From: Zhengitettix transpicula | Taxonomy: Eukaryota > Arthropoda > Insecta > Orthoptera > Tetrigidae | Length of the DNA stretch: 64,000 nt | Assembly: GCA_037074705.1 (NCBI GenBank) | Contig: CM073590.1 | Span: forward strand, 45,048,395-45,112,394 | Direction: 5' to 3' | Shown here: in pieces, positions 1 through 64,000 of the stretch | Numbering within the stretch: position 1 is the stretch's first letter | Layout: each line of letters starts with the position of its first letter | Program-made: the position numbers and the translations under genes | The notes under the pieces: model-generated | What the model was told of the DNA's origin: nothing | What the model saw: the letters and a program-made list of their open reading frames with translations, nothing else | Databases searched by the model: none

Positions 1-463
1 TTACCTCGTTCGGACTCTTTTACACACTTTAATTTTTAATTTCACTGATTCTACATTTCACTTAAAAATTTGGCAAGATTGGCTGTATTTCGTTGACTGC
101 TCCGCTCCACAATAATTTACCAATGTTCGCCTGGAACAATTTCTCCACGAAGATTTTGGAAAGTTCTATTCTGACGAAAACTGCTCTTACTTTCCAATAT
201 TTACGCTGAAATACTTCCGTGAATGCTTTCTTTAACGACGTCTAGTCTCTGCTCAAGTTTTATTATTCACTCTGCTCCTCGCATTTTTTTCCCGTCAACT
301 AACTATACTTTTGCGCGCGTAATCGCTATTCCGACTCCTCAACAAAGAAACAGAACTCGTCGCTCGTTGTTGCTTTGCTCGCTCATGCCGCTTACAAATT
401 ATTTATTCGCTAACAATTTAAATTATTTAATAACAGTTGATGGCTTAATTAATTGGCATTACA

Positions 464-465
<2 letters not shown>
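1..465 (-). repeat. LTR of family D, truncated by the window edge
   Basis: Read on the minus strand this begins TGTAATGCCAATTAATTAAG next to a TA repeat. It is closely similar over its length to 46569-47100 in the opposite orientation, including the stretch around the 'cggactcttttacacac' segment. The TGTAAT start, shared with copies whose far end is ATTACA, suggests a retroviral-type LTR. The other end lies outside the window. Confidence 0.6.
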
Positions 466-523
<58 letters not shown>

Positions 524-526
524 ATG
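463..526. repeat. Compound TA/TG microsatellite
   Basis: A run of TA dinucleotides passes directly into TG dinucleotides with one TTTG interruption. It lies exactly at the outer end of the family D LTR, as at two other places in the window. Confidence 0.95.
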
Positions 527-1484
527 TCCCTTATACAAATCTACACCGGTGGAGAAAATTTCACCAAATTTCGTACACGTGTTTTTTTGATCAGGAAACA
601 AACACTGTCTGGGTGAGAGACGTCTACCAGCCCCAGGAGCGGGGGTAGAAATATTCAAACATGCTAAATCAGCCGATATTTGTATCGGCTAAATATTTTT
701 ACGAGCCAAAGAGATTAATAGTGTTTCTACCAATGTTATATATGTATAATTTCAACCCCTTATAGCACGGGAATGGATCACTCTTAGAGGTAGGGGTGGA
801 CGGGCGTTACAAGAAAATAACGCGAATACAACCGAAATTAGAGTCAAATCCAGGGTTATGGATGTCGCTGAGATTAATTATTACATTCTACTTGCAGTTT
901 AACCCCCACCGGTGAGGCTGAACGTAGGTGGAAATTTACAAACATGTTGATTGGCCGACTTTTGCGTGGAATAAAAACTTTTTATATAATTCGTGGCATT
1001 AAATAAAAAGAAAGCAGAAACTATCGAGATTGGAGTGGATCCAGGGTTATAGTTGTCACCAAGTTTAATTACGTCATTAAAATTTCCGTTTAATTTTCCA
1101 ACATGATAAACGTCGATATTTGTGTTAAATAACTATTTTCTGGGGTTAATGACTTTGACAGTATTTATACCGATGTTGTTTGTGTATAATTTCAACCCCT
1201 GTGAAGGGAGCAAGCTTATGGGTGGGGTGGAGGTACGGTAAATAAAAATAACGCAAAAACAAACGAGATTCGAATCAATTCAGAGACTATGAATGTCGCT
1301 GAGTCTAATCGTGACAACCTGGGTAACGCGATGGGTTTGGGAGGTGGTTGGCTGGGGCAGAAATTTTCAGACAACGTAATCGGCCGATTTTTGAGTGGAA
1401 TAAATGTTTTTTGGTTAACCCACAGTAGCGGGGGTGGAAATTTTTGAACGTGTTCATACGGAAAATATATACGTCGAATCAAGC
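527..1484 (+). repeat. Dispersed repeat family X, degenerate partial tandem copies
   Basis: Several diverged copies of a unit of roughly 200-400 bp lie one after another. Each shows some of the same landmarks: 'aaacatgttgattggccga', 'ataatttcaacccctta', 'gttacataaaataacgc' and 'aatccagggttatggatgtc'. The same landmarks recur at 5723-6305 and inverted at 48537-49330. I see no coding potential or terminal structure and cannot assign a class. Confidence 0.6.
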
Positions 1485-1793
1485 TGTGGGATACTAGATC
1501 CGTCATACACGTGTTGGGAGATCGGCCATGTGGTACGACAGTAAGAAGTCAAACACACAACTGGATGTTAACATTTTATTCAGAACTTCTGCGACGGTCT
1601 CTTCTAATCGCTGGACCAGGAAGAACTGGTCTCCGTGCGATCCGCAGATCCGGGATAGACTGGGGACGGAGTTGACCTGAGGGAAGTTCCGTTAACCGAA
1701 CAAAGGAACAGGTGTTGGCAGAACAAATGAATAGTTTCTATTGTCCGGAATTATGGACAGGGGACGCTTTGAGGATGGTGAATACCATCCACA
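1485..1793 (-). repeat. 3' LTR of the Gypsy element
   Basis: 309 bp, TGTGGGATAC...CCATCCACA in plus orientation. It matches the other LTR at both ends and is the full-length copy. TSD base group AAGC precedes it. Confidence 0.85.
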
Positions 1794-1949
1794 GAGCCGC
1801 CCCCGAGAAAAACAGAGTGTGGGCGCGAAGTAAGCGACTTATTTAAAAATTACAATTGATATATACCTATAAAAATCAAATACAAACATACACATATAGT
1901 TTAAATGAGTTCTTGAAAGTACACGACACTAAACCAAATCACCGCCTTG

Positions 1950-4110
1950 TCATAGCTGAAGACGCTCGACGCCTCGGACGCGGCGTCCAGATCTGGTGGT
2001 TACAGGATGCTGAACCGTGGCGGGAATATGTGGTGTATGGTGAGATGGTTGATCGGCGTCTGCAGTGACGTACGCCGGCTTTAATCGCTTTATAGACACT
2101 CGTACGACATTGTTCAGTATCCGTAACGTTGCCGTCTCCGCGTCACGTGCAATTATGACATGGGGACCGCTGTACGGTGGCTGAGTGGGCGTCGCACTGC
2201 ATCGTCACGCAGGAAGGCGTGGCTGCAGGTGGCCAAGACAAATGTGCCGGTTCGTGTGTGGCGCGAAGTGGGCGTGGGGCGGATGTTTGCAGTGATACAC
2301 CGAATTCTGTCTACCAACGATGTAGAGTCTAAGGGATGTTCCGAGTCCATGTTGGGGTGTAATATTTCCCCTGGAAGCCGCAGTGGTTCCCCATATGTAA
2401 GCTCCGCGGCGGACGCTTCACGTCGTCTTTGATGGCGCTGCGTATCCCCAACAATACCAGTGGCAAGGCGTCGAACCACGAAGTCCCCGTATGACACATG
2501 ATAGCCGCTTTTAACTGGCGATGTAGGCGTTCTATCATGCCATTGCTCGCTGGATGGTAAGGAGTAGAGCGGTTTCTGCAAAACCCGCCGTAGGCGGTCA
2601 GTGACTTAAACAGATTGGACTCGATTTGTCGCCCTTGATCTGTAGTCACTCGCTCTGGACATCCGAAACGCGAGATTCGGCAGTGATGTTCTCCAGAGGA
2701 AAAACTTCCGGCCAACGCGTTGCACGGTCGATGGCCGTCAGAAAATATTTGGGATTGCCCCACGGATGGAAGAGGGCCTATTAGGTCAATATGGACGTGC
2801 TGGAACCTGTCGGTTGGCGTCGCGAAATTTCCCATTGGAGCTACCGTATGTCTAGTGACTTTGGATCGCTGACACGGTTCACATTCGCGAGCCCATAGAC
2901 GGCAATCACGCTGCATGTTGGGCCGGACAAAACGTTCTGACACGAGACGTGCTGTTGCCCTGGCACCGGGCTGACTGAGACCGTGGAGCGACGCAAAAAC
3001 CTGATGCCTGTGTTGTGCTGCTGGGACGTACGGTCGAGGGAGTCCGGTGGCGGCGTCACAGTACAACTGGACGTCGTTGTAGTTGTTGTAGTTGGAGGCC
3101 CATGTTGCCATCAACGAATAGACGAATTTCCGCATCGTCACGCTGTGCTGCTGCGAGGACGGCTAGGTAGACAGAAGATGTTATGTTTGCAGGCGGCACT
3201 GACAGCTCGTTTACGCGACGCAAAGCGTCTGCGACAATATTAGCCGAGCCGCTGAGATGCTCGATGTCCGTCGTGAACTGAGAGATGTATGACAGGTGGT
3301 TTGCCTGTACTGGCGGCATTTTTTCGCGTTGCTGTTTGAAAGAAAAACAGAGAGCCTTGTGATCTGTAAAAATCACTGTATGTTGTGCTTCCAGCCAGTG
3401 ACGAAAGTGGCGTACAGCCAAGAAAACTGCGAGCAATTCGCGATAGTAGGCGGGCAAACGTGCTTGTTGATGAGTTAGCGACTTCGAAAAGAAAGCTAAT
3501 GGTTGCCATGCATCACCCACTTGTTGTTGAAGGGTGGCACCTACGGCTGTCTGAGAGACGTCGGTGAAAAAATCTAATATTGCTGATGTTTCAGTATGCG
3601 CTAGCAAGGCGACGTTTCACAATGATTGTTTGCAGTTCTCGAACGCAGAATATAACGCCGGAGTCCACGAACAGGTTGGTTGGCACGCAAGCTGGCGATG
3701 GCCACATGGAGCGGCGCTTGCAGTTCTGCCGCATGCGAAAGAAAGCGGCTATAAAAGTTGACGACGCCGAGGAAGCGTCTAAGTTCGCGTGCTGTCTTGA
3801 ATGGCGCGAACTCTTGCAGGGCGGCGATACGATCTGGTAGAGCTGTGACGCCCTCTGCGAGGACCGTATAGCCGAGAAACTGGACTAAAGTGACGCCGAA
3901 AACACTTTTATCGAAATATATCCGTAGGTGTCGAACGACGATTGGTTGGCGGCCTCGAGGCTGTACCCTGTGGCGGTGTGTCGGCCTGGTAGGAGTCTCC
4001 GTGGATAGCAGGAAAGGTCGGAGCCCGTGTCCACCAGAAAACGCTGCTGGCTGGTCCGATCGACGACAGTGAGGCGACTTTTTCTTTGTAGGCACCCCGA
4101 CGCCGCTACT
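1950..4110 (-). pseudogene. Gypsy pol: protease, RT remnant, RNase H, integrase
   Basis: Minus-strand reading finds, in order: an aspartic protease with the motif VDTGSDLS (codons around 4023-4034); an abrupt jump near 3925 from the protease C-terminus to the RT thumb (FLGYTV, then a Gypsy-typical RRFLGVVNFYSRF segment); RNase H with FTDVSQTAVGA, YYRELLAV and FTDHKAL; an H2C2 integrase zinc domain (H...H...C...C near 2880-3010); and a DDE core with HIDLIGPLP, VTTDQGRQIES and YHPASNGMIERLH. The C-terminal domain continues after a frameshift around 2330-2430 and stops at 1950-1952. RT fingers and palm, including the YxDD box, are missing, so this copy cannot encode an active polymerase. Confidence 0.85.
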
Positions 4111-4667
4111 CTAGGTTGCCGGCGTCGTTACCCGTCGTCTAATTACACGGGGGCGAGCAGCGCTCCACCCTGTTGCCAAACCGTCTGTGATAGTAACACA
4201 TTCCTGAATGCCCTGTGGTTCCTTGAGTGGTCCGTTGATTAGAACTGCTACGAGATTGTTGGCTCATGTTACGCTGGTTTAGCTGCGCCTGTAGGGCAGC
4301 TTCTTGACTGGAAAGTTCCCGAACCTGGTCGGCGAGCTGCGCCGTGACGTCCTTGGGGGCTGCAGCCACGGCGTCGACTGTGGTCGCCGCAAACACGGCA
4401 GGGCCAGGGAGCGAGACTTCTACAATTTTGTCAACCAATTCCGCAATAGCGTCCAACGGCAGAGCAAGTTGGCTTTGTAGATTACCCTGGACGGACGGCG
4501 AGAGTCGTTGGTGCCACAGCGTTCGCAGAACGTTCTCCGGCTGCAGTGTGGGTCCACCGAGGGTTCGCAGGTAGCGTAGGAATTGTGATGGCGTCCCATC
4601 TCCAATGTCTGCTACTGTGAAGAGATGCCGCATGCGCTTTTCTTCCGACGATGAAAGACGTCGTACT

Positions 4668-5238
4668 AAGGTGTAATGTAGTATTAAGGAAGTAATATTA
4701 AGTATTCCAGGAATTTGGAGTAAGCAGTCGCAACTGCAAGCGAGCTGTCGGAATTCAGAGCGCTGACGTTCGCTGACGCTTGCTTTTACTAATTCGCGAA
4801 CTCCACATTCCTCAGCTGTGGAATATGGGTCATGCCCAGATATACTAAAACCTGAGGCACGACTCCTATAGTTAGTTCATGATTTGGATTCAGCCAGGTG
4901 TATGCTTAGCACCTGGCTGATTCATGTTCTCAACCTTTGAATCTTCAATTTATTATTGATATTAGCTGTACAATCAATAATAAATCCTTATTTCTACTAT
5001 ACTGGAGTTCAAGTCTGTCTCCCTGCAGCCAGAACTTCCTCGCCGTCCTGAAAGTTGGACTTAGCTCCAACACGACTCCACATCCCGGAGAACCTTCTTT
5101 CCTTTCGTTAATCCTTGACAAACTATCCTTCTTGGAGGTGAACACCGCTCTACTGGATCTTCAAGTTCATCGCAGCACCACAGTTCCAGCGAACTTCACC
5201 TCCTACTTTCATTGTAATAAGAACAGCTACCGAGCTTA
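4668..5238. mobile_element. Unclassified insertion inside gag
   Basis: About 570 bp that interrupts gag between RLKEAFV and the SSSEEK segment. No protein similarity is evident. It contains a perfect short inverted repeat at 4890-4920. Boundaries are accurate only to a few bases; a TAC trinucleotide may be the target duplication. Confidence 0.5.
4890..4920. repeat. Perfect 11-bp hairpin
   Basis: TCAGCCAGGTG, a 9-nt loop, then CACCTGGCTGA. The arms match perfectly. It lies inside the insertion that splits gag. Confidence 0.9.
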
Positions 5239-5567
5239 TTATTACAAACGCTTCCTTGAGTCGAACGTAGCGGTCTTTGGCTGGTGGGCTGATTATAATA
5301 TCTTGGACCTCTGTTGCCCATCTCGATTCCAGGTGCGCCGCAACGTAATTGAATTTCGTTTCGTCCTTTGTGATGCCGGAGTTCTGGAACTGGAGTTCTG
5401 CTTGGGCAAACCTAAACTCCGGGTTGTCCAGCAAGAAAGGTGGCCTAGACGCGATCCCATATACTTGCTCCTGGAACGTCGAGTTGCCGGGGACGTCCAT
5501 TATGTCCTTTGTTGGGCACCGTAAGTTGGAGATTGACTACGTGTTCCATTTCGTTCGGTGTCACCAA

Positions 5568-5722
5568 TGTGGGATACTAGATCCGTCATACACGTGTTGG
5601 GAGTTCGGTCATGTGGTACGGCAGTAAGAACTCAAACACACAACTGGATGTTAACGTTTTATTCAGCACTTCTGCGAAGGTCGCTTCTAATCGCTGGACG
5701 AGGATGGTGAATACCATCCACA
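5568..5722 (-). repeat. 5' LTR of the Gypsy element, internally deleted
   Basis: 155 bp. Its start and end match the 309-bp LTR at 1485-1793, but about 154 bp in the middle are absent (junction after 'taatcgctggac'). Both termini are intact and the AAGC duplication follows it. Confidence 0.85.
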
Positions 5723-6305
5723 AAGCTATTTCAGGGTCAATGAGTTCAACACCATTCGGAATGGGACGTAAATACATCTAGGGATAGGGGTCGAGTTCCG
5801 TTACATAAAAATAACGCAAAATCTACCTAGATTCGAGTCAAGTCGGATAAATGACATCCCGGGCAATGACGAGCACCCAGCTAGTTTATTTATAAGTAGG
5901 TAATATCTGTCTGTGTTCCCTATCCGCTCCTAAACCGTTCATCCGATTACGATGAAACTTTGGTGAGTTGTTATGTGCACTTCCGCGAAGGTTTATGGCT
6001 GAAGGTTTCGAAGCGTTAGGAAACTCACGAAAGGTGAAGTTTAAAAACATGTTAAGACGGCCGATGTTAGCGTCGAATAATTAGTTTTAGGGGTTGATGA
6101 GATTAATAGTTTGTATCCAGATGTTTTAAATGTATAATTTCAACCCCTTACAGCACTAGTAAGGGAGGGGGTGGAGAGGAGTTACATTAAAATAACGCGA
6201 AACAACCAAGATTGGTGTCAAATCCAGGGACATTCAGTATGTCAGTTAAGCTGTAGTTCATGCCCTAGGTGTGGAATAGGAATTGGGTGAAATTCCGTTA
6301 CATAA
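5723..6305 (+). repeat. Repeat X, continuation after the Gypsy insertion
   Basis: The landmarks 'ataatttcaaccccttacag' and 'aataacgcgaaacaaccaag' recur, with a different internal segment at 5880-6010 ('ccgattacgatgaaactttg'). The repeat is cut by the LINE at about 6306. Confidence 0.55.
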
Positions 6306-6673
6306 AAGTAATGAAACTCAAGCTGTTCCACCTACACGGCTGTTTAAGAGCCACAAACACAAGAAGGCCGGCAAGCCCAAAAACAAAAAATCTGCCGCGC
6401 CTTCTGCAAACGCAAAACCCGCCAAGGATGGCCGTCCCCAGCCAACCAAGGCCACCCACACACACAAAGCAGAAGCCATCCGCTCCTTCTTTGCCTGCCC
6501 CCACACAGGCCGCTGTCACATCGGAAAAAAGCAATAGGCAGACCACAGAACACCCTATGGCTGCTTTAGTCAAGTCCCTTATTTCCAAAATCCTGGAAAC
6601 CATGCTCCTACAAATCACCTCCGCCATCCATCCGCTGTCCAGAGACAGCTATCCAACTTTATCCCGTCGCTAA
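6306..6673 (+). pseudogene. LINE ORF1 C-terminal fragment
   Basis: Translates to a Lys/Pro/Ala-rich basic segment (for example KSHKHKKAGKPKNKK), then shifts frame to end in a short hydrophobic stretch and stop at 6671-6673, ten bases before the ORF2 start. The CCHC knuckles expected upstream are missing because of 5' truncation. Confidence 0.5.
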
Positions 6674-6682
6674 CCAACCTTC

Positions 6683-9327
6683 ATGGCTAGACAGCACATG
6701 GGTCGAGACACGCGTATCCTTTTCTGGAACGCTTGCGGCCTGTAAAACAAAAGGGTCGAACTGGCCGCGTTCATGACGCAACATGCCGTAGGCATCGCGC
6801 TAGTGAACGAAACACACCTTGTCCCCGCGGATAAGATCCACTTTACACAACATAGTAAAACAAGACACCGCCCATTCGTTTGTACCACTTCCACGATTAA
6901 ACAAGCTTGAAGCCACAGCTGTTAGAATCCAGTTAAATGGAGCATACACTACACTCGTAGCCGTCTACAATAAACCAGGCAGGCCCCAAATAGATGTTAG
7001 AGACATAGACCGGCTACTTAACATCTCAGGAAGGGTAATAGAAGCTGGGGATCTAAACAGTAAACACCCCTTATGGAACAGTAGACGCACTATACGCTCA
7101 CCCACAAACACATACTACATCGTCCTAGGACCACGTGAGGCAACTTACGTGCCCGAAAGACGAAACGCACAGCCAGATGTCCTGGACATAGCCCTTATCA
7201 AGGGCACAGACACTCTTGACCTCACGGTCATACAGGACCTGACTTCAGACCACTACCCTGTACTCATTAGCAACACATGCACCATACAGTACAAAGACAA
7301 GCGCGTCATGTTCAACTATAGGAGGGCCAACTGGAATTTATTCCGGGAAACCCTCGATAGAAACATGAACCACACCGACAACATCAACACCGCGGCGGAA
7401 AAAGACCAGTCTGTTCAGTCCCTCACCGCTGCCATACAGGACGCGATATCCAAAGTCATACGAACGGTAACTCCACACCAACACAGGACGGTGCTCCCTG
7501 ATAGCATAAATGAGTTAATTACCCTAAGGAATAGACTTAGAAGGTATTGGCAGCGAACTAGGTTGCAAATATACAAAACCCATATGAACAGACTTAGAGA
7601 CATCATCAGAGAACACATCAAAACACACCGAAGCATGGAATGGGACAAGCTCCTAGCCAGCTTCGACACCTCCACACGCTCCACGTGGCAGATGGCAAGA
7701 CACTTCACGCGGGAAGCATACCAAATACCAACGCTCCACGGACCAGCAGGGCACGCATACTCCGACTCGGAGAAGGCTGAACTGCTGGCCGACACGCTAG
7801 AGGCCACATTCCAACCGAATGACGATCCCTCAGATCCGATATTCACACTTGAAACGGACCAGGTTGTTACACAGCTGTTAGCCCAAGAAGCCGCCGAGCC
7901 TCTACGGCACACAAACATAGGTGAAATACGGTGGGCTATACAGCAAACACATCCCAGTAAGGCGCCTGGCCCGGATGGCATTCAGAATCGAGTGCTCAAA
8001 CAGCTCTCCCCCCGAGCACTCGAGCAGATCACAGACATCACGAATGCCATCTTCCGAACACAACACTTCCCGGACACCTGGAAACAGGAGAAGGTACTGA
8101 CCTTCCGAAAACCCGGGAAAGACCACTCACTTCCGACCAACTACAGGCCCATAACTTTACTTTGCTCGCTAGGTAAAGTGGTCGAGAAGGTAATGCTGCG
8201 CAGGATCACAGAACACTGCACAGAAAACGATCTCCTAAGGCCGGAGCAATTTGGCTTTAGGAATCAACACTCCACAACACTCCAACTACTACGAGTAGTT
8301 GAACACGTAACAAGAGGGTATAATCTGGCAAGGTCTACGGCAGCCGTTTTCCTCGACGTGGAAAAGGCTTTCGACAAGATATGGCACAACGGCCTGTAAG
8401 ACGGGCTCAATGACTGTAGGTTCCCGCTCGCACTCATACGGCTGCTCCACTCATACCTATCACGTAGGACATTCTTCGTGGATGTCAACACAACACAATC
8501 CACAGTAAGGGGAATACATGCAGGAGTGCCTCAAGGAAGTATCATAGGGCCAGTCCTACATAACATCTACATTAACGATGTCCCCACAACACCAGAAACC
8601 CAGGTCGCCATATTCGCAGACGACACAGCCATCTTTGCTCAGTCGAGGCGACCATGGGCACTTAATAGTAAATTACAACGCGCACTCAACGCACTCGAAC
8701 CATGGTTAACACGATGGCGAATTAAGATCAACGTAGGTAAATGCGAGGCACTCCTACTTACACGTAAGGCACGACACGCACGCCTACATAAAGACTGTCG
8801 TCCACTCACACTCCACAAGCGCCCGATTCAATTCCGAGACACGGTTAAATATCTAGGAGTCTCATTTGACCCGGCCTTGACATGGAGACTCCATACCACA
8901 AATACCATTCGAAAAACAACCATTAGACTGAAACAGCTCTACCCATTGCTTAACAGAACAAGCACCCTCAACACATCCACAGCCCGCGCTCTATACTTAA
9001 CACTCATACGGCCAATCCTGACGTATGCAGGACCAGTGTGGGTGAGGCTATGCAGCCAAGTCACATCTACGTAACCTCCAGGTTTTACAAAACAAGGTCC
9101 TTAAAATCATCGCCAAGGCACCTTGGAGGGCACGAACTAAAGACGTCCAACGCGAATTATACATCCTGCCATTAATGGATGTTATCAGAGAACATGCTGT
9201 ACGCCCGTACAGCAAGACACAATTCTCACACAACACCATCATAAGACGACTGGGCAATTATGACCACACCCGCGTCACAAAACACAAACACCCAAAACAA
9301 CTCCTCCTCTCCCCAGAACCCCCATGA
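6683..9327 (+). pseudogene. LINE ORF2: endonuclease and reverse transcriptase
   Basis: Starts MARQHMGRDTRILFWNACGL, the usual beginning of a Jockey-clade endonuclease. Later motifs are NETHL, GDLNSKHPLWNSR and SDHYPV. RT motifs follow: KAPGPDGI, NYRPITLL, PEQFGFR, VFLDVEKAFDKIWH, GVPQGSIIGPVL and FADDTAIF (catalytic Asp pair near 8613-8624). Breaks visible: TAA at 6743-6745, a frameshift between about 6810 and 6900, TAA at 8398-8400 and a frameshift near 9050. The C-terminus then reads on to a stop at 9325-9327. Length is near that of an intact Jockey ORF2, so this is a recently inactivated copy. Confidence 0.88.
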
Positions 9328-9838
9328 TCGGCTCATAACGATTTAACTGACCACGCTTGTTTACGGTTTTTCACAGGACGTGTGCGGAGATCCGTCCTCC
9401 TCAACGAGAAGAGGATCGACGTGCATGATACCCACAACCAACTACTAACTTATTCCTACCAACAAAACCATGTGCATGTTGCTGTCGCACAAGAGCAGTT
9501 TTCTAGCTCATTGTGTCCTTCAACCCATCTAACTGTAGCTGAGGTTTTTTCCCCGGTAAGGAGACCCTTCAGGTTGAATTATTGGCACTTTTTTCCCTCA
9601 GTCCTACGCTCTTCATTGTGTCTCTCTCACAAGCTATCTCCGTGAATGACCGTATTAAAGGGTATTATGCCCTCAGGTGCGGATCAAACACAAGTTCCCA
9701 ATCCTTGTGTTCCAAGTTAGTTTACTAACAGCACGTGCAGAGGGGGTGTAGAAAGTGGTAGACCCCCATGCTTGGCCGTGCGTGCTTTCAAGGGGACACG
9801 GCCTTTAAGGTCCTTTGACCCCCCAAAAAAAAGAAAAA

Positions 9839-10473
9839 ACCCCTAGGAGTAGGGTGGTAGGGCGAAACAAATTTTCGTGTACAATCTTAAACGCGTAGAA
9901 ATATAATATATAAATTAAATAATTACAATGACACTTTGCTTTGTAATTCTTTAATTAATATATTGCTATAATTTTCAATTCTAAATTGTTTCCACTGTAA
10001 ACCGCAGTCAACAATGAAACCGAGTTTTTACTGGTCGTTCTCGTTTAAATTGTGTATTTCGGCAAAAAGTGTCATCGCAGAACAACCCTGACTATCAAAA
10101 TTTGTAAATTCACCAAAATTTATATTATTTGTTATTAGCCGATCTTTCATAAAAAATTATTTTAATTATTGTATTGTAGCGCAGATGAACACCCCGAAAT
10201 TGCTAAAAGATTTTTATATGATTTAAGTAAAATGCTTATATAGCCAGAGCCGAGCTGTGGCTTGCTGGGAAAATACGGTTTTAAAAGTTGGCGCTGGGGT
10301 GACGGAGGCGTCCATAAGAAATCGTGTATCGGGACAAAAGGCAGCGGATTATGGGAAGTTAACTTAGCTATCCAAAGACCTAGCCAAAATTCCCAAAAAT
10401 TCAACCCCTCAACAGGTGAGAGTAATCCCGCGATATTTAATACCAACGCAGATTTGCTGAGAAAAACCTATCA
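9839..10473. other. Intergenic, nothing recognised
   Basis: AT-rich sequence with no coding similarity, inverted repeat or tandem repeat that I can see. Confidence 0.5.
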
Positions 10474-10787
10474 GGAAGCCTGTGAGAGCTGTTCTCTCGC
10501 AGGCAGAACCTTTCTGGAGAGACAGAGAAGACTTTGGGGAGACCTTTGGGAATCCCTTATCCTTCCTCCGTTTTTGAACTAAGGTTCCCTCCCACAAGCC
10601 GAGACACTTCTGCCTGTTTTGAGAGGTGTATGTTCTGAGGTCGCAGACCTTGGGCATACAGTAAGAGTTGTTTACTGTTCCCATTGAAACAGTCGGCCAT
10701 CTGCCTTCTAAACTGGTCGAGGCACGGATAAGGGAATGCTGCGTCCCCACAGCAAACTCCTCTCCCGCTATCGGAAGGGCGTGGTTT
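10474..10787 (+). mobile_element. Retroposon family S, copy A (5' part only)
   Basis: Begins with the family's 5' hairpin (CCTGTGAGAG at 10479-10488 with CTCTCGCAGG at 10494-10503) and continues through 'tttttgaactaaggttccc' to 'gctatcggaagggcgtgg', where similarity stops. The 3' third and A-tail are missing, which is the reverse of normal 5' truncation. Confidence 0.75.
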
Positions 10788-11310
10788 ATAAATTTTAATC
10801 CCCCTCTCTAGCATAGTTACAGTATTTGTTTAGTTTTGTAGAGTAAAATGTCATACCGGAAGAGATCGCAAATTAGCAATCGAAACGTAGTGTAATTTTC
10901 AATAAATATTTTTTTTACTTCAAATGGCTGTATTATTTATAATTAGATTTAGCTTAAATAGTCAGAATATATATATCATTATTAAGTTAATTGTACAGTC
11001 AGACCTAAAGACTTCTATTGTTTTTATAGTCGACTCATATGTAATAATTTGTTTATTATTTGAAGCGAATTCTAATTGCTTTTCGTCGTGAATCTTACTC
11101 GTTCTAAGACTTCTTAATGCATTTAATCTGAAATGAACGTAACCGTTACAAAATGTGTGATAAGCGTGTCCTTCAGTGGAGTAGTTCAGTCAGGTGTGTA
11201 CGTAACAACCAGGGTTACGGTCATTTCTGGTAAACCGCTAAGCCTTGAATACTCCAATATGTGTGCGCGTGTTTTGTCTCTACGGAAATGTTCAGTAAAT
11301 TTATGTACAG
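10788..11310. other. Intergenic, nothing recognised
   Basis: AT-rich sequence without recognisable features, ending where the foldback element begins. Confidence 0.45.
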
Positions 11311-11648
11311 TAAATAATTCCAAAAACCAATACTGCAGCCTCAATAAAATCGTTTATTATTTTTGGTATCTTTCGACTCCATGACTCATACTCATCCAAC
11401 ACAATTTTTTTCAAGAAATGTACAAGATGAAAGTTAAAAATTTATAGATTTGATGAACGTCTTTTGTATGCTCTGGATAGTAAAGTTGTGTTCACAGCGT
11501 TTTAAGCTATAAATTTTTAACTTCCATCTTATACATTTCTTGAAACGAATTGTGTGTTGGATGAGTATGACTCACGTTGTCGAAAGCTGTCAAATATAAT
11601 AAACGATTTTATTGAGACTGCAGTATAGGTTTTTATTCAAATTATTTA
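11311..11648. mobile_element. Foldback/MITE-like inverted repeat
   Basis: Two arms of about 140 bp (11311-11447 and 11507-11648) are inverted, imperfect copies of each other around a spacer of about 59 bp. Both arms contain the segment 'tactgcag...tcaataaaatcg' and its complement. There is no coding capacity, so this looks like a non-autonomous DNA element or an inverted duplication. Confidence 0.75.
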
Positions 11649-11890
11649 CATCATAACTAGCACTCTAGAAATCTGCGTTATACATAAATTATGTATCATT
11701 TTTCAAGAAAGATATATCGAAAAAATAATTTTTTAACATGAAGGGTTTTGCAGGTTGGTAAGAAATACTATAGTCAATTTTTTCAAATATATTTACCTTT
11801 TCGATTCTGAGGTTTAAGTTGAGACTGACTTTGTGTGTCCGTCCGTTGCCAGTAAAGAAATGAAGGCGAAGAGCCGACATGAGTCTGGAA

Positions 11891-11906
11891 GGGGGGGGGG
11901 GGGGGG
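11891..11906 (+). repeat. Uninterrupted G16 tract
   Basis: Sixteen consecutive G residues (minus strand: poly-C), about 180 bp before the carboxypeptidase start codon. Confidence 0.95.
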
Positions 11907-12000
11907 CAGGCGGCAGCATTCTTTCGAAGCAAACAATGGATGGCCCATAGCCACACCTAGCTTCATCTGACCACAGAAGAAATTAGCTGAGTGAAGCTCG

Positions 12001-12087
12001 ACCGATAAGCTGGTAGTCCGCGTTATCTAGAAGTCAGTGGACAGCTACTTAAGGCCTGGCACTTAGCTGGGGCAGTCTGAGTCTGAG
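12001..12087 (+). promoter_or_regulatory. Putative core promoter and 5' UTR of the carboxypeptidase
   Basis: An initiator-like GCAGTC lies at 12072-12077 with a weak TATA-like 'tacttaagg' about 28 bases upstream. A GATA-type site (CGATAAG, near 12003) lies further upstream. GATA sites are common near insect midgut digestive genes. All assignments here are by motif and spacing only. Confidence 0.3.
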
Positions 12088-12161
12088 ATGCGCGCGACAC
12101 TGCTTTTCCTCTCGGCTCTGCTCCTTGCGGGGGCGGTAGCTGCCTACAAGACCTACGATGG
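12088..12161 (+). CDS. Carboxypeptidase exon 1 (signal peptide)
   Basis: ATG at 12088; codons 1-24 plus two bases of Gly25. Donor GTAAGA follows. The ATG is the only one that gives a signal peptide in frame with exon 2. Confidence 0.85.
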
Positions 12162-15100
12162 GTAAGATTCCAATAATGAACCATTTCCTCAGGGAAGAGA
12201 TGTCCCGATTAACGAACGTCGTATCAACTTTTAACAGCATTTACTCCTTGAAAAATACTTTCAAAGAATAGATAGTTTCACAATTTAACCGCTTTTACAG
12301 CGCTGACTGATTCTTCTCCACATTGGGCTGCCATTAATTCAGTTAAAGCCTGCTGTATCATTTACGTCCTCGACCCACCCATCCAATGATTGCTTTCTTG
12401 GTCACTTATAATCTCTTAGTTTCTAGTTAGGACACTTTTACCTACGGGCATCTCCTCGCTCCATTATGATCGGGCCAGTTCAAGTGTCTTGTGCATTCCT
12501 TTAAGTCCAGTTCAGATTTTCACTACATTAATTCATACTCTCACTTATCCGTAAAGTCAGTTTTTCCATAGTTCTTTTTTATCAATTTGCAGTTTCGTGA
12601 TATATTGCGTTCGTAAGTCCAGAATAAGGAATATCCAATCGGAGTATGTATTCCCTTAAATTTCCGTTTCCTGATTTTTTTGACAATTTAAATGCTTTAT
12701 TTAAATTCTTTAGCCATTTTACAGTAGCTTTCTGCACAATATTTGGTCATAATCATCTGTAAATATAATATACAAGCATTAACATTTATTTAGAGTTACA
12801 GGTACGTAGTTTTAATGTTGACGGAGATGTGAAATCAAAAACAAAAGTTGTCATGTAAAGCCATAAATGTTAAAGCTTGTATAATATATTTATAGATGAT
12901 TATGGCCAAATATTAGGTCGAAAGCTTCTGTAAAAATTTGAGACTGTCAAAAAGTTGGGACTGTGTCAGGTTTTTCTTCCTTAAAATCCAGAAAAATCCA
13001 TAAATATATAACTATTCGTTTAATATTATTATTGTCGTATTCTAATTAGTTTGTGAAACTCAGTTATATTCAGATCCGAATTAACTAATACCGCTTCGCA
13101 GAACATTAGGTAATTTAAATATTCTAACCACAATTTGCAGCCAATATTATTATTTTTTACAGTTAAGTGAACAATATAGGTTTCTTTTAGCTGCCAAATA
13201 CCTTATCAAGGTAAATTAATTCAATTGCATATGCACTTGCTCTCAATATGAAAGTTATAAATTTATTTATTTATCTTCTGAGTTCGGATCTTTTGAAGCA
13301 GTGAGAACAGGTCTCTTCGTAAGAGGGTTTTGTGGCTGGTGAAGTTTTTTCGTTGCAACGTTTTTCAAATTACGCATGTGGCACGGAAAGAGACAATCTC
13401 ACGCCTGACTCCGCAATTGAAGAAGCTGGATTAATTTGTTGAGTCACAGATAGATGACTGTCGACTGCAGAACAGTTGTCACTACCTCCTAGATAACATC
13501 CGCTAATGTACGTATCCCTAATTATAACGTATGTATTTTACCATTCACAGGAATTTATTCAAATTATGTTTTCTCCTCCGATTCTGCTGTGATGGTTGTA
13601 TATAAAATGATTAAATTGATTGAAGAATTTTCCGCGAGCAAGTAAATTGGAGTAGATTATAAAAAAGATCAATATGAAATAAGTAATGTAAGATGAGAAA
13701 GCACTGAAATATACAGGTTGAAACCTAATTTAATAGTCGAATACACGGAGATATGTTCTTGCATAATAACCTTCAATTTTGTATTATTTAAACTTCCTGT
13801 TTGTTTATCATGAGCTATTCCGTATGACAGTCTCCACGAACTTGCTTTATTTCGATAAGTGGCTCTTTCATTCGTAGTTAATTATGCAACACAAGTTATT
13901 ATATTCGTGTTTTTGAACTAAGGTTCCCACAAGCCGAGGCTAATCTGCCTGTTTTGAGAGGTGTATGTTCCGGGGTAACAGACCTTGGGCATACGGTAAG
14001 AGTTGTTCGCTGTTCCCATTGTAACAGTCGGCCAGCTGCTTCCTCAACTGGTCGAAGCACGGAGAAGGGAATGCTGCGTCCCCACAGCAAACTCCTCTCC
14101 CGCTATCGGAAGGGCATGGGTCAAGTACCCAATGCCCGACCTACCTGATGCAGGTTTTTCTAGGGTTTTCCCTGCATTTCTTTAGGCGAATGCCGGGTAG
14201 GATCCTTAAACCATAGCCCCGGGGCCCTAGTAACCCTTGGCTACCTTCCTCTACCCTTCCGCATCCCCCCTTTCAAATCCCTTCCTATTCTATTAAAGGG
14301 GAGTTGCCCAACGTGGATTACCCTCATGTAGCCTGTTGCCCAAAATAAACAAAAACATGTGGCACTATAACTGAAACACGGAAACAAGTGGCACGAACTT
14401 CCTCAATTATGTAATTTTTTAATTATATATTTGTATTTTATGAAGATTATCTGAGTAGACAAGCATAAGTAAATTTGTTTTGTCCGTAACCAGCTTTTTT
14501 TTATTTTTTTTTAGGGTAACAGGTTACATGAGGGTATTCCACATGGTGGCAACTCCCCTTTAATAGCATAGGAAGGGATCTGAAAGGGAGGATGCGGAAG
14601 GGTAGAGGAAGGTAGCCAAGGGTTAACTAGGGCCCCTGGGCTATGGTTTAGGCATCCTACCCGGCAATTCGCCTAAAATTGATACAGGGAAAACCCTACA
14701 AAAACCTGCAGCAGGTAGATCGGGAATTTGGTACTTGTCCCACGCCCTTCCTATGGCGGGAGAGGGGTTAGCTGTGGGGTCGCAGCTCTCCCCTCTCCGT
14801 GCCTTGACCAGTTTAGGAGGGAGCTGGCCGACTATTCCAATAGGAATAGCGGACAACTCTTACCGTGTTCCCAAGTTTTTTTTTTGTTTTTTTTGGGGGC
14901 AACAGGCTACATGAGGGTGATCCACATTGGGCAACTCCCCTTTCATAGCATAGGAAAGGATTTGAAAGGGGGGATGCGGAAGGGTAGAGGAAGGTAGCCA
15001 AGGGTTACTAGGGCCCCCGGGCTATGGTTTAAGAATCCTACCCAGCATTCGCCTAAAGAAATGCAGGGAAAACCCTAGAAAAACCTGCATCAGGTAGGTC

Positions 15101-18100
15101 GGGCATTGGGTGCTTGTCCCACGCCCTTCCGATAGCGGGAGAGGAGTTTGCTGTGGGGACGCAGCATTCCCTCCTCCGTGCCTAGACCAGTTTTGGAGGC
15201 AGCTGGTCGACTATTCCAATGGGAATAGTGGACAACTCTTACGGTATGCCCAAGGTCTGCGACCCCGGAACATACACCTCTCAAAACAGGCCGAGGACCT
15301 ACCTTGGTGTTCCCAAATGTATACTGTTTGCCTTTGCGTTTTAACTACAAGAAACAAATAACACTACATATAGATGAACATAAAATCTATACTATAAAAT
15401 CAAATTAGAAAAAGCTTGTTCGAATGAGTCGCAAGTATCCATTCCGTCCATTTTATGTTCAACGTCTAATCAAGACTGCCGAGCCATCAAATTTTAAACA
15501 CATCAACAAAGCACTTAAAATGCTATAAATAACACAGTAATCGAAGCATTAGTTTTCAAAATGTTCTTCGTAAATATTTTTCAGAACATTTAGAAGAAAA
15601 TGAATTATCAAACTCTAAGCAATGAAAATGTATCCGCTGTCTCTTCACTGAAACTGTTTTCAAATGCATGATCGCTCGTTTCGTGGACATGACGTCAAGT
15701 TTATTTTGGATTTAATTATTACGTAAAACTTATTTTTATCCTGTTCCATTCACAAAGAAAACGAGAGTATTGTAATATATGGAAGTTTCAGTATTTAGCA
15801 AAAAAATTTCTATCTCTTATCACTTTCACGAATGTAAGTTTGAATTGTATTGTAAAGAATTGATAAAATCCTCCGTTGAGAAATATTGTTAGATTACCAG
15901 AAGACATCACTGAAATCGACTAAATTTTCGAGAGACCACAAGTAAACTGCTGAAAATACTTATTTCCTTATTTATACTTTCACACTTGATGTCTTTGTAA
16001 AATATGCACTTTTTGTAGATTAATTTATTAACTATATATACAGGATCATTTAAAGCTTATAAGTCTTTCCATATCCTTCGGGAAATATGGAAAATGAATA
16101 TATTTTGCTCATTCACCTCATGTGCTAAACATACATATATCTATGATTAGAAATACTGCTACATCCAGCTTTAAAATTGTCCTACAAAGAAATTTCATCT
16201 TAGAATTCAACGATTAGTAAACAAAAAATTCATGTAATAAAATAATTGTGTTCATTGCTATTCCAGACTTAAATAATAATTACTGAATAAAAGGTACGAT
16301 TCTTTGAAAATTTTCATCGATATTAAATAAGTTCACGATAAAAATGAAAAATTCTTTTCACACATCCGTAAAATGATTCGCATAATAATAATGAATTCAA
16401 GATTTAAAAACGACGATAAAAGATAATGAAATTGTTCAAGTGAATTGATTACATGATCTGTTATCTGTCCTGAGCCTTATTGGATTACGAAAATCCCCGT
16501 CATCACTGTGACCGTAATCTATTAGTGGCAAGTGGACTGATAATGCTTTTTACAAATCTCTATTATTAGCTACCTTCTTTGTTAAAGTATAGTAGAATAG
16601 GAGTTGAAGTCATGTACACAAGTAGAACATGAAGATTACTATTGGCGATGTAAACGAAACTATATAAACAAAGAGGCGATGGTATAACAGAATTGTATAT
16701 TTTGAAATAAAGCTAGAACGAATTCGAAATGGTCCGGTAAAAAAATACAAATAAAGTCGAATTGAAAAAAATACTACATTAGTATTTGAAGATAGAAAAG
16801 TCGGAGAAAAGAGTAGCCTATAAATTTTATAAACCGAGAAAATATTCTTGAGGTACACGAACAATTAGTGTTTTATAAATGTTAACAATAATTCGTAAAA
16901 TGACAAAAGTAATATTAAAAAACAAAAATTATCACGTTATCATTTACAAGGAAAGGGAAATATAAAAATTTATCATGAATGTTTAAGAGGAAACTAAGAA
17001 ATAAATAAAATAATTAGTTTGGGAGATTTGTGATCAAGAAGATTGAGAACTACTATTCGTTTGATATGTAATAAAATTAAATATAGTTCATATAGATCGC
17101 AATCATTTTTGCAGTAAAAAAATCTATTCGCCTAAATAAATAATTTTTGCTCTCACACTTAACAAAATGTGAAACATTAATATATAACGCTTGGGGGCTA
17201 CCTGGGGATGCCTTTTCCTCTCCGTTTTTGAACTAAGGTTCCCACGAGCCGAGGCACCTCGACCTGTTCTGTGAGGTGTATGTTCCGGGGTCACAGACAT
17301 TGGGCATACGGTAAGAGTTGTCCGCTATTTCCATGAGAATAGTCGGTCAGCTGCCTCCTAAACTGGTCAGGGACGGAGAAGGGAATGCTGCGTCCCCACA
17401 GCAAACTCCTCTCCCGCTATCGGAAGGGCGTGGGACAAGTACCCAATGCCCGATCTACCTGATGCAGGTTTTTCTAGGGTTTTCCCTGCATTTCTTTAGG
17501 CGAATGCCGGGTAGGAGCCTTAAAATATAGCCCGGGGGTCCTAGTAACCCTTGCTACCTTCCTCTACCCTGCCGCATCCCCCCTTTCAAATCCTTTCCTA
17601 TGCTATTAAAGAGGAGTTGCCCAACGTGGATCACCCTCATGTAGCTGTTGCCCTAAAAAAACCTATTAAAAATGGGCATTCGCGTCTAATAACCAACGTG
17701 AAAAAATTAAATAAATACTGATCAAAAATATCACCAAAGGTAATCAAGAATTACCCTCATGTAGCTGTTGCCCTAAAAAACCTATTAAAAATGGACATTC
17801 GCGTCAAATAACCAACGTGAAAAAATGAAATAAATACCGATTAAAAATATCACCAAAGGTAATCAAGAATGTATAGCAGCTGTATAAGAATAAATCCGTT
17901 GTTTGCTCATATATCATATAAATCTACTATGGGCACGTTGGTCTTATTTATGAGGTTGTCATCTTTCAACAATAGTCAGTTCACATCATCAAGAACATAA
18001 ATTTTTCCTTTGGTAATAATGACTAGTTTTTGCCAAGAGCATGTGCGGAAAGCTCTGCTTTTCTACTTCAATTTGTAGGAATAGCTTGCCGAATCGTATT

Positions 18101-21100
18101 AAATGCTTGAGGAGACCTATGGCGGCAGTGCTTTATCGTTAACAACATTCAAAGATTGGTTTCGTCGCTTCAATGACGGCAATTTTGACCTCAGCGACAA
18201 TAAGCGTGAAAATCGGCCCAGGAAGGTTGAGGACCATCAATTACAGGCTCTTTTGGACGAGGAAAATAACCAATTGCTACCATATGCTTGCCGAGAAAGT
18301 TACTCAACGACCTTTTTCCATACACCTACATAGCATGGGAAAGATTCAAAAGATCAGAAAATGTATGACGCATATTTAACGATAGGCAGATGGAGCGACG
18401 TCGAAACACATGCGAAATCTTGCTCGTCAGACATAAAAGAAAGTCCTTCCTACATCGGATTGTAACTGGCGATGAAAAGTAAATATTTTTCGATAATCCT
18501 AATAGCAAGAAATCGCGGGTTTATCTCGGCCAACCATCAACATCGTCCGCAAGACCAAATCGCTTCGGACGGAAGACGATGTTGAACGTTTGGTGGATAA
18601 GCCAACGCCCTCCGCACTGTTTAAGTAACGGTGACGTTGGATCGGCAGGATATCGTCTTTTATCAAGTATTGAAACCTGGTGTAACAGTCAGTTCCCACC
18701 ACCACTAACTGATCAAATTGAATCGTTCTGTGCGTGAAAAAATATCGGATTATCAGCGAAGACATGCCAAGCTGATATTCCTCCCAGACAACGCACCTTT
18801 GCACACGTCAACAATGGTCGGAAACTACTTGGAGGTAGTCAACTGGGAGGTGCCCCAATGTCGCTTATTTACGAGATCAGGCCCCTTCCGACTACCACCT
18901 GTTTTCGTCGATGAATATTTCTTGATGAGTGCTTGCTTTTTCGTGGTATCCACAAATTCCCTGAATGACAGAAAACGTGTGTAGCTAGTGATGGCCGGTT
19001 CTTTGAATGATTTTTTTTATTTCTATGAAAAAAATGTGTTTTGTGAGTAAAAACAGTGGTTACGCCTAGTATTATAAGCCAGGACTTTCAAATCACATTA
19101 TCTCCTTGTTGTTAATGAAACTTTCTGTAGTTTCATTAAATATTAAACTAACAAAGATAGAGAATTCTGGCATCTGTTCGTTATTCGGAATTGTTGTATA
19201 TTTCGTTAATGTTCTGTCGGTTTAGATTCTCGACTAAACTCAATTATTGAATCTGAAGCCACGGACTACACACATAAATACTTGAATTATTGTTTGCTAT
19301 TTTGGAGAACAGAATTTTTAAGCAAAGGCAGACATTTTTCATTCATATTACTGATTTCACTTTTCTTTTCTTTCAGATACAAAGTGTATCGCGTTACTCC
19401 AAATGATATTCAGGTGAAAGTACTCTCCATGTTTGAAGGCAAGAAAGGAATTGACGTCTGGTCCAAAGTAATCAAAGCTGGAAAACCTGTAGACATCATG
19501 GTCGCTCCTGCCAGAGTATGGTTTTTTGAAAGTGTTGTGAAAGGATCTAAGATGCAATACGAAGTCATCATAGATAACTACGGGCCGTAAGTAAATGACA
19601 TTTTCAACTAACTGCATTTGCAGTACTTGCGAGTTTCAACTTTTTCCGTTTGACTGTAATACTGGAATGTAGAAAGAACTGACGACAGTCATAGGCTGTA
19701 TTGTTCTAGATTTAATTTTTACTATGTTTTTGATTTATTAATTTTGTTGTTCGTAATTTCCATAAAATTATCGACGTCAGTTTACAGAGGCACTTGCTTT
19801 GTCTCGCAGCTTTTTAGATAGTTTATTATATTGTAACTAACCTAACTTGTTCATATTCTATTTATAATTATTCAATTTTTACAAAAATTACACAAAAATT
19901 TTAGTGGATGTTGCCTTTATTCTGCATCAAGTTTTTTAGTAACCCGTTAATAAACGGCCTTAATCGCTTACCTGACGAAAGCAACAATCCAGGAGTTTGC
20001 GCGAGGTGATTCCATGAAGATCAAATTTTCTTATCTCTTTCCAAAAATATTTTAGAGACTAATTAGAAAAATAAGTAATGTTATCTGTTAATTAGTCACA
20101 ATCTAATACAGACGGAATTATACAGGGTTTTCGGATAGTTGCTGTGCATTTACATCACTACACATCCCAATAGCTTTCATCAACTGAACCAAAAAGAGTT
20201 AAATGTTACGTAACAATAGAGCGAATTAAAAGAAATCGCGTATCTATGAAAAAACAGTTCTGCTAACTTGTCTTCTACCAACTTCGTTTCGAACTTCGAA
20301 CGTACATCTACATCCGTAGTCAAGTGCACAGAGACTTTCCGAACGCACTGTATAATTTTAATATTTTAGAAAACTCCTTCATTAACGAAGATGCTTTACG
20401 ACTTTGGCTTCTTCTAATCTGCAAACTTCTGCAGACTTGAAATTGTTAAAGCACCCTAGTTTTTGGAGAAAACATCCTTGTATTTTGAATAAGAAAAATA
20501 GCCAATTCAGACAAAAAGTGTAATATAAATACCAGACAACGTTTCTGGGATCCTTGTCCCTTTCATCAGGTGCTAAGAAGAGCCTAGAGTAACACAACTG
20601 CACTTGTCATTTGACAAAACTCAAAATCAAACTTGGCGTTTGAGTTTTGTCAACTAACAAGTGCAGTTGTGTCGCTCTAGTCTCTTCTTAGCACCCGACG
20701 AAAGGAACAAGGATCCCAGTAACGTTGTGTGGTATTTATATTACACTTTTTGTCTGAATTGGCTATCGTTCTTATTCATTCTTATCGGACGTAAATTTTT
20801 TCATCCTTGTATTTTATTGATTGCAAATAAAACGTTATACCAGAGCGAGAGTACACTACATATGTTTCCATCGACCCAATATTAGTTTATGTAAAAAGCT
20901 GGCTAGTCATCGAGTTAATGTATTAATTAGTTATCGAGATCTGTTGTCTGTTATATAATATGTTATAATATATCTGAGTTTTATCAAAATCTTCAATTTA
21001 AGTGAAATGTGAGATAAGTCAAGAAAGTGAATGGTAGCTGATAATACCAAAGATATTCATTTGACAGATTGAACCTATCTTTCACTTCCAAGCTTCAAGA

Positions 21101-24100
21101 TAATTGTTGACTTCAAAAATTAGACCTTTGTGCTGTGTCAATAGATATCAGCTATATCTTATTTTCCACGAGAACCTGTACACAATGTGATGATATCATT
21201 ATGGCGTTCTAAATCAAATAGAACTATCATATCTGTTGGAAATTACGGGTTACGTGATTTTCAAGATTTTGCCACGTGCTAATCTTAATACAACTGACTC
21301 GGTGTTTATGTCAGACTTTATGTGTCAAACCACTGATGAGCAATTTGTAAAACAATTCTGAATTATTTAATTGAAGACTGGTCAATAAAGACCTATAACT
21401 ATTTAATATGTAATTTCATATTAACGAATATAATTATCATGCATATATTTGTAATTTCTCTAGAGTTTTCTTGTTTCTTCTATAAACTTTAACTACCGCC
21501 TAATCATTAATCATAACAGGCGTTTTAAAATTTATCTTCAAAACAAAATGTCTTTTATTTGATAATTACAACTTAATTCCTTTTGCTAAGAAATGCACTG
21601 TTCCTGTAACATGAAAAAAAAACCTCATGTTATTAACTGCTTTAAATATTAGAATTTTATCAGATTCTAAACAGTGGTTTTTAAAGTAATTATATTTAAA
21701 ATCTCATTTCAAAGTAAATACATCTATAAGTTTTATTTCAGCAGTTAACTGAAAATAAAATATAACCATATGCAAATTGATGAGCCGTACATCCTTTCTG
21801 AAATGAAGCTACTTTATTTCATTTTCAGTGTACTGCAAAATGAACGAATGCAAATTCATCCTAGACATGTAAAAAGATCCAGCCCTTCAGGAAGAATTAC
21901 GTTTGATCAGTACTACAGTTACGACGAGGTAATATTTTCTAAAGAATTTGACTATAACGCTTAAGGTCTCAAATTTTTATTTCTATAATAGTTATTTCTT
22001 ATTTTCCATGTCCTGCTACATGTGAAATAAATACAGTTAATTTGTTCTTAGTATAATTACAAATTGAACTTGGTAGTTTCATTAAATTACTATTCATATA
22101 TTACGAGTAACTATTAATTAGTTTTATGATTATTTTTTGAAAATTTCAGATATTGAAAGAAACAAAAAAAAGAGCATCGCAAGTAAACTCTTTGGTTTAG
22201 TATTATAATTTACGACATAATTAAAATTCTATTGTTTATTTTCTTAAAATAAATTTATTTAATTAATGCTGAATTTAAGTGAATGACCTGCAATAGTTCA
22301 AGATTTTTTATTGCTTGAGGTGACTATAGAGTATATGAAATATTTATTCCGGCATTCTGCAAACTTCTATTAAGTGCACCAGTTGCCTCACGCACGCCAT
22401 GTGAATATAAATGCCATCTAATGTTCTTATACCAAGTTCCTCTATTTCAGCACTAATTTCAGAGAGGTCATGTCAGGACCAGATTGTGTTCAATGAAAAT
22501 CCAAAATTAATCTAGGAACTGTTTTCAACTCCTGAGTTGGTATACCGCGAACATACCCATCGTATAAAGGCTTCTCGGGCTTCTAACCGAGTAAACAATT
22601 GTATTTGCGACGTTTCGATGAGGTTCACTGTCATCGGCTTCTAGCAATATGTCCGAGAAGACTTTATTCATTCTCTACACCGAGAAAGACTACATTCTTT
22701 ATTATACCCATCGTGGACTACCCTTGCTCGATTTTTATTTTGCACAAAACATGTACAATTCTACAACATAAAAAACTACAGGAATTGTCTACATTCCAAC
22801 AGCCACTAATGCAATGTGCTCTTACTCTGCGTATTAATCCTAGGTTTATTTGCAAGTAATTTGTATAAGAATATTAAATGATAACAGACTGTGGTTTTAT
22901 TTTCAACTGTGACCTTATAGTTGCATATATTACAAGAATCAGCGATGCTCTTAACTGAGGTTTCCGAAATAAATTTCCTATAGAAATCAGTTCTATAAGG
23001 ATCCAAGTCTTTGTAACAGCTGGAGAATATCCAAAGTTTAGAAATTGGCGACTGTATTAAATAATCATATTTCAGACCATACTTCTCAAAAACAATACTA
23101 AATTATTATTTCACAAAGCTTGTCAACTTTTATTGTCTATTAATAAGCAACTATTAAGGAATTCTTCAGCCCTTGAGGAGGGAGACTGACCTTTATTATT
23201 AAATTCTCTACCGTTGTAAGGAACTGAACTTATTACCCAGGTCTAAATCCAACTCCGAAGTCAAGACATTTGAAGCTAAAATGATTCTATAAGTTCACAA
23301 GAGGTAACGGAAAAGGTTTTCATGTTAATACTTTCGCGTTGTCGCATATTTCTTATTGATACATTAACATTATTATTAAAGATTAAAATGATAATTATAA
23401 TCGGTTGTGTTTGACAATTACATTTTCTTATCCATTGAAATGACACGGTAAAATAATATTCAGTCACAAACATATAGTAAATAGAGCGATTCATTTCAAC
23501 AAGGAAGTTGATTTATAGAAAACTAGTTAATTAAACAGGTATAATTAGCATACGTTAGTTAAAGATGGAACGCATAAACAAGTAACGACTTTTGACTTAA
23601 CGGCTCGTGAGTATTTTTAAGTTGCTAAATGGTTGCTTGGGCTGATGTATCACATATGCAACAATTTTTACCATCTAAAATTGTAAAATACTACAACAGC
23701 GATAGTGTTATTGACACTGCGACGAATGGACCGTCCTGTAATATAATATAATAATTCCGTTTAAAAAGTTTCTACTAATAGTGTCTAATTTTTAAAAGTT
23801 GACAGACGTTTCTAACTCGATTCTTGTTCTTTCATACATTTTTGCAATAAAGTTAATTTTAGTAACAAGCCAAAAATGTGCAGAATTGTATATCTTCACT
23901 GGCCCAGAGCTCAGAACGGAAGCAGTTTGTCGATCTTTGGGGTACTCCACGGAATTGAAACGAAATACTACGCATGCGCATTTCTCATTCCATACAGGCA
24001 TTCTGTCCTGAATCGTGGCTGAATACTGAAGCAGCCACATGGTTGCACTAGGCAGTGTTACTGCGCTGACAGGCGCGCAGTTTATATTCGAAATCGAAAC

Positions 24101-27100
24101 AGAAATTCTCAGCATTGAAAGACAATTCTTATAAAGGTTCCAAATAATTAAGAATATATCATTCTTTCCAATTTTCTTTATGTGACGTAGCTCATAAGCA
24201 TATGTGCACCAGCAGTCACTGATTGGATTATATTATCCAAAGCAGTTAAGCGGTGGAGCTGAAGGCGAAAGAAGGTTCAATGTAAATCACAGCACAGTGT
24301 AGTGATAATTATCTAGGTAAAAGTTGTTAAGAAAAATGGCAACCAGAGACAACTTTTTATGCTTTACACGAAGGTTGCAGTTCCAAGGTTCATAAAGTTT
24401 TATTTTTATTGCTGTAATCTCACAAAGTTGCTCAAATAATGTCACATCAATTTGGAGCACATTTTTCATTGCTTACAACTTTGCAACAAAACCTTCCACA
24501 AACTTATGCTTTGATGAATTAACCAAACCCATTACTTCTTTTAAGCTGCCAAAGTATCAGCTATTAAGCTCGCTTAGTTGTCAAGATATACGCTATTAAA
24601 TATGAGTTTCAAATTTTACGCGTCAAATTTTGTGAATTTTCACATACAAATAGCAAAAAACCTTTTGCTACAAGCAAGTTCTTTTTGTTACCTTCGAAAA
24701 GGGCAGGCTTTTTTCTGATAGAGTTATCTTATTTGACGTTTGAGACTCATCATTTAAGGCCAGAAAAATTACTTTGAAAATTGCACTAATTAAAATAATA
24801 TGGTATACTGCACGAATGTGATGAAAGCAAATCATTTGTACTGGTTCATTCAAACTATTGATGCTTAATGTCAACCAAATAGTTTTTATTTATTGTTTAT
24901 AATTTCCCCAATATTTAATATTACATTTTTAAATAACAAATTGAATTATAATATGCACTCCAACAAAGGCCAGTCTAATCAGCCATGAGCCTTGCCTGGT
25001 TACGGGGCGTGGCCACTAGGCGATGGGGTTTCAGATTTAAGCCTTGAAAGAAGTGATGTATACATACACACTCATTTATAGCTAGAAATTGGTAGTGGCT
25101 CAGTCACCTTGGTCCAACGCAAGTATTTTTGATTTTGAAATCATATATAACCTTCTAATAGCATTACTTTTATTAGATAAGATTCACATATTGCAAAACA
25201 ATAAATAAAAATCACTTGTTTGACATTAAACATCATAAACTCGAATAGTTTGAATGAACCAGTACAAATACTTATAAGTAAATATAAGATAAAAGTAACA
25301 TATATGAAATTAAATTATCGTTTGCAGGTTGGAAGAATATTCGTTGACGGAATGACCAGGAATTTTAATAGTAGGATCTAATAGGATACATAGTGTAGGG
25401 GGTTATAGAATCAGCGAAATCACAGTAGAGCGTTTTAAATATTATCAAAAGATAATCTGGATTATATTAAGTGCTGAATTAAAAATTGTCTGGCATTCAT
25501 GAAAAGCGTCATATAAATGTAAATAATATTAAATTATATATGATATCGGTAAGAAATAGAGATCAAGTGTATTGCACGGAACACATGTTTCAACTTTGTG
25601 CAAAATGGGATGGAATAGAGAAGTAGGATTGGAAGTGTGAATACATTATATGAATTATACAGTTAAGTTTCGTGCTGCTGAAAGTATATAAAAATTAATA
25701 TTAATTTAAATACAAGTTCTCAGAAAGAATAGACTTTCAAATAACGACATCGTTGCAGATCGTGGCTTACGTTCAAGGCCTCGCCACTCAGTACCCAGAT
25801 GTTGTGACCGTGACGTTCCCCGGTACCTCCTCCGAGGGAAGAAAAATTCCCCTGGTGACGATCTCTACGGGCGGGGGCGGCAGCAAGCCTGCCATCCTCA
25901 TCGACGGCGGCATCCACGCGCGAGAGTGGATCGCCCCCGCAACCGCCCTCTACATCATCAACCAGCTGGTTGAGAACGCCGCCGTCAACTCCGACATCAC
26001 GGCCTCCGTCGACTGGCTCATAGTTCCCGTGCTCAACCCTGACGGATACGAGTATACCAGAACTGACGTTAGTTTCTATCATTAAGTATGACGTCAGTAA
26101 TCCGCCTTTGTTCGTTATTTTTTAGGTAATTTTCGTGAAGGCTTGATGGGTTGTAATTGTCTAATATGCATTTACTCTCATGCAAACTAGATATTAAGGG
26201 GTATCGTCGCAATAATCTTTTGAATTGACATAAGATAATAAAAGTATGACAAAATTCCTGTGCTAAGATGTTTATTATTAATTTATTATTCATACTACTG
26301 TTATATTTTGTGCTTGAAAGCCTGTTTACTTCTATTTTAACAATTATATATTCACGCAGTAACTAATATGCTTTAATAATTTTAATTTCTAGTATTATTT
26401 TTCATTCATTTAACAAAATAGGACCGATTTTGGAGAAAAAACCGAGCCCCTGCTCCTGGATCTAACTGTTTAGGAACTGATCCCAACAGAAATTTCGATT
26501 ATCATTGGGCAGGTACGGCAATAAAATATTCTTAAATATATTTATAATATTGCAACATATTGCTTCAAAACATTAGCTTTGAAAATCTGTGATTTCTGAA
26601 AATAATTTATCATAAAAAAGTATGAGTTACATTTACATTCCTTGACGTTTCAGCTTAAAATTTTAGTGGTATAGGTTATAAATAGTTATCGGTTTGTGCT
26701 TAAGTTTTATATATTCATTGTAAATGAAACGTTTGAAACATCTCCGATCATATTTTGTCCAAAAATAGATCGGGGAATTTAATGAAGTTAATTGTTCTGT
26801 TTTAAAGAGAGCGGTGTAAGCATGGATCCATGCTCTGATATATTTGCTGGACCAGCTGGATTCTCAGAACTGGAATCACGAACCCTGAGAGATATCAACC
26901 AAGCCAATTCTGGACGCATAAAGCTGTATTTGGCTCTACACAGCTATGGACCTGTAAGTACTGACAATATAAAAACGAAAAGCATTGAGTTCGTACGTTA
27001 ACGATGGAAGCTGCCACGTCACGAACGGATTTTAAATGATTATTTTGTTAAATTAAAATAATGGCCACATACAGTGTAGGATCTAAAAGTTAAATTAATA

Positions 27101-30100
27101 CATTACAAAGACGTCAACCCAAATGAAATTGACAAATATATTAAGCATTGCGTTATAGATACATCCGTCACCAATGAGTTAGCAATCGCTAGCTTCAAAT
27201 CCAGATGGCATTTGTTTAACCGATATACATCACCCCTCGAAATGAAATATTAATGGCTCTCAATATAGTGTTGAAATCTACACTTTTCTCTTTTAATCAT
27301 TCCCACTTTTATTCCAATGGGCAGTCCACTGTCTCCTCTGTTCGCTTTAATTGTCATTAGGCATTTAGAGAAATCTTGAAGTTCAACAACTTTGCTATTA
27401 TAGGTATATTGATGACATATTTTTGCATTATTCAATCCTCGAAAATAAACCATATCATTGATGTCTTTAATAAATACAATTCAGAACTATTGGTTACACA
27501 TGAATTGCCTAACGATAATTCTCTTAATTTTCTCCATTACACTTAATAATTCTGTTTTATCTTACAACTGGTATAGGAAACACACTTTTTCAATGATAGT
27601 CCCTAATTATTTTTCTTATCATTCCATCAATCAAAAATAGGTTATGGTGTGCAATTTATAAGATAGAGCCATTCTTCTGTTGCAACCATCTTTTCACTCC
27701 CTTAATTTAGTATCTGTAGTAGGTATCTTTGTCACTAATGGCTAGCCCAAGGATTTCAACATTTTATTCCAAAATAACTCCTAAACCGAAACACAACCCT
27801 AAGTTTTTTAATTTTATTAATTTTTTCACAATAGTTTCAGGAGATAAATCCAACATTTCACTATCTTTACTTACAAAGACCCTATAAATTCTCAGGACAA
27901 CAATAATATAGAATATAAAATTTCTTGCGATGATTTCCCTGCTGTTTATATAGGACAACCAAAAAAAACTCTGAACACAAGCTTAAAAAAAGCTCATTGT
28001 GAACTATAATCTATCATATCACAAAACAATCGGTTATAAACAAACATTGTACTTTGAACAACATTCGATTATGACAATACTAAGATTGTAGATAACGATT
28101 GTACCACAACAGATAAATTTCTGAAATCATTCATAATAAATTATTAACGTCCAAAGTTGTACAAGATAACTCAGCAGTATCTATGACGCATTACTTTCTG
28201 CTTAATATCTTTGTCAGTTTTATTTGGGTTTAAGACCTTTGTACATTTTAGTTCACCTAATGAGGTACGCCAAACGTGTGTATTATTTTTCAATGTAATA
28301 ATGTAACTTTTATATCCTATATTGTCAGTAAGTGGCCATTATTTTAACTTAAATATTGTAAACATGAAAATTATAGCAGATTATTTTGTTACTTTAAACT
28401 AATTTCTTCAATTGTTCTTGGCCAAATATTCATATGAGTAGGTTTGTTATATTATTGTAAATACTTTTCTCACAACATTTTAAATGTACACGTTTGAATT
28501 ACTTTTGCAAACAAGATAAAGGTTAATGTCTATTCATTTATTCTATTAAAATCATAGTTCCAAAGCGTACTAAGAACATTTGCGTTTTAATGAACAGCCA
28601 TAAAAGTGAAAGACATTCACTTCGGAGAACAGTTTCAAATGAATATAGTGTTAGTAAACTTTACAGCAGCAGTACAATTTTAAAAGTGAGATGTTTTCAC
28701 AAAAAATTACTCTTTGGCTCGACAGCCCATGATGGGCCTTGGCCTACCGAGACGGCTGCCAGACTGTCATCTTACATGACACATTCTGGATTTAGGAGTG
28801 ACACCTGGTCAGAGTGTCGATTCTCCCACAGCCTTAGCCCCAGTTTTCGTGAGAAGGACGACCACAAACACCCATGCCCATGCAGGAACCTCTGCGATGC
28901 GATGACGCTGGCCACTACACCACGGCACGCCGGCACAAATCAGACCTACCCACCAAAAATTTGGTATATATGGATTCATCGGCTTTACAGTGTAATATTG
29001 ACTACTAATAATAAATACCAGTTAAAACTAACAAAATATTTCGATTACCAACATCGACATGTCTGTTGGACATGGTCTTCCAATATTCTCTTTCACGATT
29101 TCGTACGCACTTTTTCTACACAGGTTCGTTCCAAATATTCATTAAAGATGAACAATGACTCCACAACCAACCAGAAGAAAAACAAATACAAAATCATTAA
29201 AATAAGTTTTGTAATTTTCACTTCGTCAGTTTACGATACTTCATAAGATTTATCATAATGTAACTCTGAAGAATTGAGTTTCTTTAAATAGTATTTTCTA
29301 TTTACATTTCATTATATGTTTTCCCTTCTTCTTCTTCCATGGCGCTACAGTCCGTAGTGAACCTTGGTCTTTCCAACGAGCTTCTTCTATCCTTCACGGT
29401 CATATGCTGTCCTCTTCCAATTTCTACATCGTTGTCTATTCATCCGTCCGGCTTCAACTCTTTGGATTTTCGTAACTTTGGTTTTTTTACGGGAGGAGGG
29501 TGTTAACCTCAAGCCCAACCCCCAACCTGGAGGGCCGGGGTAACCCATTTAGTCTGGGTCATCACCTTTGACCTGTCCAGCAAGGGAGGTCCTACCAGTA
29601 GCTACGCTACCGCTGGCATAGCTCTCAGGATCACTTGACCACTCAAGCCCCACCACCACTTCAAGGTTATTGGTGGAGATATGTTTTCCCTGGTCAATGC
29701 AAAAATTTCGATTACATTTCTAATACTTTAAAACTATCATTCACATTACCGCTCTGAATTGTTTGCAGACTATGAGCATTTGGCACGGGCGGACTGGTTC
29801 ATAATTAAATAAAAGATATTGCCCTTCAAATAATTGTAAAATATTATATTAATCATACACGAAAACAGAAATACGAACGAAATAACAAAATATGTATTTG
29901 ATACCGGTGTGATGCCACGTAGCGCGAAGACTGGAATTTTGGAGTGAGTTTGGTTCATTAGTCAGAACGGCACAAACATCGTAATATGTATAATGTGAAT
30001 CGGCACCAGATGAGAAAAAAAAGTATTGAATGATTCGCAACACTAATTCTCAGTTCAAAGTGTACTGTGGTTGAAGATGAATAGGATGCAAGCTTCTCAG

Positions 30101-33100
30101 ATTGAGTCGACTCCAGAATATGTGCACGACATAAGGGTTAAATCAGTGTTTCCCAACATTTTTTTTACAATTCCCCACCTAAGTCTTTCAAATGCTCCTC
30201 TGTGTATCATATACATATATTTATATATAATCGAAAATTGAATTTTTCCATAAAGAAGACTAATTACAACTTGTGTAATACGGTTCTTCAATAATACTAA
30301 TTCTCTACGTAAACAAAGTAGTTATTTATATTAATCTAAGATTTTTAACTTTTAAAGGGCGGCAAAATTTCAGAATTTCTGTAAATTTTGGAACTTTTTG
30401 GTCTCCGTCCTTGGTTGCTGAAACCCACGCTAAGCCACTAAGTAAACAATACCCTCCAAGTAAATTGTAATTTACATTACTGCAAGTTTTCAAGTGTTGC
30501 TCTATAGAAGGTACAAAACTTACATAATTCTTATTTCAATTTTTTTTTATTGGGTGGTTTAGAGTCGCGTCAACAAAATTGTTCTTGGCGATTGTACATG
30601 ATTAAATTAAAACATATATTTCAACATTTTCAGTATCTTAGAATACATAGTTAAGAACTGTGGTGGGTTATACTTCTTTAGCGACTCTTGTGACTGCGAT
30701 GAATTCGAGCAGTGAGTGAATTGCTGCGGATGTTGTGCAAAATTCTCTTCTGGTGTGGGTTGCGCGAAATTTTTTTATTGACCTGTCGTACAGAGTGCAT
30801 TGAAAAAGTAGATGTTTTATAGTTATTGCAGACCTACAAACCGTACATACAGGCTGAGGTAAAGCATAAAACTGAAAATTATGGCTTAATTTGGTGTCCA
30901 AGGTGCGATTTTTTATTTTTGGTGTAGACAGGCTATGTATAGGGTAATCCACATAGTGGCAACTCCCCTCTTATAGCATAGGAAAGGGATTTGAAAGGGG
31001 GGATGCGGAAGGGTGGAGGAAGGTAGCCAAGAGTTAACTAGGGCCCCCGGGCTATACTCGGCATTCGCCTAAAAGTAATGCTGGACAAACCCTATAAATA
31101 CCTGCATCAAGTCGGTCCGGCATTTGGTACTTGTCCCACGCCCTTCCGATGGCGGGAGAGGGGTTTGCTGTGGGGTCGCACCTTACCGCTCGCCATGCCT
31201 TGGCAAGTTTAGGAGGTAGCTGGCCGACTATTCCAATAGGAATAGCGGACAACTCTTACCGTATGCCCAAGGTCTGCGACCCCAGAAACATACACCTCTC
31301 AAAACAGACCGAGGTGCGAATTCTTGATACTATTATTTGTTGTCTTCTTGTGATGTTTCGGGGGAGAGATAAGTCGTAGTAGCACTCCATCTCACTGAAG
31401 AATATCCCTTCCAGTTTGGTTGGTAGACAATTTTTTTCAAAGAAGCCAGAGAGGGTTGCGCAGGCATCCTTTTTTGTACATACAGGAGTAGTCGAGATGT
31501 TTCGTTGTTGCTCCCTTTACCATCTGGTCAGCCTCCATTGTTCATGGTATACCTGCGTGTGTGGGAATCCACGCTATCTTCATTATGGTAAAAAGGACTG
31601 TTGACGTAGACATAGACGTTGATGAGTAGAAGAAACCAAAAACAGTCTCCAAGTTTATAACTTTATTAAATAAATAGTAGGAAGCTTTCAACTCTTTGTT
31701 ATAATCATCCTGAATGAAAAATAAAAACGTTACCACTTATATAAAAACATCAAGTTACGAATACTTTGCAACACCTTCAGCATAACATAACTTCTTGTCT
31801 TATAATTAAAATCACATTAACTTTAAAAAACATTAGTACCTATGAGTACTTAGTCACTACTATAAAACTATGTTGTTTATTCAACAAGGTCTGTGTTAAA
31901 GCAGCGCCATTATGTGGTTCAGTGTGTAGCATTGCAATCGAAAATCGATACCATAGTAACGAAAATATAGTATCGATTTATCATATTGTTATTAATTATT
32001 TAACTATACATATATAAGATTATACATGCATGTAAACATATACACCTCAACAAAGATGCCTAAAATAAATTAAAAACTGGTTACCATGAGTAGGGCAAAG
32101 GTTTCAGCAGTGATTATAAATGCCTCCTTGTCTATTGATGTGGATCTGGAGGTATTTGCAGTGACAAAAGCGCAGCCTACTCCTTCCTTTGACCTGGACG
32201 CGTCAGTGTCAGAGTATAATTATGTTCCTTCTGGAGTGCAGTAAATCCTTCCTCCCCTTGTTGGTTGTTTTTAGGTTTCGTGGCATTTTTTAGTCTGTTG
32301 GGATGCAATGAAGTTTCCATGGAGGGACCATGAGGGAGAAGTTGTGGTCTACGCGAGGCACATAGACTCTGTCGAAAAAAGCAAGGCATTTAGTGCCGAT
32401 ATTTCAAATTGAGATACTAACAATTCTTCCTTTTGTACAAGTTAAATTCTAAATTAGCTGTTTTTTTAATTGCCCCCCTGAACAATCAAATTGCCCTCAT
32501 GGGACGTGGGCCCCACGTTGGGAAACGCCGGGTTTGAGCATAATTTTTGCTAGTGTCATCAAAAATTATATTAATTAAATTTTCTTGTCATAGAGGAAGC
32601 AAAGACACATAGAACGATCAAAGAAATTACTCTAATTTCAATCTACAGGTTGTAAAATTCTATTTAATTTTTCAGAATTGTAACTGTCATATAATAAAAT
32701 CCGTTTTAATATGTATAAACATAATGTAGATTTGCGTAGAACGTAGAAAGCCGATTATCATTTAGGTTACCCTGGGGAGAATTTGGAATATAAAATCAAT
32801 TTTCAAACAAGTTATGCAATAAATTCGTCAAGTTAACTCATATAACCATTCTAGTTCCATCACTGGATAATATAGTACAGTTAATATACAAATGTATTAT
32901 TAATCCATATGGACATACAATTATGGGGATGCTCAAGCCCTCTAATCAAAAAATTATTCAAAGAATCCAATCTAAAATACTACGCTCCAACACTAACGCT
33001 TCACCGTGCATAATGATCTCAACATACCACTCATTACCGAGGAAAAATGAAGAGACTCTCAGAACTCGACTCCGAACGACACGATGATGAACACTGTACC

Positions 33101-36100
33101 AGAAATAACTAATCCTCCAGTGATAGAAAGAAGACTCGGACGAATGTGGCCAACGGATCTGATGCACAACACGATCTAAATTAACTAAACCACACAATAC
33201 TAGGGAATGATCAATGTACGATTACCCACCTCATGCTATAATCTTGTATACAATTCACTTATTACAATGAAACTGTTGTAGACTGCAAATTAGTAGACAA
33301 ATTACAAAAAGCTTGATTTAGTCAAGCAAGAAATTTATGAAGAAACAATATAAATAATTATGTATTGTAGAACACAATTGTTTAAGGTTCTTTTTTTACT
33401 AATTTTCCAATTCATATAAAAAGTATTATGACAAAGAATTTTTTTTAATTTACATAAATATATAATATTAATATGCTTTGAAGTTTAAAGTGTTGTTATT
33501 TTTTACAGTATCTGTTGTACCCTTGGAGTTACGATTATGTTCTTCCCGACAACTGGCAAGACCTAGTAAGTTATTTCAATATTATACTAACAGTTTTTGG
33601 ATAGCAAATTTCCGAGGCTATTTTTTGGAATTGGTGTAGAATCAGAAATCGGCAATATTTGATGTTTTCGTTACAGGATGCCTTGGCTCGTAGTATTAAC
33701 AATGCCATTACCAGAGCAGGAGGCGAATACTACGAATATGGAAATTCCGTCGATCTCCTAGGTAAGTTAGAGTTATGTCCAAAATTTAATACAAAAACAT
33801 AGAAATTTCTATTAAATTAACTCTGTGCTATCGGATTGTTGCGAATTCTGTGGTGGCATAGGCAAAACGAAAACGATTTGTTTGCTGCAAATTTTGAGGA
33901 ACTAAGGTGGTGGGAATTGTATTGAGGTTTGTATTAGGATGTTCTGAAAATAAACTGAGTTTTGGTTTAGTTTATTGATGAATAAAAACAACTCTAACTT
34001 TAGATATTACAAAATAATTTTGGTTGCCTGAAAGTAAAAATGAATCAACTTCATGCGGCAGAAAGTATGAGAACGGAGAATATTCATAACAACTATACTG
34101 TAGGTTACGAGATTTGTCTCATGTTCAAGACTAATAATTTTGTATATAATTAATAAACTGTTAATACAGTCTTTCAAGAAACACTAAACAATCTGGAAAT
34201 CGACTAGTAAACAAGACGATACAAGCAAATAAATGTACTTAGGAATTACGAATAACATAGTGTTTCTACCGTCAAAAATGATATGGAAAAAATAATTCAC
34301 AAATACTTAAAGTTCTGCTCTCTTGTTTAGGATGTCGTTGGCATTCCAAATCGCTATCCTTATGTCTTCTTGGTCCATTAGTTTCTTTTGTGAGTTGCTC
34401 CTGTCATCTTTGTTTCAATTCTATCTAGTCTTTCTCCAAGTTGTTTTAGAATTGTCAACATTTGTTGCATGTCTTCGTTTGGAAGAGATGGAGTCTTAGT
34501 TTGCGGTTTGTTGCCTTCTCTGACAGTATCTTTCTGCCACCTTTTTAGAAGTAAAAATTTTTTCTGTGGTTTGTCTCTTCTAGGTTTGCTGCTCTCTTAT
34601 TTTTTGTAGTTGTTTTGCTACAAAGCATTCTCTATAATTAGCAGGATGCGCTTCCATGCAGTTTGAGCACTCAGCTGGAGTTTCTCTCAGTTTAGTGCAT
34701 GATGCAGTGCGATGATTTCCTGCACATTGAGGGCGTCTGTAGAATCTTTGGGTATATCCTACCTTTGGCATTTTTTGCATTGTGATATCATTTTGTTGGC
34801 TTTCCCTGGTTCCACCTTAATTTTCATTTTAGCTAAGCATTGTAGTTCATATACTTTTTTGAGGTCTTCTGTGTTTTCAAATGCTGTTATGAACATAGGT
34901 AGGTTAATGTATTCAGGGTTTTGATTTAATTTCTGAGTTTGTTTCTATTTTAATGATTTTTGCCTTAATTCTTCACCCATTTCACCTATGTCACAGGATG
35001 AATGTAGATTTTAATTATAATTCTGATTGGCCTATTCTGTTTATTTTCGTAAGAGTGCTATTCTCGGTTATGTTCTTGCATTGTCTTGGTTATTCATCAA
35101 TGTATCTTTAAGTTGATTTTGTCCAGTTTTTGCTTGATTTTATTATAACCGTTAGCATTGTTTATGATGACTTTAGCGTCATTAGTATTCATTTTAATTT
35201 GATTTATCTCGAACTGCACGGGCGATGCTACAGTTTTACGCTTCTTATTCTTTGGTAGTTACCATGCAGTTTCTCTGTTAACCAGCTCTTCTTCTTCATC
35301 AGAATTTTCAGGAGTAAATTTCTTTTGCAGCAGACTTGCAAGCTCTTTCTAATCGTGTCGACTACGTTCAAAGCGTGTGTTAGGTGCTTTTGCAGTCCCT
35401 TTATTTTTTGGCATGTTTCCAACTCACCTTCGTACTCCATAATCCTGCAGCACGTTGCTTACATTCAGATGTCCCGTTAGAGGGTGGTCGCAGCGTAGCA
35501 GGTAGGCGGTTGTTACCGGCGATGTTGTGGTGAAGTCACTCATGAGACAAAGCACTGGATGAAAGAACACAGTCACACGAAGGGTCTTATAGATATTAAG
35601 GCAGAGTATTCCTCACGAGGGCACAACTATTCCTAGGATATTCAACGATAACAATTCGATGGAGCGGAGAATTCGTCCGAACGCTACGAAGGTTCAGTCA
35701 AGACTAAATAAATTATGAAGTAAATTATAGAAAATATCCATAATCAATTCTGTTTATATATTCTGCGTTTAATTTCCTTTTAATAAACATCAGAACACGC
35801 AAAAATTATTTGAAGAATTGAATGGATGTGATCTTCTGATCCACAATTGATTTGAAGTTAAGTAGAAAATAAAAGTGATGGTGCTTGAAGATAAATTATT
35901 TAATTCACAACGTTGCATTTTCTCTTATTCATTCATGTCTTTTGTCGGATATATTGCTCGTACATTACAATATGCGTGTTAATTATTAGAGCAATGATTA
36001 TCATTAAATAAAGTTGAATAAAAATAATATAATTACATTAAATATAATTTGTCCACAACTCATTGATAAGAATCAGAAAGTCACAAAGAAATTGTGAAAA

Positions 36101-36929
36101 CGAGCAGTCATAATTTCATAGTAATCTACTGTTGTATTAAATAAATTAGAACTACAATTTTTTATTTTGCGTCCTGTTTTGAAGTCAAAAAGTAATTTTT
36201 GACATTTTAGAGACACTATTTTATTTAGAGGATAACAACGTTTCGATACTCGATCTATCTTATTTAGGATTGTCTTGCCACGACCACGTTTGTGTTTTAA
36301 TTGAATGTGCCTCGAAGTCTTTTCAAAATTTAATGAACTTATTAAATATGTTATTTGTTTAATATGTTAGAGTAATTTGGAAGAAAACCTGAAGAAGATA
36401 CGAAAATGTTTCGAAACGTAGTAAGTCTCCAAATAAAATAGTGTCTGTAAAGGGTAAAAAATTGCTTTATTAAATTATAATTACACAGAATTATCATGAA
36501 ATTTAATTTCACATTATAAAAGCAATATTTTTAAATTATTATAATTAATATATATATTATATTTGAAATATATAGGGCGTTTAGGTTTTTTAAAAGCTAT
36601 TTTGAAATGCATAAAACTCGCAAATCGCATATCTTCGTTAGTTCTTGACTGAACTTGGTTCCACATATTGCTCTCAGTTCGTTCAGCGCTGATAACTTCA
36701 AGGGAGTGGACATTTGTGAACGCATGTTTGCATGTTTCCAGGAGCCACTGCTGGCAGCAGCGATGACTGGAACATGAGTGCTGGAGTTCCTATGGCCTAC
36801 ACCGTGGAGTTGCCTGGAGGAGGCTCATACGGCTTCGACATGCCTGCCTCAGGAATCCAGTCCACTGTGGAAGCCATGTTCGCGGGCATCAGGGTTTGCG
36901 GGCTATACGTTACCAGTAACAAGAAATGA
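12088..36929 (+). CDS. Secreted zinc carboxypeptidase (M14 A/B family), complete gene, 9 exons
   Basis: Metallocarboxypeptidase zymogen that would cleave C-terminal residues from peptides outside the cell, probably in digestion. The nine exons join in frame to 419 codons plus TGA, the usual length for the family. Residues 1-19 form a signal peptide (hydrophobic [15 protein letters not shown]). Residues about 20-111 are the activation propeptide, ending in HVKR (KR at 110-111), a likely processing site. The catalytic domain keeps zinc ligands His181 and Glu184 (GGIHAREW) and His306 (LHSY), Arg183, the NRN box (253-255), the Cys247/Cys270 pair and the general base Glu380 (YTVEL). Counting back from Trp367 without gaps, the bovine Tyr248 position is Gly358 and the specificity position 255 is Asp365, as in B-type enzymes. 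All introns are GT-AG. Introns 1 (7.2 kb) and 6 (6.6 kb) are full of repeats. Confidence 0.93.
12669..12971. mobile_element. Foldback/MITE-like inverted repeat in intron 1
   Basis: Arms at about 12669-12790 and 12861-12971 are inverted copies (for example 'ggtcataatcatctgtaaat' and its complement near 12890-12910). The outer parts align with small gaps. Non-coding. Confidence 0.65.
12972..13909. other. Intron 1, nothing recognised
   Basis: AT-rich intron sequence between the foldback element and retroposon copy B. No feature seen. Confidence 0.45.
13910..14356 (+). mobile_element. Retroposon family S, copy B
   Basis: Begins at 'ttttgaactaaggttccc', so lacks the 5' hairpin, and runs to 'cctcatgtagcctgttgccc' with an A-rich tail (14343-14356). 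5'-truncated copy in the sense orientation of the host gene. Confidence 0.8.
14495..14864 (-). mobile_element. Retroposon family S, copy C
   Basis: Minus orientation. Its A-tail appears as the T-rich run 14495-14512. It is 5'-truncated at 14864, right where copy D was inserted beside it. Confidence 0.8.
14865..15316 (-). mobile_element. Retroposon family S, copy D with 10-bp target duplication
   Basis: Copy D occupies 14875-15306 in minus orientation, with its tail as a T-run at 14877-14898. The direct repeat GTGTTCCCAA flanks it at 14865-14874 and 15307-15316, a clear target-site duplication. The pattern (poly-A tail, variable 5' truncation, 10-bp duplication) shows that a LINE machinery copied it. 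Confidence 0.85.
15317..17190. other. Intron 1, nothing recognised
   Basis: About 1.9 kb of AT-rich sequence. I see no coding similarity, tandem array or inverted repeat. Confidence 0.45.
17192..17661 (+). mobile_element. Retroposon family S, copy E
   Basis: Starts inside the 5' region at 'ttgggggctacctggggatg', continues through 'tttttgaactaaggttccca' and ends 'gtagctgttgccctaaaaaaa'. The 3' end was later duplicated together with flanking DNA. Confidence 0.8.
17633..17870 (+). repeat. 120-bp tandem duplication spanning the retroposon 3' end
   Basis: Units 17633-17752 and 17753-17870 both begin 'accctcatgtagctgttgcc' and end 'ccaaaggtaatcaagaat', with only a few differences. The unit contains the last 29 bases of copy E plus unique flank, so duplication followed insertion. 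Confidence 0.9.
17990..19070 (+). mobile_element. Mariner-type DNA transposon relic
   Basis: Broken plus-strand transposase reading frames. The N-terminal helix-turn-helix part is at 18100-18270 ([20 protein letters not shown], then [17 protein letters not shown]). The catalytic part near 18455-18600 has the mariner patterns [16 protein letters not shown] and [18 protein letters not shown], followed by WW. The first Asp motif is followed by a stop (TGDEK*), and later frames are full of stops. Terminal inverted repeats could not be placed with confidence. Limits approximate. Confidence 0.8.
19377..19586 (+). CDS. Carboxypeptidase exon 2 (propeptide)
   Basis: Begins after TTTCAG and ends before GTAAGT. 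Encodes [10 protein letters not shown]... through VIIDNYG, matching the propeptide fold of M14A zymogens. Two bases of Pro95 end the exon. Confidence 0.93.
20488..20777. mobile_element. Palindromic PLE-tail element in intron 2
   Basis: Arms 20488-20625 and 20639-20777 are inverted copies around a 13-bp spacer. Each arm matches the 3' tail of the Penelope-like element at 47515-47600 ('cctttcatcaggtgctaaga' against 'cctttcgtcaggtgctaaga'). This looks like two PLE tails joined head to head with no coding part. Confidence 0.75.
20541..20569 (-). ncRNA. Hammerhead-ribozyme-like core
   Basis: On the minus strand: CTGATGA, then a short stem (GGGA...TCCC), then GAAAC. Both conserved hammerhead boxes are exact, but flanking A residues next to stem II and a poor stem I make activity uncertain. 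PLEs are known to carry such motifs. Confidence 0.45.
20778..21828. other. Intron 2, nothing recognised
   Basis: AT-rich intron sequence up to exon 3; no feature seen. Confidence 0.45.
21829..21928 (+). CDS. Carboxypeptidase exon 3 (propeptide/mature junction)
   Basis: After TTTCAG; ends before GTAATA. Encodes residues 96-128, including HPRHVKRSS (dibasic processing site) and FDQYYSYDE, where the mature domain starts. Confidence 0.93.
22570..22660 (-). mobile_element. PLE 3'-tail fragment
   Basis: Minus strand carries the tail seen at 58962-59050: 'cgaaacgtcgca', then 'gtttactcggttagaagccc'. A hammerhead-like segment lies at 22612-22643 (GAAAC box intact, CUGANGA box degenerate). No coding part is attached. 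Confidence 0.6.
22661..24830. other. Intron 3, nothing recognised
   Basis: About 2.2 kb of AT-rich sequence with only short chance reading frames. Confidence 0.4.
24831..25270. mobile_element. MITE-like element with about 70-bp terminal inverted repeats
   Basis: Left end (24831-24905) contains 'ttgtactggttcattcaaac'. The right end (25196-25270) contains its exact complement, followed on both sides by matching AT-rich sequence. The interior is about 290 bp, non-coding. Confidence 0.75.
25759..26067 (+). CDS. Carboxypeptidase exon 4 (zinc site part 1)
   Basis: After TTGCAG; ends before GTTAGT. Encodes residues 129-231 with the HxxE zinc motif (GGIHAREW, His181 and Glu184) and [11 protein letters not shown]. 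It is clearly more GC-rich than the surrounding introns. Confidence 0.96.
26422..26512 (+). CDS. Carboxypeptidase exon 5
   Basis: Acceptor AATAG, donor GTACGG. Encodes DRFWRKNR (equivalent of bovine Arg127 within it), Cys247 and DPNRNFD (substrate carboxylate-binding Asn/Arg). Confidence 0.94.
26808..26953 (+). CDS. Carboxypeptidase exon 6 (third zinc ligand)
   Basis: Acceptor TTAAAG, donor GTAAGT. Encodes residues 262-310, with Cys270 and the LALHSYGP motif supplying His306. The acceptor choice is fixed by frame: the two downstream AGs give stops or a shift. Confidence 0.93.
27285..28290 (+). mobile_element. Degenerate Penelope-like element in intron 6
   Basis: Plus-strand reading shows a PLE reverse transcriptase: [15 protein letters not shown] near 27310-27355, then after a frameshift [10 protein letters not shown] (27408-27440), then a FLHYTL...YRKHT stretch. 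Further on, near 27925-28005, comes a GIY-YIG endonuclease remnant ([12 protein letters not shown]). Stops and shifts are many, so it is old. Ends are not defined; a decayed tail motif may lie near 28255-28285. Confidence 0.75.
28700..28935 (+). repeat. Possible SINE-like repeat
   Basis: GC-richer island in an AT-rich intron, with 'gcccatgatgggccttggcc' and 'ctggtcagagtgtcgattct'. The style resembles dispersed insect SINEs or LINE tails, but there is only one copy here, so assignment is weak. Confidence 0.3.
29325..29690 (-). mobile_element. LINE fragments, including a 5'-end piece of the 37.4-kb LINE family
   Basis: Read on the minus strand, 29490-29660 ('gagctatgcc', 'gctactggtaggacctccct', 'ccaggttgggggttgggctt') matches the head of the LINE at 37425-37540. 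29325-29420 ('ttcttcttccatggcgctac') looks like a LINE 3' tail. This is a head fragment with no body. Confidence 0.5.
29691..30667. other. Intron 6, nothing recognised
   Basis: AT-rich sequence without a recognisable feature. Confidence 0.4.
30668..32215 (-). mobile_element. I/R1-like LINE ORF2 C-terminal fragment, interrupted
   Basis: On the minus strand, from right to left: an RNase H start ([16 protein letters not shown] near 32165-32210), then ITAETFAL, then at 31540-31600 the late RNase H motif [11 protein letters not shown]...EAD. After the nested retroposon copy F come 30668-30940 with a CCHC-like knuckle (C-TV-C...H-LLFQ-C). Several stops. An unassigned 440-bp stretch (31620-32060) separates two parts. 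Confidence 0.7.
30901..31319 (-). mobile_element. Retroposon family S, copy F, nested in the LINE
   Basis: Copy F (30909-31311) is minus-oriented and 5'-truncated. The direct repeat AGGTGCGA flanks it at 30901-30908 and 31312-31319, though part of the right copy also resembles element sequence. Its tail region is T-rich (30909-30920). Confidence 0.75.
32898..33260 (+). mobile_element. Jockey-like LINE C-terminal fragment
   Basis: In broken plus-strand frames: a 'YGDAQA' (WGC-type) start, then a [13 protein letters not shown] equivalent, [12 protein letters not shown] and [13 protein letters not shown], the typical end of a Jockey ORF2. It lies about 250 bp upstream of exon 7. Confidence 0.65.
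33509..33565 (+). CDS. Carboxypeptidase exon 7
   Basis: 57-bp microexon, in phase, after TTACAG and before GTAAGT. Encodes [19 protein letters not shown], the segment that follows the third zinc ligand in the family (bovine LLLYPYGY). Confidence 0.93.
33677..33761 (+). CDS. Carboxypeptidase exon 8
   Basis: After TTACAG; ends before GTAAGT. Encodes [11 protein letters not shown] through NSVDLL plus one base of Gly358. The splice junction with exon 9 falls exactly where the family usually has its mobile Tyr. Confidence 0.92.
34320..35690 (-). mobile_element. LINE 5' half: 5' UTR and ORF1 with zinc knuckles
   Basis: Minus-strand 34580-34780 encodes a Jockey/I-type ORF1 knuckle region ([20 protein letters not shown], then [15 protein letters not shown]). 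35228-35440 encodes the acidic, coiled-coil-like N-terminal part of ORF1 beginning [10 protein letters not shown]. Sequence up to about 35690 looks like its 5' UTR. Broken frames; the endonuclease and RT are absent. Confidence 0.6.
36193..36465. mobile_element. Palindromic element with outward hammerhead-like motifs in intron 8
   Basis: Arms 36193-36268 and 36388-36465 are imperfect inverted copies (both contain 'agacactattttattt'). The left arm read on minus has CCTAAATAAGATA...TATCGAAACG (36237-36268). The right arm on plus has CCTGAAGAAGATA...GTTTCGAAACG (36388-36420). Both follow the CUGANGA/stem/GAAAC layout of PLE tails. Confidence 0.65.
36742..36929 (+). CDS. Carboxypeptidase exon 9 (catalytic Glu, stop)
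   Basis: After TTCCAG. Encodes [13 protein letters not shown] (Asp365 at specificity position 255), [11 protein letters not shown] (general base Glu380) and the C-terminal helix, ending VTSNKK and TGA at 36927-36929. An ATTAAA hexamer lies about 35 bases downstream. Confidence 0.95.
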
Positions 36930-37384
36930 GTTACACTCTGTAAATCTAAAAACAAGTAAATTTTATTAAACAGCATATGATTATCTTTTTTACTTCAGTA
37001 TGGTTGGAAATAGAATAGTAATAAATAACTACGTTGGTCTTAAGTCCATCGTAGTATTTTATTACTATTCTAAACGACAATTTGTTTTCTCACTAACTTA
37101 TCTGAGCTGTCAGTCTCACTGTCACCGTTTCAGAATACTCTTAATTTTTTTCTGAGTCTGATAATTGTCCACTAAACAGTATTGTATATGAATTCAAATC
37201 CACCAGTCTCAACAACAATGAGAGCGGTGTGTCATTTTATAACTGAAAATGGATGCCTCACGATGCAGAAAAGTGAAAAAAGAATAAATATTATATAAAC
37301 GTTTATAGTTAGCACCCGAGGATTAGTAAACATGACGATAAAAGATTCAGTAATAGTATACGTATACCAATGGTAACTCTGCCA
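36930..37384. other. 3' flank of the carboxypeptidase
   Basis: Contains a possible polyadenylation hexamer ATTAAA near 36964 and otherwise nothing I recognise. Confidence 0.4.
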
Positions 37385-40300
37385 TATCGTGGCGGTGGGG
37401 TTTGTGTGTTCTAATGACCTCAAGAGCTATGCCGGCAGTAGTATAACTACTGGCAGGGTTTCCCTAGCCAGACAGGTCTTGAGGAAAGAACCAGACTAAA
37501 AGAGATACCCTCGTTCTCCAGGCTGGGGGTTAGGCATAGGGGTGCCTAAAAATCAGCCTTGGATTGGTGATTCACATGTTGACAAGAACCGAAATAAGGA
37601 GTGGATTATAGAAACCTGGAATGTTCAAACAATGAAACAACCAGGAAAATTGAAGGAAATAGCCAATGAAATGATAAAATATAAATAGATATTCTGGCTT
37701 TACAAGAAATTCGCTGACACGGAACAGAAAGGATAGATAAGCCAGAGTACACTATGATATATAGCGAACCAAAAGAAAGAACATGGCAGTTGGGAACAGG
37801 TTTTTTGATAAATAAGAGAAAGTATATGAAACTTTTAATGATAGAAGATTTAAACTTAGAATGAAAGGAAGATATATCAGCACATGTCCTAACAGAAGAG
37901 AAACGATAAATAGAGAAAGAGAATTTTTAAAACAAACTCGATGAAATATGTGACGGAACATGCAGTTATTATATGGTTATCATTTTTAGAGATTTTAATG
38001 CCAAAATTGGCAAATATGAAGATCAAAGAGAAACGGCAGGCCCATATACATTGAATGATAAGAATAATGAAAATTGTGACCTCCTGATTCAATTGGCAGC
38101 CAGATCTAGAATGTTTATCAAAAGTACGATGTTTCCCCATAAATATATTTATTTAGAAACTTGGAAAATGCCCGGTAGTACGGAAGTTAACCAGATCGAC
38201 CATAAAGACTCGGCACTTCTCATCCCTAATAGACGTAAGAAGTTGTATGGGCCCAAACTGTAACGAAAAAATGTGAGAGAACGATTATCAATGGTACAAA
38301 AGATCTAAAAGATTAAGGGGAGGTGCTGGAATATTTCTAATCTAAATGAAAATTTTGAAGAAATAAAGAAATATCAAAAGATGTTAAATGATAAATTGGA
38401 GAATCTGAATAACGCAAGAGGTAATACAGTAGAGGAACAATAGGAAGTAATAGAAATGACAGTTAATGAAACTGCTATATAAATTATTGGAGAAAACCCC
38501 TGCTTGGTTTGATAAAGACTGTATCACTATAATACAAGAAAAGAATAAAGCTTGAGAGAGAATGATACAATGAGAAACCAGAGCAAAAATATCAAGAGTT
38601 GATAATAAAAGCAAACAACTTAATAAAGAAAAAAAAAGGTGGATAAAACACCAAATAAAAGGAATTGAACAACTGAATAAACAAAACGAAAGTAGGAAAT
38701 TTTATAAAGCTGTAGATAGAATGAAAAGAGGTTTTCAACCTAGAGTGAATGGATGTAAAGGCAAAGACGTGAGAATCGAAGGGGAAGAGAGAAAGGAAAT
38801 GGAAAGGTGGTCAGAGTACTTTAAAGAATTACTAAATGAAACAGAAGATATCGAACAAAATGAAGAAGACTCGACAGAGAGACAGAATAATGGAGAAGAA
38901 GAAGTTAATAATATCGATATTTATGTTACTGATTCCCAAACAATGGATAAAATTGTAGGTATATTGAAGAAAATTAAGAACAATAGAGCGCCGGAACTGA
39001 TCAAGTATGGAGGTGAACCAATCACTAGATAAATTAATTGTCTCAATATGGAAGAAGAAGGAGAAAATTCTGGAGTAGTGGAATACTGGGATAATCCATT
39101 CCATGTTTTAAAAACGGGGATATATTAGAATGTAGTAACTATAGAGCTATAATTGTATTGAATGTGGCATATAAAAATGTCAACTGTTATTAATAGAAGA
39201 CTTAAACTGGTAACAGAAACAATAATAGGGGAATATCAATGTGGATTCAGGCCTAATACAGGCACAACAGATCAATTATTCTCAATAAGACAAGTGGTGG
39301 AGAACATGGGCTAGACTTGCATATGTTATTCATAGATTTTAAGAAAACCTTCGATAGTGTTAATAGAAAAAAAATTCTTGAGGCCATGAATCAAATGAAA
39401 ATTCCCCCAAAAATAATTAGATTAATAAAGATGACAATGACAAATACAACAGCTAGAGTGAGAATTGACAATAAATTAAGTGAGAGCTTTATTTTCAACA
39501 GAGGAGTGAAACAAGGAGACGGTAAGTCTACCACTTTATTTATGTTGGCCCTGCACTATGTTATAAAAGAGTTACATCAAAGGGGTACAATTTTTAACAA
39601 TATGAATCAGATATGGGCAGATGCAGATGCCATTGCTATAGTAGCCAGGTCTAAAAATATAATAATAGAAGTCTATAATGTATTATGAGGAAAGGCTGTA
39701 GAAATGGGATTGCTAGTGAATACTAGGAAAACTAAATATATTGTTATATCGGCTACACAATCAAAAAAAAGCCGCATGCCTTGAAATTGAACAGAAGGTC
39801 TATCTAATTTTAAATACCTGGGAAACATAATACATAACGATGGTAGCATGGATACGACCGTTAAGGATAATATTCAAGCAGGAAATAAAGCATAATTTGC
39901 AAACCTGAAATTAACGAAAAGTAAATTGCTAACCAGAAAATCTAAAATATTAATATACAAAACATTAATAGTCATGTAATTACATATGGTGCAGAAACTT
40001 GGACAATGGCTAAAATAAACCAGAAAATTTTGATAAAATTTGAAATTAAAGTAATGAGAAGAATCTATGGGCTTGTAATATAACATGGAGTGTTGAGAAT
40101 TATGTATAATCATGAAATTAATTAAATAATTAAGGGAGAAGATATAGATCCCAAAGGCTGCAATGGTGGGGGTCATGTGGAAAGGATGCAAAAAGACAGA
40201 ATACCTCAAAATTTTCTCAAAGCAAGACTATTCGACAATGAAAAGAGGAAGGCCAAGATGGAGGTGGACGGACAGTGTAATGGAGGATTTGAGAATTTTG

Positions 40301-40408
40301 AAGGTGAAGAACGGGGAGAGAGGATTAAGAATAGAGTAGCATAGAGGCTGACTGTGCAGGAGAGCAAGGCACACCCAGGCCTGTAGTGCCGTATAGTAAG
40401 TAAGTAAT
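37385..40408 (+). mobile_element. RTE-like non-LTR retrotransposon, near full length but decayed
   Basis: 5' region at 37385-37560. Endonuclease with WNVQTMKQPGKLKEIANEM, DILALQEIR and DFNAKIGKYED (37600-38020). RT with FIDFKKTFDSVNRKKILEA, RGVKQGD and ALHYVIKELHQRGTIF (39330-39600). The YADD box is corrupted to WADADAIAIV (39613-39645). The end carries a GRPRWRWTDSVMEDL-like tail and a TAAG/TAAGT short tandem tail (about 40396-40408). Many stops. Close in style to the endonuclease-RT family with microsatellite tails. Confidence 0.8.
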
Positions 40409-40999
40409 AGTGTACAAATGTAGTATTTTATGACTCTCTGAAAGCACTCTAATATGAAGACGTCAGCGTAAAGTAATGAGCATGCGAAATTACATAAACT
40501 ACTAATTCTGAATACAGTTCAATACCGCAATAGTATTAATTACTATAAAGTTTTATACTTAGTTTTTGCATTCCAATCCCAATGATTGATGAAATACTAT
40601 GCAAGCTTTGATCCACACTCATTTTTATAGATAAAAAGAGTCAGCATTCTTTGTTCCTGATTCAGCGCAACTTGACTCGATCTGTATTTCGTCTGACATA
40701 AGTCAGCAACATTTAATTATTTTTTAAATAAAATTTCATTCAATCAACATATTAATTGGCAATAAAGTGTAATATGTTTCTGTTTGAGTGCATGTTTCAT
40801 GATGATATCGGTTACGCAAAACTGGTGAAAATTTCCTTAATGGCTCTCTCACAAAACAACTTAGATAAGACTATTTTAGTTCAGATCTCAGCTGAGGTTC
40901 GTAGCAGTTTTGTTGACAAATTCTCAGCTGACTCAAACTTTCCCGGGTCTTTGGATATGTGTAGATGACAAATTGAAGTTGACTCACTGTATAAATCTA
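40409..40999. other. Intergenic, nothing recognised
   Basis: AT-rich with one short chance reading frame (40756-40968) that I cannot link to any family. Confidence 0.4.
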
Positions 41000-41384
41000 T
41001 TTGCTGGGAAAATTAGCACTAACAGAACATTGGAAATCTAGTCCGAAAGCTGAAATGTTTCCAAATACCGGTTATAAAAGACTAGCGTACTTTAATAAAA
41101 GTACACTTAAAAATGGATATTCTTGCATTTATGCAAAAAACGAATGTTCCTCCAATTGTAATCTTCACTCATATAGTACAGAGCAGGTTTTCGAATTATC
41201 TCAATTGAAATAGCGACTGGTAAAGGTGTTCTTTTTTTGTGGATTTATGTATTTATCGTAGACCAAATAGTAATGTTCCTTGAAATTCTGGAATTTATCA
41301 TTTCAAAAGTTCATAAAGAAGGAAAATATATAATTATCTGTGGTGATTTCAATATTGATTTTCTAACGTTATTCGTTATGAATA
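41000..41384 (+). mobile_element. CR1/L2-like LINE endonuclease fragment
   Basis: Broken plus-strand frames give GYSCIYAKN, then VDLCIYRRPNSNVP, then after a shift LEILEFIISKVHKEGKY, then IICGDFNIDFL, the order of an APE-type LINE endonuclease. The GDFN catalytic motif is visible. Confidence 0.6.
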
Positions 41385-41420
41385 TAAAAATTGCAAATAC
41401 AAACAAAAAAGTTAATATAA
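41385..41420 (-). mobile_element. Outer tail of the PLE split by the LTR element
   Basis: 'acaaacaaaaaagttaatat' here resembles 'cagacaaaaagtgtaatata' of the PLE tail at 20505-20525. It should be joined with 47515 onward: the 6.1-kb LTR element sits between them with ATAA on both sides. Confidence 0.5.
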
Positions 41421-41847
41421 TGTAGTGGTAGGTTTATTAATTGATAAAATAAAGGGATAGTTTCCAGAACTCATTTAACTGAACATGGACAAATAAAATT
41501 GAAATACAAATTATGAGTGTTCAGTTAACCGGGCAAAACAATCGGATCCCTTAATACCAAATTAAATCATGGTTTACGGTAATTACCCAAGGATTCGTCA
41601 AGGTTTGAGACACGTGGCAGTTAATTTCATTTCTTGGGTTTTCGGAGAGACGTTTCCAACGGTGTGACAGTCCTGGTATCCTCCGGGGGTCAATACTCTA
41701 CGTGCCTACGTCCAGACCGAACGGATTATCTATCCGCCACGGCGGCACCTGGTCAATTTCCAACTTGCCAACCTCTCAGCCCTTGCTAATATCTAATTAC
41801 ATTAAAATAATATATATATATTCCAATTATAAAACTATCGCGCTACA
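41421..41847 (-). repeat. 3' LTR of element C, internally deleted
   Basis: 427 bp. It lacks about 260 bp found in the copies at 43554 and 60979. Ends are TGTAGTGGTA and TCGCGCTACA. Confidence 0.7.
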
Positions 41848-42337
41848 TAAATTCCCCCTATGAGATTCACTTACGGAGAACTCCTTAAGGCGATCTCATA
41901 CTTAACCGCGATAGATCGGATTGCTTTTCCTGACTTTTGTTTGTTCTTATTCTAAACATAAATAAAAAACACAAAATAAAATATAAATTAAACTTAAACA
42001 TATCAAAATGATAGAATGTTTTAACCGTTCCCTATTGCCTAGGCATTTTTTAGGAGATATGGAAGGTCATCTCTACTCCACTGTATTGTTAGCTCCAAGC
42101 GGCATGAAGGGCAGTCGTCTCGTGGTAGGTTGAACTTTGCACAGCTTCTCCGTCTCCGCCTCGCTCGTTCCGAAAGGATACAGTTTTGGTGAAAGAAGAG
42201 TGAAGTGAAATACTCCCTAGCCCTCGTTACCTAATAGCGTCAGGATTGAAATAAACAATTGATCAAGATCGAATTAAACTAAAATTAATTTAAAGACCGG
42301 GGTTCTTTATTACAACTATCATTAAGTGGCTTCGGTC

Positions 42338-43194
42338 CTAGATTGTCGCCATTTCCCAGGGCTGCTCCCATGTCTTCGGATGATACTCCGGTCTAGGCTC
42401 CACATGTCTCAATCTATCTTGACCCCCGAATATCGGTACGTAGTCGTCTGGCCGCGAACGACTTCGAAAAATTGTTTTAACTTTCGCCACGAACCCGAAT
42501 GCCGCTTCGAAAGTCAAAATATTTGCATCGCCTAAGTGCGTAGCAATCTCCAATCTAAATTGATTATCAATTATTTTTAAAATACCGTCTCCGAAAGTCG
42601 GTATGTAAGCAATTTATTATCCACTCTCATGCAATTTTCTGCAACTTCCTCCAACTGTCCATTTCCTCCAGCAGCATTTTCGTTAATATTTTCCCTCAAC
42701 TCTTCCGCCCTTGCCCCAATTTGCGTATTACAGTTTTCCAGTGTTTCTTTGGCCGAATTCCAACTTCCGCATTAGCCAAACGCTCTTCTACTTCATCGCA
42801 TTTATTTCTGTTTTCCGCATCAATCCCATCTAGTTTCGTTAAATCCGCTTCTCTGGTCTCGAACTGCTCCGCTAATCCTTCCGTCGCGTTAAATATTACT
42901 TTTTCTATATCGTCCTTTACATTCTCTATTTTCTGCTCCACTTCCCGAAATTTATTATTGTCCTCGGGTTCTATACTACTGCACTTTCAGTTAACCGCTA
43001 AGTGCTTGTTATCCTGACTTTTGAAACCATCGAATCTCTTCTCTAATCTATTAAATTTTGCATCTATTCTTCCCATCATCGTCATTAGCAAGGCTCCAGC
43101 CTTCCACATCCCGTGACCGTGGGTGAGGCTACAATCCCGCTACCTTCCCCGATACATTCTGAGAATTGTCCGCGTTTACCTGACTCGCCTCCAT
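42338..43194 (-). pseudogene. Gag-like coding region of element C
   Basis: Starts ATG at 43194 (MEASQVNADNSQNVSGKVAG), then in shifted frames MMTMMGRIDAKFNRLEKRFD, then a strongly heptad-like acidic segment (42696-42941: IENVKDDIEKVIF...EAEVEERLANAE style), then a globular segment (42338-42553) with FEAAFGFVAKVK. Coiled-coil N-terminus and position behind the PBS fit an LTR gag. Stops and frameshifts break it. No protease, RT or integrase follows. Confidence 0.5.
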
Positions 43195-43553
43195 TCCGGA
43201 ACGTAATTCCATACGACAATAAAATAAAAGAACACAATCCGCGGCACAAATACAATCGCGTTCACCCAAAACACACAATTAACTTAATCTTAACCAACTC
43301 ATCACAATAAAATATTCCCAATTATGCTAATAGTTTCGCTGCCTGAAATCCAAGTTAAAATTCTCCCTAAACAAAAAAATACATGAAGTTAAAATTGGGC
43401 TCATTTACTTGAAAGAAAATAAAACCTTATTCCATGCCTTCATATTATTAATCATGTCCAACATCCCCAAATTATAATTTAATGCAAGACGTTACTGTCA
43501 AGTCTCGTACCACATCTCATAGAGAAAATACCCTCGTTGGATGCGCCATTTAT

Positions 43554-44001
43554 GTAGTGATAATCCTCAGGCGGGTCAAGGATTGAGACACTTGGCAGTT
43601 ACCTTGCGTTGATCTCTGGCCGTGATCATGTGGCACGCTCGTTCTCTCCGAATCCTATGGATGATGCAAGTTTGGAGCTGTACGTCCGTCCCTGGCGACG
43701 GTTTGTCGAAGTCTCTCATAGCCCCTTCGCTGCATGTAAAATATTGATGGTCTCAAACAATTTTGGATCGATCTTTCCTGAACGAAGAAATGTGATTCGT
43801 TCAGACAGTCACGTGTTAATTTCATTTCTTGTGTTTTTGGAGAGACGTTTCCCACGGTGTGACAGTCAAGGTCGCCTTCGGGGGTCAACACGCTACGTAC
43901 AGACAGAACGGATAATCTATCCGCCACGGCGGTGCCTGGTCAAATTTTACCTGCCAAGCTCTCAACCCTTGCTAATATCTAATTACATTAAAATAATATA
44001 T
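43554..44001 (-). repeat. 5' LTR of element C, inner part
   Basis: Matches the LTR at 60979-61605 in the opposite orientation (for example 'ggattgagacacttggcagt' and 'gccccttcgctgcatgtaaa'). It is cut at 44001 by a family D insertion and resumes near 47487. Confidence 0.7.
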
Positions 44002-44573
44002 TGTAATAATCACTAATAAATTTTAGTTTAATGAAATTTGCCCCACGTCGTGGTAGCAATTTTATGTAATACATCAAATAAAATAAACTACCATCAATTT
44101 AAACAAACAATTATCTTTTATTAAAACACAATTTTCAATTACACAAATCTTTTGAAATTTTATAAATCAACAATTTTATTTACCTAGAATACATTTTAAA
44201 TAATTGGACTCGGTACCCTCAATGTCTTTACTGGGTTGATAAGGAAAGCAGAACATAAATTTACAATTAAACAGATACAGTTACAATAAATGAAAAACGA
44301 AATGATTGAAACGATTGAAACAAATGAAACGAAAGTAACTAAATCTGACACCTTTTACCCTTTTTTAGCAATTTACAATGATTAATTCAGAAAAATAAAC
44401 TTACACGCTCTCTGGTCCACACACTCACTTCATACAGGCTTAAAAGTCCCCAGGCTGCACTCACACTCTTGACAACGTCACCATCTCGACGAATTCAAAC
44501 AACTCTGCTTTCAGACAGACCTCCACGATGAAACTCCCAACTGTTGACGACTGATGTCCAGCTGATTACTCTC

Positions 44574-44945
44574 AGCCCTGCGTCCGCCCTGCGGACCTGC
44601 ACCAGCGATCTCTCCCCGCTGACACGTCCGTCTCCTCTCCAACACGAAATGATAATGACTGCAACTTGACTTCCTCTATATCTCCTCTATAACTCCACTG
44701 TAACTATATAAAATTGTTTCGGCCCCTTTAACTTGGCCCTGAGTCCGACCCTGCGGACCTGCACCACCGCTCTCCCCAGCCGTCTCCTCTCCAACCGACT
44801 AACTCACTCCAACTGCCTTCTTCTATAACTCCCAACTGTTCATAACAATTGTTTCGGCCACTTCAACTTGGCCCCGCGTCCGTCCCTGCGGACCTGCACC
44901 ATCGCTCTCCCCGCTGACACGTCCGTCTCCTCTCCAACCGAAAAT
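44574..44945 (+). repeat. Three-copy tandem repeat
   Basis: The segment 'ctgcggacctgcacca' followed by 'gctctcccc' and 'cgtctcctctccaac' recurs at about 44590, 44752 and 44887 (spacings about 162 and 135 bp). Partial decay between copies. Confidence 0.75.
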
Positions 44946-45825
44946 AATAATGGTCCCCTCTAAAACTAACTCTGCCTTTATATGCTCTCTTATTTATATC
45001 GCGGCTCCCGGATATTCCCTTGTTTTCACAGTTGTTTTGAAATTACAGGTTCGCCAAAACCAACACCATCTGTTAGCTTTCTCCCGCTCCGAGAGCCACT
45101 TAATCCATTACAATAAGCATCTCCTTTTAGTATAATTGCCTCGTCCATCTGTTATGATGCCTTTCAGGGTACCGTCGGTCACACAATTTGCCCTAAGATT
45201 GCTCTAATTATCTGTCCTTCCCTTCTCTAAAAGTCCACTTATCTGTCATTTTATCATTATTTTTAATATGTAACAAACAATTTTTATTAACACAAGAAGA
45301 ATTTCCAATTATACATTTAATATTTTAAAAAGATCTCTCTCTCTCTCATGGGTCTCTACTGGGTTTGATAACGGACAGAATTTAAATATTAAAAGAACCC
45401 AACATTTATCTTTAACTTAAATAGAAGTATCGACGAAACTTATTACCGAACTTATTCTACAGATTGCTTCTAAATTTACAAGAGTTTATTTTATTATCAA
45501 AAGAAGAGAACGATATCTGACTGTTATCCTTTAATTACGTTTACACATGTTAAAATTTAAACTCACGATTTCTCAGGAACCTTCGGCTCGTTCATTAAAC
45601 GCGCACTTTATAGCTTGGACGTTTACACACACTGGCTCTAACACTTATTACTGGTTCGACGATAGCTGGTTTTCCATACCCAGCGAAGATATCCCAGTTG
45701 CTCGTCGTGACACTACTAGACGCCGGTTGCTGTATCTTGATCTCCTACCATCGAAGACAGGTCAAATTCTCATACTCATACAGATAGAACTTCTGTATGT
45801 AAAAATGTTATAGTTGAATAATTTT

Positions 45826-46023
45826 GCTGACTGATGCTGACTAACGCTGACCAACTCTGACTCAATTCAACTCACAATGCACACAGCACGCTGGCTCCAC
45901 TCTGACTGTCTTTGACTTCCAAGTTTGATGCCCACAGCATCTCTCTCTTACGCTGACTGACGCTGACTCCTCTCCCACGCTGACTCTCGCTGACTGCCAC
46001 TGACTGTCCTCCCACGCTGACTG
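45826..46023 (+). repeat. CGCTGACT-type minisatellite
   Basis: Many degenerate copies of the octamer CGCTGACT or relatives (gctgactgacgctgact and similar), with one 80-bp interruption. Confidence 0.8.
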
Positions 46024-46529
46024 TCTTCACAATAGGTTGTTTCACCCTTATATATCCTACTGGCATCATTGTTTTCCGCTCTGTCCCATGGCCTCGTCTG
46101 ATTTTACTGACAGCTTCTCCATTACTCAGATATTTTACTTCCTTGCAGCTGTAGTCCTTTCGCTAGCTGCTCTGTCTTGTCCGAAAACCGACAATCGAGA
46201 CATGTCCTGCAATTACCCCGCACCCGCAATCACTCTGGACTCGTCGTTTCATTCTTCCGTCCTTCCCTACAAATCCCAAGTAAACATGCCACTTGACAGG
46301 TCATTCATGAGAGACAATAGCCTGCCCTAACATAACCTCTGTCACACCGTCCTTACAAATTACGACTTCCTCTGACAGCCAAGTGCACTAATCAGAGATA
46401 AATGTCTTGCCGCTCCGTCTTGTCACGTCGTGACAGGACCCGCAATATCTTTTCACTCGCACTCTCTTTACGAAATGTGCGCTGTTTTGAACCAATGCAT
46501 TACATTACAATGCATTTCTTCAATGCATT

Positions 46530-46532
<3 letters not shown>

Positions 46533-46568
<36 letters not shown>
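46533..46568. repeat. AT dinucleotide microsatellite
   Basis: About 18 AT units between the end of one family D sequence (GCATTACA) and the start of the next (TGCAATGCC). Confidence 0.95.
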
Positions 46569-46570
<2 letters not shown>

Positions 46571-47442
46571 CAATGCCAATTAATTAAGCCATGAATTGCT
46601 TTTAAATAATTTAAATTGTTAGCGAATAAATGTATTGTAAGCGGTATTTGAGCAACCAAAAGCGACAATAGCGCTGAGCTCTGTTGCTTTGATGAAAAGC
46701 CGAGATGGAAATGCGAACTAAAACTCGGGAGGCACTACGATAGTTAGTTGGCTGCGAAACATTGCAAGGAGCAGAACAAGTAATAAAAACTTGAGCAGAG
46801 ACTAAACGTCGTTAATGTATTACCAGTTAAAGTCGTGAATTAATACAAATAAACATTCACGGAAGTATTGCATCGTAAATATTGGAAGGTAATAGCAGTT
46901 TTTGTCAGAATAGAACTTTCCAAAACCTTCGTGGAGAAATTGTTCCAGGAGAACATTGGTTAATTATTGTGAAGCGGAGCAGTCAACGGAATACAGCCAA
47001 ACTTGCCGAATTTTAAAGTGAAATGTAGAATCAGTGAAAACCAAAGCCTGATATTAAAAATTAAAGTGTGTAAAAGAGTCCGAATGAGGTAAAATTGATT
47101 GTTCTGGTACCAGACCGACGGTCCGTAAATAGCATAAGTTTCATAAATTTGTAAACAATAATTAAAAGGATAATCAGATTTCGTTCAGAGTTCATTTAAT
47201 TCAGCTTTCATTCCACTTATATTTCATATTGTTTTTAGGTTAATTTTTTTTATATTTTGAATTGTTAATAGTCAAATTATACATTTATCGTGACCTAATT
47301 ATCAAACCCAGTGAAAGCCCTGAGATAAGACATTAAGTTTTGATTGTAATATTTGGAAGCCACAAATAAATAATAAATATTTTTGTGTGTTAAAATTTTA
47401 TAATCTTTTCATTTAAATAAAGCCTATCCTTTAATTATTACA
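46569..47442 (+). repeat. Family D LTR
   Basis: 874 bp from TGCAATGCCAATTAATTAAG to AATTATTACA. The first 530 bp match 1-465 inverted. Immediately after it comes TAAATGGCTACCACAACGAG, a TGG-type primer-binding-site candidate similar to that of element C. Confidence 0.65.
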
Positions 47443-47530
47443 TAAATGGCTACCACAACGAGAGGCAAAATAAAGTAAACGCCTAGGTTGTTATTATAAA
47501 ACTATCGCGCTACAATAAATACCACACAAT

Positions 47531-47559
47531 GTTTCTGGGACCCATGTTCCTTTCGTCAG
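47531..47559 (-). ncRNA. Hammerhead-like core in the PLE tail
   Basis: Minus strand: CTGACGA, short stem (GGAAC...GTCCC), GAAAC. Same position and layout as the motif at 20541-20569. Confidence 0.4.
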
Positions 47560-47815
47560 GTGCTAAGAAGAGCCTAGAGCAACACAACTGTAATGGGTCA
47601 AAAGCGACGAAAACGCAACGACAATGGGGAAAAAATGGTTTAGCGTAATAATAAGGGATCATAGCAATTATTGAGTTTAATAGTAGTACATTAATAGCTT
47701 TAATGTTTGATTTAATGTGAAGCATCTCTGAAATGAGTCTGGAATTGTACCTGGTGTCAATGTCCAAAATCTTAGCATTTTGCTTATCAAATGTATGTTT
47801 AGAATTGATTATATT

Positions 47816-48373
47816 TTAGGATACTACAGATTGTTTATCAACAGGAAGTTTGATATTAGATATATGTTCCTTGACACGTGTATTAAGTGAACGTTTTGTT
47901 TCCCCTATGTAGCAGGAATTACAAATAGAGCAAGTGATTTTGTAAACAACACAATGTTTGTTGTGGGTGTCAAGTGAGTCCTTGTGGTTTTTAATCAAGT
48001 ATGAAAGTGTATTACTGGATCTGTAAATAATAGATATTTGATACTCTTTGAATATTTGAACAAATTTGTGATGTAGAAATTTGTAATAAGGGAGTACGAG
48101 GAAAAATTTGGCTTGAGGTGTTTGGGGACGATTGACAGTAGGATGTTGGATTTTGTTTAGTCTGCTGTTTATGTGTTTAAAAATTAAATTTAAAGGGTAC
48201 TCATTGGAGATTAAAACGTTTCGGACAATATTTAAGTTGGGTTGATAGAACTTGGAGTTAGAAAGTAAATAGTTCTCAATACAAGATTGTATACCATAAC
48301 GCTTCTTTGGTTTAGAGGACGAACAGAAAGATAATTGAGAACACGTCCAGAGTATGTAGGTTTTCTGAACCAA
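47816..48373 (-). pseudogene. PLE protein fragment with GIY-YIG endonuclease
   Basis: 185-residue open frame. The N-terminal half resembles the post-RT region of Penelope proteins (KKRYGIQSCIENYLLSNSKF, then NVLISNEYP). The C-terminal half holds the GIY-YIG nuclease start VVYKITC, the YIGETKRSLNTR box and KEHISN. The Penelope GIY-YIG domain nicks target DNA for priming. Upstream RT is missing from this strand. The frame is open but 5'-incomplete. Confidence 0.8.
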
Positions 48374-48536
48374 TTAGTGAGAATCTTGTATAGTTAATAC
48401 CTCTCAAATCAACCTTATAGTCAATACTTTCAATAATTATCATTCCAACTTACAATTCACCCATGAACTTGAACCTAACCATTCTCTTAATTTCCTTGAT
48501 GTCACTGTATCCATTCATAATACTTCCATCTTAGAA

Positions 48537-49330
48537 AATGTTGGAATAATAAAACTCAGAGGCATCCATAAACCCGGATTTGACTCTAATCTCGATGATT
48601 TTGCGCTATTTTAACGTAATGCCACTCCACCCACGCCCTTACTGGGGTGCCGCTCCCAAACCCGAAAGCGTTTTAAATTATATTCAGGGAACATGTGGAT
48701 AATTTTTTTAATCTCATAGATCCCGACAAATATTTATTCGACGAAAAAATCGACCGGTTAACATTTTAGAAAAAATCTAACCCCGCCCCACTCCGCCCAG
48801 CCCAACCCCACGCGTTGCCCATTCATTCTGGAAAGTTAATTATACACAAGCACCATCGGTAAAAACACAATCAATCTAATTAACTGTGAAAACTATTTAT
48901 TCAACGCTAATATCGGTAGTCATAACATGTTTCAAAATTTCTCCCCGGTCCTGGCGGTTAAATGGCCAATTTAATGCCAGAATTAAACTCAGCGACATCC
49001 GTAACACTGGATTTGACTCTAATGTCGGTTGTATCCATCGTTAATTTCTTGTAACGTCCGTCCGCCCCCACCCCTAATAATTGCTCCTTTCCCACGCTGT
49101 AAGGGGTTGAAATAATACAAATAATACATTGTTAGAAACACTATCAATCTCTTTTACCTCTAAAAATATTTATGACTTAAATAGCAGCTGTTTTATCATG
49201 TTTGAATATTTCCACCCCCGCTGCCCGACAGTGTTTGTTTCCCTATCGCAAAGAATACGTGCACGAAATTTGGGGAAATTTTCTCCATGGGTGTAGATAT
49301 TTATGCGGAACATACACGCATACAGACAAT
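48537..49330 (-). repeat. Repeat X, inverted
   Basis: Complement of 527-1484: 'ggatttgactctaat', 'gttaatttcttgtaacgtcc', 'aggggttgaaataata' and 'tttggggaaattttctcca' all recur in reverse order. Confidence 0.6.
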
Positions 49331-49727
49331 TTTATTTAATAGATAGATTTACCATTGCTTTACATTATATAGTTTTTAGTAAAGTCAATGTTTGTTTCTT
49401 GAAGTTTGTAATTTTAATATTTGATTCTTTTTTTTTGTAAACTTATATTATGCCATATCCTATTTCCTCGACAGAGGACTAATGGAATTAATAATAAATC
49501 TGAATCTGAACTCTAAGATCGGACAGCATCGCCTTGCTCTCTGCCAGAGTATTCATCATAGAGGTACAATTTTATGTCTTCTTCCAGAGGTAAAGAACAA
49601 TAATAGCTACTAGTTTTGTGAATCAGTGTAAGAAAAATTTGCTGAAATGCGGGTTTTGCTTAGTTCAGTAATTTTTTTTTCGCAAAAATGTTGCTTTGTA
49701 AAATATTGAAACTTGAGAAATGGTTCG

Positions 49728-49778
49728 TATATATATATATATGTAAATATATACGTAAATATATATATTGTATATATA

Positions 49779-49810
<32 letters not shown>
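49728..49810. repeat. TA-rich microsatellite
   Basis: Interrupted TA repeats ending exactly at the start of the family D LTR. Confidence 0.9.
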
Positions 49811-50710
49811 TGTAATACTAATTAGTATATTTATGGTGGATTGTTAGCGGCACCAATATCAAGGCAACACTACAGGCGGGCTTTTGTCGTGCTGAACCGC
49901 GGGGCTTTGGACAGTCGGGTGTTGGGAGTCGGAATTGGGTTGTTGGAAGTCAGACAACGAACAGAGTGGCAGGACAGATTCATCCGGAAAGGTTGAAAAT
50001 TGAATTTGAGTAAAACGTTGTGGACAGTAAAACTCAACGATAAAGATACAAGCGGTAACCTAATAAATCACGCCACAATAAACATCTATAAAGACAGTAA
50101 CCGTCACATAATTCCACAGAGAGATAATTAGTCTGGAAGGAGCAGCAGTTTCCAGTTTCCAGAGGAGAGACCCGAAAGTTACGACCGTGTTTTGTTTAAT
50201 CAAATGTAAATTCAGTGATTTCATGGCCTTTTAATGTGAATTGTGAGGTGAGCCTGCGCCCAAGAGTTTAAGCCTGGTACCAGCAGATGTTTTGTAAGTA
50301 CAAAGAAATTTGATCAAGTTTTGTAAACGATAACTAAAGATAAAGTCGTCAGCTTTCGATTTTACGTTTATTTGATTGTTTAACTTCTTAGGTTGTAAAG
50401 GAACTTTATTTTAAACGTAAATATAAAGGTTGTTTCTTTACTTAGAAGGCCCAGATAAATGACCCTGAGAAATGAGTTGTAAAATCTATGAAATTGAAAA
50501 CTTTAAATGTAAATAATCTCATTTAAAAATGTTGTAAAATTTCACCTGAATAAAAGTAAATTGTCTTGTAAAGTTTTAAAGAATGTCGTAATTATTTTGA
50601 AATCCTTCTCTTTAAATAATAAAAAATATAATTAATTTCATCAACCAACTATTGAATTCAAATCATTTAACTAATCTTTTGTTTAAATAAATATCATTTT
50701 AAGCATTACA
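49811..50710 (+). repeat. Solo LTR, family D subtype
   Basis: 900 bp from TGTAATACTAATTAG to AAGCATTACA, flanked on both sides by ATATAT. Shares the terminal sequence, 'ttgttagcg' and 'ggtaccag' landmarks with the D LTR at 46569. No internal region follows, so it is a solo LTR. Confidence 0.65.
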
Positions 50711-51711
50711 ATATATATTTGTGTTATTTAGAAAATGTCAAGGCAACATCAGTTTACATCAATGCCTACTTTTTATAATATAACTATATCAAGACAGGAA
50801 GAACTTGTTCTACATTTATCATCACATACATGTGAAATACACGAGTCATCATAATAATGAGTTACTTAAAAAGAGTTTAACTATCAGAAGCTTCTCTTAA
50901 TTAGACTATTCCAGATGTTTATACCGCCGATCTGTGTTATGCTATTTTATAAAATGTGTTATTTTTAGTCATGGACATCTGTTGAATTTTCTTGGAAATA
51001 AAAGGTAATTTCCTAGAGATTATCCCTACTCATTATTCTTCTGGAAGGGAAAAAGGTACTCAATCACTACACAATCAATGGGACACTGCAAGCCTGAAAG
51101 GCTTAGAAATATTTGCTATTTGTTAGTTTAAGATCTTGTTTCAGTTACCGAATTTCCAAATTGTAACTTACATATGGCGTCACTAAATGAAGCTGAAATC
51201 TGAATACTTATTTCCTAATGTAATATGATTCGATTTAAGTAGCTTAATTAAAATAATAATTTGGTTGCATAAATTAGATGTATTAGATACATAGACTTCC
51301 AATACTAAATTTTTAATGTATGTTGATTATTTAAATATATGATGAATTTGCTGAAGTCACGAATCATTTGTATATTCAAGGTCCGTTAAACAAACGAAGC
51401 TCCAGCTGACGCACTTTAACGTTACATATTGAAATATAAATTGTAGGGCATAATAAATAATTATAAAATTCCATAAAACTGAAATTAACTACTACTAAGT
51501 AATTTACAATAATATAAAAATTGAGGGTTCACATTAAACACAAGATATAAAGTTTAATTATTTAGTGTTAACAAAATTTCATCGCCGTGATATAAATATT
51601 TGATACAATTGTTCTTATAATATTGGAAATATAGTTATCATAATTATTAGATAGATTTACAGTTCCTGAGTGTTAAAAGGTTAATTTAATGTCCATTATT
51701 CTCACGTAGCT
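50711..51711. other. P450 3' flank / intergenic
   Basis: AT-rich; minus-strand ATTAAA near 51553 could be the P450 polyadenylation hexamer. Nothing else recognised. Confidence 0.4.
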
Positions 51712-51887
51712 TCAGCGAGACTTGAACACTATATTGAATGGTTTCGGAGACAGTGTTATTCCATTCAGTCCTTTGATATTCAGATTAGTATTTTCAGCAG
51801 GAGACAGTTCAAAGTTTTGAATAACTGACGTAAACATGAGAAAAATTGTACTTTTTGCAAGTGCTTCGCCCAGACAACGTCTCCTTC
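51712..51887 (-). CDS. P450 last exon (haem-binding loop to stop)
   Basis: Acceptor CTTACAG on minus, first base 51887. Encodes (G)[15 protein letters not shown] and the terminal beta-sheet region with LSPKPF, ending in TGA. The codon for the loop Gly is split across the intron. Confidence 0.93.
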
Positions 51888-54800
51888 CTGTAAGAATAAC
51901 AGTAAACTCATAGAAATCATATTAATTCATATTTACAATTTTTATTACTAGTGATTAGATAGCATTTAACCCTACTAAAAACTTAAGAAACAGGAAATAA
52001 TAGAATAGATAATTCGTAGAAACCTAAACTTCGAACAACTGGGATAATAGGATCTCAAAACTTAATTGCAGACTTCCTGTTTTGCAGATGTCAGTACCAC
52101 TGGATCACATCACAGCCGCCAGGGTTCAAATCCCGGAGAGCGCATAGATGTTGTGTCCGTTGGTTTCCCTACTCACAAACCCCCAATATTAAGTACTTTC
52201 TCCAACAAAGAAATGCAACATATTAGACCTACAATGTCGCTTCACAGTTGATGTGACAAAAATAAAAAATAAACTATTAGTGACCAGTTATTTCTGATGC
52301 TGTTGGGTTACGTTTGTTTACGACGCGTTCTCCTATGTTTCGCTTGACTAGTACGAGCATTATCAGGCCTAGGTATACTGGTGAACCTCAAATAAGTAAT
52401 GAAAGTACGTCAACCAACATAGTTCTCGTGACCGTCTTCGACAAAATAGTTCGCCCAACGTGGGGCTCGAACCCACGACCCTGAGATTAAAAGTCTCATG
52501 CTAAACCGTCTGAGCTTGCCGGGCGGTATGTGGGTGCTTGTTATTTGATTTTAACATTATATTCGAGACAGATATTGAAATAATATCCGAAAAAATGTTA
52601 GCCCAACGAGGGGCTCGAACAAGGACCCTGAGATTAAAAGTCTCATGCTCAATCGACTGAGCTAGCCAGGCGGTATGTGGGTGATTGTTATTTGATTTTA
52701 CTATTACATCCGAGATAGACGTCGCAAGAATCTTCGGCGAAAAAGATCGCCCAACGTGGGGCTCGAACCCATGACCTTGAAATTAAGAGTCTCATGCTCT
52801 ACCGACTGAGCTATCCGGGCGGTCTGTATGTGATGGTTATTTGATTTTAGTAAAACATCCGAGATAGTTGTAGGAACAGATTCCTACAAAAATGTTAGCC
52901 CAACGAGGGGCACGAACCCACGACCCAGAGATTAAGTCTCACGCTCTACGGACTGAGCTAGCCGGGCGGTATGCGGGTCATTGTTATTTGATTTTAGTAT
53001 TACATCCGAGATAGATGGAACAATATCCGACAAAAATGTTGGCCCAACGTGGGGCTCGAACTCACGACTCTGAGATTAAAAGTCTCATGCTCTACCGACT
53101 AAGCTATTCGGGCGGAACGTCGTTGCTTGTTATTTGGTTTCAGTATTACATCCAAAATAGACGTAGCAACAATCTTCGTCGAAAAAGTTCGCCCAACGTG
53201 GGGCTCGAACCCACGACGTTGAGATTAAGAGTCTCATGCTAAACCGTCTAAGCTAGCCGGGCGGTGCTTGTTATTTTATTAAACATTATATTCCAGACAG
53301 ATATTGAAATAATATCCGACAAAAATGTTAGCCCAACGTGGAGCTCGTACCCACGACTCTGAGATTAAAAGTCTCATGCCCTACCGACTGAGCTAGCCGG
53401 GCGGTACGTGAGTGCTTGTTATTTGATTTTAATATTATATTCGAGATAGATGTTGGAACAATATCCGACAAAAATGTTAGCCCAACGTGGGGCTCGAACC
53501 CACGACCCTGAGATTAAAAGTTTCATGCTCTACAGACTAAGCTAGCCAGGAGGAATGTCAATGCTTGTTATTTGGTTTCAGTATTACATCCGAGATAGAC
53601 GTAGAAACAATTTTCGGCGAAAAAGTTCGCCCAACGTGGGGCACGAACGCACGACCCTGAGATTAAGAGTCTCATGCTCTACCGTCTAAGATAGCCGGGC
53701 GGTATGTGAGTGCTTTATATTTAAATCTATATTATTTTCGAGATAGATGTTGGAACAATATCCGACAAAAATGTTAGCCCAACGTGGGGCTCGAACCCAC
53801 GACCCTGAGATAAAAATCCCATGCCCAACCGACTGAGCTAGCCGGGCGGTATGTGAGTGCTTGTTATTTAAATTTATATTATATTCGAAATAGATGTTGG
53901 AACAATGTCCTACAAAAATGTTAGCCCAACGTAGTGCTCGAAACCACGACCCTGAGATTAAGAGTCTCATGCTCTACAGACTGAGCTAGCCAGACGGTAT
54001 GTGGGTCATTGTTGTTTGATTTCAGGATTACATCCGAGATAGACGTTGCCAGAATGTTCGGCGAAAAAGAACGCCCAAAGTGGGGCTCGAACACATGATC
54101 CTGAGATTAAAAGTCTCATGCTCTACCGACTAAGGTAACTAGGCAGAATGTCGGTGCTTGTTATTTGATTTTAATATTATATTCGAGATAGATGTTGGAA
54201 CAATATCCGACAATAATGTTAGCCCGAAGCGGGGCGTGAACCCACGACTCATAGATTAAAAGTCTCATGCTCTACCGACTGAGCTAGCCGGGCGGTATGT
54301 TAGTGCTTGTTTTTTGATTTTTTTATTATATTCGAGATAGATGTTGGAACAATATCCGACAAAAATGTTAGCCCAACGTGTGGCTCGAACACACGACTCT
54401 AAGATTAAAAGTGTCATGCTCTACCGACTGAGCTAGTCGGGCGGTATGTGAGTGCTTGTTATTTTATTTTAATATTATATTCGAGAAAGATGTTGGAACA
54501 ATATCCGACAAAAATTTTAGCCCAACGTGGGGCTCGAACCCACGACGCTGAGATTAAAAGTATCATGCTCTACCGACTAAGCCAGCCGGGCGGAATGTCG
54601 TTGCTGGCTATTTAATTTCAGTATTCCATCCGAGAAAGACGTAGCAACAATCTTCGGCGAAAAAGTTCCCCCAACGTAGGGCACGAACGCACGACCCTGA
54701 GATAAAAATCTCATGCCCAACCGACTGAGCTAGCCGGGCGGTATGTGAGTGCTTGTTATTTAAATTTAAATTATATTCGAGATAGATGTTGGAACAATAT

Positions 54801-57800
54801 CCTACAAAAATGTTAGCCCAACGTGGGGCTCGAACACTCGACTCTGAGATTAAAAGCCTGATGCTCTACCGACTGAGCTAGGCAGACGGTATGTGGGTCA
54901 TTGTTGTTTGATTTTAGGATTACATCCGACATAGACGTTGCCAGAATGTTCGGCGAAAAAGAACGCCCAAAATTGGGCTCGATCAGATGTTCCTGAGATT
55001 AAAAGTCTCATGCTCTACCGACTGAACTAGCCGGGCGGTATGTTGGGATTGTTATTTGATTTTAATATTATATTCGAGATAGATGTTGGAACAATATCCG
55101 ACAAAAATGTTAGCCCAACGTGGGGCTCTTACCCACGACCCGGAAATTAAGAGTCTCATACTGTACCGACTGAACTGGCCGGGCGGTATGTAGGTGATGG
55201 TTATTTGATTTTAATATTATATTCGAGATAGATGTTGGAACAATATCCGACAAAAATGTTAGCTCAACATGGGGGCTGAACCCACGACCCTGAGATTAAA
55301 AGTATCATGCTGTACCGACTAAACTAGCCAGGCGGAATGTCGGTGTTTGTTATTTGATTTTAATATTATATTCGAGATAGATGTTGGAACAATATCCGAC
55401 AAAAAAGTTAGCCCAACGTGTGGCTCGAACACACGACTCTAAGATTAAAAGTCTCATGCTCTACCGACTGAGCTCGCCAGGCGGAATGTCGGTGGTTGTT
55501 ATTTGATTTTACTATTATATTCGAGAAAGATGTTGGAACAATATCCGACAAAAATGTTAGCCCAACGCGGGGCTCGAACCCACGATCCTGAGATTAAAAG
55601 TCTCATGCTCTACCGACTGAGCTAGCCGGGCGGTATGTTGGTGCTTTATATTTAAATCTATATTATTTTCGAGATAGATGTTGGAACAATATCCGACAAA
55701 AATGTTAGCCCAACGTGGGGCTCGAACACACGACTCTGAGATTAAAAGTCTCATGCTCTACCGACTGAACTAGTCGGGCGGTATGTGAGTGCTTGTTATT
55801 TTATTTTAATATTATATTCCAGATAGACGTTGGAACAATATCCAACAAAAATGTTAGTTCAACGTGGGGGCTGAACCCACGACCCTGAGATTAAAAGTCT
55901 CATGCTCTGCCGACTGAGCTAGCCGGGCGGTATGTGGGTCATTGTTGTTTGATTTCAGGATTACATCCGAGATAGACGTTGCCATAATGTTCGTAGAAAA
56001 AGAATGCCCAAAGTGGGGCTCGAACACATGACCCTGAGATTAAAAGTCTCATGCTCTACCGACTAAGGTAACTAGGCAGAATGTCGGTGCTTGTTATTTG
56101 ATTTTAATATTATATTCGAGATAGATGTTGGAACAATATCTGACAAAAATGTTAGCCCAACGTGGGGCTCGAAGCGACGACCCTGAGATAAAAATCTCAT
56201 GCTGTACCGACTGAGCTAGCCGGGCGGGAGGTGGGTGCTTGTTATTTGATTTTAATATTATATTCGAGATAGATGTTGGAACAATATTCGACAAAAATGT
56301 TAGCCCAATATGGGGCTCGAACCGACGACACTGTGATTAAAAGTCTCATGCTCTACCGACTGAGCTAGCCGGGCGGTATGTTGATGCCTGTTATTTGATT
56401 TTAATATTATAGTCGAGGTAGATGTTGGAACAATATCCGACAAAAATGTTAGCCCAACGTGGGGTTCGAACCCACGACCCTGAGATTAAAAAGTCTCATG
56501 CTCTGCCGACTGAGCTAGCCGGGCGGTATGTGGGTGCCTGTTATTTGATTTTAATATTATATTCCAGATAGATGTTGGAACAATATCCAACAAAAATGTT
56601 AGCTCAACGTGGGGGCTGAACCCACGACCCTGAGATTAAAAGTCTCATGCTCTACCGACTGAGCAAGCCGGGCGGGAGGTGGGTGCTTGTTATTTGATTT
56701 TAATATTATATTCGAAATAGTTGTTGGAACAATATCCGACAAAAATGTTAGCCCAACATGGGGCTCGAACCCACGACCCTGAGATTAAAAGTCTCATGCT
56801 CTACAGACTGAGCTAGCCGGGCGGTATGTGGGTGCTTGTTATTTGATTTTAATATTGTATTCAAGATAGATGTTGGAACAATATCCGACAAAAATGTTAG
56901 CCCAACGTGGGGCTCGAACCCACGACCCTGAGATTAAAAGTCTCATGCTCTACCGACTGAGCTAGCCGGGCACTTCACGCTAATTGCGATCTGCTTACCC
57001 TTGTCCACGTATGTGGGTAGCTAAGTGTGGAAGGTCCTCGCGAATTCCCCCGATTTCTTGTTCTCGCAATTTATCCTGGTTGTAACTGATATATTTGTAA
57101 TTGATATATGAAATATATGAAAACCACAGCGGGAGTATCTCTATTAAAAATTTGCTAGTCTCTTTCGGATTTCAATTCTCTAGAATCATCCGCGTTTAGA
57201 AAGAATTTTCCGTGTCACGTCTCTTCGAGGTGTATTTTGTAGCTTTTCTGGATGGTTTTTTGGCTTCACTGTCAACGATTATATCGTTAATAATTTTAAA
57301 ATCTGGTATTTACAGACCAGCCGGTTTCTCTGATGTACTACTTTCCAAATATTAGAATTTACTTAGGATATTTGATTTACAAATAAGTTGCCTGCCTTTT
57401 ACTGGCGAGTAAAATGTTCTAATTTTTTGGCAGCTCTGAAATTATGCTCGATTTTCTTTAATCTCCTGCCACTAATATGTTCTGGTACTCCTTCGAATAT
57501 TTTGCCGAATACTTTTTTCCCCTGTATTTTCGATAAGTTCGCTTCTACATTCATTCTTATTAAGGCCCTGCTTCAATTGTGTATTTTCTCATTCCAGACT
57601 TTCTTCGGCTCATATTCTTTCCACTCTATAGAATAGTGTTTTAATTAGTGCTCGTTTTTGCGCTTGATGGTGGTGTGACGTAGCATGTAAATATCTGTTT
57701 GGTTTGGGTTGGTTTCCTATACGTCTCATGCCCGTGAAAGCAGTTTTCGAGTCACCAAAACATCCACGAACGGCAATGATCCGTTATCTTCCACTTCCAC

Positions 57801-58896
57801 TGTGCCTTTAATACTACCATTCACATGCAGTAGGAACAGTTCCAATTATTGTCTTCCATGAAAGTGTCGTCCACGTATCTCACCCATAAGTTCGGGTAAC
57901 TGTGACAGTTTCAACGTCAGCACAAGCGCCGTCGAAGTCATCGATTTCCTTGGGATATTTGCTAAAGTCAGGTACACGAGTGTTACGTATCGAAATATAT
58001 AATTATACCAATATTATATTAAGTCATTGTAACAACTGTATGGTATATACGTTATTGGATCAACGATAATGTCATATCTGTTAATAAATAAAAACTTATT
58101 AACTGGCTCTCTGAATTAAAGCAGATATTTGAATTGGTCATGTGAAAGATTACGAGTATCCTTAATGGATGAAGTAACTTTAGCAATGCAGTAATGGCCA
58201 GTCTCCGGGCTCCAAATTGACTTGCTGCAACAACAAATAGTTCTTACCTAGCCCGAAAGGCACGAACCAGTCGTCGGTAGAAGGTTGTCCATTCTCTCGA
58301 ATGAAACGTTCTGGTCTAAAGTTGTCAGGGTCACCCCAGTGTGACTTGTCATTGTGCAGCGTCCAGACATTAATTAAAACCACGGTGTTCTGTGGAAATT
58401 GAAATGATATTTCTCAATTTAAAACTATATTTTTCTTGAATTTACTTAAAAACTAAATGAATATTTCTAAATCACCTAGAAGATGATAAAAATAAATATC
58501 TTTTATGCTATAATCGTCGTAAGTTGGTTTAATATTTTAACAGACAACTTAAAGTGTTCATACACTTCTAATATAAAAAAAGCAAAAAAAAACTTAAAAT
58601 AGTTAAACTAAAAATAAAGAAACGTAATGTATTGCTAAAAAATTCCAAAATTTCATAACTGATAACCATTTAAGGATATTCCTATTCTTAAATTAATTCT
58701 GCCATCATGTTCTACGAACGAGTAGAGCAGATACCTATTTTTTCGTTTCAACCCATAAGTATAGTAATTGTCACTTACTTTAGGCAACGAATAATCAAGT
58801 AGAGTTGTGTCTCGAAGTGTTCTTCGAGGTCCTATTACTGGAATAATGTGGCAGAAACGTTGTGACTCCATTATCACTGCCCTTGTGTACGGCAAT
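51712..58896 (-). CDS. Cytochrome P450 (clan-2 type), C-terminal part of a split gene
   Basis: Three minus-strand exons join in phase. They encode the K-helix MESQR (ExxR, within [14 protein letters not shown]), then the [16 protein letters not shown] segment, FRPERF, then the haem loop [15 protein letters not shown] with the axial Cys, and a C-terminus ending FNIVFKSR and TGA (51712-51714). P450s of this type are ER-anchored monooxygenases. The pattern LPYTxAVxME and PHR/GPRRT fits insect CYP2-clan members; I cannot name the family. N-terminal exons (membrane anchor, I-helix) lie beyond 64000 or were not found. The last intron is 6,360 bp and holds the tRNA-Lys array and a PLE. Another PLE sits about 25 bases before the acceptor of the first visible exon. 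Confidence 0.92.
51888..52336. other. P450 last intron, 3' part
   Basis: AT-rich. A plus-strand 'gccagggttcaaatcccgg' (52119-52137) resembles a tRNA B-box, perhaps from a decayed SINE; no A-box partner seen. Confidence 0.3.
52337..52366 (-). ncRNA. PLE-tail hammerhead-like motif
   Basis: Minus strand: CTGATAA, GCTCG...CAAGC stem, GAAAC. Isolated tail fragment with no PLE coding sequence nearby. Confidence 0.4.
52452..52524 (-). tRNA. tRNA-Lys: tRNA-Lys unit 1 (TTT)
   Basis: 73 nt, last unit in the direction of transcription. D arm altered (A-box AAGCTCAGACGG) and one D-stem pair lost; T and anticodon arms intact. Confidence 0.7.
52600..52671 (-). pseudogene. tRNA-Lys unit 2 (TTT), T-stem deletion
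   Basis: 72 nt; one base missing and others changed on the 5' side of the T stem, so the T arm cannot pair fully. Confidence 0.7.
52748..52820 (-). tRNA. tRNA-Lys: tRNA-Lys unit 3 (CTT)
   Basis: 73 nt, anticodon CTT. Consensus A- and B-boxes; mismatches only at pairs 7-66 and 49-65. Confidence 0.75.
52897..52967 (-). pseudogene. tRNA-Lys unit 4, 5-nt anticodon loop
   Basis: 71 nt; two bases missing from the anticodon loop, so no normal anticodon. Confidence 0.75.
53041..53113 (-). tRNA. tRNA-Lys: tRNA-Lys unit 5 (TTT)
   Basis: 73 nt; mismatch in acceptor pair 7-66 and T-stem pair 52-62, otherwise consensus. Confidence 0.7.
53190..53262 (-). tRNA. tRNA-Lys: tRNA-Lys unit 6 (CTT)
   Basis: 73 nt, anticodon CTT; D loop altered as in unit 1. 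Confidence 0.7.
53330..53402 (-). tRNA. tRNA-Lys: tRNA-Lys unit 7 (TTT)
   Basis: 73 nt; one T-stem mismatch, T-loop A57 change (B-box GGTACGAGCTC) weakens Pol III box B. Confidence 0.65.
53479..53551 (-). tRNA. tRNA-Lys: tRNA-Lys unit 8 (TTT)
   Basis: 73 nt; first acceptor base changed (5' TCC), so pair 1-72 is lost; T arm consensus. Confidence 0.6.
53628..53700 (-). tRNA. tRNA-Lys: tRNA-Lys unit 9 (CTT)
   Basis: 73 nt, anticodon CTT; changes in D stem and T stem. Confidence 0.6.
53776..53847 (-). pseudogene. tRNA-Lys unit 10, 6-nt anticodon loop
   Basis: 72 nt; loop shortened by one base and D arm changed. Shares these changes with unit 16. Confidence 0.7.
53923..53995 (-). tRNA. tRNA-Lys: tRNA-Lys unit 11 (CTT)
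   Basis: 73 nt, anticodon CTT; acceptor and T stem each carry mismatches. Confidence 0.55.
54072..54144 (-). tRNA. tRNA-Lys: tRNA-Lys unit 12 (TTT), decayed acceptor
   Basis: 73 nt; 5' acceptor reads GCCTAGT and the D arm is changed. Nearly identical to unit 25. Confidence 0.5.
54221..54293 (-). tRNA. tRNA-Lys: tRNA-Lys unit 13 (TTT)
   Basis: 73 nt; 3' acceptor and T-loop changes (B-box GGTTCACGCCC). Confidence 0.5.
54370..54442 (-). tRNA. tRNA-Lys: tRNA-Lys unit 14 (TTT), compensated T stem
   Basis: 73 nt; pair 52-62 is T-A instead of the consensus G-C, so the T stem still pairs fully. Same in unit 21. Confidence 0.65.
54519..54591 (-). tRNA. tRNA-Lys: tRNA-Lys unit 15 (TTT)
   Basis: 73 nt; one anticodon-stem and one D-stem change. 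Confidence 0.65.
54668..54739 (-). pseudogene. tRNA-Lys unit 16, 6-nt anticodon loop
   Basis: 72 nt; loop shortened, acceptor and T stem mismatched. Related to unit 10. Confidence 0.7.
54815..54887 (-). tRNA. tRNA-Lys: tRNA-Lys unit 17 (TTT)
   Basis: 73 nt; anticodon stem mismatched on the 5' side, acceptor changed as in unit 11. Confidence 0.5.
54964..55036 (-). pseudogene. tRNA-Lys unit 18 (TTT), T arm destroyed
   Basis: 73 nt; multiple changes in both strands of the T stem and in the T loop; spacer as for units 12 and 25. Confidence 0.65.
55112..55184 (-). tRNA. tRNA-Lys: tRNA-Lys unit 19 (CTT)
   Basis: 73 nt, anticodon CTT; T loop changed (TAAGAGC), D stem mismatched. Confidence 0.5.
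55261..55333 (-). tRNA. tRNA-Lys: tRNA-Lys unit 20 (TTT)
   Basis: 73 nt; T loop TTCAGCC as in units 24 and 29, several stem mismatches. Confidence 0.5.
55410..55482 (-). tRNA. tRNA-Lys: tRNA-Lys unit 21 (TTT), compensated T stem
   Basis: 73 nt; same T-A pair at 52-62 as unit 14; D arm consensus. Confidence 0.65.
55559..55631 (-). tRNA. tRNA-Lys: tRNA-Lys unit 22 (TTT), near-consensus
   Basis: 73 nt; all stems pair (one G-T to G-C type change in the T stem), consensus A- and B-boxes. A good candidate functional copy. Confidence 0.85.
55707..55779 (-). tRNA. tRNA-Lys: tRNA-Lys unit 23 (TTT)
   Basis: 73 nt; has only the 5' half of the 52-62 change seen in units 14 and 21, leaving a mismatch. 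Confidence 0.65.
55856..55928 (-). tRNA. tRNA-Lys: tRNA-Lys unit 24 (TTT)
   Basis: 73 nt; 3' acceptor GTTGAAC and T loop TTCAGCC differ from consensus. Confidence 0.55.
56005..56077 (-). tRNA. tRNA-Lys: tRNA-Lys unit 25 (TTT), decayed acceptor
   Basis: 73 nt; same acceptor and D-arm changes as unit 12, discriminator A. Confidence 0.5.
56154..56225 (-). pseudogene. tRNA-Lys unit 26, 6-nt anticodon loop
   Basis: 72 nt; loop shortened; T stem mismatched. Confidence 0.65.
56302..56374 (-). tRNA. tRNA-Lys: tRNA-Lys unit 27 (TTT)
   Basis: 73 nt; T-stem and anticodon-stem mismatches, D arm consensus. Confidence 0.6.
56451..56524 (-). pseudogene. tRNA-Lys unit 28, 8-nt anticodon loop
   Basis: 74 nt; one extra T in the anticodon loop; remainder consensus (B-box GGTTCGAACCC). 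Confidence 0.6.
56601..56673 (-). tRNA. tRNA-Lys: tRNA-Lys unit 29 (TTT)
   Basis: 73 nt; T loop TTCAGCC, position 8 changed from T to a base giving TT at 8-9; stems otherwise good. Confidence 0.6.
56750..56822 (-). tRNA. tRNA-Lys: tRNA-Lys unit 30 (TTT)
   Basis: 73 nt; one T-stem change and a D-loop G-to-T-type change; otherwise consensus. Confidence 0.75.
56899..56971 (-). tRNA. tRNA-Lys: tRNA-Lys unit 31 (TTT), perfect consensus
   Basis: 73 nt, first unit in the direction of transcription. All stems pair, anticodon loop CTTTTAA, consensus A-box TAGCTCAGTCGG and B-box GGTTCGAGCCC. Its upstream flank is unique sequence, not spacer. Followed by a T5 run. Confidence 0.93.
56972..57369. other. 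P450 last intron, unique 5' flank of the array
   Basis: Non-repetitive sequence immediately upstream of unit 31; any upstream control of the array would lie here. No motif recognised. Confidence 0.4.
57370..57990 (-). mobile_element. Decayed PLE reverse-transcriptase fragment in the P450 intron
   Basis: Minus strand: [10 protein letters not shown] (57861-57877 for the YVDDTF core), then [19 protein letters not shown], then a broken [13 protein letters not shown] stretch down to about 57600. Several frameshifts. GIY-YIG part not seen. Confidence 0.7.
58248..58389 (-). CDS. P450 penultimate exon
   Basis: Acceptor CCACAG, donor GTAAGA on minus. Encodes [26 protein letters not shown] and WFVPFGLG; the last Gly codon is split with the final exon. 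Confidence 0.94.
58390..58778. other. P450 intron, nothing recognised
   Basis: AT-rich intron between two P450 exons. Confidence 0.5.
58779..58896 (-). CDS. P450 exon with K-helix
   Basis: Acceptor TTTTAAG, donor GTAAGT on minus. First base completes an upstream codon; then [20 protein letters not shown] with Exx[15 protein letters not shown] and SLPK. Confidence 0.94.
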
Positions 58897-59015
58897 CTTA
58901 AAAGGAAAAAATTAATGAGATGAATATAAATTTAGAACGAAGGTTTTCCCGGTGTAGAAAGTTAGTAAAAGTTTCTCGGGCTTCCAGCCGGGTAAACTCG
59001 TCGATAGCACGCGAC

Positions 59016-59047
59016 GTTTCGATGACATTCAGCGTCATCATCTTCTG
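59016..59047 (-). ncRNA. Hammerhead-like motif, left arm
   Basis: Minus strand: CAGAAGA (degenerate CUGANGA), TGAC...GTCA stem, then GAAAC. Confidence 0.35.
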
Positions 59048-59078
59048 GCGAAGTGCCGAGTTGTCTGAACGGATCCCC

Positions 59079-59750
59079 TTATATATGTTTGCGGCAGTGG
59101 CGGGGGTAGGTGGTCCTCTGATTGGCTGGCGCCTCAGTCTGCGGCGGGGTGTCGCGCGCATCTCCAGCTGGCTTCGTGCAGCGGGTGTTGGTGCCGCCCA
59201 CCGCCTTCCCGGCGGGGTCGGACGCGGGAGTCGCATTATCGGCTCCCTTGTCCTGGGAAGTTCCAGCGTCCCGAGCTTGGGCTTGTCGTCTCAGACCGGC
59301 GACTAGTGGTCCCCAGGCCCGGCTGAGACCGAACCCCGTGTCCCTGTTCAGGAGGTTGTCCTGCAATCTTATCTCCACTGCCTCTAGTAGCACACTGTCC
59401 CAGTAGTTATTGGCGTGGCCTAGCAATCTGGTATTTTCCCGATTTATCCGGTGTCCGGTTACAATAGCATGCTCGGCCACTGCGGATTTTGTCGGTTGTT
59501 TTAGTCGCCACCACCTCAGGTGTTCGGTCATTCTCTCTTCCACCGTTCTTATAGTCTGGCCAACGTATTTTTGGCCACATTCGCACGTGACCTCATACAC
59601 ACCCGGTGTTCTAAGGCCAAGGCTATCCTTAGTTGGGGGGAGGAAACTCCTAATTTTCCTCTGAGGCCGAAAGACAGTTCTGACGTCATGCTTCGCCAGG
59701 ATCCTGCCTATTTTTCCCGAGGTGCTACCCGCATAGGGGAGGAAAGCCAC
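59079..59750 (-). pseudogene. PLE GIY-YIG endonuclease region, open frame
   Basis: 223-residue frame. An N-terminal linker with FRPQRKIRSFLPPTKD, then GIY-YIG motifs PGVYEVTC, KYVGQTIRTVEERMTEH, then a helix-rich tail and a low-complexity Thr/Ala/Pro-rich C-terminus ending CRKHI. The frame has no stop, so this piece is young, but the RT upstream is incomplete. Confidence 0.8.
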
Positions 59751-59867
59751 TTTCTCACTCTTCGGCTGTTCAATATTCCTCAGCTTCCTGCCCCTTATCG
59801 CCCTTCGAATCTGTTCCTCCGAGTAGCCGTTGGCGCGAAAGGTTCCTCTGAGAAATTCAATTTCTCC

Positions 59868-60109
59868 CTATAGGCTTTTCCCATCGGAGATGGTACGGGC
59901 CCTATGTATTAGCGTACTCAGAACTGTGGACTTTTGGGTGGGGTGGTGGTAACTGCTGGCGTGCAAATACAAGTCCGTATGAGTTGGTTTCCTGTATACG
60001 CTGTGCGCGAGCGTCCCGTCTGGTCTCCGGGTTACCAAAACGTCCAGGAATGGCAGACATCCTCTAGTTTCTACCTCCATGGTAAACTGGATATTGGGAT
60101 GGACGCTGT
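59868..60109 (-). pseudogene. PLE reverse-transcriptase C-terminal fragment
   Basis: Minus strand encodes NIQFTMEVETRGCLPFLDVL, then RPDGTLAHSVYRKPTHTDLY and LIHRARTISD, the conserved segment that follows the PLE RT palm. The palm with its catalytic Asp pair is missing: the right arm begins exactly where it should continue. Confidence 0.8.
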
Positions 60110-60678
60110 TGACCGAACACCTGAGGTGGTGGCGACTAAAACAACCGACAAAATCCGCAGTGGCCGAGCATGCTATTGTAACCGGACACCGGATAAATCG
60201 GGAAAATACCAGATTGCTAGGCCACGCCAATAACTACTGGGACAGTGTGCTACTAGAGGCAGTGGAGATAAGATTGCAGGACAACCTCCTGAACAGGGAC
60301 ACGGGGTTCGGTCTCAGCCGGGCCTGGGGACCACTAGTCGCCGGTCTGAGACGACAAGCCCAAGCTCGGGACGCTGGAACTTCCCAGGACAAGGGAGCCG
60401 ATAATGCGACTCCCGCGTCCGACCCCGCCGGGAAGGCGGTGGGCGGCACCAACACCCGCTGCACGAAGCCAGCTGGAGATGCGCGCGACACCCCGCCGCA
60501 GACTGAGGCGCCAGCCAATCAGAGGACCACCTACCCCCGCCACTGCCGCAAACATATATAAGGGGATCCGTTCAGACAACTCGGCACTTCGCCAGAAGAT
60601 GATGACGCTGAATGTCATCGAAACGTCGCGTGCTATCGACGAGTTTACCCGGCTGGAAGCCCGAGAAACTTTTACTAA
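60110..60678 (+). repeat. Right inverted arm of the PLE
   Basis: 569-bp inverted copy of 58962-59530; encodes EHLRWWRLKQPTKSAVAEH onward in plus orientation and contains the mirrored hammerhead-like motif at 60593-60624. Confidence 0.9.
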
Positions 60679-60978
60679 TATAAATTTATGTTAAAATTTA
60701 ATCAATGTCCGCGAAGAAATCTAGAGTTATCACTATTACCCTGTTTTTTATTGCTTACGAAGACAGTATTTATACGTAAGTTAAAAATTTTAGATTATAT
60801 GAAGTTGCGCAATAAAAAGAAGAAACACAAAACAGCCTCTCATTGAGAATATAAACTCTCGAAGTTTAATCTTACTGAATGCTTTCCAGAACAATTTCAC
60901 ACACGAGCCTCATCATGTCCAAAACAAAGGCTTAAAATCTGTTTTTACCGTGCATATAACACTTTAGTGCGAATGCTG
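60679..60978. other. P450 intron, nothing recognised
   Basis: AT-rich, no feature seen. Confidence 0.4.
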
Positions 60979-61605
60979 TGTAGCGCGATAGTTTTGTAAT
61001 AGGTGTAGGCCTATATATATTATTTAATGTCATTAGACATTAGCAAGTGTTGAGAGATTGGCAAGTTGGAATTTGACCAGACGCTACCATGGCGAAAAGA
61101 TAATCCATTCAGCCTGGACGTAGGCACGTAGGCGGTGAACCCTCGGACGTTACCCGGAGTGTCGCACTGTGGGAAACGATGTCTCCAGACATCCAAAAAT
61201 GAAATAAACTCATGACTACATGGACCAATCACATTTCTTGGTTCAAGAAAGATGGAAAAAAAATGGTCGAGAATACCGATATTTTTACATGCAGCGAAGG
61301 GGCTGTGAAGAGAGCATAGGCAGATTCGGACGTAAATCCTGAAACGTGCCTAATCTAAGTACGAGGGTGCAACATGACTACGGCCAGAGATACACGCAAG
61401 GTAACTGCCAAGTGTCTCAATCCTTGACGCACGTGGGGGAATTACCGTAGTCCATGGTTAAACCTGAAATTTAAGGTATCTGATTGTTTTGCCCTGCTAG
61501 CTGAATATATATAATTTGTATTTTTTTTGCATCTAAATATTTGTCCATTTTCAATTCCATAAATAATAAATCCTTTTTTTATCAATTATAAACCCACCCG
61601 TTACA
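60979..61605 (+). repeat. Solo LTR of element C
   Basis: 627 bp from TGTAGCGCGATAG to CCCGTTACA. Matches 43554-44001 inverted and gives the longest version of this LTR. No internal region on either side and no clear target duplication. Confidence 0.7.
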
Positions 61606-62928
61606 GTTGCACCTGAATAAATTCTGGTTAAATAAATTGTTAATTCTGCAACCTTTACTGAAATATATGCATGACTTTGGCAGCTTCACAACTAAAGCAC
61701 TTTCTGCAAATAAAACAAATTATCCTGAATTTCCGTCTTCTCATACGACCTCACAGAGACTAGATCTTTCAACAATTTTCTACAACATAATTCATTTTGA
61801 TAGCTGTTACCATTTTCTCATTAGGCATATTTCGTGCAGCATTGAAAGCTATATATTTTATACAGACGTATAACTTCAGCTATAACCGTATTGCAAATTA
61901 CAGTGGTTTTAAAATTTGACTCCATCGTAAGACGTTCATCGCCTTCATGCCGTTGTATGACGTCTAAAAAGTATTATAACTACTCAACTAGTAATATAAA
62001 ATTACAAAATAAGGCTCAAAGCTGTCTATCTGAGAATTATTAGGTGCAAAGTCAGGAAACGTTTGAGCATTAATTTAATGTTTGGAGGGCGAAATAGTAT
62101 AAATCGTTACTGTGACCGTCGATAAGTCACGATAGAATATTAACGTGATTTTCCGATAATATATTAGATATAAAAAACAAGATTAACGATATTATATATA
62201 AAGGTACATATACAGTTGCAATTGATAAAACTATTAAATTTAAATAAAGTTAACCATCTTCTATCTAATGCTATCACTAATAATTCATATTTAAGGAATT
62301 GCGTAAATCTACTTATTGAGAAATTATAAGAATCGGTGAAAAGATGGACACTTAAGAAATATGGTATACTAATTACTTGATCTCTTCCTCATGTCAGGAA
62401 CATTGAACGTTGTTACGCACTCCCCAAACTCCATAAGCCAGAGGTTCGTTCCATAAACAGTCCATACATACGTTAGCAGGTATTTTACAAACTTTATTAT
62501 ATAATGGCCTCAAAGATGAACTACATCATTCGTTAAAAAATCTACTTACAAATGTTGGAATCCATTAAGGAATTAATAATATCTACCGGCCACATACTTA
62601 TCTCACTTGCCGTCGTTTCTATTCACATGTATACCAAGCAATTTAATCATTACTTGTTTATTGTCAAGAAGCTAACTGTTTACTAAATTCCACTTGATGA
62701 ATTTCTCACTGCTTTAAATTTAATTCTTAATTCCACTTTGTGTTGACTCGTTTCCTCAATTAAATGTAAAAGTGTTGTTAAATTTCAATATTATATAATT
62801 TTATTTTATCCGGCAAGCAAAAAGAATTTTCTAGCTAAATTTAGTTAAAGCACGCAGGCAAGTCGCATGCATATTCGAGAATGGTTATTTAGTTACGATC
62901 AGGAGTCTCTGTGGGCGTTGTAATTGAA
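61606..62928. other. AT-rich sequence, nothing recognised
   Basis: I searched by eye for an upstream P450 exon (I-helix or oxygen-binding motif) on minus and found none. Confidence 0.4.
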
Positions 62929-63501
62929 GGGCATAGTTTTTTTTTTTTTTTTTTTTTAGGGAAACAGGCTACATGAGGATGATCCACATAGGGCAACTCC
63001 CCTTTAATAGCATAGGAAGGGATTAGAAAGGGGGATGCGGAAGGGTAGAGGAAGGTAGCCAAGGGTTAACTAGGGCCCCCGGGCTATGGTTTAAGGATCC
63101 TACCCGGCATTCGCCTAAAGAAATGCAGGGAAAACCCTAGAAAAACCTGCATCGGGTAGGTCGGGCATTGGGTACTTGTCCCACGCCCTTCCGATAGCGG
63201 GAGAGGAGTTTGCTGTGGGGACGCAGCATTCCCTTCTCCGTGCCTCGACCAGTTTAGGAGGCAGCTGGCCGACTATTCCAATAGGAATAGCGGACAACTC
63301 TTGCCGTATGCCCAAGGTCTGCGACCCCGGAACATACACCTCTCAAAACAGACCGAAGTGCCTTGGCATGTGGGAACGTTAGTTCAAAAAAACCAGAGAG
63401 ATGTGAGAGCATCCCCAAAGGTAGCCCCCGCCAGAGCTCTCTGGGAAGGTTCACCTGCGAGAAATCCTCTCGCAGGCTTACTTTTTTTTTGGGCATAGTT
63501 T
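62929..63501 (-). mobile_element. Retroposon family S, copy G, full length with 11-bp target duplication
   Basis: Element 62940-63490 in minus orientation. GGGCATAGTTT flanks it at 62929-62939 and 63491-63501. It starts (minus) with a short A-run and a 5' hairpin (63454-63476, CCTGCGAGA and TCTCGCAGG arms), contains the whole family body and ends in a poly-A tail (T-run 62940-62959). At about 551 bp it is the reference copy for the family. Confidence 0.88.
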
Positions 63502-64000
63502 GTCTGAACAATCTTTAGTTGTAAACCCCGGAGCGGGAGTCTTGCAGATGTTGCCAGGTAAAAATGGACCTGCGAGAGGCAGTTCGGCAGATGCTTTAGT
63601 CATGCGACCGCGTTAAAAGCTAGTTCTAACTACAAAAATATGTTTTAAAAAAACACAAAATATTTTATTAATTACAAGCCAACCAAAGAAGTAGACAAGT
63701 CGACTTTGGCTAACAGCGCGTGACAGCAGCGAGAGATGTTAAACATCTGCCAACGACACAAACCAGCCGAGATTCATCAATGTTCGAGTTTCCCGAGAAC
63801 CAGAAGGAACAGGAGTATATCAACGACCGCAGTCACCGGGCAAGACGCAGTAATCGGCATTCTCCAACTCTTTAAGTAGCTGAAGACCATCATCATCTAA
63901 GCATTTTAGATTTTTATTTATTTAGTGTCAGACCACGTTTCCTGAGTGTAACCATTAGAAGCTACATATGAATACTCTCTGATTGTCAGAGTTAGGCCTA
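63502..64000. other. Window end, nothing recognised
   Basis: No P450 exon or repeat recognised; 'cctgcgagaggcag' near 63570 is a chance-length match to the retroposon hairpin. Confidence 0.35.

What the first reader, a model, noticed from the sequence alone, without database searches (positions are those of the whole stretch)
52452..56971. 31-copy tRNA-Lys array inside a cytochrome P450 intron, same strand
The last P450 intron contains 31 tandem tRNA-Lys units, so a Pol II transcript through this gene would carry 31 cloverleaf-forming segments, and Pol III units would lie in the same direction within it. Large tRNA clusters are known in eukaryotes, but such an array within a single intron of a P450 between the PERF and haem-loop exons is one I do not know of. 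Possible consequences are transcriptional interference, tRNA-processing cuts in the pre-mRNA, or use of the array as an insulator.
Basis: partly seen in the sequence, partly recalled or inferred. Interest (0 to 1): 0.9.

Follow-up and report, generated by a model that had tools for sequence, protein, structure and literature searches.

The report
Decaying lysine-tRNA repeats inside an intron
A cytochrome P450 gene, probably from an animal, carries inside its last intron 31 head-to-tail copies of a lysine transfer-RNA gene, many of which look like decaying repeat DNA rather than working genes; the arrangement is unusual but made of known ingredients.

Summary
Thirty-one head-to-tail tRNA-Lys units (period about 149 bp, minus strand, 56971 to 52452) fill 71% of a 6,360-bp intron of a cytochrome P450 gene on the same strand. 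The flanking exons join in frame and align to CYP2R1. An artefact of copied reads is unlikely: no exact repeat in the array reaches 120 bp.

The reading "31 tRNA-Lys genes" is too strong. The first unit is identical to human tRNA-Lys(CTT) except the wobble base (C34 to T, anticodon UUU) and the discriminator (G73 to T). In the 23 units of the main subfamily the tRNA part has diverged as much as the spacer (7.1% against 6.6%). Four of 31 units pass my strict intactness rule; 30 of 31 keep a T-run.

Best explanation: one tRNA-Lys gene with its 3' flank amplified in tandem in the intron and now evolves mainly like a small satellite, with one to a few units possibly still working. No result here shows an effect on the P450. 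The host genome could not be searched (nine calls unanswered), so uniqueness, expression and conservation are open. New variant of a known kind; interest moderate.

The parts
58779..58896 (-). P450 exon (LPYTRAV...SLPK)
   Evidence: Frame and splice ends read; Pfam p450 over the joined 144 aa
58248..58389 (-). P450 exon with the PERF motif, ends in phase 1 before the haem loop
51888..58247 (-). P450 intron of 6,360 bp (gtaaga ... ttacag) that holds the array
   Evidence: exons join in frame, alignment to CYP2R1 without a gap at the junction
51712..51887 (-). Last P450 exon with the haem loop ([12 protein letters not shown]) and stop codon
52452..56971 (-). Array of 31 tandem tRNA-Lys units, period about 149 bp (72-bp tRNA and 77-bp spacer, discriminator counted with the spacer, in the main subfamily consensus)
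56899..56971 (-). Unit U01: identical to human tRNA-Lys(CTT) except C34T and G73T; 66.1 bits; best candidate working gene; its 5' flank is unlike the other units
56750..56822 (-). Unit U02, passes the strict intactness rule (its free fold departs from the cloverleaf in the T arm)
55707..55779 (-). Unit U09, passes the strict intactness rule (one broken pair)
55559..55631 (-). Unit U10, passes the strict intactness rule, A and B boxes as in U01
53190..53262 (-). Unit U26, example of subfamily B: CTT anticodon, G73, B-type spacer
57595..57824 (-). Decayed retroelement fragment in the same intron, upstream of the array
   Evidence: tblastn E 4e-11 to the open piece at 59868-60233, with stops in the fragment; the name Penelope-like is by eye and recall, Pfam gave no match for that piece

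Best explanation
A tRNA-Lys gene together with about 77 bp of 3' flank was amplified head to tail inside the last intron of a P450 gene and has since behaved mainly as a small tRNA-derived satellite. Shown here: an A subfamily (23 units, mostly T73 and UUU anticodon) and a B subfamily (8 units, mostly G73, 3 with CTT) with mosaics between them; decay of the tRNA part at the spacer's rate in A; divergence in A rising from the upstream end to the downstream end. Inferred: the founder was a CTT/G73 gene of the ordinary animal kind; the A subfamily changed its wobble base (isoacceptor shift, still lysine) and discriminator and then spread by unequal exchange or conversion; the whole array is removed with the intron, so the P450 protein is untouched; Pol III may still read U01 and perhaps U02, U09 and U10, each stopped by its own T-run.
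For: 31 units with one period. In the 23 A units, 117 of 1,651 tRNA sites and 116 of 1,753 spacer sites differ from consensus (7.1% and 6.6%, Fisher P 0.59); with base composition matched, 117 against 121.7 expected, ratio 0.96. Sixteen core tRNA positions, chosen from recall, 6.8% against 7.1% for the rest. Indels inside the tRNA in 6 of 31 units, B-box core kept in 19 of 31, no broken stem pair in 8 of 31, strict rule passed by 4 of 31. Divergence against unit order in A: Spearman 0.68, P 0.0003. Mosaic example: U16 and U22 are 93% alike in the tRNA but 68% in the spacer. U01 differs from the human tRNA-Lys(CTT) printed in PMC8216282 only at 34 and 73. First-base isoacceptor shifts are the common kind (39 of 44) and Lys is among the amino acids with isoacceptor shifts (PMC3923123, passages).
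Against: The selection test is weak: the bootstrap range of the ratio is 0.61-1.69, so partial constraint is not excluded. Counted per unit, stem changes break pairs less often than when moved at random (A: 33 against 44.1 expected, P 0.005; all 31: 52 against 66.3, P 0.004), and 92.0% of pair cells are paired against 91.2% in shuffles (8 of 500 reach it). When changes shared between units are counted once the broken-pair deficit goes (A: 26 against 27.2, P 0.42), but the kept fraction in all 31 is still borderline (0.35 against 0.28, P 0.047; shared changes alone P 0.03). Terminator T-runs survive in 30 of 31 units and 14 of 31 score above 50 bits. Amplification in place is inferred; no relatives were seen.
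Confidence: 0.68

Rival explanations
1. A working tRNA-Lys(UUU) gene cluster kept for tRNA supply, with many active units and some pseudogenes.
For: 14 of 31 units score above 50 bits in RF00005; 30 of 31 keep a T-run, and 26 of 31 have a lysine anticodon in a loop without indels (21 TTT, 5 CTT); U01 folds into the cloverleaf; the UUU anticodon suffices for human LysRS, and that enzyme charges an acceptor minihelix without sequence specificity (PMC9976931, passages), so T73 need not stop charging. Pairing is kept somewhat better than random when counted per unit.
Against: tRNA part no better conserved than spacer in the 23 A units, core positions included; B-box core broken in 12 of 31 units. 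Of five units folded freely, two (U01, U10) give the exact cloverleaf.
Confidence: 0.13
2. The array acts in cis on the P450: many TFIIIC/Pol III sites or tRNA-like folds in the pre-mRNA alter elongation, splicing or chromatin.
For: Position and same-strand orientation. Intronic mitochondrial-type tRNA look-alikes raise splicing in reporters, depending on number and position (PMC7722341, abstract and one section). In C. elegans, intronic tRNAs on the host's strand have lower Pol III occupancy than those on the opposite strand (PMC4999229, passages). A human tRNA tandem repeat binds CTCF (PMC4041453, abstract and passages).
Against: Nothing in the sequence tests it; no clear constraint on boxes or cloverleaf. 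[quoted passage not shown] here U01 lies 1,276 bp from the 5' splice site and U31 564 bp from the 3' splice site.
Confidence: 0.1
3. A SINE-derived satellite: the unit came from a tRNA-Lys SINE rather than from a tRNA gene.
For: SINE-derived satellites exist (PMC10702118, abstract and passages); some SINE heads are tRNA-Lys-like (recalled).
Against: U01 is a full-length tRNA with only two differences from a known tRNA, followed 5 bases later by a T5 run; no clear dispersed copy of unit or spacer elsewhere in the window (best E 0.05).
Confidence: 0.07
4. Assembly artefact: copy number inflated, or exons of two genes joined.
For: Tandem repeats are error-prone in assembly (recalled); no reads were seen.
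Against: The 30 units compared differ pairwise at 14% of tRNA and 18% of spacer sites on average and share no exact repeat of 120 bp; exons join in frame with splice signals and homology on both sides.
Confidence: 0.05

Closest known systems
Tandem tRNA gene repeats: human 1q23.3 tRNA VNTR (PMC4041453, abstract and passages) and Arabidopsis SYY cluster (PMC12308677, abstract and passages)
   Same: Head-to-tail repeated tRNA genes
   Different: Those hold several isotypes (five tRNA genes per unit of about 7.3 kb in human; Ser and Tyr in Arabidopsis); here one isotype, a 149-bp unit, inside one intron, and much decayed
Eukaryotic tDNA clusters surveyed in PMC2888827 (abstract and passages)
   Same: Clusters of tRNA genes and pseudogenes with fast turnover
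   Different: No passage I saw treats a long array within one intron; in 2010 it named Entamoeba as the only reported case of tRNA tandem repeats
Intronic tRNA genes of C. elegans (PMC4999229, abstract and passages)
   Same: tRNA genes in introns of protein genes, on the host's strand or the other
   Different: The passages I saw speak of single intronic tRNA genes, not arrays; there the pairing with the host gene is reported as conserved between species, not testable here
SINE-derived satellites of squamates (PMC10702118, abstract and passages)
   Same: Short Pol III-derived repeat turned into a tandem satellite, with subvariants
   Different: Units there are portions of SINEs; here a full tRNA with a T-run after it

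Membership tests
Working eukaryotic tRNA-Lys gene (unit U01) | Cloverleaf, A and B boxes, 7-nt anticodon loop with lysine anticodon, T-run terminator | tested here: met
   U01: 66.1 bits, no broken pair, boxes as in the human gene, TTT, T5
Working eukaryotic tRNA-Lys gene (unit U01) | Expression and charging | not testable with these tools
   No RNA data
Working tRNA gene cluster (31 units) | Most units intact | tested here: not met
   4 of 31 pass my strict rule; by the laxer Rfam gathering score 28 of 31 are tRNA-like
Working tRNA gene cluster (31 units) | tRNA part more conserved than spacer | tested here: not met
   7.1% against 6.6% in 23 A units; composition-matched ratio 0.96, range 0.61-1.69, so partial constraint not excluded
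Working tRNA gene cluster (31 units) | Base pairing kept through change | tested here: inconclusive
   Excess pairing per unit, mostly lost per distinct change
Satellite or tandem repeat | Head-to-tail units of one period with subfamilies and exchange | tested here: met
   Period 149; A and B subfamilies; mosaics
Satellite or tandem repeat | Long arrays at heterochromatic sites, many loci | not tested
   Genome search unanswered
SINE-derived satellite | Unit matches a dispersed SINE | tested here: inconclusive
   No clear dispersed copy in this window; genome not searched
Cytochrome P450 host gene | PERF and haem-loop exons in one frame across the array | tested here: met

The most novel reading that the evidence does not exclude
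The array is a working cis element: dozens of same-strand tRNA folds and TFIIIC sites in one intron tune the P450's elongation or splicing, with copy number as the dial, while the upstream unit still yields a tRNA-Lys(UUU) with an unusual U73.
Probability: 0.1. Interest if true: 0.78.

Novelty: new variant of a known kind. Interest (0 to 1): 0.42.

Why it matters
It is a compact case in which birth, anticodon shift, spread and death of tRNA genes can be read from 31 neighbouring copies, and a natural test of how much Pol III-type sequence an intron tolerates. If the array affected the P450, copy-number change in a tRNA repeat would be a new route to vary the output of a protein gene.

Tried and rejected
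Block duplication of several units: shared rare variants peak at a lag of 13 units (P 0.003 alone, 0.06 over all lags), and runs along one lag are not unusual (P 0.21), so I do not claim it. Neighbouring units are not more alike than distant ones (P 0.80).

Spacer remnant upstream of U01: a 13-base match with one gap, P 0.054; not claimed. Match of the flank downstream of U31 to the unit: not significant (P 0.47).

Selected retention of terminators: one change in 115 A-subfamily sites of the T5 run, but other spacer T sites also change rarely; not claimed.

A decayed SINE suspected by eye near 52,070-52,160: no tRNA match in Rfam at E up to 5; dropped. No Rfam match at E up to 1 in 56972-58247. 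The ARAGORN tRNA at 29085-29181 has no Rfam match; probably spurious. The bacterial-type promoter and terminator scan is not meaningful for this DNA; its 22 terminator-like sites (4.7 expected) are mostly the ends of the tRNA units.

Search for the tRNA (CTT or TTT form) in viral contigs: none.
Full report
Check of the observation. Between 52452 and 56971 on the minus strand lie 31 head-to-tail units that each begin with a tRNA-Lys-like stretch. Tandem Repeats Finder sees one array of period 149 with score 5932, ARAGORN finds 26 tRNAs there, and 28 of 31 units reach Rfam's gathering score of 29, with 30.2 to 66.1 bits; 14 score above 50. Unit lengths are 140-150 bp.

The host. Exons 58896-58779, 58389-58248 and 51887-51712 have canonical intron ends and join into 144 residues that match Pfam p450 (152.1 bits) and run along CYP2R1 residues 332-471 without gaps. 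The intron 58247-51888 is 6,360 bp; the array takes 4,520 bp of it. Further upstream exons were not found: of 48 open minus-strand pieces of 25 aa or more between 60,500 and 64,000, 10 were scanned and none matched P450. A decayed retroelement fragment lies in the same intron upstream of the array.

What the unit is. U01, the unit nearest the 5' splice site, equals the human tRNA-Lys(CTT) printed in PMC8216282 (one passage read) at 71 of 73 positions; the two changes are the wobble base C34 to T and the discriminator G73 to T. So the array is a CTT-type body with mostly a UUU anticodon: in the alignment 25 TTT (four of them, U04, U06, U16 and U22, with an indel in the loop), 5 CTT and 1 partly deleted. 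Shifts of the first anticodon base within one amino acid are the usual kind, 39 of 44, and lysine is among the amino acids concerned (PMC3923123, passages). For human LysRS the UUU anticodon suffices and the acceptor minihelix is charged without sequence specificity (PMC9976931, passages), so T73 may be tolerated.

Two subfamilies. A (23 units; T73 in 22, C in 1) and B (8 units; G73 in 7, A in 1) differ mainly in the spacer. CTT occurs in 2 of 23 A and 3 of 8 B units. The human-like states G73 and CTT make B-like units the more ancestral, by inference.

Are these working genes? In the 23 A units the tRNA part differs from the A consensus at 117 of 1,651 sites and the spacer at 116 of 1,753 (Fisher P 0.59). 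Matching base composition gives a ratio of 0.96, bootstrap range 0.61-1.69 (draws that lacked a base were dropped). The eight B units were left out of these two counts because their spacers form a separate type; over 30 units of both types the mean pairwise difference is 0.141 in the tRNA and 0.182 in the spacer. Of 31 units, 25 have no indel in the tRNA, 19 keep the B-box core, 8 have no broken stem pair, 30 keep a T-run, and 4 pass my strict rule: U01, U02, U09, U10. The rule asks for no indel, at most one broken pair, at most one mismatch in each of the A and B boxes, the B-box core, a lysine anticodon and a T-run; it is mine, and tRNAscan-SE was not available. Under RNA energy rules two of the five units folded (U01 and U10) give the exact cloverleaf; U02, U13 and U26 depart from it.

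Structure tests cut both ways. Counted per unit, broken pairs are fewer than when changes are moved at random (33 against 44.1 in A, P 0.005; 52 against 66.3 in all, P 0.004). Counting each distinct change once, the deficit is gone in A (26 against 27.2, P 0.42; singletons 18 against 17.9), with the kept fraction borderline for all 31 (P 0.047; shared changes alone P 0.03). The pair counter shows 92.0% paired cells against 91.2% shuffled, reached by 8 of 500, and a covariation score reached by 32 of 500. I take this as weak or past constraint at most.

History. In A, divergence rises with distance from U01 (Spearman 0.68, P 0.0003). U01's tRNA has no difference from consensus while its spacer has 2, as have U13 and U24, which leaves open whether U01 is kept by selection or merely young. 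Adjacent units are not more alike than distant ones, and some units are mosaics, such as U16 and U22. This is the pattern of exchange within an older array rather than of fresh stepwise duplication. No clear copy of unit or spacer occurs elsewhere in the window (best E 0.05).

What is known. Tandem tRNA repeats are known (PMC4041453, PMC12308677), tDNA turnover is said to be comparable to that of unconstrained elements (PMC2888827), 56% of intronic tRNA genes lie on the host's strand in C. elegans, with lower Pol III occupancy than those on the other strand (PMC4999229), intronic tRNA look-alikes can aid splicing (PMC7722341), and Pol III-derived repeats can become satellites (PMC10702118). 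Of these I read abstracts and passages, plus one section of PMC7722341. Among the rows listed by ten paper searches (several lists were cut far below the number of hits, and most rows were seen as title and start of abstract) I saw no case of a long single-isotype array in one intron; the library lacks most subscription papers.

Verdict. Real and unusual in place, ordinary in kind: a tRNA-Lys gene turned small satellite within an intron, with U01 the one unit that looks fully like a gene. An effect on the P450 is possible but unsupported.

Noticed in passing
58962-59530 and 60110-60678: Two 569-bp arms, 100% identical, in inverted orientation, just upstream of the first P450 exon seen. They enclose retroelement-like open pieces that I call Penelope-like by eye; Pfam gave no match. 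Looks like a recent insertion.
   Followed up: partly
19210-19590 and 25705-26085: Open pieces with a carboxypeptidase M14 propeptide and an M14 peptidase domain, plus strand; perhaps exons of one gene.
   Followed up: partly
47816-48373: Minus-strand piece with a GIY-YIG match just above Pfam's cut-off (22.7 bits against 22.6); perhaps a retroelement.
   Followed up: no
6807-9074: Non-LTR retroelement: endonuclease and reverse transcriptase domains in 6807-8399; the next open piece 8400-9074 was not scanned.
   Followed up: no
29085-29181: ARAGORN tRNA-Lys call with no Rfam support; probably spurious.
   Followed up: yes
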